64,000 nt of DNA from Galerina marginata (lineage: Eukaryota; Basidiomycota; Agaricomycetes; Agaricales; Galerinaceae), in assembly GCA_023014335.1 (NCBI GenBank), contig JAECYW010000017.1, positions 1,240,001 through 1,304,000 of the forward strand. The letters run 5' to 3'. The position numbers were made by a program, and so were the translations under genes. Shown here one piece after another: positions 1-64,000 of this stretch. Numbering within the stretch: position 1 is the first letter of the stretch; the number at the start of each line of letters is the position of its first letter. The notes beneath the pieces were generated by a model. It was not told the DNA's origin, did no database searches, and worked only from the letters and a program-made list of their open reading frames with translations.

Positions 1-1844
1 AAACAGCAATCGAGTTTGTCTCCGTCAACCCGTAGCCTTGTATCCTACCTTCGTGATTTAGCGGCAGACATTGATAATGATGAAAATTGCACTAAACCCA
101 CATTGTTGCAGTAGGAAAGGCTTTTCTTGCCCTGATGACGAGCGTGTCAGGGGCAGGAGCGCCACCAAAAAGAAGACCTTCCAGAGGGTGACCGACTAGA
201 GAACTTAGAGTCAGATCGGTGACCATGGATGGCACTCTAATGGGCTAATAAGTTTGGCTACTGGCTGGAAGGAGAACAAGATCTTACCCGCCCGCAACAG
301 CGACATTTTCCTGCTTGATCAGTCTTTAAAATCTTCAGCAACAATTGCGCAGGCAGGTAGGGTTATTCTTACTTGACCACTGAAAACTCTATCAGAGTGA
401 TACAATCGCACATTCAATAAACGATTATACCTTCTTCAATGTCCCATTTTCGTGTCATGACAATCTTCATTCCGGTCATTGTGGCCATCATCTAAAATTC
501 ACCAGGTGAGATTCAGGGATAAAACCTTCAGTTTGAAATAGACCAAACTGAAAAACTTGTGGAACCAGTGACATGGAAGAGAGGGACAGTGACAAGCGTG
601 GCCTTCTGTGGGCCTATTCTTTGAATAGTTGGGAAGTCCTCCCCTCGTCGCAACGACGCGCGAAAGCCACCGACCAGGACCTGCGTTAAAAAATGAGCAG
701 TTTCAAAGGCCCGTACACGTAAAATTTAAGCACTGTACATTTAAAACATTTGTCAGAAATTGGCGCTGGGTACTGAGGACGCCTTTGGGAAGTCCAGTAG
801 TACCTGCCGGATGGTAGATCAAATTAAAATTGACAAGCTTCATAAAATCACATCACGAACCCGACGTAAATATTAGAGTTGCGTTGTCTTCAGGAAGGAT
901 AGAAATAGCAGAGTCAATCATTTCTGACTCGTCACCGTGATCCTCATTCAATTTTTGTTCAAATGATTTCATGCCTTCCCACCGTTTCGCACTGTCTTTG
1001 AATTCGAATACGAGGAATCCTTTCACTTCTGTGGTAAGACTTATTTCCGAAACTGCTTGTTGCAAGATGTCGGCTCTTTCTGGATCAAGAATGACAAGTT
1101 TACACTGAGTGTGTGCAAAACAATGTCTTAGCGGTTCTTGGGGTAGCCACCTAGGCATTCATGCAATTAAAGTATTTATTTCAATAACGAGAATCAATCA
1201 CTTACGCGTTGAGTAGCACAGACACCGCTCCGATAAGGTCTGAAAATCTTATCAAGGGATTATTCATAACAAGAGGACGATCGTTCGTACGGCATGCCCA
1301 GAACGCGACTAGATACTCGGGACAGTTCCGAGAGCAGATCCCGATTCTATCACCTGAATATGCGTAAAATGGTGCTTTTATTTAAGTGGTAGTCCAAAAA
1401 GTTGAAAAAACGGCAAGCTAAAAGCTCACCTTTCTTGATTTCATAAACGCTTCGGAACATTGTTGCCACCTTAATGGCACGGTCGTGTACTTGGCGGTAT
1501 GTCAGGCGCTGATCTTCGTAAACGATGTATGTGTCGCCAGAATATTGCGAAACAGCGGAAAGCCAAAATTCCCTCAACGACGGCCATAAGTTTTTGTAGA
1601 CTCGGTAGAGCCTTCCGTCCACTAGAGTTGTTTCTACCTCGTGAATGCTTCCAGGAGAGGTGAGTAAAGTTTCCGCTACGGAACAATGACGCGTTTTCTT
1701 TGGTAAACGAAGCTCGGTGACACGGTATGGAAGGCGACTCACTTTCCGCCAACGTCCGCTGGGGTTTCCAAGACATTTTTTGAGTCGTCGAATTGCAACT
1801 AGCAAATGGAAAGAATGGTGGTCGGGAAAATGGACTTGATGCAA
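1..1844 (-). CDS. AMP-dependent acyl-CoA synthetase/ligase, 3' part beyond left edge
   Basis: ANL-superfamily adenylating enzyme, expected to activate a carboxylic acid to its acyl-AMP and then the CoA thioester. The substrate cannot be told. Read on the minus strand, exons give TLVDGRLYRVYKNLWPSLRE, then GDRIGICSRNCPEYLVAFWA after an intron (donor at 1429), then LPQEPLRHCFAHTQCKLVIL. The P-loop motif A3 (TSG/TTGLPKG) is split by an intron near 850-790. Next come LRRGEDFPTIQRIGPQKATL, PLFHVTG, MMATMTGMKIVMTRKWDIEE, LEGLLFGGAPAPDTL and, at the very edge, GYGLTETN (motif A5). The C-terminal lid domain lies outside the window. At first sight the gene seems to stop at TSGS near 853, but that stop is inside an intron. 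The start is uncertain: the in-frame ATG at 1844 precedes sequence of poor quality, and the conserved part begins around 1750. Confidence 0.85.
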
Positions 1845-3175
1845 GAGCTTTTATGGAGATGCATTAGGTTCATAAGGAGAATAGTGTCACCATACGGAAC
1901 TCCCCATATCACTCAGGGATAGGAAGAAATGTAATGATCTTCAAGACGCATCTCTGTCATTATCCGCGGAATTCTCACTTCCCGCGGTTCTGCCAGCTTG
2001 ATGATTACCTTATAGAGTCGGGTTTAGGCCTGTTGCGTAAAATTTAACCGACGTGCGTTCCGCAAATATAGGTCAATCGCCACAGTGTTCAACCCGATGT
2101 TGATTGACACGGCACCACAGGACTGTTTTGTACGAAACACTCACAGCTCCAAGAGCAAGCACTCTTCAAGGAGGTAAATCATTGTGTCAGTCCATTTATT
2201 CATTGTGAACGATATAAAATAGGACCCACACCAGAGAAATCTTCACGAATGTCCACAAACTGGGAATTGGAAGCATGGCCAGACTCCGGGGCGCGTTGGT
2301 GACTTGCCACATTCGAATGAGATTTCCCTACACCAAGAAATTCGATTATGAGTTGGTGATGAGACCAGGGTTGGGAATCCCGCCGTAAGAAAATACCGTT
2401 CCCAACTATTCCAGGACCATAAGCCGACCAGGGGAGAACATTCAGGTCATGCGTCGTAAGTCTAGTGTTACGTAGAATATTCACGCCCATGCAGATCCAA
2501 CTTAATTCCAGCCGCGTCCATGGCGGATTGGCGATAAGCCAAGATCTAGGCTCGAGTTTCCATGAAATCTCCGTGTTGTCCTCGGATTCAGCAATCGATT
2601 ACATGTTTCTTTTCATATTTACGACAAGGCAGGCGAAGTTGCAGGACAACATATCAGGTTGGCTTGTGAAGCATATACGTTCTTAATTTCGGAACCGAAG
2701 GTAACACTTGTCCGGCCAAAAAGTGCCAAAATGACAGGCGTCGAATAGAGGAACATCGACTGGACCAGAGTCCTCAAGCTTAGGCCATCCATTAGGAGAT
2801 TTGCGGCCAATAAGACTATGAATTCGCCCTGCACGGACTTCATTTAGCAAGGAGCCAGTTCATTTTATTAGAACTTGAATGGACGTATCTTTATTGTCGG
2901 CCAGTGATAAGATAGCACCGTGGTTGATTTAGTAAAAAGGCACCCACTAGAAGCGCCAATGGGTTCTCTCCAGGCAGCTCGAACTTGAAGCATATGGACT
3001 TTTAGGCTCCCAATATGTACTGTCACATTGAGTTTCCAGAGGTTGTACAGGCACTGACTGATGGAATATCAAAAGATTTGCCTTTGTTAGGAATCAAAGC
3101 TATTAGCATTACCCTCTCAATCAGCAAGCCTCTAATCCAACTCTTACTCGTTCTTCTTCGTTATTGGAATTTGTT
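1845..3175. other. Intergenic, no supported gene
   Basis: Between the ligase and rpb3. Minus-strand open stretches at 2200-2490 and 2619-2843 read like patchy protein (for example ANLLMDGLSLRTLV), but I could not join them into a recognisable family. They may be a decayed gene. The last few hundred bases must hold the rpb3 promoter; no clear TATA box was seen. Confidence 0.5.
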
Positions 3176-4618
3176 ATGCAAGCACAAGAAGATTTAGAAC
3201 CCACCGTTCGCATTCGTGAACTCAAAAAAGATCGCGTCAACTTTGTGCTAGGAAATGTCGACTTAGCGTGAGCTCGTTTTTGCTCGGTATCCTTTCCGAC
3301 AGGCGAGCTGAATATGCAGCAATGAAGATTCGCCAACTCATTGAGGCGTGTCATGATGGCGGATATCCCAACAGTAGGTCAGTAAAACTTGGATTTTTTT
3401 GATGGCTCTGCCTCTAATGACGCCTTTAGCCATCGACATGGTTGAAATAGAGACGAATACAACTGTTCTACCCGACGAATTTATTGCCCATAGGCTGGGA
3501 ATGATACCCCTAATAAGCTCGAATTGTGACGAAGCCATACGATATACAAGGGTAAGCCTTTTCGGTACGAGCCTTGTGCTACTTTTGTTCAGACGTGTTC
3601 AGGATTGTATATGTCTGGCAGGGTGCAGTTTTTGTTCTATGATGTTGGTGTTAAACGTCGCCTGCCACGATGACAACACAATGAATATTACAAGCGATCA
3701 CCTTGAAGTAGTACCCTATCAAGCAGCCTGAGGAAGATCTTCAGCAAGAAGATCAAGGAGAGGAGCTGTCCAAACGAGGGGAATTCTTTGGGCATCCCGT
3801 TGGGAAACGTAAGTCGGTTTCTACGATATCAGGGCTTGGGACTGACACCATACTTTCGATTTCCAAGATGAACCAGGAGTTCCCCCAGTGCTGATCACCA
3901 AAATTCGTAAAGGACAGGAACTGAAAATAAAATGTACCGCCAAAAAAGTGGGCCCTAGTAGACCGTCGTACTTGTATTTGTACTGATTATGCTGAAGGGT
4001 ATAGCTAAGGAGCATGCAAAATTCTCTCCCTGTTCAGCTGTTTCATTCGAATACGACCCGTACAACAAATTACGGCATACAGCCTACCTGTACGAAATAG
4101 ACATCAAGTCTGAATGGCCGCTGAGCGAGAACGCACGGGAAGAGGAACCACCCCGAGACGATGAACCTTTCGACTTCAATGCCAAACCCAACAAGTTTTA
4201 CTTCGAAGTAGAAACTGATGGTAGCTTGGGACCGCAAGAGGTGGTTATGAAAGTGAGAATACTGACCTCGTGGCTTTTTTTTTTTTGCTGCAACCTCATC
4301 ATCAATTCCAGGGTCTATCAGAACTGCAAAACAAGTTAGCCAATCTTATTCTGGGACTCAAAAGCGGTCCCGATCTCGACGTCCTTGCCAACGAACCGCA
4401 GGTCAATGGTCATGGTGCTACTGGATCTGCTTGGGAGACCGGCAATGGTGGTACCTGGCCTCCTGCTGTAGGTGGTGGCTGGGATGCAAGGCCCACAAGT
4501 CCATCTCGCGGCGGCGGTACGAGTGCATGGAGTGGCAGCAATGAAGGGGGTGCATGGGCTGGCACTAATGCTGGTTGGTACAAGCTCAGGGCAGCGGGCA
4601 AATGGTTTTAATCTTTAG
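3176..4618 (+). CDS. RPB3: DNA-directed RNA polymerase II subunit RPB3
   Basis: Alpha-like subunit that pairs with RPB11 to nucleate assembly of nuclear RNA polymerase II. From ATG 3176 the exons read [76 protein letters not shown], the zinc-binding [12 protein letters not shown], then [52 protein letters not shown] and a Gly/Trp/Ser-rich tail. Introns have clear GT..AG ends (donors near 3269, 3379 and 3551, for example). Two one-base frame breaks are needed. One is near 3713, where an extra base moves VV to [10 protein letters not shown]. The other is near 4578, where one missing G would give a GWGTSSG...NGFNL ending and stop at 4616-4618. Without the second, the frame ends at 4611. For an essential single-copy gene these are more likely sequence errors than mutations. 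Confidence 0.93.
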
Positions 4619-5072
4619 AATTCAGGAATATGTGGATGTAGATCCAACTATATATTCTAGATGCCGCATGACATACGAAAGGGTCTGGGTATATTATATA
4701 TCTTTCATCTATTTTCCAGACTCCCGGTCCGGTGTGAGGTTGTCAATCAAGGTCGGGGTCTCATCTCGAAGACATCTGCCGGATGCGGGGGAACCGGTTG
4801 AGGGCTTCTGGAAGCGCCGGGTTGTATCGTGGCATTTCCGATGTTGGTGTGCGATAGGCCACGTCGCGGGTTTGTCATGTGTAACTGTTAAAATCCGTGG
4901 TGAGCAGCTGGACCGGGGATACACGACACTATCACTCACCTCTGCCGAGTCCCCAAACACATCATCGGCGCTATCCACTAAATCGAATTGATGGTAAGTT
5001 GATATCATGGTAAGTTGGAAGCAAAAAAACGAAGCCGGATAGTCGCAGTACGACAGCCATTTATCGCAGATG
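4619..5072. other. Convergent intergenic region
   Basis: Tail-to-tail gap between rpb3 and the mechanosensitive channel gene, so presumably two 3' untranslated regions. The long minus-strand frame that crosses 4709-5275 is a shadow of the channel's last exon. Nothing else seen. Confidence 0.5.
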
Positions 5073-8000
5073 TCAAGAAGTTTGGAAGGAAGGAAGAGAA
5101 GACGTACGGATGGCCGCATTTTTGTCATCCAATTTCCACCCGCCCGAGGGTGGTAGCTGGTCCTCAGCTGGCTGGGATGGCTTTTGATTCGCCTTTTTGC
5201 GGTCTTCTGCCTCAATGAGCTCCCAAGGTACTTGTGCATACCGCGACACCGCAGGGGGCGGATTGGGATCACCACTAGGCCCGTGGATCTTCACTTCTGC
5301 CAAGATCGCCTTGAGCGCGCAAATCCATTTGTTTCGACGTTTAGCTTGAAACGAGCAAGAGCGTGTAACGTAAATGGTTTATAAATGCACAAGCATGTAG
5401 CCTTCTTTCGGACATACCTTTGAGCCCGGCCTGCTGTCCATTGCTCTTGTACTTGATGTCCGCAGATAAGGTCATTTTTGCCTGTTCAGGGAAGTCTGTC
5501 ACAGAACGGTGAGTCGGAGGAATAAATTACTGGAAATTTTAGACAAAAAACCAACCTTTGACGGTTACATCGAAGATCGGCTGATAATCTCGCCTCTCGG
5601 CCTTGACAAAGGCGAGCATCTTCTCGCGCAGCCGCTCGAGATCTTCAAAGGTGGTCGAGTAGCTCACATCAAAGGTAAACGTTTCAGACATCTTGAAATC
5701 GGAATGAGCACCAAAATATGCATATACATCCACGGAGAAAAGCTTACAAGGGGACTGCGGCGTATATTTTGGATAAACTACGAGGAGCGAATAATGAGCC
5801 GCGATCTAGTCCCAGAATCTGGACAGGACTCACCAGCGTGTTCAGCTGATTATTCGGGGCCTGCACGAGGGTGGAGTTGGAGTCCAAGAAAACGGTAGAA
5901 AGCAAGCGAATTTCTTTGACTAGTATACGTCTGGCCGCTGACCACGACGCGGTCGCCGACGTCGAATGGGTGCTTGACGAACAGGAAGATGATGCTAGTC
6001 AGCACTTCCTGCAAGCTTCCGCCGATGAGCCAGCTGAGGCCGAGAACCAGCGTGCCGGCGCCGGTTATGAGGGCGGCGACTTGGGTCTCCAGAGTCACGG
6101 CGATGACGAGGGCGGCGATGATGACGTATATGGACATGAAGATGTTGTCCAGCCTGCCCACCGCACTGTCGAGATCGCGCATCGAGTGCTCGATGGACAG
6201 CTGTTCGCGGTGGAACTCTCTGCGGGGAAATTTTTAATAAATGAAATGTCGTGGAATTGGAGGCATATTACGCACAGGCAGGCCATCTCCATCTCCTCTC
6301 TGGATGTATCGCCGTTGCCGTCCCTGTCGAACAGTGTGAATGCCTGGATGGCTTCTTCTTTCGTGGGGAAGAAACGCTCTATGTCTTCCACTGTTAGGAA
6401 TTCTGATTTGTTGCGCACGAACGAGTAAAATAAGCGGCGCGCGAGCTGTTGTGATTTGACAAGGTCAATACCTCTCCTCCGGCACGTGTCAGACAAGGAC
6501 GTACCAAGCGAGACTTGTTTGCCGATTCAAGGGCAGTCTTGATGACAGCCTGGGGTGAGTTTGGCTGTAAAACGGAGCTAAAACGCGACAGGTCAGTCAT
6601 CTACCTAGATGAAATAAGAATCAAGGTGTCTGTACCTGCCAGCAATCTCCGACGCGACGTTGCCGAACACGGTTGCGGTGGTGGTGGTCGCGTAGCGCAC
6701 GCCCTCCCTGAATTTCTTGAGGAGGCGCATGGGGTTGACGGAGGACTCCTTGAGGTGGTTGTAGCCTAGGGTGTCTGACCTGCCTGGGATGTCGATGGAG
6801 TTGCGGTAAAGCGCGACGAGGGTCCGCACAGCGTACTTCTGGTCCGCGATGCGCTCTAGCAGGATTGAATTAATCTCGGAGAATTTCGAAAAAGACGCGT
6901 ACTCACCAGCATACGATCGCTCGTGGAACTTGCCCGCGATCCATTGGATAGAGAACTTTTCAAAGAGGAGGATGCCCGCGCAGATCAAGAAGCCGAAAAA
7001 GAGCTTGTTGATAAACTTGATGGCCTGGACGCTCTTTGGGCTGGCGTTCGCGGCCTGACGGCTGTCGATGACGGGGTTGTAGGAGACCCAGACGGCGACG
7101 GTCCACGCGAAGAGCGCGATGTACCTAGTAGTTGGGAGTGTGAGAGGTGAAGGATGAGGAATATCGGAAGTCGCGTACCTGTGCAGAGCTTGCATCCAGT
7201 CAATGTAGCGCCGCGTGCTGACGGCCACGACGCCGACGGTGGCTCGGATAATGCCTGGGGCAATGCGTCTGACATATAGATTGAACACATTTTCGATCAG
7301 ACAAGCAAAGATCTTACGCTGCGGCGAGAGCAACCCACCATCCTGGATAAAGGAAAATGCGTGAACACCAGTAACACGGGAGAACGAAGTGACTGACCTC
7401 CCCATATCACACTCAGCCAGATACTCCACCAAATCAACTTGACGCCCCAGACCTAGCATCACCTTTGAGTAAGACCGAGCATGGTTATAAGAAGTACACA
7501 CTTGGGCATTCGGGAAAGCGGTCAGAGACAAGATACCAGGAATCCATAAGATGCCCAATATAGGGACGATGAAGAGGATCCACCGGGTGACGATGGACAC
7601 GCTGACCAGGTACGAGTACAGCTTGCCGACCTAGATTCATGAGAATGAGTGCAAGATACACCAGCGTCTTGATTGCCACACACCTTGGTCTTTGGCACCT
7701 CGCCGTCCGGAAGCCTCAAGAGGTCGCTCTGGCTAGGCACTGTACCCGCGCGAGTCGTCGAGCTCGGAATAGCCCTGCTCCGTGTCCTTCCGCAGGTTGG
7801 CCCAGCTCGGCCGGTGCAGCTTGCCAGTGCCGTTGTTGTGCGTGCCGGACGCAGGATCGTAGGGTGGGGAGATGGGTGTGAGGGAGATGGGTGCGGATGC
7901 GTAGGAGCCTGAGCTGTCACCCATGTGCTCGAATGGAGGGACGTTGGGGTGGGTAGGACATCCCGCTACTCGACGGCTGGTTTTCACTTCTCGGTGGTTG

Positions 8001-8189
8001 TGGTGGTGGTTGAAAATCTGCAAAACGAGGGGGTTGCGTTGTTGCTTCCGAACCCGAAAGAGGGTTGGGGCTATTAATATTCTTGCCCTGGCGGGTGCTG
8101 TTGACGTAACTGAGGTTGGCTCCAGAGAGATGGAATGTGTCGTCAGAGTCGTTGGGCAATTTTGTGAACGGGATGTTCGTAGAGGGCAT
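5073..8189 (-). CDS. MscS-family mechanosensitive ion channel with EF-hand
   Basis: Fungal Msy1/Msy2-type channel, in fission yeast an internal-membrane protein that handles hypo-osmotic calcium signals. In order: a Ser/Pro-rich N-terminus from MPSTNIPFTKLPND (8189), membrane segments (FIVPILGILWIPGILSL, ALFAWTVAVWVSY, LFFGFLICAGILLFEKF), an EF-hand (FDRDGNGDTSREEME, about 6300-6350), the MscS core (FMSIYVIIAALVIAVTLE, LITGAGTLVLGLSWLIGGSL, FVKHPFDVGDRVVV), then LLSTVFLDSNSTLVQAPNNQ, FIQNIRRSPL, FEDLERLREKMLAFVKAERR and a cytosolic tail ending SLPSFQTS. About ten short introns. One-base frame breaks sit at a C-run near 7947 and near 5920 (TYT to VKEIRLL). If the first is real, translation could instead begin at MGDSSGSYAS (about 7922). 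Its start lies 125 bp downstream of the TLG2 stop on the same strand. Confidence 0.9.
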
Positions 8190-8314
8190 CAACTGAGAGG
8201 AGGGGCGACGCGGAACTGATATGATCGGACGGGCAGACGACGACGGCGTGGCAACAACGCACCCATCCTTGATGGAAGATAAACCAACAGTGATACTCTC
8301 TGTTATTACAAATT

Positions 8315-9616
8315 CTACAATATATAATACATAGCGGGGTATCGTCTCCGCACACTGGAAGAATGGACCGGTGGGGGTGGATGTGCCGCGTGTTTTTTCG
8401 GTTTGAAAATCAGCACCAGGACAAGACCGAAAATGATGAGCAGGAGCAAGAAAATACACTTGCGTTTGCCGGTGTTCTTCTGGTAGCGAGTAGCGACGGT
8501 GAGCTCCTTGACGGCGTCCTCCATCTGGACGGCAGTCTGCTCGATGTTGAACTCGACAGAGTCGAGGAGTGTGCCTTGATCGATGACGAGGACGGAGAGG
8601 TCTTTGAAGAGCTCTGCGAGTGATGCGATGGATTTTGCGATTTCGGAGAGTTCGCGGTCGCGTGCGAGGAGGTGAGGCTGGGACTGGGTAGAGATGAGAG
8701 ATTGGGATTGTTCTTGGGTGTGTGACTGGGTCGCGAAAGATGAGATGGGATATGATAAGACGAGAAAGAAACAACGGACTGCAGCCTGGATGTCGTCATC
8801 TAGAGCGGAAAAGCCATCGGAGCCTTTGAGAGAAATAGCGCCGGAGGCGAGGAGGAGATCCTGATTTTTGGTCGCATGACCCTGGAGCTCTACCGGGCGG
8901 AGATACGGAGCGAACGCGTGACGGAATCGATGGAGACGGAACGGGACAAGGAGGAGAATAATGAGTAGGGAGAGAACGAGAAAGGCAAGGGGACTGACTA
9001 TCCATGTAAACACGCTGTTTTTTGCGAAAGGTTGCAGAGAGATTCTGAACTTTTGCGGCGAGACCTCGCTGCACGTTCTTGGCAGCTGCGGCCTCATGGG
9101 ACGAGGGGTGGATTGGAGGAAAGGCATGGGGGTGGGGTACGATGCGCTGGATGAGGGACTGGCAGCTGCGAAAGTCCTTGTGACGGAGATGTGAACAGGT
9201 GAGACGGTGATAAGGGGATGAACATGCCTTTGTGACGCGAGTGGTGAGGTGCTCGATGTCGCGTTCCTCCTGGGAGCGGTCAGAGAAGCCGGGAAGGACG
9301 TGCTTTGCGTGAAGCTTGTCGAGGGCCTGGACTGGTGACTGATGTGAGAGCGAGATGAAAAGACAAGAAAGGGGGAACGGACTGGCGGAGTGTGTGTTGG
9401 CGAGGATGTCCTCTACCTGGTCGGAGATGTCGAGCCTGGAGAGGAGGGGGTGAGTGGGGAACGAGAAAGAGAGAGGCGACGGACCATTGGGGGGGAAGGG
9501 CGTTGACATCGAGAGGCGACGTGGTTTGTGATAAGGCCATGGTGCTCCGAGTGCTGGTAGCGGGCAGTGGAATCGCGGAAGGAGAGAAAGAGACCGGTGC
9601 GGGAGCGGGTGGTCAT
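8315..9616 (-). CDS. TLG2: t-SNARE TLG2 / syntaxin-16 type
   Basis: Qa-SNARE of the trans-Golgi and endosomal system. Starts MTTRSRTGLFLSFRDSTAR, a typical fungal Tlg2 N-terminus. Exons then give DISDQVEDILANTHS, LDKLHAKHVLPGFSDRSQEE, DFRSCQSLIQRI, AAAAKNVQRGLAAKVQNLSA and a SNARE motif (DRELSEIAKSIASLAELFKD followed by LSVLVIDQGTLLDSVEFNIE). One C-terminal membrane anchor (KCIFLLLLIIFGLVLVLIF) leaves a short Lys/Pro tail. A frame change without an obvious intron is needed near 9540-9560, between the first exon and LDVNALPPQW. The start codon is only 47 bp from the divergent start codon of the small cysteine-rich gene. Confidence 0.9.
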
Positions 9617-9623
9617 GGAAGTG

Positions 9624-9631
9624 TATAAAAG
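9624..9631 (+). promoter_or_regulatory. TATA-like box before the small cysteine-rich gene
   Basis: TATAAAAG inside the 47-bp gap between two divergent start codons, 33 bp before ATG 9664. On position alone it would serve the rightward gene. The same short gap must also hold the TLG2 start region, unless TLG2 initiates inside its neighbour. Confidence 0.4.
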
Positions 9632-9663
9632 AAGACCGTCCGGATTTATTGCCCCACAGCAAC

Positions 9664-10005
9664 ATGTGTCGTCTCCATACGTGAGTCTCTTTTTTTTGGG
9701 TTCATTCGCTGCTCACTTCTCTGCAGTGAGGGCACCCAGCACGGCTGCGGCCACTACATCATCACCCGCAAGGTCGCAAAGGAGGACTGCAGGAGCAAGT
9801 ACTGCATCAACTCGGACCGCCATCCAGACAACTGCCCCAGCTGTCCAAACTGCAAACGCGTATGTCTCTGCTATCTTTGCTGCACTCTGCTCACAGTCCG
9901 CAGTACTTTGAACCAGATGCCACAGAGACGATCACGAAAAAGACGCCCGACTACTGTCCCGAGTGCGAGTACTGGTTCAAAGGCGCAGGCGCCCGTCGTC
10001 GCTGA
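9664..10005 (+). CDS. Small nine-cysteine protein, unknown function
   Basis: An 83-residue protein made of three exons, so it has no long ORF. Exon 1 ends MCRLHT at a GTGAGT donor (about 9681). Exon 2 reads EGTQHGCGHYIITRKVAKED and on to NCPSCPNCKR. Exon 3 starts YFEPDATETITKKTPDYCPE after TCCGCAG and ends GAGARRR at TGA 10003-10005. Cysteines fall at residues 2, 13, 27, 32, 42, 45, 48, 68 and 71. The C-x2-C-x2-C cluster and the later C-x2-C suggest a metal (zinc) site. No signal peptide. I recall similar small uncharacterised proteins in other basidiomycetes but cannot name a family. It is squeezed between TLG2 (47 bp between starts) and NAR1 (10 bp between stops). Consistent splice sites and an unbroken joined frame support it as real. 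Confidence 0.75.
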
Positions 10006-10015
10006 TCTGTCTAAT

Positions 10016-11765
10016 CTACCACTTTACTGCTAGCCCCACTACATCGCTCTCCACCGCCCGGTACTCTGTCCGCAATGCCCCGCCCTTCAACGCCGCCATC
10101 ACCCGATCCACCGTCCCTCCGTCTACTGCCCTCGCCTCTCCCCGCCAGTACGCATCCTCCACCTTGCCCGTCCACTCCCTGTCGCCCCACTTACCACTCG
10201 GCATCCCATCTCCGCTCTCGCCCCAGTCCCGCTCCTCGTCCCGCACAGCCTTCACCTGCCCGCCCCCGTTCACACAGCCCCCGGGGCACGCCATCACCTC
10301 CACATAATCGTACTTTTTATCCACCTCCGCCTTCCTCGGCCCTCTGCCCATCCTCCCCGCAGCACCCATCCCCGTCCGCACCCCTCTCTCCTTCCCCACC
10401 TTGCGCACGATGTTCTGCAGGTTCCGGAACCCATAGCACTTGGCCCCCTTGAACACCACCCGTCCCCCGTTCTCCGTCACCGTGTACTCTTCATAGTCCG
10501 CGTTCCGTATCGTCTTCACCGTCACCGTCAGCTCCCTCGCTGACGTCAAGTGTCCGATTATCGATTGCAGATACGATCCAGATGAGCTTCCCGGGTGCTG
10601 CACCAGCTCCGGCAAGTATTCCTCGCGTCCCGGCCCGTCCATTTCCCCTCCAACAGCCACCGACAGGTCCCATCCCTTTTCTCGCATCATCAGCTCCAGC
10701 TCCCCCGTCGTAATTACACAATCCACATCCCGCGTCGCATAGATATCGTCGTAGAAATCTTTCCGTGACGCCTCTAGTTTTTTATCGTAGCACGGCATGA
10801 CCGTTACATGGTACACTCCATCCGGTCTGAATAATATTAATCAGTCAGTCATCTACACCAACGAGTGAATCACCCACGTCCGACCCCACTGCCCACCCAT
10901 CCATGATTTCACCAGCGTCCCCATCACCTGCTGCGGGCTCTTCGTCTTTGGCGATAAACGGCAGCATCTCCGCGTGCGCCTTTTCCGCGTAGCAGATCCA
11001 CCCCGGGCACGCACTTGCCAGCATCGGCAGCTGCCCCTCGTCCGCCGCCCTGTCCCTCCGTTCTAAAAACTCTGCCACGTGCTCTCGCAAGCGCCAGCTC
11101 CCGCGCGAACGTCGTATCGAACACATAAGCGAACCCCAGCACGTCCCTGCAGAACACCTTTAGCCGCCGCAGGACCTGCCGCGGCGTGATCTTGCCAGAG
11201 GAAGACGACGACAGAGACGCCGCGAGCGAGGCGAGCGACTGCGGGGCGATGGAGATGACGGGAATCTTGGGCGGGGTCGACGAGGCGTTGGTGGTAAGAA
11301 AGTTGAGCACCTCGGTGTGCGATTGAAGCGTTATGAGCACAGACTCGGCCGACGTGATGCAGCCGCTGGATGGGTGTGAAGAAGGTACGATAGGAGGGGA
11401 CTGCTACTCACCTGCATGCAAGACAGTCGTTTAGGCTGATCTGCGCCTGCTCGAGCTTGTTGTTGGATATAGAGGGCCGACTGGGGTCAGCGGTAGACAC
11501 TTCGTAGTACGCTCCACTCGAGTCGATCAGGATTTCCGTCTGTTCGGTATTTGAATATCTAGTGTCGGTGCCAAAAGATAACCCACCTCTGCCGCGCCCG
11601 CCTCCCTCTCTTGCTTCTTCGGCGCATCTTTCTGCTCGACAGGCTTGATGCACGCCTGCGACGGCGTGATGAAATCGTTCAGGTCCGTGAGGGTCTGTGT
11701 CAAAGTGCATTGGTGACGATGTGAGGGCGAAGAGAGCAACGTACGAGTGCACCAGAAAACGCCAT
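10016..11765 (-). CDS. NAR1: Cytosolic iron-sulfur assembly factor NAR1
   Basis: Iron-only-hydrogenase-like protein of the cytosolic Fe-S assembly (CIA) machinery, which links the Nbp35/Cfd1 scaffold to the targeting complex. Starts MAFSGAL, then an intron, [20 protein letters not shown] (N-terminal cluster cysteine), [17 protein letters not shown] split by an intron, [20 protein letters not shown], the H-cluster-like [51 protein letters not shown], and the C-terminal [14 protein letters not shown]. The C-terminal Trp, characteristic of CIA clients and factors, is present (AVKW). Frame breaks: one base near 11086 (ELAL to [11 protein letters not shown]) and one at an A-run near 10948 (PFIA to [10 protein letters not shown]). 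Its stop is 10 bp from the stop of the convergent small gene. Confidence 0.93.
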
Positions 11766-11962
11766 GACTTCAAGATGAGAGTGGCAGGAAAAGAAGATCA
11801 CCGGCTTATCCATCAAATTAGCGCGGACCGCTCTCTGCCGTAGTTTTAAATAATTGATACAATGTATTAGCTATTAACTGGCCCCTATCGTAAAAGAATG
11901 TCTAGTGTAGTAATACAAATTGATCCTTGCGGTCGTGAAGGGGGTATAGTAAAGTCCACAAC

Positions 11963-13212
11963 TCATATACAGAACAGCGAACCAACCACGACTGCGAGGA
12001 GCATTAGGACGAGTGATGTTGATGACTTGTAGCTTGATATCGACTCGTTCACGTGTGTGCCCGTCATGTTCGATGCTGCGTTACTGCCCCAGAGCCGGAC
12101 ATTGCGAAAGTAGGTGTGTGTGGTTACTGGCGTCGCCCAGCTGGTATCGGAACCTCCGAAGAAAGTCCTACACAAATGAGGTCCAAGTTTAGGCGAGATC
12201 AAGAATGTACGTACGAAAAGTAGAACCCGTTCGCGGCAACGCTATCGGCAGAACGGATTTGCAGGTTGGTTTGTGACACGGCGAGTAAATCGTTGAAGCT
12301 GCCAGATCGTCAGAAAACGAATTTTGTGATAGAATCAAGAACACCAACTATAGAGCCATATATCCGTTGGCAACGTCAGGAGGATTGTTGAGTTGCACAA
12401 GTAACGTCATTCGCATCCATCTATTCAGGATCGTCAGAATACGGAGGCTAATGCAAAGCTCGGGACTCACTGTCCACTGACGAAACCAAAGGCGCCTCGC
12501 TGGAGGGACACACCGAAATCCGAGTTACAGGTGACCGATTTTTCTGAACATAGGTTGTTGGGGGTAGGAATAGTACGCATAGACTATGAAAAGAATGTTA
12601 GGCCATACATCGCCGCGGAAAGGAAGAAAAATCACGTACTCTCCCCCGAGCCCGACTTTCGCCACATCAACCTCGCACTGAAACAATCGGTACCGGTAGC
12701 CTGGTTTCCTCCACTGCACCCTGTCGAGTTGAGCCCGCCCCGCAGACCAGGCAGCTTCCCACCCTTGACCCAGTCGAACCCGGCATCAAACGCCAGTTCG
12801 TACGACACCATCATCGAATTGAAGCTCGACCCGTCCGTCGAGTTCCACAGCGAGTAGAACTGCGCCCCGCCCGTGTCGTGCGAGAAACTGCCCTCGTTGT
12901 ACTGTCACCCGCAGGACGGGGCTCGTCGGCAGGGCAGCCGTGCTCGCGACGCCCGCGGGCTGCGCGTTCGGGAACGGGTCCTCGACAAAGGCGAGGTTGT
13001 CTGGCCCGTCCTGGATGTGGTTCTTGTTCAGCCCCCAGGTGGCGACGAGGTGCTTCTGTGTGTCGTTCGTCGCCTGCGTCGCGGCGGGCCAGGCCAGGGT
13101 GGTGCTCGTTGCTAGATTGTACTGCTGGGCGACGGCCTCTGGGGCGATCTGCGATGCGGCAAAGGCGGGGTGGAATAGAGCTAGGAGGAAGGGGGAATAG
13201 ATAGGAATACAT
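11963..13212 (-). CDS. Secreted or surface polysaccharide lyase, PL14-like
   Basis: Resembles fungal PL14 (alginate or glucuronan lyase-type) proteins, which cleave uronic-acid glycans by beta-elimination. A hydrophobic signal region (FLLALFHPAFAAS) follows MYSYLF at 13212. Then come the lyase signature parts GSFSHDTGGAQFYSLW, SYELAFDAGFDWVKGGKLPG, the Cys pair in NSTGCSGG...TDCFSARLMW, and near the end HTYFRNVRLWGS. The C-terminus has a Ser/Thr stretch and a hydrophobic tail (LVLMLLAVVVGSLFCI), like a GPI-anchor signal or membrane anchor. One-base breaks are needed at a C-run near 13191 (signal peptide) and near 12899 (before EGSFSH). Real substrate unknown. Its start is 175 bp from the divergent transporter start. 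Confidence 0.78.
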
Positions 13213-13387
13213 GTTTTATTTTGTGGGATAGCGACTGGCCAGCGTCGTTCGATTGTGGGTGTAGACTTCCAAGCACAGAGTTGTTGCCGAATTTGCATCT
13301 ATTTACCCCTTAAAGAATTGATCGGCGAACTGCCCTCCGTCACAGCTACCATCCACCTCAATGCGCTGCTCATAATTCATAGCGCAA

Positions 13388-15556
13388 CATGTTCAAAAAC
13401 TCTACGCGTTCACGGCCAGACACTAACTCTGAATCAGAGTACAGGCAGCCGCTTCTGCATTCAGACTGCCCATGCCGAGACAATATTCACTGCCGGGGAC
13501 GACTCCGATGACGACCTCGAAGGCACGAGCGCTCTCGTCACTCCCGAAAACTGCTCGGGGAACACATTCCTGTGACCTTCAAGGAAGAAGTCGTGGTAAT
13601 TGCCCCCTCACTACGCTCAACGACGTCGAGTCGCGAAACCCGTACGTCGATCACTCCTTGTTCGTGGTTGCGGATCCTAATGCCGTGCCAGAATTCGAGC
13701 AGGACTCTGATGAACTCGACGAAGACTCGGTGCTCGAGATAGACCACTCCCATGTTGCTCCCAGAGGCGAACACGACCAGCGAATGCCACTTCTGGTCGG
13801 TCTCTTCGACTCGTCGGCGTCCCGAAGAAGTATAGACGCCTCGTTGCCTCTCCACGCGACGAACGGAAGCGGAAACGCTGTCAGCGAAGACACGGTTGAT
13901 TTGGATGAGATTGCTGCTAAGCGCACGGCAGGTGGTGGTATGATGGATTCGATAGCCAACATGGCAAATTCCATCCTAGGGCGCAGGTACGTCCGGTTTT
14001 AAAATCATAATCTGCTCCGTCACTTACCCAATGCAGGTATAATCGGTATGATGTTTTGTCTTCATATATTCTTTGGCTTACGCTGGGCGAATTAGGTCTC
14101 CCATACGCCATCCGTCAAGCTGGTTTCTTCACGGGTCTCTTTCTCCTCGTCGTTCTCTGCGCCGTGACAGACTGGACGATCCGCCTCATCGTCATAAATG
14201 CGAAACTGAGTGGAGGACACTCCTACATAGATATTATGACGCATTGTTTTGGTACCAGCGGACGAGCCGCTGTTTCCTTTTTCCAATTTGCCTTTGCTTT
14301 CGGTGGTATGTTCTGTCTGGCCCTCACACCATCATTCTTCGAATTAATTATTTGCTTCAGGCATGTGCGCTTTTGGTATAATCATAGGCGATACCTTACC
14401 TCAGGTTATTCGCTCCGTATTCCCCAAGTTACCTATGATACCCTTCTTCAAAATATTCGCCAATCGGCAATTCCTTATCGCCCTATGCACCATCTGCTTT
14501 TCATATCCTCTGTCCCTGTACCGCGACATCCATAAACTATCTCGCGCATCAGGGCTCGCGCTTGTCGGCATGCTCATCATTGTCTTCTCCGTTCTGATAG
14601 AAGGGCCACATGTCCCACCGAACATGAAAGGCAAACAAGAAGGCAAGTTCTCGATAATCGAGCCGGGCATCTTCCAAGCTATCGGTGTGATCAGTTTCGC
14701 TTTTGGCAAGTGTTCCACCATCTTCTGTGATACAATATCAATGTTGAACGGCACAATTTTTATAGTGTGCCATCACAATTCCCTTCTTATCTATGGAAGT
14801 CTACGAACCCCTACATTAGACAGATTCGCCAAAGTTACCCATGTCTCCACTCTGATATCACTCGTTTCTTGCATGACGCTCGCTGTCTCGGCGTATATTG
14901 TTTTCACCGACAAGACACAAGGAAACATTCTCAACAACTTCCCACAGGTGTGTACGATTGGCATAACTTTTCATCATCACAAATCTTTATGAACTTCAAC
15001 TTTTTTTAATAGAATGACACGTTGATCAACGTCGCTCGTTTTTCATTCGGGTTAAATATGTTCACTACCCTTCCATTGGAACTATTTGTCTGCAGAGAGG
15101 TGGGCTAAAATGAATTGAGGCACATCATAGTGTCACTGATACCACTATTTCAGGTTATCGAGCAGTACTTTTTCTCACATGAGGTATTTAATCCCCAAAG
15201 GCATCTATTCTTTACAACGACGATTCTTTTCTCTTCCATGTTGGGTGAGCAGCAGATCTATAGTTCAGTCCGTATTTCATTCTTACACGGCACCTTCCTG
15301 CCCAGTGGCGTTGGTCACCTGTGACCTGGGTGTCATGCTCGAGATAACAGGGGGTGTGTCAGCCACAACGCTGGCGTTCATATTCCCCGCTGCGTGCTAT
15401 ATCAAGCTCGTTGACAAAAACCTGCCGTGGTACAGCCGGACAAAACTACCAGCATTTATTTGTGTTGGGTTTGGTATTCTTGTCATGACAATCTCCCTCT
15501 ACCTTGCGCTTGCCAAATCGTGGACACCAGAAGGGTCACCAAAAATATGCATGTAG
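13388..15556 (+). CDS. AVT-type (vacuolar) amino-acid transporter
   Basis: Member of the amino acid/auxin permease family (Aa_trans), closest in feel to yeast AVT vacuolar transporters. A long acidic, Ser-rich cytosolic N-terminus (EQDSDELDEDSVLEIDHS) leads to IANMANSILG/AGIIG/LPYAIRQAGF split by two introns. Membrane segments follow: FFTGLFLLVVLCAVTDW, FFQFAFAFGG/MCAFGIIIG, FLIALCTICFSYPLSL, ALVGMLIIVFSVLIEG, FQAIGVISFAFGKCS, STLISLVSCMTLAVSAYIVF, FSFGLNMFTTLPLELFVC and FICVGFGILVMTISLYLAL. Ends SWTPEGSPKICM. Frame breaks occur in the N-terminal exon and near 13983 (one extra base in ILG-AG). The start at 13388 is the first ATG of the region and is uncertain. Confidence 0.85.
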
Positions 15557-15700
15557 TAGAGCAGCCTACCTCCATAGGATGGATGGATTCGATTTTTAAC
15601 AGGGTGTATTAATTTACTCTAGATCAAGATGGACCATTTGTACATAGGATGGCAGTGTAATTAGTAATTATAAGGTCTCGTTCTTCGGACAAGAAGAAAT

Positions 15701-17575
15701 TCATGGAGCGTGCAGCAGATCCGTAAGACCGGGGATGTCATTGACAGCTTCGAGCCGGATGCCTTTAGCGAGGCTCTCTTTGGAAGATAGAGGGGAGACG
15801 CTGAGTTCCTTGTAGTTGCTCCAGATGTGCTCGACGCGTTCGAGCGGACTTTGGTCAGGTTTGCAGCTGTCGGGATCACAGACGAGCAACCAGATGGCAT
15901 CGTAGCCTCCAGCTTGTGAGAGGAAGAAGCAATGAGAACCATGGACCAGATGTGAGGGATATGGACTTACCACCGGGGACTCCTCCTCCGATGACACCAG
16001 CGAGAGAGACACAGGCATCCAATAACCTTGTCTGCTCTATGGGTTCGATAGGCACTCCTGAAAGAGTGCCCATCTGCCTCATCTGGGCGCGTACTTCCTG
16101 AAAAGGAATTAGGACACGTATTTTAGGCGGGCGTCCAGAAGTTTTACCTGTGAGAGCCGATGCGCTTCATAGAAAGTTTGTACGATCGGAAGCTCGGCTG
16201 GTGGCTGCCAAGGATTGGCATCCCACTACATTTAATCAGCATTCTTGCAGTTGAAATATTTTGCAGAGATGTTTCAAACTACCTGGACAGGCTTGTAATG
16301 AGGAAATGTATTTGACAGCACTTTTGTAATTTTCCGGGTCTTGGTCGTGAAGCTTTGACAGCTGCAAGAGCGTTTGAGCAAGGGACTGGTTCACTTGGTC
16401 AAGATGCGTCCAAAGTGCGTCCGCTGCAAAAGGCAGGTGAATAAGTGGTTAACAAGCCCTGGAACGAGGATTAAACACACCTTCCGCTTTTTGCTCCTTA
16501 CGCCATTTCAAGACCTTGCCTACAAGTGAAGGGGTATCGCTGCCTGCGTCAACGTCCGCAAGCATAATACGGGTATACGGTGGGAGTTTGAACCCTCCAA
16601 TCTGGTAATTCCAGGCAGCATTGGAAGGCTGACAAGATTGGGGATAGTTTGGGCTGAGTGAAAGCGTTCAGCATGACTGTCATAAACGAAACAGAGTTCG
16701 ACACGCACGACGTTTTCGTCCATCAAATCCTGGATAACGGAAGGGATCGAAGCGCGTGTAGAGGTGGCTGCCAAAGACAGCCGCAGAGACATCGAATCCA
16801 CTACCGACTTTTCCCTGTGCGACGCAATGCACAAATTGGGCGAGGTTGTGCGCCAGCCGCCGGCCTTCTCCCTTGTCATCGGAGAGAGACGCTTCAGGGA
16901 TGACTGACAAGTGCACGAGGAGGGCCGAGGTAAGAGAGGTGATGAGAGCGGCCGAGGAGCCCAAGCCCGTTTTGTGGACATCCGAAAGTCGGACCTCCAT
17001 TGGACTGAGCGGTGGGATGGCAGAAAGGGACGCGATGGTCCGGGGAAGACCCAGAGCTTCGAGCTAGAAGCCTGTGAATACTGTGGAAATTATCTTGAAC
17101 AAGATGACCCACCTTTGCACGTTGCGAATAAAAGTCATTGTCGCCGACGATGGTGATGTCCAAACCTCGCGACAGGGCATCCTGGATAGCAGCGAGCCCT
17201 TTGATCTCAACGGCCAGGGCGATAGTATGTTGCAAAGCAAGATGTACGAATTTATTTTTGCTGGTGCTGCATCAACCGGAACGAGGTTACTTTTTGGCAG
17301 CTAGGAATCATACGATTTGGGACTACGGACTTTTGGCTCCAGGGTTCGATCACAACGGAGGGCTCGGTAGCGGCAGCATAGGACCAGGTTGCATCGATAA
17401 ATTGGGGGGATCTGACGCGTATGGTCGCCGGTTTGAGAGAGGGTTCGTCGCAGATCGCAGTGTAGAAACGCGACGAGGTGGAGACGACGACGCCAGAGTA
17501 TGCTGGATCGAGCACGAGATAACCTCCAGCGACAAGAACCTTACCTGGCGCTGAAATAATGGTTGTATGAGCCAT
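15701..17575 (-). CDS. ERG8: Phosphomevalonate kinase
   Basis: Converts mevalonate-5-phosphate to mevalonate-5-diphosphate in the cytosolic mevalonate pathway feeding ergosterol and isoprenoids. Starts [20 protein letters not shown], the family's N-terminal motif. Then [34 protein letters not shown], and the GHMP-kinase ATP-binding motif [34 protein letters not shown] follows, then FDENVV-type sequence ([15 protein letters not shown]). The last exons read [19 protein letters not shown] sequence and end [10 protein letters not shown]. One extra base near 16742 separates FDP from SVIQDLM. Convergent with the transporter (144 bp between stops). Lies 265 bp downstream of the ferrochelatase stop on the same strand. 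Confidence 0.92.
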
Positions 17576-17840
17576 GTCAGCTGGCTTAGACTCGGAGGAG
17601 AAGAAAGGAATGTATTGGATCAGGATAAAATCATGGATAGCTTTATAGTGCACTGCAGTGGTTCGTTCTTGCCATCTTTTATCAGGCTTACATACTCAGC
17701 TTGGTATTTTTCCCATACATACACCGCGGGCGACAGATTCCACAACGTAATCGCATTCAAATTTCGCGTCCAAGCTTCAGCGCCAGTGTTCGAACAATTT
17801 GCCATTGAGGGTATCACCACTCGCTAAAAATACATGCACG

Positions 17841-19281
17841 CTTATCTCCCGCTTCGCTTAAACCAAGCTTTTTGCTGCCCACACGTTTCGTTGGTGCATC
17901 CAGGACACCGAAGGCCCAATTGAATACTTGTGGGTCCCTTCCCCGCGGCACAGTCGCGAAGATGTTCTGCTGCAATGTCGGCCAACGCCCGAATGAACAC
18001 AGGAGAATCATTCAGAGACGCTGCGCGGTGAACTTCGATGCCATGCTGAGCGAGATGGTCCCAAAATCAGCAAATGAAACAGGGGTTGATGTATAGAAAG
18101 ATAGCCTACCTCTCTAGCCTCCTTAGCGTACTCAAGGTCGAGTTCGTAGAGTGTCTCAATGTGGTCGCTCGTAAACGCGATAGGAACAAGCACGACTTGC
18201 TTCTTTCCCAGCCGAGCAAGCCCCTTCAGAGCCTCACTTGTCTGCATACCCATCCATGCTGACGGCCCGACTTGCGATTGCCACACCAGCCGATATGGGT
18301 TCGAGTAACCTAATCTTTGCATCACAGCTGCGACCGAGGCGGAGACTTCGAGCACATATGGATCTCCGCGGTTGACGACAGACATGGGCAATGAGTGTGC
18401 CGAAAACAATAACACAGTTTCCGCGCGCTTGTCGGCCGGAAATTTGGACAGAGCTGTCTCAATATTCTGCGCGACTGCCTGAGGAACCAAACCGAATCAA
18501 TCTTGATGAAGTAAAAAGCTGATAAAGTTTAAGAATACCTCAATGAAGCCGGAATGTGTACCCCATCGGTCTATGACACTCCAGTCGATACCAGCCAGGA
18601 TCGCCGTCGTTTCTTTTTCGATACAACTCGTTCAGACTACTTCCAGTTGTGCTGCAGCTATATTGCGGGTATTGAGTAAACGCGATCGCTCTCTTGACGC
18701 CGTCTTCCTTCATCTGGCGTGCGGCTACTTCCGTGAGTGGCCGAGCGTAGCGGAAGGCGACATACGCTTTGTGCGGGGCCGTTTCCGGATGTAGCTCATC
18801 AAGAAGCTGGGCCATTCCGTCACCTTGGAGCTGGGTATAATGAAGAATCGGAGAACCACCTCCAATGTCGGCATATTGCTGTTCGATTTTGGGTGTCCGT
18901 CGACGGGCAATGATCGGAGCAAGGAATCGCTGGAATGGCAGCGGGATGAGGTCTCCGTCCATGAAGAGGTTCTTCAAGAAGTCGTGTGTTTCCTCAACCT
19001 AAACGCGCAGCCCAGGTTGAGTTGGCAGCGCGTAAAAGGATATGCGACGCATGAGCTTACAGGTCGAAGGGCCACCCATGTTCAACATAACGATGGCTAG
19101 GATGGCTCAGTATGCAGGTCTATTGCGAAAATGCACGACAAGCTTACCTGTGGGACTGAGAACATCGTGAGCTACCATAACGGCTGGACTGGCATCCAAA
19201 TCACCTTTTTCCAGTCGCGTGGGCGGTCGCGTACGAGCGGGAGAGCGCGCGGGAGACGAGAGACGTGCGTAGAAGAGCCAT
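17841..19281 (-). CDS. HEM15: Ferrochelatase (mitochondrial)
   Basis: Inserts ferrous iron into protoporphyrin IX, the last step of heme synthesis, on the matrix side of the mitochondrial inner membrane. The N-terminus [20 protein letters not shown] is a typical presequence. [12 protein letters not shown] follows an intron, then [60 protein letters not shown], the active-site histidine motif [25 protein letters not shown] and [19 protein letters not shown]. The C-terminus carries cysteines in [12 protein letters not shown], consistent with the [2Fe-2S] ferrochelatase type. A one-base break at the A-run near 19205 separates the presequence from [16 protein letters not shown]. Confidence 0.94.
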
Positions 19282-19430
19282 GGCAAAAAGTTAGAAGGCA
19301 AGGAAGGGAGGGAGGTGGATGGCCGAATAAATAAACGTTAAACGTGGACGCGAACTCGGACACGATCAAGTGCTCCGCCAGCCAATCAAACAGGTCCCAT
19401 TCTATTCACACACTCACACGCTATATACGT

Positions 19431-21389
19431 TTACTCTACATCTCTCTTCGGCAATGTCGCTTTCCAGGCTGCAATCTCTCCCCGGCGTCGGTACCATTGT
19501 AGCACTGGTAAACTAATACACGATATCACTATCCACACGGTCAGAATCCCGAAGTTCAGGCCCACTGTCAAGCACGTTATTCTTCATCCAAGTTCTCATG
19601 CAACTGATGCGCTCACATTCGTTTTTCGTCCCAAAGACGATGCTTCTCACCCCCCGAGATATTTGGTAGAACGGGGCAGCGTGCCCATAGTTGTAAAGAA
19701 CCGGCAGGGCATCAATCGGCCACAAGCATACCGATACGTTTCCTGTGGAGCCGTTAGTCGGTACATAAAACACCGACTCGCGATGAACCTGCCTATTATC
19801 CATAGGATCAAGAACACTTGAATATACTTTATCGTCAACAAGGTCATCATCGACTCCAGTGCCAGACCTCTGCATGGAAAGTTTGTTACTACCACGGCCG
19901 TGCATTTCCGAGGCAGAACTTTGTTACTTACGCTGCTGTCATCCCAAACCATGATAACATCCAGAACAGCACGAACCCAGCGTGCCCAAAGCTAGTAGGA
20001 AAAGGTATGTCAGAACCCAAGAATCTTCCAGATTAAAACGTCAAACATACTATCGCTCGAACGGCAGTTTGAAGAAAAGAGTCAGCAATGTATATGCAAG
20101 CTATATGAGGCTCTTCAGCGATGACCCAGGTATTTCCCTAGAGAACTTACAGAGAGGACCAAATATACCATGATTGGCGAGATTATCCGAACTCGGATTA
20201 GGGATGCAGTCGTCAACTGACGTTCTATGCCAGAAACCGCCCTTGCGAGTATTCCGGCGTTCTTGAACAGGTGAGCAGTGTTTGCGGAGTATTCAAGGTA
20301 GTTACTTACGACCACAATAAATGAAAGAATCAACAGGTAAATCAGGCCGATAAATGTAACAGCCGTGGCTCTGAAATAGAAACAATGCGCTGGGTGAGTC
20401 AAGTCGCGATAAAATGAACACAAAGTCGTACACTGGTGTGTCAAAAGGCCGTATATTTTGCATTGTGAAGTAAATTGGACGCGTCAAGATATCTGGTGAA
20501 ATCGATGAAATGGAATTATTTGAGTGAATAATGTCTGTCATTATTTTCACGGCGTAGTCGTGAGTTATTTGATCTAAGAGGGTTGTAATCTGCAGCAGAT
20601 CAGCATTCATTATCGACCATTAACTTGGAGACTAACTGTAGGCCGCAGCAAAGTTCGGCTAAGAATTAGATTCCGTTAATTTAAATTCTCGGACTGAGCT
20701 CAGAATTTACATACAAAGCGTTTTCATTCCGAGCTTCTTGGCCGTATGCAGTGATAGCACTTGAGGTGTTGAAAGCTGATGCATTTCCCGTCAAGCTCGC
20801 ATTCAAGCCGAGTGTTGATCTTGGATTAACTGAATAAGGTGGCGAAAATGAGCTTTATTGTGGGAGAGCAGGGTGGCACCAAGGACCAGTGTTCTCACTT
20901 GTAACCGCCACCCAACACTGTTCATCCAGTAACGCAGCAGCCACATCTCCTGGACCATTCGGAAAGTCGGTAGCTCGCCGCACGCGCCAATCGATAACAT
21001 GGGAGAAGACCTTGTCGTGACTGAGCGCTTCTGTTACAAACTGGCCTATCTCAGCTCCGTCAAAGTCCTGATTGAACAGGCGTTCAGTGTGGTCCATTTT
21101 GGGATAATGTAAAAGAACATACAACAATCCACCCTTGCAAACTTCGCGCGGGAATCTTCCACAGTGCACCCCAGTAGATGGAAAAGATACCAAAAATGGC
21201 CCCAACGATTATGCAGGTACGTTGGAGTAGGATTTTAATATAGATTCTCCGTGCCTCCGCGACTTCTGATCCCTCGCCTAAAAATTGAACGGAATACGGC
21301 ATAGGGGCAACAGGCGCCATAGTGGATGAGGTCGTGGGTGTGTCCTGACCGGAGACAGTGACCTCACTGTCGATTTTCTCCGAATTCAT
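19431..21389 (-). CDS. DUF3533 / SNG1-like multi-pass membrane protein
   Basis: Matches the DUF3533 family, which includes yeast Sng1, a plasma-membrane protein linked to nitrosoguanidine resistance and lipid asymmetry. Its molecular activity is not settled. A short soluble N-terminus (MNSEKIDSEVTVSG) leads to a first membrane segment IIVGAIFGIFSIYWGALWK, the family-typical DFDGAEIGQFVTEALSHDKV, and a large external domain (PGDVAAALLDEQCWVAVT). C-terminal membrane segments follow: AVTFIGLIYLLILSFIVVVS, TIKYIQVFLILWIIG, VSVCLWPIDALPVLYNYGHA, then FYQISRGVRSIVFGTKNE. The last exon reads LNFGILTVWIVISCISLPVL and ends KRDVE at 19431. Many short introns. Start and stop frames agree without a needed shift. 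Confidence 0.85.
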
Positions 21390-22459
21390 CGATAGAGGCG
21401 GTAAAGACGCAGGCGAAGGAGAGAAACAAGGAGGGCCCAGTAATATCCGCGCTGGCTTTCATCCTTCAAGCAGTTTATCAGAAGTTCACACCGGCCTTCG
21501 TACCTTTACACCGAAGCGGTGATCCACTTGCCAATTACCCGAGTATAGTACACGTGAAGAAGGAGAGAAGCGTCATTTTGTTCCAAAATTATGCATTGGT
21601 GGAACGCACAGGAGCCTGTCGACAGGAGTCGGGTTCGGAATGTCGACAGCCAATGATGTACGCACTCCGTATTGATCGATGTCACCTATATTGGAAGTAT
21701 GCACTCCAAACTGTTGTAAAGTCATATGGCCCAACTTGAATGTTCGCGCTAGAACAGTTTAGGCGACAAGGAGAAAAAGCCGTTTTTTCTTGAATTTTCT
21801 TCACAACTTGGGTTTGAAGTTTGTTGGACGATGAAGTGGCCGAGTTGGAGAGCATCATCGTTGACGTGTCGCGACGTTGGGAACGCCCCCACTCCGACCC
21901 CGAATGGAGTTTGTGTGGTGCCAATGGGCAATGGACCATTATCGGCCGGTCCGAGTAATGATTAAGTAGTGCAGCAAGGTGCATTCCAGAATGGTGGTGC
22001 TAACAAGTGCGCGGGGAATGTGGTCAAGTCCACGAGCGCTTATTTGACCATCGGGCTCGGTTATTTTCATGCCGGTGATCGGTCATTGGGGCTGGCGTCC
22101 ACCATGGCCAGGACGGGAGTCATGGGTCCTGGGTATTGAAATCCAACACATGAGACTCGAATGGGACGAAATATGCTGAATCGCCGAGACGCGGGATGCC
22201 GAAGCCCATCTGTGAAAGTAGAGTACGGCCAAAAACAGACAGTGCCTTCACTGATGGCAACTTCTAAGATTACAATGAAAATCCGAAGCTATTTCAGCTG
22301 TAACTGTATCAAACAAAATTGCGGTGTATCTCAGTGCAAATCATCACATTTCTCTCTCTGTATCATGTCTCCGGTTGGCCGAAAGAGGCATAATCAGCGC
22401 TTTCACAAGCTCTGTATTCGTTTTGCGGGTCCCCGCAAGTTGTTGCCCTGCATCCAAAT
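21390..22459. other. Intergenic, no supported gene
   Basis: Upstream of the DUF3533 gene and downstream of the gamma-tubulin relic. Contains only short, low-complexity open frames on both strands. No RNA gene or mobile-element coding sequence was recognised. Confidence 0.5.
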
Positions 22460-23815
22460 TAGAACTACGAGCAATATGTTATGTAGAAACAGCGAACCTG
22501 GCATCCTTCCATGATATCGTCGAGCTTGCTTTAGAAAGGCGTTTCGTATTCGAAGCTTATCAAACTGATAAGATCCATTCTTTTCCAGCAACGGCTGCAA
22601 CGCTCCCCCATGAGTTGTCGGAATGTAGATATCGAAGAAGGCCCTACCTAGACAATGCTGGTGTGAATAGCTAGCATCACGCCACTGAGGCGATGGCTTG
22701 CACGGTTGTAAGGAGATCTGCGTGTGAGAGCAATTTGATTGTCGCAGGGCCTCATGAAATGAAGCTGACCAATTGCCGCTCTCGAATTCGAAGTAAACAC
22801 TGGCCAAACCAGGAAATATGGACGAACAACATAAAGTAACAAACCTCCTCTAGGTCCACATCCCCTTGGACGATATTAGGTTTGAAATATAAACAGAAGA
22901 CTTTGACAGTGGAATAGAAACCATGCGATTTCTAGGTTGACATCCAGAAGAGCTGTTTTCCTGATAGCCTTCGCCTATGAAACAGAGGTTGATGAATAAG
23001 ACCAACCGATTGTAGTTTGATTGCTGGTCAAAGGCGTGCACGATGTAGCAACGGGGAGTTGGGATCAACTAAGCCACCACACTGACAAGGTCGGTGAACA
23101 TTAACCTAGGGAGTCCAATTGTCTGGGTGCTGACAGCCGTGAATGTTGCAAATAGTTTATTGTTTGATCGAAGGAGCGCATCGACTGCAATGTGAAAGAG
23201 AGGCGTTTTCCAGGACGATGACAGAATCGGCGTTATTCGCAAGTCGTTTGAAAGTGAGCATAGCGTTATAAGGCTGTACAACATCACCATCTTGCGCGTT
23301 CAGGAACCACTATAAGTCTGGACCAATTTCTATCGTCGAGGCCTTAGAGAAAATAAGAACACATTCCAGATCCAGCTCCTCCTGCATCGAATGCATCACC
23401 ATGAATGCCTATAATATATTCTTGATATCTGAAACTCGGCAGAAGGTTTGACCAATTTACGTTACCTCAAGCGAGTCACTCCCTTCCACATCCTGGTCTA
23501 TCGTGTCCCTGATATCTTCATGAACCCCCTTTCCAAAGTCAAAGCCTTGAGCTCAGTTGTTGCCAGCCCCGCCACCCTCTTGGATATGAATATATTATAG
23601 AGGCGACCATACCGCAACGAAAGAAAGTTGTTAATTACCTATTAACCATTAGCTTCAGCAAATCACTGATCATGAGGAAACGGGCGTACCCTAGGTTCGA
23701 GGACCATCAGAATTGTACGCGGAACGTAGTGAGTCCGTTTGATAAAATAAAGCGCCAGTTCCTGTCGTCGGCGTCGATAGTATGCTCAGCGCATAGAGCC
23801 CACTGACAGATGAAT
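22460..23815 (-). pseudogene. Decayed gamma-tubulin copy
   Basis: Gamma-tubulin nucleates microtubules at spindle pole bodies. On the minus strand, pieces of it appear in order across three frames: LCAEHTID (about 23790), HYVPRTILMVLEPRV, EGGGAGNN, AQGFDFGKGVHEDIRDTIDQ, VEGSDSLEAFMVMHS, AGGAGSGMCSYFL, DVVQPYNAMLTFKRLANNAD, VIVLENASLSH, IAVDALLRSNNKLF, LIPTPRCYIVHAFDQQ, QPRNRMVSIPLSKSSVYIS, ALTRRSPYNRASHRLSGVML and QFDKLRIRNAFLKQA. The conserved Trp after GGGAGNN is TGA, and in-frame stops follow SYFL (TAA) and LVSVVA (TAG). Frameshifts separate several blocks. The N-terminal nucleotide-binding start (QAGQCGNQ) is absent. Stops plus a missing N-terminus mark it as a pseudogene, beyond the one-base noise seen elsewhere. 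It ends about 270 bp from the tandem array. Confidence 0.85.
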
Positions 23816-24085
23816 TAGCAAAGATTGGCAAATGGAGAAGGGCAGAAAATCTTCAAGTTTTCCCACTCTAGTTTCCACATTTACCCAGTGGCAAGGTTAC
23901 AAATTGTGGCATATCAAGTCGAGTAAATTTTAGATCTGAGGCGCTTGACTTCAGTTCTCAAAAGCACACATTTCTGAGGTTAGAGAAGGGAGTCAAGGGG
24001 CCACCAAAAGCGGCGAGCCTCAGTTTCAAAAGGCGGAACCAATGCAACAACATCACGTGTAACGCGTTAAATTGATTGTCGCGTT
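23816..24085. other. Spacer between gamma-tubulin relic and tandem array
   Basis: No coding content seen. Includes CACGTG (24055-24060) and the 10-bp palindrome TAACGCGTTA at 24060-24069, just before the array. Confidence 0.5.
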
Positions 24086-24125
24086 GTTGAGGCAGCTTCG
24101 CCATTCCAAGGGATTTCCAAAAGTG

Positions 24126-24190
24126 GACGATTTTCGATCAAGGACCGATTTTGACCGAGCAGACCGATTTGAAATCCGAAGGACCGATTT
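24126..24190 (+). repeat. Iteron-like GACCGATTT repeats (unit 1; present in every unit)
   Basis: GACGATTT at 24126 and GACCGATTT at 24143, 24162 and 24182, spaced 17, 19 and 20 bp apart. They are followed by CACGTG and a GC-rich block. The same arrangement recurs every 1125 bp. Spacing near two helical turns would suit repeated protein binding, but no binding factor is known. Confidence 0.7.
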
Positions 24191-24574
24191 AGGCACGTGA
24201 CCACACGCGCACCCAATTCACGCGTCGCGCGGGGCGCGCTCTGTGCGAAACCGCATGCAGGAGGCCCAATCTTGCTTCGAAAATTTTCAAATTTGGCAGA
24301 AATCTATGTAATTAAGTCCTAAACAAGTATACCAAAAAATATATTGAAATACCAGTCAGCTACCAGCTATATTACTCAAATCTTACAAAATCTTCGCCCA
24401 AAGAGATCCCCATGGCAGGTGCAGTGTAGTCAATAATTTATTGGTGTCCTTCAGAAGACTTGGAAATATATGCTAGAATGTCTATTCAATTGTTTTGAAA
24501 GGAAAGGAGTGAATGTGCTCCTCAAATTCAGAAAATAGAGGTACTTTTCGAAATTTAGACTAGAAGAGGAGGAC

Positions 24575-24901
24575 AGAATGGAGCATAGCTACACCAGTTT
24601 TCAGCCAAATCACTTGATTTTTTTGAGGTTTTGTGCGTATAAATATGTTCCAATCGACTGCGTAAAGACGACAAGGTCGCGTTGACCTTTAAGCAGTCGA
24701 AACGACAGTTTTATGCATTTTGAAGTAGAAATTTCAGAAAGGATGGAGCCTAGCTACACCAATTCTTAACCAAATCTCTTGAATATTTTTGTGCTGTGTA
24801 CGCATTAATATACTCAAATTAAATCCGTTGAGACGACAGGGTCGCGCTGATTTTTAAGTATTTAAAACGATGGTTTTTCGCATTTTGAAGTAGAAAATTC
24901 G
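24575..24901 (+). repeat. Two diverged ~165-bp direct sub-repeats (unit 1; in every unit)
   Basis: The first copy runs from AATGGAGCATAGCTACACC (about 24575) to CATTTTGAAGTAGAAATT (about 24735). The second runs from GGATGGAGCCTAGCTACACC (about 24741) to CATTTTGAAGTAGAAAATTC (about 24901). They share AGACGACA(A/G)GGTCGCG and AAACGA(C/T)(A/G)GTTTT blocks but differ at many positions. So this internal duplication is much older than the 1125-bp amplification. Confidence 0.8.
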
Positions 24902-25187
24902 TGCCTTGGTAATTAAGTCATGGCTGGTTCTTCATTTTTTAGGTCAGAGTCACAGAATTGTAGCTTAAAACGAATGGTATTTCCTCAGATAAACCTCATA
25001 GTGCATGGAATTTATTTCAGGGAAAAGGGTTTCTAACTAATACTCAAATACAATGTTCATTGACAAGGAATGGATTACTTCAGTGAGCCTGAGAAATACT
25101 CTCCGAGTTTAGAAATCCCTGGACAGATTTCTCAACTTTTAGAGGGAAATCCCTGGGCTCCAGAACGCACAGATTTGCTTCCGAGAG

Positions 25188-25237
25188 CCCTTGGAATGAC
25201 CAATTTTCCTGTTGAGGCAGCTTCGCCATTCCAAGGG
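25188..25237. repeat. 11-bp inverted repeat across the unit junction
   Basis: CCCTTGGAATG at 25188-25198 and CATTCCAAGGG at 25227-25237 form a perfect inverted repeat with a 28-nt loop that contains the junction 25210/25211. The same structure lies at each of the four internal junctions (period 1125). The arms are the subterminal ends of one unit, so a single unit has inverted-repeat-like termini. Confidence 0.85.
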
Positions 25238-28200
25238 ATTTCCAAAAGTGGACGATTTTCGATCAAGGACCGATTTTGACCGAGCAGACCGATTTGAAAT
25301 CCGAAGGACCGATTTAGGCACGTGACCACACGCGCACCCAATTCACGCGTCGCGCGGGGCGCGCTCTGTGCGAAACCGCATGCAGGAGGCCCAATCTTGC
25401 TTCGAAAATTTTCAAATTTGGCAGAAATCTATGTAATTAAGTCCTAAACAAGTATACCAAAAAATATATTGAAATACCAGTCAGCTACCAGCTATATTAC
25501 TCAAATCTTACAAAATCTTCGCCCAAAGAGATCCCCATGGCAGGTGCAGTGTAGTCAATAATTTATTGGTGTCCTTCAGAAGACTTGGAAATATATGCTA
25601 GAATGTCTATTCAATTGTTTTGAAAGGAAAGGAGTGAATGTGCTCCTCAAATTCAGAAAATAGAGGTACTTTTCGAAATTTAGACTAGAAGAGGAGGACA
25701 GAATGGAGCATAGCTACACCAGTTTTCAGCCAAATCACTTGATTTTTTTGAGGTTTTGTGCGTATAAATATGTTCCAATCGACTGCGTAAAGACGACAAG
25801 GTCGCGTTGACCTTTAAGCAGTCGAAACGACAGTTTTATGCATTTTGAAGTAGAAATTTCAGAAAGGATGGAGCCTAGCTACACCAATTCTTAACCAAAT
25901 CTCTTGAATATTTTTGTGCTGTGTACGCATTAATATACTCAAATTAAATCCGTTGAGACGACAGGGTCGCGCTGATTTTTAAGTATTTAAAACGATGGTT
26001 TTTCGCATTTTGAAGTAGAAAATTCGTGCCTTGGTAATTAAGTCATGGCTGGTTCTTCATTTTTTAGGTCAGAGTCACAGAATTGTAGCTTAAAACGAAT
26101 GGTATTTCCTCAGATAAACCTCATAGTGCATGGAATTTATTTCAGGGAAAAGGGTTTCTAACTAATACTCAAATACAATGTTCATTGACAAGGAATGGAT
26201 TACTTCAGTGAGCCTGAGAAATACTCTCCGAGTTTAGAAATCCCTGGACAGATTTCTCAACTTTTAGAGGGAAATCCCTGGGCTCCAGAACGCACAGATT
26301 TGCTTCCGAGAGCCCTTGGAATGACCAATTTTCCTGTTGAGGCAGCTTCGCCATTCCAAGGGATTTCCAAAAGTGGACGATTTTCGATCAAGGACCGATT
26401 TTGACCGAGCAGACCGATTTGAAATCCGAAGGACCGATTTAGGCACGTGACCACACGCGCACCCAATTCACGCGTCGCGCGGGGCGCGCTCTGTGCGAAA
26501 CCGCATGCAGGAGGCCCAATCTTGCTTCGAAAATTTTCAAATTTGGCAGAAATCTATGTAATTAAGTCCTAAACAAGTATACCAAAAAATATATTGAAAT
26601 ACCAGTCAGCTACCAGCTATATTACTCAAATCTTACAAAATCTTCGCCCAAAGAGATCCCCATGGCAGGTGCAGTGTAGTCAATAATTTATTGGTGTCCT
26701 TCAGAAGACTTGGAAATATATGCTAGAATGTCTATTCAATTGTTTTGAAAGGAAAGGAGTGAATGTGCTCCTCAAATTCAGAAAATAGAGGTACTTTTCG
26801 AAATTTAGACTAGAAGAGGAGGACAGAATGGAGCATAGCTACACCAGTTTTCAGCCAAATCACTTGATTTTTTTGAGGTTTTGTGCGTATAAATATGTTC
26901 CAATCGACTGCGTAAAGACGACAAGGTCGCGTTGACCTTTAAGCAGTCGAAACGACAGTTTTATGCATTTTGAAGTAGAAATTTCAGAAAGGATGGAGCC
27001 TAGCTACACCAATTCTTAACCAAATCTCTTGAATATTTTTGTGCTGTGTACGCATTAATATACTCAAATTAAATCCGTTGAGACGACAGGGTCGCGCTGA
27101 TTTTTAAGTATTTAAAACGATGGTTTTTCGCATTTTGAAGTAGAAAATTCGTGCCTTGGTAATTAAGTCATGGCTGGTTCTTCATTTTTTAGGTCAGAGT
27201 CACAGAATTGTAGCTTAAAACGAATGGTATTTCCTCAGATAAACCTCATAGTGCATGGAATTTATTTCAGGGAAAAGGGTTTCTAACTAATACTCAAATA
27301 CAATGTTCATTGACAAGGAATGGATTACTTCAGTGAGCCTGAGAAATACTCTCCGAGTTTAGAAATCCCTGGACAGATTTCTCAACTTTTAGAGGGAAAT
27401 CCCTGGGCTCCAGAACGCACAGATTTGCTTCCGAGAGCCCTTGGAATGACCAATTTTCCTGTTGAGGCAGCTTCGCCATTCCAAGGGATTTCCAAAAGTG
27501 GACGATTTTCGATCAAGGACCGATTTTGACCGAGCAGACCGATTTGAAATCCGAAGGACCGATTTAGGCACGTGACCACACGCGCACCCAATTCACGCGT
27601 CGCGCGGGGCGCGCTCTGTGCGAAACCGCATGCAGGAGGCCCAATCTTGCTTCGAAAATTTTCAAATTTGGCAGAAATCTATGTAATTAAGTCCTAAACA
27701 AGTATACCAAAAAATATATTGAAATACCAGTCAGCTACCAGCTATATTACTCAAATCTTACAAAATCTTCGCCCAAAGAGATCCCCATGGCAGGTGCAGT
27801 GTAGTCAATAATTTATTGGTGTCCTTCAGAAGACTTGGAAATATATGCTAGAATGTCTATTCAATTGTTTTGAAAGGAAAGGAGTGAATGTGCTCCTCAA
27901 ATTCAGAAAATAGAGGTACTTTTCGAAATTTAGACTAGAAGAGGAGGACAGAATGGAGCATAGCTACACCAGTTTTCAGCCAAATCACTTGATTTTTTTG
28001 AGGTTTTGTGCGTATAAATATGTTCCAATCGACTGCGTAAAGACGACAAGGTCGCGTTGACCTTTAAGCAGTCGAAACGACAGTTTTATGCATTTTGAAG
28101 TAGAAATTTCAGAAAGGATGGAGCCTAGCTACACCAATTCTTAACCAAATCTCTTGAATATTTTTGTGCTGTGTACGCATTAATATACTCAAATTAAATC

Positions 28201-29710
28201 CGTTGAGACGACAGGGTCGCGCTGATTTTTAAGTATTTAAAACGATGGTTTTTCGCATTTTGAAGTAGAAAATTCGTGCCTTGGTAATTAAGTCATGGCT
28301 GGTTCTTCATTTTTTAGGTCAGAGTCACAGAATTGTAGCTTAAAACGAATGGTATTTCCTCAGATAAACCTCATAGTGCATGGAATTTATTTCAGGGAAA
28401 AGGGTTTCTAACTAATACTCAAATACAATGTTCATTGACAAGGAATGGATTACTTCAGTGAGCCTGAGAAATACTCTCCGAGTTTAGAAATCCCTGGACA
28501 GATTTCTCAACTTTTAGAGGGAAATCCCTGGGCTCCAGAACGCACAGATTTGCTTCCGAGAGCCCTTGGAATGACCAATTTTCCTGTTGAGGCAGCTTCG
28601 CCATTCCAAGGGATTTCCAAAAGTGGACGATTTTCGATCAAGGACCGATTTTGACCGAGCAGACCGATTTGAAATCCGAAGGACCGATTTAGGCACGTGA
28701 CCACACGCGCACCCAATTCACGCGTCGCGCGGGGCGCGCTCTGTGCGAAACCGCATGCAGGAGGCCCAATCTTGCTTCGAAAATTTTCAAATTTGGCAGA
28801 AATCTATGTAATTAAGTCCTAAACAAGTATACCAAAAAATATATTGAAATACCAGTCAGCTACCAGCTATATTACTCAAATCTTACAAAATCTTCGCCCA
28901 AAGAGATCCCCATGGCAGGTGCAGTGTAGTCAATAATTTATTGGTGTCCTTCAGAAGACTTGGAAATATATGCTAGAATGTCTATTCAATTGTTTTGAAA
29001 GGAAAGGAGTGAATGTGCTCCTCAAATTCAGAAAATAGAGGTACTTTTCGAAATTTAGACTAGAAGAGGAGGACAGAATGGAGCATAGCTACACCAGTTT
29101 TCAGCCAAATCACTTGATTTTTTTGAGGTTTTGTGCGTATAAATATGTTCCAATCGACTGCGTAAAGACGACAAGGTCGCGTTGACCTTTAAGCAGTCGA
29201 AACGACAGTTTTATGCATTTTGAAGTAGAAATTTCAGAAAGGATGGAGCCTAGCTACACCAATTCTTAACCAAATCTCTTGAATATTTTTGTGCTGTGTA
29301 CGCATTAATATACTCAAATTAAATCCGTTGAGACGACAGGGTCGCGCTGATTTTTAAGTATTTAAAACGATGGTTTTTCGCATTTTGAAGTAGAAAATTC
29401 GTGCCTTGGTAATTAAGTCATGGCTGGTTCTTCATTTTTTAGGTCAGAGTCACAGAATTGTAGCTTAAAACGAATGGTATTTCCTCAGATAAACCTCATA
29501 GTGCATGGAATTTATTTCAGGGAAAAGGGTTTCTAACTAATACTCAAATACAATGTTCATTGACAAGGAATGGATTACTTCAGTGAGCCTGAGAAATACT
29601 CTCCGAGTTTAGAAATCCCTGGACAGATTTCTCAACTTTTAGAGGGAAATCCCTGGGCTCCAGAACGCACAGATTTGCTTCCGAGAGCCCTTGGAATGAC
29701 CAATTTTCCC

Positions 29711-30123
29711 GTTGTTGACGCGACGCGTCAATGCTTGTTGGGAGTAAAAATAGCTGCAATGTACAGTCCACTTACTTTAAGTATATCGAGTAAATGGGAT
29801 TGAGCTCAGTTCAATGATGATCATGCTCAAAAGAAGGCATAAAATAAGTTAACAGATCAGTCGGTTCTTCCGGACAAATGACACCCTCTAGAGTGTGCGA
29901 GGAATAATAGTGTAGTCCATCAAATTGTTATGTACAACAAGGTCTTTGATATACTTAGAGCTATGATATCAATATCGAATTTATTATTACAGGTCGGAAA
30001 CTAACTACTTCAGTTGAGTACAGTGGGCGATGTGCCGTAGAGCAATTGTCGATTCCAGGCAAACAGGACGAAACAAGGCAGACTAATGCTTACCGTTTAC
30101 GAAGGAGACATGGTGATAGGATG
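29711..30123. other. Spacer after the array; 17-bp palindrome
   Basis: Begins with GTTGTTGA, the same octamer that precedes the array, then the perfect palindrome TTGACGCG-A-CGCGTCAA at 29715-29731. The rest is AT-rich, with no gene seen up to the RING gene's stop. Confidence 0.6.
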
Positions 30124-32205
30124 TCAGTCAGCCCTGCGAGACTTTTTCTTAGACTTTGGAACCTCCACAGCTCTCTGGCACACAGGACATCGTCCGGACA
30201 CGTCAGTAAGCCAAGGATCTAGACAAGTTTTCTAAATTTCAAAGTCAGACAGAATTAGGAAGTCAATAAAAAACCCCTACATGGAAAACGTGGCCACAGG
30301 CAAGTAGCCTGAGAGGCTGAGCACCCTCACCAGCATCTGCTAACTTTAACTGGTCTAGCCGCTGTTCTTCGGTAATATTCGTCAGAGGTGGAGCACTACT
30401 GCTGCTGGCCTTTACGTTGTGAGAAATGGGCTCTGGCTTTTCTTCTTCTCTGGGTTCCTCGGCTGCAGGTCCAGCATTTTTTCGCTTGGGCTCTTCAAAG
30501 TCCATCAAGCAGATAGCACAGGCAGCGCGGTTCCCTTCTAACGCGACGAAGGGAAATTCACTCTGCTCCCAGTTATCCTCCCAGGAAATGGGACCTTCAG
30601 CGTCAGAATGAAGTCGTTCTTCCCTCTTTTCGCTCGAGTTGTCGGCTCCTTCATCAGTCTTTTTTGATCGGAAGGAGGAGAAATTGTGTAGAAGTTTGAA
30701 CCGCTTGTGCGGTGGTTTAGGCGTCAAGGAGTCAACTTTCGGAGGGTAGGAATGTTGGGTTTGAACGGCAAGGTCGCTTTCCCCTTCCGGTGGTGGTGGA
30801 ATGTACATTACGAGCGGAATACGGTCTACAATGGATTTTGGTAATTTCCCTATTTCAGGCTTTATCATGTGCGGGTTTTGTAAAGGATGACGGCCAATGC
30901 ATATGAGGAAGATATTCCAAAATATCTGGTTCTCGTCAAGTTCGACTCTCGGAAAAGGATTGAGATTGCTTACAAAGAGTATAGGCGCTATAACCAGGAC
31001 GACGAGACCGAGTAGCACGACTTCTAGGACCATAAGATACATTATGCAGAGAATACCGAATACAAGCCACCACAGATGGGGTGACGTATGTCGGCAGGTA
31101 TTAATAGAGGTATATTCCAGAATATGTGCTGTCAAGAACCAGCTGAGGGTCATTAATGACGAAAGAAGGGTCAAACTGAGGAAGGGTCAGATGAGTACCG
31201 ATACCTAGATTCCATGAGACTGCTAACCGTGAATACACCCTGGAATGTGGAAGAACCGGGGCTTCAGGCAATGTAGCAGGTATTGGCACTCCATTGTTGG
31301 TAGAGTTGTTGGCAGGGAAATTTCCGTGAGCAACGACGGCAGGATTACCATTCTCATTAACCATTGCAGGCGGTTGAAAATTGGCAGAGTTGGCTTCAGA
31401 ATCGGCACGGGCAGGATGTCTGTCAAAAAAACAGGCGTTGAGCAGTATCCAAAAACCCTTGCGAGAAATAAACGCACAGTACACGGTCTCTCTGGAATTC
31501 CCAGTACGCTAGAACAGAGGCCAGCACAACTCTGACTACCCAAAGCGATGCCCAAACGCCAAGGGGGCGATCACAGGCAGTCCATTCACTGAGGTTTGGA
31601 TCCGTAGTACTCCTAAAAAGGGTTCCAGTCAAAACGAGCATGGTAATAATGGCTACGACCTATGTGTAAGAATGAATCGATGATTTAGTTCTATCAGAGA
31701 ACAGCTCCATTGAACATACCTGGAGAAAACCCCAAGAGACATTCCAGATCAAAGAGACCAAAGATTTACGTGCATGCGAGGCTCTACGACCCACTCCGAA
31801 GTACATCATTAGCCGCACATAGAGAGGAAGGTTGCGGGGAATGGATCCTGCACGATTGGCTTGCTGGTGATTGTGAGGCGTCATCGCTTGCGGTGGTTGA
31901 GGTGGTTGAGGTGGTGGGCGTCCTCGGACAGTGGAAGGATAATCGGATCCAAGTGACGGCCGAGAAACTGGCCAAGAAGCAGCAGTCTGCGCTAAGGGCG
32001 CGCTAGATGGCGGTTGATGTATGCCCGAGTGGAGAGCAAAGTTACTGGATACCTGGTGTCCATTGCCAGCTTGTTGATCGCTAGTGCTTTCTGAGATGCG
32101 CAGATTTGAATGGAAATGCGCCCTTTCTGGCTGACGTGGAAGGTCTCCAGCTGAGCGGATCCTCCGAATAGACCCTTCCTGAAGATGGGTGTCCTGAGTT
32201 GACAT
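30124..32205 (-). CDS. Membrane-anchored RING-H2 E3 ubiquitin ligase
   Basis: Likely transfers ubiquitin at an internal membrane; substrate unknown. The N-terminus from MSTQDTHLQEGSIRRIR is disordered and Pro/Ser-rich. Membrane segments follow (VVAIITMLVLTGTLF; VWASLWVVRVVLASVLAY; WWLVFGILCIMYLMVLEVVL; LLGLVVLVIAPILFV). A cytosolic region rich in Pro and charged residues leads to the RING-H2: CAICLMDFEEP, then LRLLACGHVFH, an intron, TCLDPWLTD and CPVCQRAVEVP. The order of C-x2-C, C-x-H, H-type and C-x2-C ligands fits RING-H2, with an unusually long acidic insertion (about 55 residues) between the first and second ligand pairs. The tail is basic (KSKKKSRRAD), stop at 30124-30126. Confidence 0.88.
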
Positions 32206-32612
32206 GACAAGTAGTTGTACTCTACGTCAGGTTGGAGTATCGATGTTATGTATGGGCTTGTATCCGGCCCTGGGTCGAGACAAAAGATCCAGGTATGCCC
32301 AGCGACGACGGTCCGTCCACAACGGCAAGGACAAAAGGTCGGGCGTCAAACCGGGAGATTGCTTGTAGTGTGGAACAAGTAAGCCACCAAGAGCCTGATG
32401 ACATTGACGGTCGTATACGTATACATTCATGAGGCGTCACAGATCACACACCCTGACCTTGGCCTCATGTTATCCATGACCCAAGTACATCCCTAACATC
32501 CCTATCATAATCCCTGTGGAATAAGTCCATACATAATACTTAAGATAACAGCTTTACGTCCAACTATAATGTCCAAATACGTCTGACTACCAGCTAGAGG
32601 TTGGGACCAGCT
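32206..32612. other. Intergenic between two minus-strand genes
   Basis: Should hold the RING-gene promoter and the 3' region of the coiled-coil gene. Open frames here on either strand are short and unconvincing. Nothing specific seen. Confidence 0.5.
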
Positions 32613-34608
32613 CAACGCCATGAATCACCAGATTTGGATTGACCCATTTCCGTAAACTCTGCGCCGATAACCTGGGTCACTGCCCTCGCAGCTAGAAAAG
32701 ATAAAATAATAATGAATGGATAGGGATGCAAACGTACTATCAAGACACTGACCTGTTTCTATTTCATTTCTCTCTCCCTCGTCCATGATAGCAGCGTAAA
32801 GTCTGCGACTGCTCCACCTATCTGTATGCAATTTAAGGAAGCAGATCTTCACAAATTTCTTGTAGTCCCCCACACTCATAAGGGATTTAGCCGCATCGAA
32901 GAAAGCTGTTGCGCCTTGCCAGTCCACGTCTTGCACCCTCAATTCGTTAGGACGTCGAAGTGTCGGCCACGGAATATCAATAAACGTGAGAGGGAAATTT
33001 TCTGCCTCGAATCTGGTGTTGACGAAAAATTCGAGGACAGCTTTGAAACGTTCGATGGCCCGCGCATTGGTCCACACGCCGCGCTCCCATTGCGAATGGC
33101 GTAATGCTCGTTCTCTGTCCAAATGCTCCATCATTTCTACTCGCCGTCGCCTTTCCTGATCCCGTAACCGAGTCTCTTCCTGTTCTTGGAGCCTTCGGGC
33201 CTCTGCCTCCAGCTGGCGCATTTGTTCCTCTGCCTGCCGTCGGGCTTCGGCTTTGACTCTTCGGGCTTCTTCTTCTTCTCCTCGATAAAGCTGTTCACGT
33301 TGTCTCTGTCTGTCTCGATCAGCATTCAACTCTGCCATCTTCCGACGTGACTCCTCAATTTTCTGAGCATGTAACCCTCCGGTTTCCTCTGACGATTGGG
33401 GAATATCTGGGGAGTTGCTCTCACCCATTCCCGCTTCTTCCGTTTCACTTTCCTCAAGTATATCATGGAATTCGTGGTATCCTGTGGAAGCAATTAAAAA
33501 AGGTTCATGACTGAGACTGAGTGGCACTTACTATGTGCTTCAGAATGAGACTGGGGTTGAGGGACTTCCGACAGTACCTCTCGCATGAATTTTCTTTCGC
33601 GCTCTTGTTTTCGCGCTTCCTTTTCAACCTCCCACCTGGCCTGTTGGGTGGATTTCCGTTTGATTCTATGTGATGTAGAAGCACGTTTCGAACTTGAGGG
33701 AGACAGAGTGCGTGCCCGTTTTTGAACTTTGGGAGTATAATGCTTCGTATTGCGATTCTGGCTATCCTCCTTGAAGTAGGCGTTTTCCTCTTCCTCTGCT
33801 CCGCGTAGAGTAGTGAGGGTCTCGTCAACTGTGGGCGGAACAATAAGCGGGTGGTTCTGTACATATGAAGCAGAGAGAAAAGTGTCTGACCGGTCCTCTT
33901 ATGGTTTAATCGTTCGTATGAAGTTGATGCAAAGTTTGTAAAATCGAATCGTTCGCGCGGGGTGCTTTTTGGGCGAGATCGTCGCTTGGAGGAGTAGCCG
34001 TCCTCGTCCATCATATCGATATCCTCATCATCTGGGACAATTGATGATGCACTCCCTTGCGAACGCAAGGAAGGTGACTTGAACCGCTCGAACATAGGCG
34101 ACGCCTTTTTGGATATTACGCTCGGACGAGAAAAGTCGTCGACGAAACAATCGTACAGAGGGTCCAGTTTATAGATATCCCATTGCTCTTGCGAAATCAC
34201 AACCGCCTGTCTTGTTTACGACGCTCGTCAATGCCAAGAGTGGCAACTTGGGCAAGATAGGACCTCACCCGCAAAGAAGAACGACCCGCGGAAAAGTTCC
34301 CTCATCCATGACATGCTCCACTTTTCGCGCGCGAGGTATCCAACGCCAGAAGGTTCCCTTGCCGGGAATTGTCTCGATTACGATCCGTTTTGGCGGGCAC
34401 TGTTCATCGCTCAGGGACAAACTGCCGAGGCGTGAAATGCCAATAGGTGCTGCGATGTCAGGATCAAAAGAGGCGAAGGATAGTGTGGAATTGGAGTAGC
34501 GGAGCAGACGAGAGGGTTGTGTTGGATCTAGGATACCCGGAACGGAGCCGCTGACGTCGAGGAGAGTGGGCACATCTGGAGGCGGAGTTAGTTTTGGACG
34601 ACGGACCA
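32613..34608 (-). CDS. Conserved-looking coiled-coil protein, unknown function
   Basis: Starts MVRRPKLTPPPDVPTLLDVS. The N-terminal region has several compact motifs (SLSLSDEQCPPKRIVIETIP, GKGTFWRWIPRARKVEHVMD, ISQEQWDIYKLDPLYDCFVD), then a basic, disordered middle. A long charged helix follows, rich in Glu, Arg and Gln (KMAELNADRDRQRQREQLYR through MEHLDRERALRHSQWE), predicted coiled coil. The C-terminal domain reads WTNARAIERFKAVLEFFVNT, FIDIPWPTLRRPNELRVQDV, FDAAKSLMSVGDYKKFVK and HTDRWSSRRLYAAIMDEGER, and ends GQSKSGDSWR. The C-terminal segment looks like part of the J-domain-related fold often found in basidiomycete hypothetical proteins, without an HPD motif. A one-base discrepancy is needed near 33897. 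Function unknown. Confidence 0.72.
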
Positions 34609-35015
34609 TGATCAGAAACAGGAAAACAAAACACACCTTGAGCACTCATATATGTGGGATAGACCTCTTGTACTTCGTTCGAAAGATTATTGGACGGTGT
34701 TGAAAGAACGAGCCACGTGACCGTTCAGTAGTTAGGGAATATTAACCAGATATGGAAAGTGTTGTTTTGGGTATAGGTGGAGGAAGTAACCACCATTGCT
34801 ATGGTGTCTTGAACTTGAAGACTACTGGCGAGATAGGGTTGTAGACGCACCGCTATTCGACTCTTCGAGAGAGGATAGAAATGAGTTGCTGCACAGCATG
34901 ACCTCACATAACAATTCCTGACTCTTTTGTTGTCTCCTTCGAGTCACGGCATTCTTCATTGACTCGCCCATAATCCTTAAATATCCTCGCATATCCCAGG
35001 TTCAGGGCACACAAA
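34609..35015. promoter_or_regulatory. Divergent promoter region
   Basis: The 407 bp between the start codons of the coiled-coil gene (leftward) and the GTPase gene (rightward). Both promoters must lie here. No TATA box or known element was clear. Confidence 0.45.
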
Positions 35016-37712
35016 ATGACCACATTACGCACTTTCCAAAACGAAATCGAAGACATTCACAACAGAGAGGTCTTGAAACAGCGCGTTCAAGTCCAACTGG
35101 ACAAGGAGAAAGATCAAAAGAATAAAGGCAAGACCAAGGAAGACTCTGCTGCCAAACCAGCGCCTGCCAAGGTTGATAGAGAGTCCGACGGCTCCGAGCG
35201 TCCGAATTTACAGGAAATCGAAGAAAAGATTTTGGTGTGTTCTCGTTATTTCACTTGATCACGCATGCGCGATCATAACTTTAGATATTAATGATCTGTC
35301 CAGGCATTGTTACTCTCGCAAAATCCAGGCGATCACGACCTTGCTCGTGACCAAGTTGCTGCTTTGTTGACACAGAGCAACGGGGAATATATTTTGCGGA
35401 TAGGACACCAACCATCTCACACCGAGTTATTCGCGGGTGATCTCAGCGATGATTCACCTGGGTGGACCGGAACTCCTAGAACAAATGAAGAGATCGATAG
35501 ACTACGCGTCCAAATAACGAAAACTGTCGAGGAGGTTGGAGGAAAGGTGCTTTGTTTCCTTATTATTTTCATCTGATGTATCTGATAATCGTGGAAGACA
35601 TCTGTATTGTTCAACGTCAGGACTGGACATCCTCGAATATCCCTGCTAATAAGGCTTCCTCCTCCAAACGTTTCGTTAACTCCTGAGGTCAGATGCGCCG
35701 TTGTTGGAAATGTTGACAGCGGAAAGTCGACAACATTAGGCGTATTGACGCGGGGTGCGACTTGATTTCTCTCAGTTGCACGTCCTTCCACTCACGCTGC
35801 GATGCGATTAGGAGCTCTAGACGATGGTAGAGGACGAGCGCGTGTTGGGTTGTTCCGACACAAGCATGAATTAGAGACAGGGAGAACCTCTAGTGTGGGA
35901 ATGGAGGTGATGCTTCATTCTCAAAAAATAGGTCGAGTCTCCTAACCAATGCGTCATTAAGATCCTGGGATTCGGTCCCTCTGGTGCTCCAATATTACCC
36001 AACACGGCTAATTCAACCGACCCAGATGTAATACGTCGCGAGAAGATGGGATGGGAGGAGATTTCTATACAAGCAGCTAAAATTGTATCTTTCATTGGTA
36101 AAGTCTATTCCGCTCAGTCAAGTGTCGTACCAATCTCCAATAGATCTTGCTGGTCATGAGCGATACTTGAAGACAACTCTATATGGCCTTACTTCCGGCG
36201 CTCCTTCATGTGTCATTCTCATGGTTGGCGCCAACGCAGGACTAATAGGAATGTCGAAAGAACATCTTGCAATCGCGTTAGCGTTGAGTGTTCCGGTCGT
36301 AGTCTGCATAACAAAGGTTTGCATCGTGATTGCATTTCAAGATTCTTTTTTACTTTCGGGTATACCAGATTGATATGACCCCTCCGAATGTTCTTGCCGA
36401 GACTGTAAAGCAAGTTGTGAAGATTCTCAAGAGTCCAGGTTGCCGGTATGTTTCTTACATATCTGTCCAATTCATCGAAATAATTGGAAACAAAAAAGGA
36501 AAAATCCAGTCTTTGTCAAATCCATAGAGACGGCTGTTGAGATTGCAACCTCGTTTGGGACCGAGAGGTACAATTGTCCTCCTTCGATATTTGTCTCGTT
36601 TACTGAGCTAGATTTCCTCCAGATTGTGCCCCATTTTCCAAATATCAAACGTGACGGGTCAGGGCTTGGATTTCGTAAGATGTTTGATTGTATTCAGCCT
36701 TTCAATCTAACGATATTCAGATACGAACATTCCTTAATATGCTTCCTTCTAGCGAGGGAGACACCGAGAAATTTGCAGTAAATCACCCATTAGAGGTGTG
36801 TTCTTTCTCACGTTAAACGGAAGCATCCTCATTCTTGCCATAGTATTCTATCACTGAAGTTTGGTCTGTTCCATATGTTGGCACAGTTGTGAACGGGATC
36901 ATAAACGCCGGAAGCATCAAAGCTGGCGATTCCGTTCTACTGGGTCCAGATTCGAATGGGAACTATCAAACTACTGTTGTCAAGAGTATGCAACGGAAGA
37001 GGTGGGAATATATTCAACTTCAGAAATTTCAATCAAGCTTGAAGTTGATTTTAATGATAGAGCGGATGTTTCTCGTGCAGAGGCAGGACAATGTGTGTCA
37101 CTGGCGCTTAAACGCATCCGTCGAGCTGCAGTCCGCAAAGGCATGGTGTTGGTTGCAAAATCGGACACCCCTCCACGAGGCGAGTTCGGTGATGATTCAA
37201 TTGGGTCAATTATTGACTTGCAATTTCCTATAGCAATTCGTCAGTTTGAAGGACAAGTGTTGATCCTTTAGTGCGTTATTTTTTTGGCTGTGAGGAGTCG
37301 CTATTTCTCATGTTGCCTTCTCAGCCACAATACAACATTGCAGAAGAACTACCAGGTAAGGCCTCTTGTGCTGACTCACTCGCCTAAACTAATTCATTAC
37401 GATATAGGCGATGTTACACTGCGGTGTTAGTCGATGCAGCTCTTGTTATATTTAACTAACGGCATATTTATTGTTCAGGCTATCCGCCAGACTGTACGAA
37501 TAGTTGGAATGGACCATCCTCAGGGAGTGTTGCGAACGGGAGATCGAGCAACAGTCCAGTTTGAGTTTATCTCGCATCCAGAGTTTGTGAAAGAAGGCAT
37601 GAAACTGTTGTTCCGCGAGGGAAAAACCAAGGTTAGTGATGAACCGCTATGATTGGGAAGCTTCTTTGATTGACAAAATCAGGGCTTGGGTGTAATCACG
37701 AAATTGTTGTAA
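35016..37712 (+). CDS. GTP-binding protein, GTPBP1/GTPBP2-like (EF-Tu superfamily)
   Basis: Translational-type GTPase; in animals GTPBP1/2 act in ribosome rescue and mRNA decay. Starts [20 protein letters not shown] with a charged N-terminal region. Then [20 protein letters not shown] and the G1 P-loop [11 protein letters not shown], which crosses exons near 35700. G3 is [20 protein letters not shown], followed by [21 protein letters not shown] sequence ([20 protein letters not shown]) and G4 as ITK/IDM split by an intron. That is TKxD, not the usual NKxD. The beta-barrel domains give [54 protein letters not shown] and [20 protein letters not shown]. Ends [10 protein letters not shown]. At least eight short introns. 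Confidence 0.87.
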
Positions 37713-37859
37713 TATTCTGTATTTAGAAGGTATGGGTCCAGGGCAGGTCTATAAATATCATCACATTTTGGTGCCTTCTATTTTTGGACCGAACGTCATC
37801 GCATCCTCGATAACATGGTCTCACCCCCACAGAGGTCTGAAAGTGTGCAGTAAACAATC

Positions 37860-40275
37860 ATGTCAACCATTCGAACAGACCTCAAAAGGTCCTCTGAGTC
37901 TTCCAGCTGGGACCAACTCGTACGTCGGTTCCTTTTAAGTCATTGCCTACTGACTTCGCTGCAGATCAGCTTTGATTCGGCGCCATATCCGGTCGGTGCT
38001 CGGTCTAGTATGGCCATTATCTCTGCAGAGGTCTGTGTCGTTACGACTCCTCTAGTACTGTTTAAGGCTTAAACTGCTTTCAGTATGCTTTTTCGCCGGA
38101 CCCTCGAGATTGGGGTTCCTCGATTTTGACCGACGCAATCGAATCTGACGACGAACAGTACATAACTGAAGAGGATGAGAAGCCAAAAAATGGCATCACA
38201 AGTCGTATATCCTCTCGTGGTGTAGGCAACGTCGGTTTCCTTTCTCTCCTGATCGCCGGTGTTTTGACGTTATTGTAAGTCCCTTGCTCTGATCCTCTTC
38301 TGTAGTTCTGATAAAATAACAGCATCGTATATCCTGTCACCACCTTCTCTGGATACAGGAAATCAGATAAGGGTATAGTCAGTTCTAACGCGACCGGCCA
38401 AATACCTCAAATACCAGGCAACCACGGTCTCATTGACGAAGACACACCTCGAGAAGTGTATACCAGGACTTCCTGGTATGACAGCCAAACGGAAATGCAA
38501 TTGGTATTCTCAGACGAGTTCAACACTGACGGACGGTCCTTTTACTCCGGCGATGATCCTTATTGGGAAGCAGTGGACTTACACTATTGGGTGAGTTCGA
38601 GTACTTGCAATTCGAAATCATGTCTACTAACGCGTTGGGTATCACCAGCAAACTAACAACCTGGAATGGTACGACCCTGAGGCAGTAACGACGCAGAATG
38701 GTTCATTGATTATCACCCTTTCGCAAAAAGAGAACCACGGGCTACATTACGAAGGAGGCACGTTGGGAGGTTATACTTATGTTATCAAAAACGCTAACAT
38801 TATTGTCATCAGGCATGGTAATGACCTGGTTAGTCTTAAGCAACTCATTGCAATTTTCTATAACGCTACCTATTTAGGAATAAATTTTGCTTTACGGGTG
38901 GTTATGTGGAGACCTTAGTCCAGTTACCAGGTGTAAACAACATTTTGGGCTTGTGGCCTGCTATCTGGACACTGGGAAACCTTGGTCGAGCGGGTTATGG
39001 CGCGTCGCTTGAAGGTGTAGTGCGTTTCCGTGTTCTTTGCTGATCGTCTCGGGGCTGATATTGTTATACCCTCAAGTGGCCATACTCATACGACAGCTGC
39101 GATGTGGGGACGGTGGCAAATCAAACTGTCAACGGAGAACCAGCTGCAGCTACCATTAACGGTGATGCCAAAACCGATGGCATCTTGTCTTACCTCCCTG
39201 GTCAGCGATTATCAAGGTGCACATGTCCGGGCGAAAGTCATCCAGGACCCAAGCACCCTGACGGGACTTTCGTCGGCCGCTCAGCTCCCGAAATCGATGT
39301 CTTCGAAGCTCAGGTGTGACTTGGAAATAAATTACTTTTGTCTTTATCTTCATTTATCACCCCTAGATCAACGGGGATACCTTGGTAGGCGAAGTCTCCC
39401 AGTCGGCTCAGTGGGCAGTAAGTTTCGTCTTGTCGTATAATATCTTCTGTTCTAACGTAACTCCTAGCCTTTCGACGCTGGATACATGTGGAATACTACA
39501 TCCCCCAATATGATTATAAACAATCCCAGCATCACCGAATTGAATCCATTCAACGGTACCTCTACGCAGCAAGCTACATCTCTTGTTACCAGCACTGATC
39601 CTAGTTGTTACGAACAAGGCGGAGGTTGCTATTCAGTGTACGGATTCGAATACAAACCAGGTATTTTTCCCTGTTACAGTTATTCGGGGTGGGTGGCCTA
39701 ACTAAATTTATCGTTTCGTAGGCTTCGATGACGGGGTATATTTTTTTTATAGAAATTACCGTCAATCTGCTCTGACCAGTTACAAAGTACATTACATGGG
39801 TATCAAACGACGTGCAGGCTTGGACCCTCGATGCTGCAGCAATGGGCCCTGATTCAAATGTGCAGATCTCAGCCAGACCTGTGGCGCAGGAACCCATGGT
39901 GATTGTCTTTCCCTGCTGACGGCCATTGGTCGTTTTGACTAATGAGTGTCCCCCTGCAGTACCTCGTGGCTAATCTTGGAATGTCAGAAAATTTTGGCCG
40001 TGTGGACCTCACACACCTTCCCTTCCCAGTGCGCATGAAGATCGATTATATCAGGGTGTATCAGCCGAAGAACGCAATCAACGTAGGCTGCGATCCGGTG
40101 GGCTTTCCAACGAAAGACTATATCAATAGGTTAGCACATGGCCAATAACCCAAGACAATTTAACACTTCCCCTCCTCCCAGTTACATCGACGCCTATACT
40201 AACCCAAATTTGACCACCTGGGTGGGGGATTTCCAGCAACCATGGCCAAAAAATTCTTTCCTGGGACAATGCTAA
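37860..40275 (+). CDS. GH16 beta-glucan synthesis-associated protein (SKN1/KRE6 type)
   Basis: Type II membrane protein related to yeast Kre6/Skn1, needed for beta-1,6-glucan in the cell wall. A cytosolic Ser-rich N-terminus from [16 protein letters not shown] leads to one membrane anchor ([20 protein letters not shown]) and a lumenal GH16 domain. That reads [52 protein letters not shown], the catalytic motif [10 protein letters not shown] (E-x-D-x2-E), [44 protein letters not shown], and ends [11 protein letters not shown]. At least ten short introns. Several N-x-S/T sites in the lumenal part. The start follows the GTPase stop by 147 bp on the same strand. Confidence 0.92.
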
Positions 40276-40529
40276 TTAATGGACACACCCCCTCCGAACT
40301 GTTTTCGTTTGCTCGACTCGTGACAGTGCTTGCGCCAATTATTGACTTAGTACCTTGTTAGCACCTCATTGTACTTCATACACCATCATTCGTCCTTGAA
40401 CACGTCTACAAGCAGATCATCTTGTCGGCACATATGACAATGTTACTTACATATATACACGCGGTAGAATATTCCAGTTCTAAAACTTGCTCCAAGAGCA
40501 TAACAAATAAAATTCAGATTAAGATTGCG

Positions 40530-41408
40530 CTAACACAGGCAGGGTAAATGTATCGTTTGTAAAGTACAACTTTGCCCCGCTGGCATGTCGTTTCCATTTT
40601 GAAGGTAAATGCTGTAGAATGTCGATGAGCTCGTTGCGCATGCGATGAAAATTTAGTTGTCTGGGGGCTGTAGTGATGATTGTGTCGCCTTCCAAGCCCC
40701 AGTCTGTTGTCGTGGCCGTCTTCCCGAAGGTAAGTGCTTGGTAAGAGGCAGTCCCAGTGGTGTTGAGGTTTAAATAAAGTTTCGAGCCGTCTGCTTGGTT
40801 CAGGCTAATTGTGCCGCCGATTGTAAAGAGTCCCGCAGAGGCTTCTGGACCGAGGAGGGGCACACCGCCTATGTAGAACAGAAGATAAGCGCATAGCATC
40901 ATTGTGTAAAGGGAACTAACCGCTGTTTTGCAGGTAGAAATGGAAAACAGGTGCTTGAACTGTGCGAATTTGGGATCCTGTTGGGGTAGCTCCGGTGGAG
41001 GTCGTGGTCGCTGTAGTTGTGGTACTTTTGGTTGTAGTACTTGTACTCGTAGTTGTGGGCTTGGTTGTCGTGCTCGTGCTCGTGCTTGAAGGCTTGGTAG
41101 TTGTAGGGCTGGTTGTGGTCGCAGTGCCGGGTAGGCATTGCGAGTAGTCTAAGAGCAGTACTGGCATGCATTGCTTTAGCGGTCGAGTAAATAGCGTGGA
41201 TTTTGCATACATGGGTTGCTATAGGTGCATGTGTATCCTGCTACGCAGGAAGTTGCACCAGTCCTGTGATCGTTTAAATTTTGCCTGCTAGGCCTCAACT
41301 GTGATTTACGCACCAATTTTGACCACCACACTGTCCATAAGCGCCAGACTGCGCGCTAACTTCAAATAGAAAGAAACCTGACAGGGTGATCGCAAGGACG
41401 AGATTCAT
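40530..41408 (-). CDS. Secreted protein with N-terminal CBM1 and uncharacterised C-terminal domain
   Basis: Signal peptide MNLVLAITLSGFFLFEVSAQ, then a fungal cellulose-binding CBM1 built from three exons: SGAYGQCGGQNW, TGATSCVAGYTCTYSNP and YYSQCLPG. These have the spaced cysteines and aromatic residues that grip cellulose. A long Thr/Ser/Pro linker (TTTSPTTTKPSSTSTSTTTK and on) follows. The C-terminal domain begins QAPVFHFYLQNSG, continues ASAGLFTIGGTISLNQADGS, YLNLNTTGTASYQALTFGK and ends SIYLQNGNDMPAGQSCTLQT with a final CLC (stop 40530-40532). I cannot assign this domain an activity. A one-base break near 40645 is needed to reach this ending; the uncorrected frame stops at 40519. Predicted extracellular. 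Convergent with the GH16 gene. Confidence 0.82.
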
Positions 41409-42938
41409 TGTGGAAAGGATATCGTTCGGTAGAATTGCCATGGCCCTTTTATGCATCGCACTACGGGAGTAAAATGGGTATTTTCCGGCGTCAAAGGGAT
41501 GTCAGGAGGACAAAAGCTCTGCAGGAAGATAGTCGGCAGGGATATCTTCGGGCGAGCTCTTGGATCCTTTGCAACGACGTATCGGAACAGGAACTTCTAC
41601 GGTTCAACTGCAAACATCTACCTGTAACGAACAGTCATAATTTCACCTCATAGAGATAATCGGCAGACCTCTCAAAGTTGAATTAGATTAGATGCAATTA
41701 GACATGCGGATAATACCTTCAGGTGTCCAGCATGCATTCGCGATTTAGACATCACGTAGAATGGTCAAAAGGCCAGCTTCTGGATCCGTCTTCAAGAGTT
41801 AAGCCTAATCGATGGAGCCAGCCAGGAGGCCCTCGCGCGACGGGTAGTACAGTAAGTGACAAGTGAGGTCCGGCTTCAAGTATTGATCTAGTCCGGGAAG
41901 ACGGACCGAATAGTTGACTCGGTCCTGTGTTCACGTCCTTGAGCGTCCTTGTCATTGCGCTGCATATGGTGACACCGATGACAGGCCTTTGTATCAAACG
42001 CCTTTTCTCTTTCTCATCTTGCTCCAGATGTCTAAACAGTGGTTCGAATACCATCATCCTATATGTAACGCCGTGTTACAACATGTTATCCTCCATTCTT
42101 TGTTAGTCGTCTGTGACACTGTCTCTTGCCATTTTCTTCCAAGTTCTCCGGACACTGCCAGTTCTGTGGACGTCGCATGGAAACATTATCTTGTTGTTAT
42201 TCATTTCGAATTTGGGCTTGCCTCGCTTAAGGAGAACAATCCCACAGTTTATTATTTGGCCAACTGCAGCCGTAAAACCACCCAGAACTGGTCGTTTTCT
42301 TCCTGCCCTCCTGGGATAACCGGAAGCTGCAGCTGGTGGCAAATTTCGCCCATGCGTGAAACTTCTGATCTTTTCGGGCGTCCCCATTATCCCCAAGCTC
42401 TCGTTACCAAGCCTTGAATCTGATTGTGTCTGACCATGAGAAAAAGAAACAGTTTTTAAAGAAATTTACCGGTTTGGTATGCTCCAGGCCCATCGAACTA
42501 GGCTGTGCAGCTAGTACTACTAGTCTCACTCTCAACAAGTCGGTTGTATTTTCTCGTACGGTGGGATTGTTCAAACGATTCTACGAAGTCTCCTCTATTG
42601 ATATGTATCTTTCTTATAGTGTCACGTTGCCGTTGCCTGATTTATTTGTGTTACCCGCTTCTATCGTATTTTTGGACGATCGCACGGCTCTCTATACTTC
42701 CTGGATTAATCATTATTTGGTGGAAATAAGGTAGGACCCAGTCGAAATCGCCATTTCAGTCCCATGTCGTAATTATTCTTCTCTACAGATCACTGCCATC
42801 ACCAACAGTGTTCGACGCAGCCTTGACGGCAAGTTAACGTCTCACCGAGCGTCAAGTCTGCGGATATTGCCCGATTTCCTCCAAGCCAAAGTCAAGGGGA
42901 AATAGGCTTGACAGCTTGATAGAGGTCTTCTTTCAAGT
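41409..42938. other. Intergenic, no supported gene
   Basis: Divergent gap of about 1.5 kb between the CBM1 gene and the DUF6533 gene. The longest open frame (41914-42417, plus) has no recognisable motif and no intron logic. Some stretches are hydrophobic but not convincingly coding. Confidence 0.5.
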
Positions 42939-42946
42939 ATATATAG
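42939..42946 (+). promoter_or_regulatory. TATA box
   Basis: TATATATA about 50 bp upstream of the first candidate ATG (42992) of the DUF6533 gene, within AAGTATATATAGGCAC. Position and context fit a core promoter. Confidence 0.5.
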
Positions 42947-42991
42947 GCACAGCTAGACTTGGTTCTCTTTCCTCGCAGGCTTTTTGCTTAA

Positions 42992-44795
42992 ATGCCTTTG
43001 CCCGTGCCCGTTGCCTTCGCTCATTTGTTGTCCGATTTCTCTCGTTCTACAACCCTAGCTGATCATTGGAACATAGACTCGGAAACTATGAATTCCATAC
43101 TTCAAACTACGTTCTGCTGTTGTACGATCATAGTAAGCTTTTCAAACACGGTTCATGTGTCATTGGCTCAACAATCGGCTCCCGGCAGTGTTGACTTTCG
43201 GAGAAGAGGTGTGTAATCACTACAGTCACCACTTTTCTTCGGCTCTTCGACAATATGTATTGCATCAGGTGGAGAAAATATGGTCACGGCCGTTTACTCT
43301 TCCGACGCTTCTCTTTTATATCAATCGCTATGTCACGCATTTCCAATACATTGTCATTCAAGTTGGTGAGTCTGCAATTTGACATTATTTGAATCTGATA
43401 TTATAAGCTGGATTTAGCATTTCACGAAACCACTTGGACAGATTCAGTATGTATTCCCCTTTCCACTTGAACCAAGGACTTTCCTTAACCCGCTGCTTCA
43501 GATGTATGTTCCGCAGCGATTGCAACTTCCGTCTTTAATTCCATCTCCTTGAAGGTGCAACCGCTATGTGAAATTTGCAGGAGCATCTACGACCTCCCTG
43601 GTAGCGGGTACGCCTCGGAGTCTTGCAAATAACATTTTTTACGATTGATTTCCATTTTCCAGTCGGCGAGCGTAAGTTAACGGCCATCATTCCGTCTTCA
43701 TTGATTTTCTAATACCGGAGTCAGTTATCATGATATTAAGAGTTTACGCTCTCTATCTTGGCAACAAGAAAATTCTGGTCTTCCTGCTGGTCCTGCTATG
43801 CGGCCAGGTAAGTGTTAGTGCATGGGCGGTACATAACGGCATGCGTGAGTACAAGTACCTTGCATAATACTTATTCTCGTACTTACTTACTTTAAGGTGT
43901 GCCGCAACCTCGAGGGTTCCCAGGTAAATTAACACCTATTTTAAGCAAATTCTTGGCGACAACCATGCTTGTTTGTTCGAAGGTTGTGTGCTTACAGGGA
44001 AAAATAAAACATTTGGTAAGGCTTGACAATTATTAGCCGGCTTTCTGTGTACTGACGTGATCTAATCGCCAGCTGCGCTTTGGGGTGCTCCGCTCGTTAC
44101 CGATACTTGTATTTTCTTTCTAACCGTCTGGAGAGCCACCCGTTATTTGAGAAAACATGGTCGAATGACGTGAGATATCTTGGACCGTTGCACTCGTCTG
44201 CCACTGATCAACGTTTCCAGTGTAATGGAGATCATGCTGCGAGACGGGACATTGTACTTTCTCACTATTTTTGGAGTAAATTTGATGAACACTCTAATAT
44301 ACTTTGTGAGCAGTGCCCTTCCTCCATTTCTTGACCGTGTTCTAACACTGACTTATTAGTTGGCATTGGGAGATCTCAAAGCTGTCGGGGCAAGGTAAAT
44401 TGGCCCCTTGATAGTTTAGTTCGCAACTAAAGTGCTTTGACTCGCTTAGTTTCAGCCAAATTTTGACGTCTATCATGATTTCGCGCCTCCAGCTGAACCT
44501 TCGGTATACAAAATCGGACTCTGGGGTCATTGGTTTGCCAAAGATGAAAGCCATTTTTGGATATCAAAAAACATCAGGACCTCGACCAGAAACATCTTCG
44601 TCGGCCGTGTTTACGTCGGTGATAAACACGAACATTCGGTCTGCAGAGACAACCTTCTTCACAGTTGGGAATCTGGGAGAAGAACTCCATACAGCCGATG
44701 ACGTCACTGATGGGACAGAGAGCTCAGGTGCACAAACTGTGATTGATGAATCGAGTTTAGAGTTGAGCGAGCGCCGTCGTGGTTGGCAGTTGTAG
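42992..44795 (+). CDS. DUF6533 seven-TM-like membrane protein
   Basis: Belongs to a family expanded in agaricomycetes, of unknown function. The family signature is visible over exons: SNYVLLLYDH, VLTFGEE, VEKIWSRPFTLPTLLFYINR, then YVTHFQYIVIQV. Further segments are VIMILRVYALYLGNKKILVF, LVLLCGQ, APLVTDTCIFFLTVWRATRY, LRKHGR, LRDGTLYFLTIFGVNLMNTL and IYFVSSALPPF. The C-terminal cytosolic part reads ISRLQLNLRYTKSD, SAVFTSVINTNIRS and TVGNLGEELHTADD, a common ending in this family. Start uncertain: ATG 42992 is chosen for its position after the TATA box, but its frame must shift before SNYVLLLYDH. Many introns, some exons only 10-20 codons. Confidence 0.75.
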
Positions 44796-44917
44796 ATATA
44801 TGTGCTTGTACGGGATCGGAAAGTTACTGTACGAATTAAGCCGTGTTGTGCTCCCATCTGAAGGTCATGCGCGGTTAGTGGCTGCTTTGACAATATAAAA
44901 CACCGGCATTGTCAAGA

Positions 44918-46652
44918 ATGCCTTCAACAACATACCACCCCATTCCCACCTCCGAATCTTCAGAAAGGTTGCCCCAGCGTCTCGCCCACTTAGATTCAGA
45001 ACCTCAGCCCAAAAGGGTCTCGGTCATCACGCGTCGCAGAATTCTACTCGCCTTTCTCTTCTGTTTCGCCGCATTTGCCATCTATAAAGGAGGCCGGTAT
45101 TCCGTTCGTCCAACTCCGGAACCACCAACAAAACCTATTCCAGAGAAAGATCGTCCGTGTTCAAACGGAGACCCAACTATGTCCTGTGGTAAATACAGTG
45201 TCGGATAGTGAGCTCTTCGTCGCTGAGACACCAGATCCTTTATTGACGTTGCCCCATAATTTCTATAGCTTTGTAAACTGGTATTTACTGCGCGTTGTTG
45301 GCATTGCTACAGGGTGCTGACTATGGACATAGGGGCATTTATGGACGAAAGTTTCCCCCTTCTCTTATTCCCGCCCAGGACCTAACGTATGTTTCATAAA
45401 CCCGGCCATTTCGCGAGAAAGCTCATATCTTTCCTTTCACCAGTCATATATTATACGCATTTGCGAACATCAAGCCCGACTCCGGCGAGGTGTATCTCTC
45501 AGACTTGTGGGCTGACCAGGACATTCACTACCCAGGCGATTCCTGGAATGACGTCGGCACTAACCTTTATGGCAACTTCAAAGCCATTTATAACCTCAAG
45601 AAACAGAACCGTCATCTCAAAGTGCTCCTTAGTATTGGAGGGTGGACCTACTCACCTTCGTTCCACCCCGTCGTCGTTAATCCTACTCTGAGGGCGAAGT
45701 TCGTGGAGACCTCGGTCAAGTTGTTGGAAGATTATGGTTTGGACGGCCTCGATGTGGATTATGAATACCCCACGGACGACGGGCAAGCCCTTGGTTACGT
45801 TGAACTGTTGAAGGAAATGAGGATGGCTCTGGACAAACACGCACAGAAGAAAGGCTACGGATGTAAACTCCTCCTAACTGTGAGCAGTAATATGTCAATG
45901 ACGTCTGTTCACAAGCTAACCCGTGGTCCAGATCGCCGCTCCCTGCGGTCCAGATAACTACAAGAAATTACACATCAGTCAGATGGACAAGTCCCTCGAC
46001 TTCTGGAACCTGATGGCCTACGACTTCTGTATGTTATAATGATTTTCGCCGTCTTGACTGGTCTGACCAAACACTGCTAGCTGGATCCTGGGATTCTATC
46101 GCCAACCATCAAGCCAACTTGCATGGTGGCCCTATCAGTGCCTCAACCGCTGTGAACTGGTATGCCAACCACGGCGTGGCACAGGACAAGCTCGTCCTCG
46201 GTATCCCTCTCTACGGCAGATCTTTCCTCAACACCCAAGGCCCTGGAACATCTTTCTCTGGCATGGGACCCGGAACCTGGGAGTCAGGTGTCTACGACTA
46301 TCGTACGCTACCTCTGCCGGGATCTACAGTGAACCACGACCAGAACGCTGTCGCAAGCTGGAGCTACGATCCCAGCAAGCAGGAGATGGTCAGCTTTGAC
46401 AGTGAAGAGGTTGCAAAGTGGAAGGGCCACTATATCAGGAAGGAAAATCTGGGAGGCAGTATGTTCTGGGAGCTCAGTGGAGATAAAGATTCCTCACGAG
46501 AAGGAATGGAAGGTGGCCCAGGCAAAGATGCGCAGCCTGGGAGGAGCCTTGTTGCAATTGTAAAGGACGCAATGGGTGGGCTGGAAGAGAGCACTAATTG
46601 GCTTTCTTACAACGACTCTAAATTCGACAACATGAAGAAGGGGATGGCTTAA
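44918..46652 (+). CDS. GH18 chitinase, N-terminally membrane-anchored
   Basis: Endo-acting chitinase family. Starts [18 protein letters not shown], with a basic stretch and one N-terminal membrane anchor ([18 protein letters not shown]), so probably a type II wall- or membrane-associated enzyme. The TIM-barrel reads [29 protein letters not shown] and the catalytic motif [11 protein letters not shown] (D-x2-D-x-D-x-E). Then [15 protein letters not shown] split by an intron, [43 protein letters not shown] and [14 protein letters not shown]. Ends [13 protein letters not shown]. All key GH18 residues I can see are present. Exons join without a forced frame shift. Same strand and 122 bp after the DUF6533 stop. 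Confidence 0.92.
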
Positions 46653-46794
46653 GCTGCTGGAGATGAATGGACATGATATATACCAGCGCCTGGCCACTAC
46701 AGAACATGGACATTAGGAAGATGATAACAAAAATAGTACAGTAATAACATCGTGCCGTGTGTGATGTATATCACAATAGATTGAAATTCAACGA

Positions 46795-47658
46795 CTACGG
46801 TTGGATTGGATGGTATGCTCGATTACCAGCAGCCCATCTATGACCTGCTTGGGCAGACATTCCTGTCAGAGCGACCCCAGTTGCGACCATGACGCTAAAT
46901 ATCCAGGTTAAGGTGTGTAAAATATAGGCCACGCCTGAAAACGACCCATGAGATAATCGTCACAGTTAAGAAATTAGCTACGTGCCTGGCCGTGCACGCT
47001 CAAAGGTAGGGTAGGCATTTCTGCTGTACAGATCGGTGATGATTCCAAAGGTGGCAATCTGACAAGCAGCTAAGGGCAGGGTAAGAAAAGTCCATCCCTG
47101 TACAGATCTTCGACAGTACAAACACACCTTGGAACAATACCAATCCAGCAACAGCAGTCCATATTCTCCTCCTTCTAGAGTGAGTGCTTACACCGAACAG
47201 GATGGTCACCAACGAGAGCGCCGCAAATCCCAAGGCTATCTGATCGATATAACCCGCGCTTGTCCAGGCGATGCAGAAGGCTTTGTTCTCTTTGTCGCAA
47301 TGGTCGGTGCCTCTCCCAGGGAAGTCTTCACAGTCATATTTCCTATATGAGATCTTGCCCTCGTTCGAAGGGCCGGGGATCTCAGTGACAGTGAGCGTGC
47401 AGCGCTGCGTGAGGCCGTAGGTCACGGTGACTTTGGTATGGAAGACCTCTTCATAGCGGACTACGAGCCTGGTAAACCAGTAAACGAACTGCGCATTTCT
47501 TCAGCTTAAAAAGGCGCGCACCAGTCCGGACGACGCGCGGAAAGGATATTCTGCGTAGCCAAAGTCAGCAGTCATTCGCGAACTGTAGAGAAGACACAGA
47601 CGAGAATCAGAATCCCTGTAACAAGACTGAAAGTCACAAAATACGAAGTCTTCCGCAT
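46795..47658 (-). CDS. Four-TM membrane protein, unknown function
   Basis: Starts MRKTSYFVTFSLVTGILILV (first membrane segment), followed by an extracytosolic loop with paired cysteines (YGLTQRCTLTVTEIPGP, YRKYDCEDFPGRGTDHCDKE, CIAWTSAGY). Three more membrane segments follow: IALGFAALSLVTILFGV, WTAVAGLVLFQ joined across an intron to IATFGIITDLYS, and YILHTLTWIFSVMVATGVAL. Ends NRAYHPIQP. The layout (four spans, large Cys-containing first loop) is claudin/SUR7-like, but I see no firm family motif. A frame change is needed near the end of exon 1 (VFSTVRE). Confidence 0.7.
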
Positions 47659-47853
47659 TTCAAAGAATCAAGGTAAAGTTGCAGTCCTCATTGAAATCGA
47701 TGTATTAATTAGCCATCACGTGCACGTGAATATGACGTAGGTTTCAACAGAACTACACAACTAGTTGAACTACACAATCATCCCCTAGGAACTCCCCTCG
47801 TTACATCTGGGTATGTGGCCGCAATCATCTGCATTTACGTGCGTGAGTCAAAG

Positions 47854-50213
47854 TCAGACAAAAAAAAGATGGATATCTACAGAGAATAATTCCGGCGCAC
47901 GGATTGCCAAAACTTGTGGGTCTTCGCCGAGACCGACAAAGCTGTAGAAGATTGGCGTCAACCTACCCAGTGACGCTGCAGCGATATAAACTTACATAGT
48001 TGAGACACCCGCCTCAATTGCAGAGGAGATTGTCAAAGCTACGACCAGATATCAATGACGGAGACTGGAGAGGCAAGTTCAACTCTTACAGCAAACAGTG
48101 CCAATTAAAAATGAGAACAAGATGACAGGCGCTGTATATTGTCCGCTCGAATTATATGGCGGCGCCGTAACTGATCATGCAGTCAGTAGGGGTAGTCAGA
48201 AAAATGTGGACACGACTTACTGCGTAGGTAGAGATACCCAAACAACGAGCATAGTAATCCAATTGCGTATGCACCCCATGTTAAAGCTACATGCGAGGAT
48301 CGAGCACATTACATAAAAGGCATTTGATATGAGGCTTACTCATTCCGACGAGGGAATCGTTCACTAGTGCATCGATGCCTAGTGGTGAAATGAAGATGAG
48401 GAGCTGTCCATGGAAAAAGAATAAATGCATCAAACCTCGGTCTTTGAACAATCTAAAGGTATCTTTTGCGGCCGCAATGTAAGGTTTGCCGTATAGAGCT
48501 GATAGACTGTAAGCGTCCATCTGGAAGAAGTGCACGAATAGAAACCCTACCAATTTCGATATACGCATATCTATGGCCAATATTAGCGCGTAGAAAACTC
48601 GAGGTATGAAGATAACATACCTATTGAAGTATTCAACCATGCTCTGGAGGATACCGACGAAGCAGGCAGCACAACACGCAAGGCATGCCTCAATAGCTGT
48701 AGCAGACATGTCAATATGGAGCATTCAGCATGGAGAATGATACCTACGATGTCCATCTGCGTTGGCATTGTTCTGAGCAGCCTGAAGAATCAATCGTAAA
48801 AGGTCGAGAATAGTAACGATTAAGGAACCGAAGGCAATAGAGCCAAGAGAAGTGGTTGAAGCACGTCCGAAGGCAGATATCGTGGGGTGTTTGGGCTAGT
48901 TTGAAAACTTAAGACAGCTGATGATTTAATGCAGTTTGACGACTTACCATCTCGCCGAGGGAGCGAGGGCCAAAGTAGTACCATGAGCCATAGGGTCCAC
49001 CTGCGAGGGTGGCTAAGGAAACATTGCCAATGACTTGTGAGGTCCATAGGAAAGAAAAGGCTTCAAAGAAAATGAGACCAGCAACTTTGGTGCTTGAACA
49101 ATTCGAGGTATCGCAAGCTGAGGAACAAATGAGGAAGAGCGCTCAGAAAGCTTTATTCGGAGGGCTTACACGGGGTTCCAGGAGTCCAGGTTGCGTAACT
49201 GTTAGACTGGGGTATTAACGCTGTTAATCCTACGGAAGGGGGACAACTTCACGTGGCAATAGCCGTGAATGTAAACCACCTAAAGGATCGACAATGTCAG
49301 ATACGTCGAAAATCACATATCCTGGAACCGCGACGCTTACACAGAAAGGCCAGCTTGGATGAACAAAGCGGCAAAGGCAACAGGCGTATACACTAGTATG
49401 GTGTTTGGATACGTCCATTATCACCTGGAGAAGCAGAGAAGCTAGCGGTATGCGCGACCTATAGCCGAAGTAGGAGAGGACGGAGAGGACAGCAATTATT
49501 GTAAATATTATTGCGCCCGCTAATTTCAGAATTTGGTTAGCGCCTGTAGAGAAACGGTAGTGACATAAGACTAACACCAGTATTTTGTAATCCAGTAGTA
49601 GGCGCAGATTGCACTAAGAAGTTGGTCAGCATCAAGTGAATCGAATAATAGCCACGCTGACATGTTCAATGCTATTGTCAGAATTAAAGTGATGTGCATA
49701 ATGATTTTGGTGAACATCCGGGTCAGAATTAGGTAGACCGCAGAGAGCAAGATCGCCGCTGCAGTGACGAGGAGCAGGAGGTACACGGTGCTCCTGAACA
49801 GGCATTGTGGCGTTAGAGATGCTTCAAACAATAGGTAGAAGTGGCTCTGCGGACCAGTTGAGTGTAACGGGATTGCCAGTTTTGCCTCCGTCTTTGCCAA
49901 TTCCTCCATTAAGACCTCCTTGCGATAACCACGTGTGCAAAGAGATACCGGACACCGCAGCGAACCCTAAGAACTGTGCAGACATGAGCATTCGATAAAC
50001 CAGTCGTCCGCATGTTGAACTGACCTGAAGGATAAAAAGAATCAAGAATATGGGGTCGTTGATCGTTTTCTTGGGCTTGAAACGACCTCCTTCGTAAGGG
50101 TTTTTTACATCGTTCCCGTACAAGGGCTGCTCAGGGGGGACATAGTTTGAATAAGCGGGTTGACCGTAAGCTGGGGTGGGTCCAGGTTTATACGTATTGA
50201 GTTCGTTATACAT
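47854..50213 (-). CDS. PNS1: Choline transporter-like protein PNS1
   Basis: CTL/SLC44 family, multi-pass plasma-membrane protein. The N-terminus MYNELNTYKPGPTPAYGQPA is Tyr/Pro-rich and cytosolic. Then KKTINDPIFLILFILQ, GISLHTWLSQGG, STVYLLLLVTAAAILLSAVY, SGAIIFTIIAVLSVL, SLLLQVIMDVSKHHTSVY, a segment with GPYGSWYYFGPRSLGE, CLACCAACFVGILQSMVEYF, NRYAYIEIA-type sequence, ALYGKPYIAAAKDTFRLFKD and GIDALVNDSLVGM. C-terminal exons give LTWGAYAIGLLCSLFGYLYL, YTAPVILFSFLIGTVCC, SSAIEAGVSTIFVGLGEDPQ and VLAIRAPELFSV. The exact end is unsure; the stop used is at 47854-47856, after an eight-T run that could carry an indel. Confidence 0.85.
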
Positions 50214-50487
50214 CGGCGCCAGCCGTATGGAAATTCGTGAAACTGTATGGGCGAGTGTCAGTGGTGCGCAGGATTAAAGAGCAAGTGAGCTGACACCGGT
50301 CAAGAGTTGTGTTGATGCTGTTGAGGCCTCGCGATCAAGTGCATGCCCGATACCAAAAGGGATTGCATAGCCTCGGTAACCCCGGTCGACGTCACGCCAC
50401 AGTAAAGTAAACTAACTTAGCAAGAAATATCGTACACGTGTTGTTATATTTATCGTTACTTAGAAAAGGCAGAAACTTTACTATACA

Positions 50488-51790
50488 TCAAGCGGCCTGT
50501 GGTCCAAGATGTTTGAACCTAACAACAATGACAGTAACATTATCCGTGGTATGATGAGAAAGCGCGTGCTGCAATAATGTCAGGCTCGCTTCTTGAGCGT
50601 CCTCGATCTCATGAATCAGCTCGATCGCAGCCTGATCGCCGATAACATCCCAGAGCTGGGCAAGGCAATATTCATCAGCAGGAGGTATCAACTAACAGTT
50701 GAGATACAACTTACGCCGTCACAAGCTAGGATCAATAATTCATCCTCTTCGCAAAGTTCAGTTTCTGTTGTGTAAGGCGAGCCAACAACAAATTCCTTCA
50801 TAGACGAGTCTCCGAGACTCCTTGTCACTGCAAGGACACCGTTGACTCGTCCGCTCATGACAAATCCGCCCGCATCTGTGATCCGCTTTGCTTCCTGTTT
50901 ATCGGATCCTTTGTGGTCATACGTTAACCGGACCGCCTTGCCTGAGCGGCATAGCACGCCTCGAGCATCGCCAGCGTTCGCGCTGTATAGTACCTGCCGA
51001 GCGTTTGATGGTGGAACGGTAAGGGTGACCCCTTCCGCAACAGATTGACGCGACGCGTCTGGCGACGACGCATCCGAAATGGATGACGTCAATTTGTTGG
51101 ACCCACCGCCTAAGCTCCTGAGCGCCCTCTTGATCCGGCTGGCACTTGATGATTTCTTCTTCGGTTTCTTGGCTGTGGAGTCATCTTTGGGGCCGATGCT
51201 CTCCACACTGCTCTCGAGAGGACTAGCTGTCGATATCGCCATCGACGCTGTTGTCGACGCTGTGACCAGAGACAGGAGAGTCGGCAGAAGGAGAAGCAGG
51301 AGGACTAATAAACGGTTGATGGCCGTCTGCATCTTCGACGCGCAGGAAGGCAGTTACTGCAGTGCAGCCAGAGTGTATCTTGCCGTCGGATTCCTCACAC
51401 ATACGGGAGAGAGATTCATCGACAGCGTGAAATGTTTGGTTGAAAATATCGGGGATCGGGAGGTTGGGAGAGGCGTGTATTGCTTCGAGCAGGTACTACA
51501 GAAAGGTGAGCAGGCAAGTGCGTATGTGGAGCGCAGACGTACTTCATGGAAATGGGAGCCGCACCACTCTGCGGCATGCTTGCCAGCATGCCCGTCGAAG
51601 ACGGCGAAGAAGCCTTGGCCGCGAATGGCATCAAAGTCAACGACGAAGGAGTGTGCGTCCTCCATGGTCCTTCGCGTGCCCTTGTCCTCCGAGACACCAA
51701 CGCGGAATGTTGGGTGGTTGGTGGAATGGCGATTGAGGACCTATTGACGGTGAGGACAAGCAGAAAGAGAGAAAAAAGAACATACACCAT
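50488..51790 (-). CDS. PP2C-type Ser/Thr protein phosphatase
   Basis: Metal-dependent (Mg/Mn) phosphatase of the PPM family. The first coding exon is apparently just ATG (51788-51790), followed by an intron to 51741. It then reads [20 protein letters not shown] and [35 protein letters not shown] carries the metal-binding [15 protein letters not shown] sequence, [40 protein letters not shown] and [18 protein letters not shown] (split by an intron) follow, then [12 protein letters not shown] with the last metal-site Asp. A Ser/Lys-rich insertion (about 51040-51250, including [20 protein letters not shown]) interrupts the domain before ANAGDAR and may be regulatory or a localisation signal. Ends HLGPQAA. 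Divergent from the W2 gene with 172 bp between starts. Confidence 0.9.
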
Positions 51791-51962
51791 TAGTATCGAG
51801 ATCAGCGGCTGTTATTGACTTTGAACGGGCATTGGGAGAGTCAGTGAAACGAGCAGACATGGTTGATTGGGCCAAGTTGGATGCTCCAGTATTATTTATG
51901 GCATCGCCGGCTATTGCCGGGCAGTCTCTTCATCTTCTCCCTCTACTTGTCGTCGCCAGTGT

Positions 51963-53617
51963 ATGTCTCAGCAATCCACCGCTGCAAAGCCTTCGCTCCA
52001 GGGCGTCAGAATTAAAGCAAGAAAGGGTGCTGTCAAGGCACAAGCTAAGCACGAACCAGCCGGTATGCTGCACCGACTACCCCCACATCGTCACCGACCT
52101 TCATCTTCCTTTTTCAGTATTCAGAGATCAACTCTACAAACACCTCGAAACCGTTCAACCAGGCGATTTCGACGCCTTTGCCACAAAGCTCGTACAAGCA
52201 GGATCTACCCTTGAATTTCTCAAATATGCAGACCCCCTCTTCGAGATCATCCTCGTCGGCGGCCTCCTTCAGCCAGGTGGCAGTTTCATCGATGACAATG
52301 CACCTGTATCACCCTTCACTATCTTCAACGCCAAAGAGCCTGCGGAGGTGGACGACATAAAGAAATATGTCGAGGTCATCAACAAACTCACCAGGAGGTA
52401 ACCATCCCTTTTTTTCTCCGTCGGTTAATCGTCATCTTATCTTTTTATTCAAATCAGATACAAATATCTTCAGAAGCCTCTTGAAGAGTCTGCTCTTCCC
52501 GGCCTCCTTCAGTACATACACCGCTGGGAGCCGGCACAGAAAGACAAGCTTTCCATCGCCATAGGTCTTCTGATCTCCCAAGGCCTTGCGAATGCATCTT
52601 GTCTTCAAAGTTTGGTCAAAGATCACTTGGTCAAGAATGGCGAGCCTTTTCGCACTTGCAATAACTCCGTCGACTGACAATATGTACTTCCAATTATCTC
52701 AGATGTGGCCATTAGCGTTGTTACCATAGTTTTCCGCGCATATTTAGTTGATCAGTCCATGGATCACCTTTCCGCCACCTTGAAACGCGGAGGTGTGAAA
52801 GATCTTCTTGCCTTCTTCCCTCCAAACAAACGTGACGGCAAGCATCTTGAAGAACATTTCAAGAAAGAAGGCCTGACCCAAGTTGCTGAATGGTGGGCCA
52901 AAAAGCAGTATGCTGTCGTCAAAGAAAGCGTCATCAAGGACTTGTCCGAAATGCAAGAACGCGAGGACACTCCTGAACAGGTCATAGTTCCCATTATTTC
53001 TCTTAGAGAGATGTTGACACATGATGTGCTCAGGTCATCGCTGCCATTAAATCTCGTCAGGAAGAATCACCCATTCCGGAGACTGAATTAATTCAGTGCA
53101 TTTGGCAAGGTCTCCTGGGATCTGTTGATTGGAGTGCCAGGCCTGATCAGATTGAAGGGCTCGCTCTCCGCGAAGTCACGGTAAATATTCATTTCGTAGA
53201 AACTAACTGGATATTAAATGTCTTTCCCATCAGAAATTTGCGCCTATCTTGGAGCCCTTCTGCTGAAAATGGAAAAACCCAAATTGCCCTCATCAACGCT
53301 GTTCAGGTTTATTGTTACGAAGATACTCGCATTATCAAAGCATTCCCCCAGATTCTCAAAGTGCGTACTTAGACATAGATTTTTCATGCATCCTGAAATC
53401 TATTCTCAGGTTTTGTACAATAAAGACTGTCTATCCGACCAGGCCATAATTTATTGGCACCAGAAAGGTTCGAAGCCTCAAGGACGACAGCATTTCCTCA
53501 AAAGTACAGAAGCTCTGGTTAAGGCAAGTCTCGCTCGCAATAGTATTTCTTTCTTTCTTATCCTAAACATTACAACACCAGTTTTTGCAGGAACAGGAAA
53601 GCAGCGACGAAGAGTAA
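51963..53617 (+). CDS. eIF5-mimic / BZW-type W2 domain protein
   Basis: Homologue of animal BZW1/BZW2 (eIF5-mimic proteins), which bind eIF2 and compete with eIF5 to tune start-codon choice. Starts MSQQSTAAKPSLQGVRIKAR; the family's N-terminal basic segment GVRIKARKGAVKAQAKHEP is clear. HEAT-like repeats follow: FRDQLYKHLETVQPGDFDAF, DPLFEIILVGGLLQPGG, YLQKPLEESALPGLLQYIHR, VVTIVFRAYLVDQSMDHLSA and GGVKDLLAFFPPNKRDGKHL. The C-terminal W2 domain gives CIWQGLLGSVDWSARPDQIE, LVNAVQVYCYED-like sequence, VLYNKDCLSDQAIIYWHQKG and the acidic end EQESSDEE. No frame break needed. Confidence 0.92.
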
Positions 53618-53781
53618 GAGTAAGTATTTACATAGATTGTCGCAATGTTTTCTGTCATCATGTTGTGGATCGCTTTTTTGTTGGTCACCGCAACGGACAA
53701 TTGTGCATCATACTAGACCCGACAGGACGATCCGGAAGTTTTGTTATAATACACTAAGATATAACACGAGATAAGGGGGAA

Positions 53782-56700
53782 TTACCATGCCTCGGGCATA
53801 GGTGCGAAATCTCCTGTCCAGCCATTTTTGCCAGCCATTTGGAGGAAGATACCATCGGAGCCATTTACGGGGAGACCAAGGTCAGCCAAACTCTGTATAG
53901 CAACAGTTATTTAGCTATGTGCAATCAAAAAACACGCTTCACTGACCTGCTTCCTGGAGCCAGACAGGAATGGCAGATGGACTGAAGATACCTCTGTCAT
54001 TCGGCCAGCTAAAGCCGAGCTCTTCCATAGTAAATGGCGGGGGCATAGCCGGGTCATGGAACGTGGGCGAGACTATCATGTTTTCAGCGAATGGGGGAGG
54101 AGGCATAGTTGGCGCTGGAGTGCTGATACCGCTACGCAGCCCAACCTTTCGACGTAGGTTGGCCAACATAATTCGCAGAGTCAGCGCGTACCTAAACATT
54201 ATTTAGTTGGATTTCCCTTACGGACATGTTAACATCCCTCACCTTTCAGCAGCGACATCTGAAAGAAGTTGAGCTAATTGCTCTACTTGAGCCGTAATAG
54301 CTCCCAAGTCAAGCTCAGTTGGGAACAGATTCGCCATTTTAAGCAAGAAAAGACCCGAGAAGGCGGCTGTGACGAGACTGTCATGCACCGCATAACGCAA
54401 GGCAGCTCTGAAAAGACGGAAAGAATCAGTAGGTAACTCTTATGTTCTGCACGTGTTGCACATACCGGTACTCAGCAGAGTTCAAGAATATTGCAAGGCA
54501 ATTTGACGCTGCATCTTTGGCTTGGAAGGCGAGTTCACGCTGTTCGAAGGGCATTTTGTCCCACGCTACTCCACGAAGAGCGACACAGACAAGCCACAAT
54601 TTGGCATAGTGGAGTTCACCCGCCAAAACTTTGCGAAGCAACGAGTCCTGATCCATGGTTCGGCCTAAGAGCCCTTTAGTATACGCACAGCAGAAACGCA
54701 AAAGAGAACTGACGGTGCAACTCGTCACAGTTAGACCACCATTCATCTAAAGCTTCATTTGCACGGCGGATGAGGGCCAAAGCGTTGTTATTGACTTGGC
54801 CGTTTAAAGGTGCCAAGAAATCGTAAATTTGGGCTACGAATAACGTCAGACCATGTTCTGAATAAAAACATTGATATAAAAACGCACTTTTATGGGCGAT
54901 CAACTCGACAAGCGAAATCAATCGGACATCAGTCGGCGAAGCCATCGGGTGCGATAACAAAACTCTGCAATGGCGAATGGTATTTTCATCCCTCAAGACG
55001 ATCGGACGACCGGTCCCAAGACTCATCCTGTCAATGAATGTCAATCCAGTTGCCATTTATAGACAGTGGAGATACGAACTGGTGATCAAACCAATAAAGG
55101 CAAAGCCAAATACGAGCCGATACCACTGATTGAATTGGTATTGTGAGTTGAGATGAAATGGAAAGAGGTTCCGAAACAATTACCAAGGTTTCGCTCCTCC
55201 TCTTCAGTCCTTTGTTTGCCGCTATCGTCGGTTAACTTTTCCAGGGCGCGGTGAAGTCCAAGGTCTAATGCCATGCGCATTGCATGTCCGCTTGGAAGCC
55301 ACCCGTTTGTGCTCCAAGCAGCAAGCAGAAGCATCCCTATCGGAGGTGTCAAGCTGCTACCTATATAGTCAAAGAAAATGATTCACCTTGCACTGCTTCT
55401 TTCCTTACAACGGGACCGAAAAGGGAAGAGCGAGCAATTCCTTGAGCCTCTTCGAGACATTTGTAGAATGTTGGGCTGAGAGGGCCATTTCCGCTACGAA
55501 TTTTCCCAGCTACAGCTAGGATAGCGTCGAAGGTCCAAGGAGACCTTTCCATCAAGCTTTCATAGGTATCATATGACGGATCGAAAAGCGGAATAAAGAG
55601 ATGGCATCCTGCAAAAAAGCTACAAGTACAAGTGAACAGAGTGATGGCTAAGAGGGATGAGTAGATCTACATGTTAAAGAGCTCTCGAGCTTCAGAATCG
55701 GTGACCAAGCCCTGCAAGATTAAAATTAACAACTTGATTTACAGCATGACAGCAGGACGTACCTTCTCGACAACGTGAGGGAAAGCATTCCTCGGAATGG
55801 GTTCGGCCCTCTTGCGCTTCTTGACCCTGGAATTCGTGTTTAAAAGGGAATATTAAGTAACAACGAATGCTTATAAATACCTAGGAGCTTCAGCTGAAGG
55901 AGCTGCAGCGGCCTCTGCCGCCGCATTTGCGAGGCCTTGGAGGGCTTCGATGGGAGCGTTGAGAGAAGCTCTTGGCAAGGTGTCTTCCGATTCATCATCG
56001 GATGATGGAGCGGTGCTGGGGATGATACCATACGAGGCATACTTGTGCGGCTGAAGGTGAGTTAGCCAGTGGGGAAAGCCGAGCGTACAATGTCCTTACA
56101 GGTGGTGCAAATCCTGGGAGAGGAGGGAACCTTGCTCGATCCGAGGGACCGGCACCCGTCTCGAAGCCATTACGATGCTGGGGCGGCAAGGCGGTTCCGT
56201 CGCGGTCCATGTGCGGAGGGTAGAGGCCAGGATGCGGCGGGGCCATTACGGCACTGCCATGGCCCTGCGGTTGGACGGCTGAGAGAATTCTGTCCAGCGA
56301 GGACTGCATGCCAATCATCTGGCTCTGCATGACCTGCGATGTCCGACATTCGATGAAAAGGAAGTCAGAAAGCAGCTGGGACTGCCCGATCAAACTACAT
56401 ACCAAATATTGGCCCTCGAGCCGAGCGAGTCGCCTGGGCGCCATGTCTCAAAAAAGTGTGTGATGGGTGAAAAAAGTGAGAGACTTACTCTATTCCGGCG
56501 CCAGACATCCCCTGCACATTTTTCTTTTCTGGTTTTTCGAAAATGCAAGGTATTCCACTTGCTTGGCAGCGCCGACAGGGAGCCTGAGGTGAAGAGAGCC
56601 GGGCCGGGAACGGGGAGGCGGGCCTCAGTGAGCTGAACGGATCGTTGGGGACCGAAGGATACAAAAGACTCGCACCTCTCCTTCACATCTGTTTTTGCCC

Positions 56701-56873
56701 TTCCTGCAGGCGGTACAGGCCCGAGCGCCTCTCTTGGGAATGTGGGCGGATTGTTGTTGTGGGGAGTCTGTGGTTGACGACGCCGCCATGGTGGGGCCTA
56801 AAGCGGTTGCTTTTCGTTTCTTGGAGGCAGTCTCTGAGCTATTCGAAATAGAGGCAGAGGGACTTTGGGACAT
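53782..56873 (-). CDS. Zn2Cys6 fungal-specific transcription factor
   Basis: Binuclear zinc-cluster regulator. Starts MSQSPSASISNSSETASKKR. The DNA-binding domain reads CTACRKGKNRCEGE, an intron, then APCRRCQASGIPCIFEKPEK, completing six cysteines. A linker with Pro/Gly/Asp stretches follows. The fungal_trans middle homology region gives MERSPWTFDAILAVAGKIRS, MLLLAAWSTNGWLPSGHAMR, MALDLGLHRALEKL and GTGRPIVLRDENTIRHCRVL. Later helices include NNNALALIRRANEALDEWWS and LHYAKLWLVCVALRG. The C-terminus is Pro-rich, and the last exon ends TGDFAPMPEAW. About twelve short introns, clean splice frames. Target genes unknown; it is not next to an obvious pathway. Confidence 0.9.
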
Positions 56874-57194
56874 ATCGACCAGTTGAAGTCGCCAGATATC
56901 AAGAAGATATAATTTGTGGACAACTAACAGAGGCGGGAAGAAAACCCGAACACCTCCGCTGTCCTGCACGTGTCACACTGTCACTTGACCCCCGTATTCT
57001 CATGCCTCCTCTTCGAATTCTGCCAACATGGTTACATATAATATATATTCGCGAGCCTCTTTGTGCGCCTTGCTATATGTTGTCAATCTTAATTTTTGCA
57101 CCATGCACCCAGGGCTGCCACCCCCATCACTAATTATCAGAAGAAGAGTCAAAAGCGGCACGTGGTTCACCTTGTTTCTTTTCTCTCCTCAGAC
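56874..57194. promoter_or_regulatory. Divergent promoter region
   Basis: The 321 bp between starts of the Zn2Cys6 factor (leftward) and the MYND gene (rightward). Contains an AT-rich TATATAATATATAT stretch near 57036-57050 that could act as a TATA region for the rightward gene. No palindromic CGG-type self-binding site was noted. Confidence 0.4.
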
Positions 57195-58234
57195 ATGGCC
57201 AAGAGCGACGATCCAAGCGCGTCCCATTGGAAGGGTCAATCTCGTATCCTAAAGCTCTGCCACTGGTGCGCAAAGAAACAGGAGCCCGGCCAAAAGCCTT
57301 TCCAAGCTTGTGCTCGCTGCAAAGAGGTGTCAATGTCCTGTCTTCGGTTACGTACGCGATCTCATCTTATGTCGTGCCACTCCACCAGGTCATCTATTGT
57401 GTATGTTCTCCTAAAGAATCAAGCGCACTCTATCTAAATCTGGCTTTACTCAGAGTAAAGAATGCCAAGTTGCCAGTTGGCCACTTCACAAGGTTTTTGA
57501 TCCTCAGTTGACGCTTATCGCTAAATAAATCCATTGGCCCCCGTATTTTAGGGACCGTGTAAACTTAGCCCAGATGCGAAGGCTGCCACCGCGGGGAACC
57601 TTGGCGCCTCAACGGCAATAGCTAATTTCAAAAAATGGTGAGAATCACTGCAGTTATGTCTGGCCAGTAGGTCTAATGCATCACCGAATCAAGGCATTCT
57701 CTGCATCTGGGACCTCTGCGCCATGCGGTTATTTGTGCACTTGACTTGGGACACAATCCATCCGCATTGGATAATAATGTTCTTTTCATTGAAGTCAAGC
57801 TCAAGTTTGGCCACAAGGACTTGTCGGTTAACAGACGATACGAGCCTGTTAGTGGGTTCACCCTCACCATGAAAGAAACAAGGGAAATGCTAGGTCGAAT
57901 AATTTGATTTCGGCGAAATCTGAATTTCCTCATTGCATTATGCAGAAAAAATCGGTGGCAAATCGGTCTTGGATAGCCTCAAGGACGCCAATGAACACAT
58001 GAGGAAGAAAGGTGGTCTCGGTGTTGCTGCCGTGATATTGCAAGCCCATGACGTGGTCGACTTTGTCAAGATCCTTTTACCTAGCCCCTGCCGCAACAAA
58101 ACAGGTCCAAGAAGCTGATGATTGGGGCAAGGATTGGGTACGCTATTTTGATTCTTATTATTTAGTTCTTGTACGTCTAATGTTCTGCATATCGATAGCT
58201 GGAGAAGCTACGAATGGCTGTCGAAATTGATTGA
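57195..58234 (+). CDS. MYND zinc-finger protein
   Basis: MYND fingers bind proline-rich partner motifs. Starts MAKSDDPSASHWKGQSRI. The finger is spread over four exons: KLCHWCAKKQEPGQKPFQAC, ARCKE, VIYC, SKECQVASWPLHK, then GPCKLSPDAKA. This gives the C-x2-C, C-x2-C, YC-x3-C, H and C ligands. The remainder has a helical region (NLGASTAIANFKKW, SVLDSLKDANEHMRKK, GVAAVILQAHDVVDFVKILL) and ends VQEADDWGKDW/LEKLRMAVEID. Function beyond the finger unknown. Its stop is 42 bp from the convergent MND1 stop. Confidence 0.85.
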
Positions 58235-58276
58235 CTGAGATTGTTATTCGAGTACCTTCTCCGCGTCGATGAGAAA

Positions 58277-59293
58277 CTAGTCGAGGTCCTCATAATCCTC
58301 TCCAATGCCCAAATATTGACGGAGATCTTCGATCCCGACGCCAGTTTGTCTCGTGAAGTATCCCAGGAGCATCCCATAGTTATCTGTCCGACTTAATGTT
58401 TCCACCGAAATAAAGAGGTGCAAAACCTACCTGTCCACCGGTAACTCGCTTCCTTAGCGAGGAAAGCCGCTCGCTTCATTTCCTCCACTTTGGTAGGATT
58501 GGAATCGCCATATGCATTGAGTTCGGCTTCCAAAGTCGATATCTCTTTCTTCAACTCGTTCAGCGTCTTCAATGCGCTTGATCGAGCATCCTAGACAGGT
58601 GGGTCAATGGAACAAAACTGTCGTGAGCAAAGGGAGACATGCCGAGTCAATTCTTTCCGCCTTCGCGGTCAAGATTGCAGACTTGAGCTCGGATATTTGG
58701 GTTTGATGGGTCTCGCGAGTTTCCTTGACTTTGTCCAACCTAGCTTGTACCTGGATTGCATGACGGTCAACAAGCCGGTAGAGACATATTCAACGACACT
58801 TGCTAGAACCCCATGTTGAGAGGGAAAACTCCAAAAAACTTCGCTGACGGTCAATATTAGGGGCGATTAAGTGAATATATGCGCCATACAGTTTGAAGAT
58901 CCAATCTTGTCTGCCTGTACCAAGCCGTCATCTACCAAGGACTGCAAGACGTCTTTCACCGACTGTGAGACTGAACAATTGGTTCATTGGACGATGCTAC
59001 GTGTTGACATGGCAGTCACCTATGCCCTTCATCTTTGGGCCAAGTTTCTCCAGCTCCTTCAGCTGCGAGTGTTCACCTCAGATGTGCGTAGTCAGAGTCT
59101 CCAGAATACTCGCCTGATAAAAGTCCCGCTTCGTTGAAGACGTAAGTAAGGGTGATCGAACTGGTATTTAGTCTTACCGTCTCGTGGAATATTTCAAGCA
59201 GCTTGACGCGTTTTTCTTCAGCTGATAGTCCTCTTGGCGCCTATTAGAACGATAAGCTCTGTATTTGCAGAGTTTCGTTCAAATACTTGCCAT
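58277..59293 (-). CDS. MND1: Meiotic recombination factor MND1
   Basis: Partner of Hop2; the heterodimer helps Rad51/Dmc1 strand invasion during meiosis. The first coding exon appears to be ATG alone (59291-59293), followed by a GC-AG intron (59290-59241), then APRGLSAEEKRVKLLEIFHE, T/RDFYQ and a second GC-AG intron (59113-59063). Then LKELEKLGPKMKGI (winged-helix part), SVKDVLQSLVDDGLVQADKI and GSSNC. After that come FWSFPSQ, coiled-coil RETHQTQISELKSAI, ALKTLNELKKEISTLEAELN, AYGDSNPTKVEEMKRAAFLA, KEASYRWT and the C-terminal IEDLRQYLGIGEDYEDLD. One exon join (MKGI to SVKDV) is out of phase by my reading. The start region is inferred from the family's MSxRGLSxEEKR pattern. Confidence 0.88.
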
Positions 59294-59675
59294 TGTCAGA
59301 ATCGCAAGTTGTGGTCAGATAAAAGACGCGTAGTAAATCAGACGCGTCTTTTGTCGCGTGACGTGACGGCAGCATATCAAGTCGCCGTATGGTTGCCGAC
59401 CGTTTTCCTCTTTCCGGATTTCTGTGCTCATCGTACTGCAACTACTGTACCTGTCCACGACATAAATCACCGGGCCTCACCATTCCTGACTTCCTGGCTA
59501 TTTGTTTGCATTCCCTCCCTTTAGGTATAGGCCCTCTGATAAGAATGCCCACAGTCGATTACACATAATCGTGGAAGTATCTTGGAAGTCTCTTCATAAC
59601 TATCCATTCTCACACGGGTTTTCTGCGACTTCTCGTTCTTGACGTTCTCCAGTCATCACTGACGGTTATCTGCTC
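59294..59675. promoter_or_regulatory. MND1-P450 divergent promoter with paired ACGCGT boxes
   Basis: The 382 bp between two divergent starts. At 59321-59352 it contains an inverted repeat with 11-bp perfect arms (AAAAGACGCGT and ACGCGTCTTTT) separated by 10 bp. Each arm ends in ACGCGT, the MluI cell-cycle box (MCB) bound by MBF in yeasts. The pair lies about 28 bp from the MND1 ATG and 324 bp from the P450 ATG, so it most likely acts on MND1. Confidence 0.55.
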
Positions 59676-61773
59676 ATGTTGGACTTTTTTTCCCAAGCGG
59701 CGCTCCTCTTCGTCGTCTTTCTGATCACGGCGTATGCTCGTCTTGCTCGGGCAATCTCGTATTCGGGCGGCGTGCCGCGGGTTGGCAAATCTGGAGTCCT
59801 CGGATACCTACGAACTGCAGTCAGATGGACTCTAGAGGGTGAAGCTGTCATTGTAGAAGGCAGAAAACAGTTCTCTGGAAAGCCTTTTGTGATCCCAACT
59901 TTGGTGAACATTCTCATCCTGAAGGTCATCCAAGCTATTAATATTTGTTCTGACGACAATAAAGTCGGGACCGTATTTCTTTTTAGGACCCGAATACCTA
60001 GAGCGTGTACGAGCAGGTCCAGATAGCATTGTGAGTTCACTCCCTTTCAGTCAGTCTTACCATATGAATATGTTGAACCGCTAGTTCAACGAAATGATGG
60101 CGGTCAACGAGGACCTGCAGCTGCCGTACACCATGGACGCACACCAATTGAGAAATCCATATCAAGCAAGGGTTCTACGAACAGATGTCAATCGTGCCAT
60201 CCCTTCATTCATTCCAGAAATTCTGGATGAATCTGTTCTGGCCATGAATGAGACCATCAAAAACTCTATTCAAGAAGGTGAGTGATCGGTAATTTCTTTG
60301 CTGAGCGAACATTAGTCAAATACTTTCTCAGAAACTGCCAATATTCCCGTGTTTGATACCATGACACACTTGATAGCGAGAATAAGCAATCGGGTTATCT
60401 TCGGAAAGGAGTTGTGTCGTAATGAGAAATTTCTGCATGCAATTGTAAGGTTTGCAGAAACGACGCCACTCATGGCTCCATTTATTCAATGGAGCCCCTT
60501 GATTTTTCGACCGTGAGTAGATGAAATTCGATTCAAGTCAGTCCTCGTAATTCCTGTTCTTTTTGTTTCCGCAGGCTGGTGTACTTCGTTCTCTCGTCCA
60601 TATTGGGAGGGAAAAAAGATGCTCTCAAGTTCATTATACCATACCTGAAGCAGTACATGCAAGACCGTGAAAGTATGGCGGAGAAGCCGGTGCGTGTTGG
60701 CCTCCGTTCTTTTTTTACTTTTGCTTAAACAGAACATCCCTACAGGGCCTGGTATCCGAATATCTCATCCAGGGTGCGCCACCCGATGAAACTGTTGAGG
60801 GACTCGCCGTCCGTCTTCTGAATGTTAATTTTGGCAGCATACACACTTCGTTCGACCGCATCTGTTCGTGGTCATCACTCATTTCTGACCCTCCTTTAGG
60901 TCTATTTTTATTACTCAAGCTCTATTCGAAATTGCCCTGTTATCGTCCAAAGACATCGAAAGCATGCGGAAGGAAGTCAGAGAAGCTCTGGAATCAGAAG
61001 GTGGCTGGACCAAAGGCGCTCTGGACAAGTTACACAAGATCGACTCGGCCCTTAGGGAAGTCGGACGATATTATGGGCTGATGAATTGTATGTCATCAAT
61101 CTTATCCGGTCTTCAATGGCTCTGACGATCTGAAAGTTGCCTTACCTCGAGTTGCGGTTGTAGGCTATGACCTTGAGGACGGTCAAAACATTCCCCCAGG
61201 TCATCGAGTCGCCGTGGACATGAGAGCAATACATTTCGATGCTCGCATCTATCCGGAACCCAACCGTTGTGATCTCTTTCGTTTTGCAAATCTGCGGGCC
61301 CAGGACGGCTCAGACACAGCAAAATATAACTTCGCAACGCTTGATTCTTCTGTGCGTTACTTATTTTGTCTGTCAGGTATATATTTAGTACTTAAATTAT
61401 ATGATTCGTTGCTTCTTTTGCCTTTTCTGCAGTACCTCCCATTCGGAGCCGGTACGTTACGGACATCCGTCAAAATTCTTTCGGACCTTTCTAAACAATT
61501 CCTTTCCCAGGGCGTCACGCTTGTGCTGGTCGTTTCTTCGCTGCTGTATGTTCCATTTGGATTTTTTTTAACGCTTGCTTTCTCATGATACCTTTTTTTT
61601 TCTTCGTCAAGATGGAGCTCAAATTGATGCTGGCTCACATACTTCTCGAGTATGACATTAGCTTCCCCCCTCCGATTACCCAACGACCGAAGAATCTCAC
61701 CTTCAATGGTGCCATCATCCCAGATCCAAAGGCTCATCTAGTTTTCAAGCCCAGGACAGCGAAGTCATCTTAG
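59676..61773 (+). CDS. Cytochrome P450 monooxygenase
   Basis: Membrane-anchored haem-thiolate monooxygenase, reminiscent of fungal ent-kaurene-oxidase-like P450s; substrate unknown. An N-terminal anchor (FFSQAALLFVVFLITAYARL) leads to FSGKPFVIPTL, MMAVNEDLQLPYTMDAHQLR, IARISNRVIFGKELC and LAVRLLNVNFGSIHTSS (I-helix region, where the usual A/G-G-x-D/E-T-T is replaced by NFGSIHTSS). The ExxR motif lies in ALREVGRYYGLMN, then PPGHRVAVDMRAIHFDARIY, and the haem loop LPFGAG/RHACAGRFFA is split by an intron. The cysteine ligand is in RHACAG. Ends FKPRTAKSS. At least nine introns. Transcribed away from MND1. Confidence 0.93.
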
Positions 61774-62226
61774 CTGCCTGTCTGTGGCCCGCTGGAATAA
61801 CTCGGACATTCAGTTAATTCAATCTCGGACATTGATCTGCAGAGTGGATTTGAAATTTTGAATAGTTCTGCGGAGGACGCATCCGAGCCCCCAAGTTACT
61901 CATGTACATTCACTTGCCATTTTTAGTTGTCAAATTGTTTTTGCTCTTATATAAGATGGATTAGGGCCTACACTACACACAAATATGCACAGTGAGGAAG
62001 ACAAATTCTACGTTGGAAATGATGGGATGCGATTGTAGATAGCTATGATGCAACGACAGAAGAAGAAAAAGGAGGGTGATGATGATGATAAATTACAGCC
62101 AAACGAGTGGGTACGAAATATGTACATGTCCTTCATCACCTTGGTAGTAAAAGAAATTGTGGAATACCATTAAAAGAAATCCGAAAGGAAAGTGGAAAGT
62201 TAGGAAGGCAGTTAGCGTGGTCGGGG
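61774..62226. other. Convergent intergenic region
   Basis: Between the P450 stop and the stop of the disordered protein on the other strand. AT-rich with a short GATGATGATGATGATAA run near 62078-62091. No gene seen. Confidence 0.5.
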
Positions 62227-64000
62227 TCATCGCAGGAGGTCCAAGCGTTGGTCATTTGAGGGGTATCGATATGCGACAAAGTCAGAGTCCTGCTGGACCA
62301 ACTCCTCAAGGGCTTTTCGGGAAGTGACAGACATTCGCAAGTTAGGGTTGGCCTGACCAGAACTACTGTGTCGCGAAGTCGAAGTGCCGTATCCGGTTGT
62401 TGTCAAATCATCTTGGTTGTCGTAGGGGACGTATCCCATAGAGGGAAATTGGTGGCCAATATTTTCCTGCATGAGTTCCTGATGTTGTTCGCGTTTGTCG
62501 CTCTTTTTGCTGAGGAGAGAAGAGAAGCCAAATTTGCTCTTTCGTTTAGTAGAGGGAAGTGGAGAACTTGTTCTTGGAGGATGCTCTTGAACATGTTCAA
62601 GCCTGCCTAGGGATCGTCGTGATATGCCAAATTCGTCATAACGAGGACCAAGGGATCTGCGGGAATCGAAGTCAACAGGTTTGCTGACAGGCATAGTCTG
62701 GAAACCGTTGAGGTTTGGCCTCGAGGAAGTGCCTCCGAACGATTGCCGCCTTCCTTCACCTGACCTAAATGGTGCCTGTGGCGGAAGGAAGTCGTGGGCT
62801 GGACCAGAGCCTGGTGGCAAGGTGTAGACCGTACGTGGCCTAATATCAGAAGGAAGAATCCGAGCTGGTTGTTCCCCAGGAGGAAGGGGTGGTAACGACT
62901 TTTCGCGAGCCAGAGGTGTTGGTCGGTTCGATCCATTGGTCCCGTTAACGTTCAGAGTGTTCGAAGCAGAGACTGGGAGAGGGGAAATCGAACCACTGGT
63001 TGTGCGACGTAATTCCGAGTCCGACGTGGCTGAGTGGATAGACTTCCAGGTAGCATTAGTCACTTTGACACTCGTTTCTTCAGGTCCATATTTAAGCTCT
63101 TGGTCCTCTGCATCGTTGCCGTTGCGACTCTCGGCTACATCTATGTCAACGCCGGGTGTACGCAATGAGGTTGGGGAGGGCAAGATGCTTGATGGAGCAG
63201 TAGGCGGAGACATACCAGGAGATGATAATCCAAATTTAGGGGAGGCGGAAGATGGCACCAAAGAAGGAGTAGAAGCGTGACGCATTCCACCAGAGTGTAG
63301 ATCAGAAGGTCCTCGATCGACAAGGTAGGATAAAGGAGGAGGCGGAGCCAAGGGCGTATCATCTTCGTGACCTTCATCGCGGTGCGCTAGATCCCTTTGC
63401 TGAGAATCATTCTTGCCGGTAACAATCCGCCATATCTTGGCCAAACCTCCTTTCTTCTTCTTGACCTTGTCTTCTTGAAGGATTTGAGAGGCATTCATGT
63501 CTTCTAATTCTGTAGGAGGCCAAATTTGACTACGACGAGGCGTGTTCAAATCTATGGGAGACGATGTAAGAGGGTGAGGGCCATATGCCTCTCGCTGTAA
63601 AGCAACGCTGTGAAAATAAAGGTAAGTAGACTCCCGCAAGATATACAAGTGAAGTCACGGACTGCATATCAACCATGCTCCCTGACATTCCAGAGGGGGC
63701 AAGGCTATCCTGGCTTCGCCACCCTGCACTAAGGTTTTTCATCCCAAAGAATCTTGTTCGTCGAGGAGATGACGACCCCATGCTATGGACATCTGAGAAA
63801 GATGCTTGAGAATATGCGCGAGGAAGATCTGGCCGGTCCAGTGGGGCGGTCAGGACGCTGGTAGGTCGTGCGGAACTCGCGTGAGAATATCTTGAATACG
63901 GCTTCAAACCGTTCTCGGTAAGCGGTATAGTGCTTTGAGCAGATATAATAGATGTCACATCCATGGCTGAGCCTCTGGATGACTTGCGTGCCCGTCTCTC
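62227..64000 (-). CDS. Large disordered Ser/Pro-rich protein, C-terminal part (5' end beyond right edge)
   Basis: The frame is open to the last base (ERRARKSSRGSAMDVTS...), so the start lies outside the window. The visible part has two exons joined near 63610-63660 (MSGSMVDMQS to VALQREAYGPHPLTSSP). It is rich in Ser, Pro, Arg and Gly and has short basic motifs (EDKVKKKKGGLAKIWRIVTG, SPRRTRFFGMKNLSAGWRSQ, TKRKSKFGFSSLLSKKSDK). The end is ALEELVQQDSDFVAYRYPSN then DQRLDLLR. No catalytic domain in this part. The pattern suits a scaffolding or regulatory tail with many phosphorylation sites. Family not recognised from this end alone. Confidence 0.75.

Follow-up and report, generated by a model that had tools for sequence, protein, structure and literature searches.

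In bacteria, short stretches of flanking DNA caught between joined transposon ends are a sign of elements that copy themselves out as circles. Eukaryotic DNA transposition is largely of the cut-and-paste type, whereas replicative pathways dominate in bacteria, where copy-out/paste-in is used by a majority of IS families, according to PMC7780238. In the bacterial IS256 family (ISCth4, IS256), the ends are joined through a spacer of a few bases from one flank and either end can act as donor; for ISCth4, the spacer described as integrating best is 6 bp long. Tandem dimers of IS256 are reportedly named in the title of a paper. The title of a 2017 paper is likewise said to liken MULE transposition to that of hAT and Transib elements. 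MULEs are eukaryotic kin of IS256, with 8-9 bp target duplications and many non-autonomous derivatives, and one of them, Muta1, is described as excising and reinserting in yeast (PMC5225508).

Tandem multimers of a eukaryotic DNA transposon, usually inside target duplications, are described for KolobokP, whose neighbouring units have long terminal direct repeats in common and whose duplications are 3-5 bp; a circular intermediate is discussed there on the basis of excision footprints, and that description mentions no flank-derived spacers between units (PMC9587614). The bacterial strand-biased circularizing integrative elements (SE) and Tn554 employ tyrosine recombinases; the SE circle junction is described as carrying 6 bp from the left flank, in a copy-out-like manner, and integration as leaving a 6-bp footprint with no 8-9 bp target duplications (PMC10214605). 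Here we describe a tandem transposon array in the mushroom Galerina marginata whose junctions carry bases of the left flank, and for which an IS256-type copy-out circular intermediate would, by analogy, be the best explanation.

Results

Five identical transposon copies inside one target duplication

The window, a stretch of 64,000 nucleotides, contains a 5.6-kb array in which every base from 24085 to 28584 is identical to the base 1125 positions further on (4500 of 4500 positions, 0 mismatches in an offset self-comparison); beyond this range, identity at the same offset is 0.17-0.36 per 100-base block. Five 300-nt segments were likewise 100% identical in a repeat comparison. Five identical 1125-bp head-to-tail units, as reported in the first-pass annotation, are thus confirmed; that annotation had the period and the identity right and the coordinates off by one base, and the opening 6 bp of its first unit belong to the flank and not to the element.

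In element terms, and as assembled, the array consists of five 1119-bp elements and four identical 6-bp spacers. The first element (24091..25209, + strand; GGCAGC...TTTTCC) was placed by offset identity, its ends being set by dispersed copies with target duplications, and is bounded by a left inverted repeat, GGCAGCTTCGCCATTCCAAGGGATTTC (24091..24117, +), and a right one, GGAAAATTGGTCATTCCAAGGGCTCTC (25183..25209, -). The remaining four, placed by offset identity and family matches in the genome, lie at 25216..26334, 26341..27459, 27466..28584 and 28591..29709, all on the + strand. A single 9-bp target-site duplication, CGTTGTTGA, encloses all five copies, the same 9-mer flanking the array on either side (24082..24090 and 29710..29718, +).

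Every unit, like other members of the family, contains a diverged internal tandem duplication of ~165 bp, the two copies of which are ~76% alike (24572..24900, +, in the first element). The longest stop-free stretch of the array in six frames is 98 codons, an Rfam search of the window gave no match at the gathering score and ARAGORN found neither tRNA nor tmRNA in it; as far as these tests go, the unit was correctly described as non-coding. In the host genome, the 1.5 kb adjoining the array on its left had no match other than itself.

A dispersed family of non-autonomous elements

The unit is a non-autonomous inverted-repeat DNA transposon, not a satellite: a 1119-bp element with imperfect inverted repeats (GGCAGCTTCGCCATTCCAAGGG... 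and GGAAAATTGGTCATTCCAAGGG...), belonging to a dispersed family with 57 matches to the unit in the 69-Mb host genome. At 12 long-form loci with both ends, target duplications of 8-9 bp were present in cis at nine, in trans at two and absent at one; none of five short-form loci had a target duplication in cis.

The earlier interpretation therefore stands in part. An amplified non-autonomous element had been proposed, and family membership bears this out; its very recent amplification is supported by array units that are mutually identical, against 91% for the nearest other copies. A satellite had also been considered, but the junction scans, which required exact matches and could miss diverged arrays, gave one five-unit and two two-unit arrays among single copies with target duplications. 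A rolling-circle product of the Helitron kind lacks support, since members of the family carry inverted repeats and target duplications of 8-9 bp. Helitrons and Cryptons insert without a target duplication of this length, and neither class fits the family in this respect.

Junctions that repeat the left flank

At all four junctions of the window array, the right end is followed by TGTTGA, identical to the final 6 bp of left flank, and then by the left end (spacers at 25210..25215, 26335..26340, 27460..27465 and 28585..28590, +). Two further arrays of the family, of two units each, have the 6-bp spacers GCTTTC and GGGGAC, each equal to its own left flank, so that the letters differ among loci while the relation to the flank holds in three of three intact arrays. 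Because the spacers match each array's own left flank, each array is taken to have grown in situ, and the junction letters suggest that the growth reaction engaged the right end exactly and, on the left, a point 6 bp outside the element.

At a fourth junction, which has decayed, the spacer is only 4 bp long (TTTC) and adjoins a 14-bp remnant of a right end; no target duplication surrounds the C40 array. At a single copy, C22, the first 9 bp of the element are repeated just beyond its left end, and members of this family thus seem to insert into one another.

Partner elements with a predicted transposase

Four copies of a larger partner element, ~8.1-8.6 kb in length, are flanked by 8-bp target duplications in three cases, with none seen in the fourth. 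One of them (L075) encodes transposase motifs, including C/DxxH, located in exons; the match covering the exon with the second D spans one in-frame TAG in two of the four copies. A scan of L075 also detected XPG_I (PF00867, E 4.2e-14). AcademX transposons likewise encode an XPG nuclease. Compared by description, they differ in their target duplications, given as 3-4 bp for AcademX and 9-10 bp for AcademH (PMC10045372), from the 8 bp of the partner elements.

The predicted structure of a homologue of the transposase from another fungus (mean pLDDT 66.7) had ISCth4, of the IS256 family, as its best PDB match, at TM scores of 0.44-0.51 normalised by the ISCth4 chains, which suggests a fold of that type. 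Two of 12 homologues matched the Pfam MULE model at E <= 0.5, the best with E 6e-4 and 20.6 bits against a cut-off of 27.6, and one of the 12 matched DDE_Tnp_ISL3 (E 0.012). Since the MULE scores fall under the Pfam cut-off, the partner transposase is not filed as a MULE. Homologues number 317 at E <= 0.001; where the best 120 of these carry a species name, the name is that of an agaricomycete.

Discussion

The reading that we favour, with a probability of about 0.6, is that a single insertion generated the 9-bp target duplication and that the element was afterwards amplified at this site by way of an intermediate, produced by a transposase, that took along 6 bp of left flank. By analogy with bacterial systems, the reaction would most likely be IS256-style copy-out/paste-in operating in a eukaryote. 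A transposase supplied by the partner elements would act on the non-autonomous element, cutting its right end and linking that end to left-flanking DNA at a point 6 bp beyond the left end. The product would be a circle, or a branched precursor of one, with a 6-bp junction; its recombination with the parent locus, or copying into it, would yield a dimer, which further rounds or unequal exchange could extend to five units.

The likeness to the IS256 family extends over the probable fold, the C/DxxH motif, target duplications of 8-9 bp and a junction spacer drawn from one flank, with the same 6-bp length as the spacer preferred by ISCth4. The fungal system differs in having exons in its transposase, an XPG-type nuclease and spacers that are left-derived in all three intact arrays. 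As ISCth4 and IS256 use either end, this count hints only faintly at a side bias. The three intact arrays that support copy-out belong to one family in one genome; points against it are the C40 array, the 4-bp spacer of the decayed junction, the in-frame TAG in two partner copies and the low scores of a structural match that is that of a homologue. MULEs resemble the fungal elements in duplication length and non-autonomous derivatives, and weakly in the Pfam matches, and differ in those sub-threshold scores and in the behaviour of Muta1. Muta1 is the best-studied eukaryotic relative that we met, and its excision and reinsertion count against copy-out, as does the likening of MULE transposition to that of hAT and Transib. 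KolobokP was rejected as a model: the fungal units meet at 6-bp spacers and have no terminal direct repeat in common. SE and Tn554, for all the likeness of the SE junction, are set apart by their recombinases and footprint.

Could the same junctions arise otherwise? Tandem dimers that stem from double insertions of transposable elements have been reported (McGurk and Barbash 2018, cited in PMC12368964 and PMC9659126), and the tip duplication at C22 fits self-insertion of this kind. A second copy entering the left tip of the first, at an 8-bp target consisting of the terminal 6 bp of flank and the opening GG of the element, would leave a flank-like 6-bp spacer; recombination with a single-copy allele could then remove the outer GG and unequal exchange raise the copy number. 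The outer left edge should, however, read flank6-GG-GGCAGC, which was seen in none of three arrays, so that a separate cleaning crossover is needed for each; the same target offset is also needed three times, and the offset in the C22 relic is a different one. We consider this history unlikely. Still less likely is an off-set cut-and-paste event, in which an excised linear element would keep a 6-nt overhang of left flank and be religated, one end to the other, next to a sister copy cut at its right end only. It would give the same junction with no circle, and the footprints of Muta1 are described in PMC5225508 as suggesting cleavage by a MULE transposase outside the ends of its element. If the cuts were symmetric, however, flanking bases of either side would remain, and unequal cuts (6 nt beyond the left end but 0 beyond the right) would be required three times, each followed by capture at that one locus.

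A tandem duplication of the ordinary kind, arising through replication slippage or microhomology, or else a nascent satellite, with no role for a transposase, would also be expected to produce identical units within a retained target duplication. It would require breakpoints that coincide precisely, at three unrelated places, with the right end and with a position 6 bp beyond the left end, and those of the array in the window (TTTTCC|CGTTG and TCGCGT|TGTTGA) have no microhomology directly at the join; we regard it as highly improbable. Even less credit is due to an expanded repeat created by assembly. The copy number of five is known from the assembly alone, but one target duplication encloses the array and the junction geometry recurs at two loci with other letters, each set matching its own flank, which makes an artefact unlikely; the array, moreover, spans 5.6 kb in a 69-Mb assembly of 43 contigs.

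Conclusions

Returning to copy-out, we hold a fuller version of it tentatively, at somewhat less than even odds: that the arrays are a genuine footprint of IS256-style copy-out/paste-in, in which an agaricomycete transposase of IS256 fold, equipped with its own XPG-type nuclease, would connect the right end with left-flanking DNA 6 bp outside the element and form circles responsible for both spread and perfect in-place arrays. The XPG-type nuclease may process a branched intermediate, and the mushroom lineage may have kept a bacterial pathway while MULEs and hATs turned to cut-and-paste. Mushrooms commonly carry homologues of the partner transposase, and the prediction can therefore be checked across many genomes; flank-derived 6-bp junctions in tandem arrays offer a cheap, sequence-only test for flank-carrying intermediates in eukaryotes. 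The junctions also point to a direct path by which a single transposon insertion could become a perfect tandem array and so seed a satellite.

An identical five-unit array of a dispersed transposon

The first-pass annotation had described five head-to-tail units with an exact 1125-bp period and no recognisable protein, and had counted a recently amplified non-autonomous element among the possibilities; all of this was borne out. In an offset comparison, 4500/4500 positions (24085-28584) were identical to the base 1125 further on, identity dropping to background left and right of the array (24091-29709), and a repeat search of the window returned five copies at a spacing of 1125. The six frames of the array contain no reading frame of 100 codons, and tRNA and Rfam searches of the window gave no family accounting for it. 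Frames matching the iron-hydrogenase large subunit (PF02906; 10016-10816, minus strand) and an amino-acid transporter (PF01490; 14363-14992, plus strand) place the array in gene-bearing DNA. An open frame of 473 aa at 62227-63648 (minus strand) matches no Pfam family but belongs to a family of unknown function with 286 homologues, the named ones among the best 120 of 286 being from mushrooms. The window also holds a short tandem repeat of 33 bp in 2.4 copies (41028-41105).

The suggested comparison of one unit with the host genome (69.3 Mb, 43 contigs, the window being C9:1240001-1304000) was run and revealed a dispersed family: at least 57 matches on many contigs (40/44 candidates scored), ranging from full-length or near-full-length copies of 74-91% identity to fragments. 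Comparing the edges of full-length copies defined a mobile unit of 1119 bp, from GGCAGCTTCGCCATTCCAAGGGATTTCC to GAGAGCCCTTGGAATGACCAATTTTCC, the letters of the other 6 bp of the period varying by locus. At its two ends the unit has imperfect inverted repeats that share the core CATTCCAAGGG; a pattern for these ends, at two mismatches or fewer, matched 51 places, a few of them probably due to chance, against 0 for a reversed control.

Target duplications

Twelve long-form loci, namely the array, single copies and partner elements, could be read at both ends; only copies whose ends were clear entered the count. At nine of the 12 a perfect direct repeat of 8 or 9 bp adjoins both ends, and the whole array in the window is bounded on both sides by the same outer repeat, CGTTGTTGA. 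The partner element at C3:1701606-1710230 has no target duplication. The remaining two loci, a single copy (C22:322311-323429) and a two-unit array (C22:378225-380468), lie 55 kb apart in opposite orientation, differ at one position in 1119 bp and have exchanged duplications: CTGCTTTC stands left of one and right of the other, and CAAAAGCG is arranged the reverse way. Such a pattern is what an inversion through recombination between these copies would produce, and it is consistent with a recent event spanning 55 kb.

Unlike the long form, the 126-bp short form showed a target duplication in cis at none of five loci examined (the array at C40:256144-256401, C40:375914-376040, C1:4355618, C1:4376515 and C11:11401), although the two C1 copies have CCTATCCC in common, in trans.

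Junction spacers and their origin

All four junctions in the window read TTTTCC-TGTTGA-GGCAGC, where TGTTGA is the final 6 bp of the array's left flank. The two units at C22:378225-380468, identical over 1119 bp, are separated by GCTTTC, their left flank ending CTGCTTTC; the two short-form units at C40:256144-256401 are separated by GGGGAC, their left flank ending GCGGGGAC. The spacer is therefore 6 bp of the local left flank in three of three intact arrays, a match whose chance is 4^-6 per array. A genome scan for the right tip, 0-30 bp and the left tip without mismatches, which diverged arrays would escape, yielded these six array junctions, one 4-bp junction and two matches at sites where the analysis found no family member; controls gave 2 + 2 matches. 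The 4-bp junction (C21:479440-479459) is decayed, with the spacer TTTC and a right-end piece of only 14 bp.

Each spacer matches the flank that its array has today, so the arrays arose after insertion and at their present loci; a multimer pasted in as such would have brought the letters of an earlier donor. The spacer, at 6 bp, is shorter than the 8-9 bp target duplications, so recombination between these did not make the junctions. A second insertion into the left tip, at a target made up of the 6-bp flank and GG, could mimic the spacer, and double insertion of transposable elements is already known as a satellite seed (PMC12368964; PMC9659126). Self-insertion does seem to happen in this family: at the left edge of the C22 single copy (C22:322311) nine extra bases separate CAAAAGCG from the element, its first 9 bp, GGCAGCTTC, standing twice, likely a relic of self-insertion into the tip, and an old copy at C21:486124-487164 is nested or self-inserted, its right end directly abutting the interior of another copy (positions 61-86 and 100-147). 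Double insertion, however, predicts an outer left edge of GG-GGCAGC, and none of the three arrays has it. In each of the three, one breakpoint falls exactly at the right end and the other lies 6 bp beyond the left end. The geometry is therefore very likely enzyme-directed, an enzyme with recognition of the element ends probably having selected the breakpoints.

Partner elements and a candidate transposase

Pairing end fragments from the unit search identified three elements of 8.1-8.6 kb whose ends nearly match those of the unit and which have 8-bp duplications, and a protein search added a fourth, of 8.6 kb. The unit and the two partners compared have only their outer ends in common (97 positions of the unit at its left end and 99-128 at its right end). 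Two 8.1-kb partners (C23:606817-614909 and C40:681422-689576) share 99.5% identity over 7.7 kb and stand in separate 8-bp duplications, a recent spread of the family.

One partner encodes, in order, LDNTFK, ADNCC, LDVYHF, RIEGSHKGWN, a zinc-finger-like stretch and an XPG-type nuclease (XPG_I, E 4.2e-14). All four copies hold matching exons. The match for the exon with the second D spans one in-frame TAG in two of them, and we therefore make no claim that any given copy is functional. Homologues of the partner transposase at E <= 0.001 numbered 171 in one search and 317 in another; those listed with species names are, by these names, presumably agaricomycetes, and the host is taken as one. Among 12 homologues scanned, no Pfam transposase family passed the cut-off, with MULE below it in two (best E 6e-4) and DDE_Tnp_ISL3 in one (E 0.012).

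The partner element pairs an IS256-like transposase with an XPG nuclease, and this recalls AcademX elements, which encode such a nuclease. We do not class it with them, as AcademX duplications are given as 3-4 bp (PMC10045372) against 8-9 bp in the fungal family. Circles carrying 6 bp of left flank are described for the tyrosine-recombinase SE elements (PMC10214605), from which the family differs in its target duplications and enzyme.

A copy-out proposal

The array behaves like the product of IS256-family copy-out, in which one transposon end is joined to flank outside the other, giving a circle. In the account of ISCth4, the attack by one end falls on flanking DNA immediately outside the other. 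Spacers at the recovered junctions were 6-8 bp long, of left-flank origin in 5/8, and integration, which made 8-bp duplications, worked best from a junction of 6 bp. IS256 circle junctions measured 5, 6, 7 or 19 bp (PMC7780238). The 6-bp spacers, the 8-9 bp duplications and a partner transposase apparently of the same fold as ISCth4, judged from a homologue, lead us to propose copy-out here. The right end would be linked to a point in the left flank 6 bp beyond the left end; the resulting circle, or a branched precursor, would enter the donor locus by recombination or copying; and repetition or unequal exchange would give five units. Excision and reinsertion in yeast reported for Muta1, a MULE (PMC5225508), count against this, as do the apparent self-insertions in the family and the lack of cis duplications in the short form. 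The nearest eukaryotic precedent that we met for a suspected circular intermediate is the KolobokP multimers (PMC9587614). An IS256-style copy-out intermediate is the best explanation of the junctions, at a probability of roughly 60%. Barring assembly error, it is almost certain that a non-autonomous DNA transposon of a mushroom recently multiplied in place to give the array.
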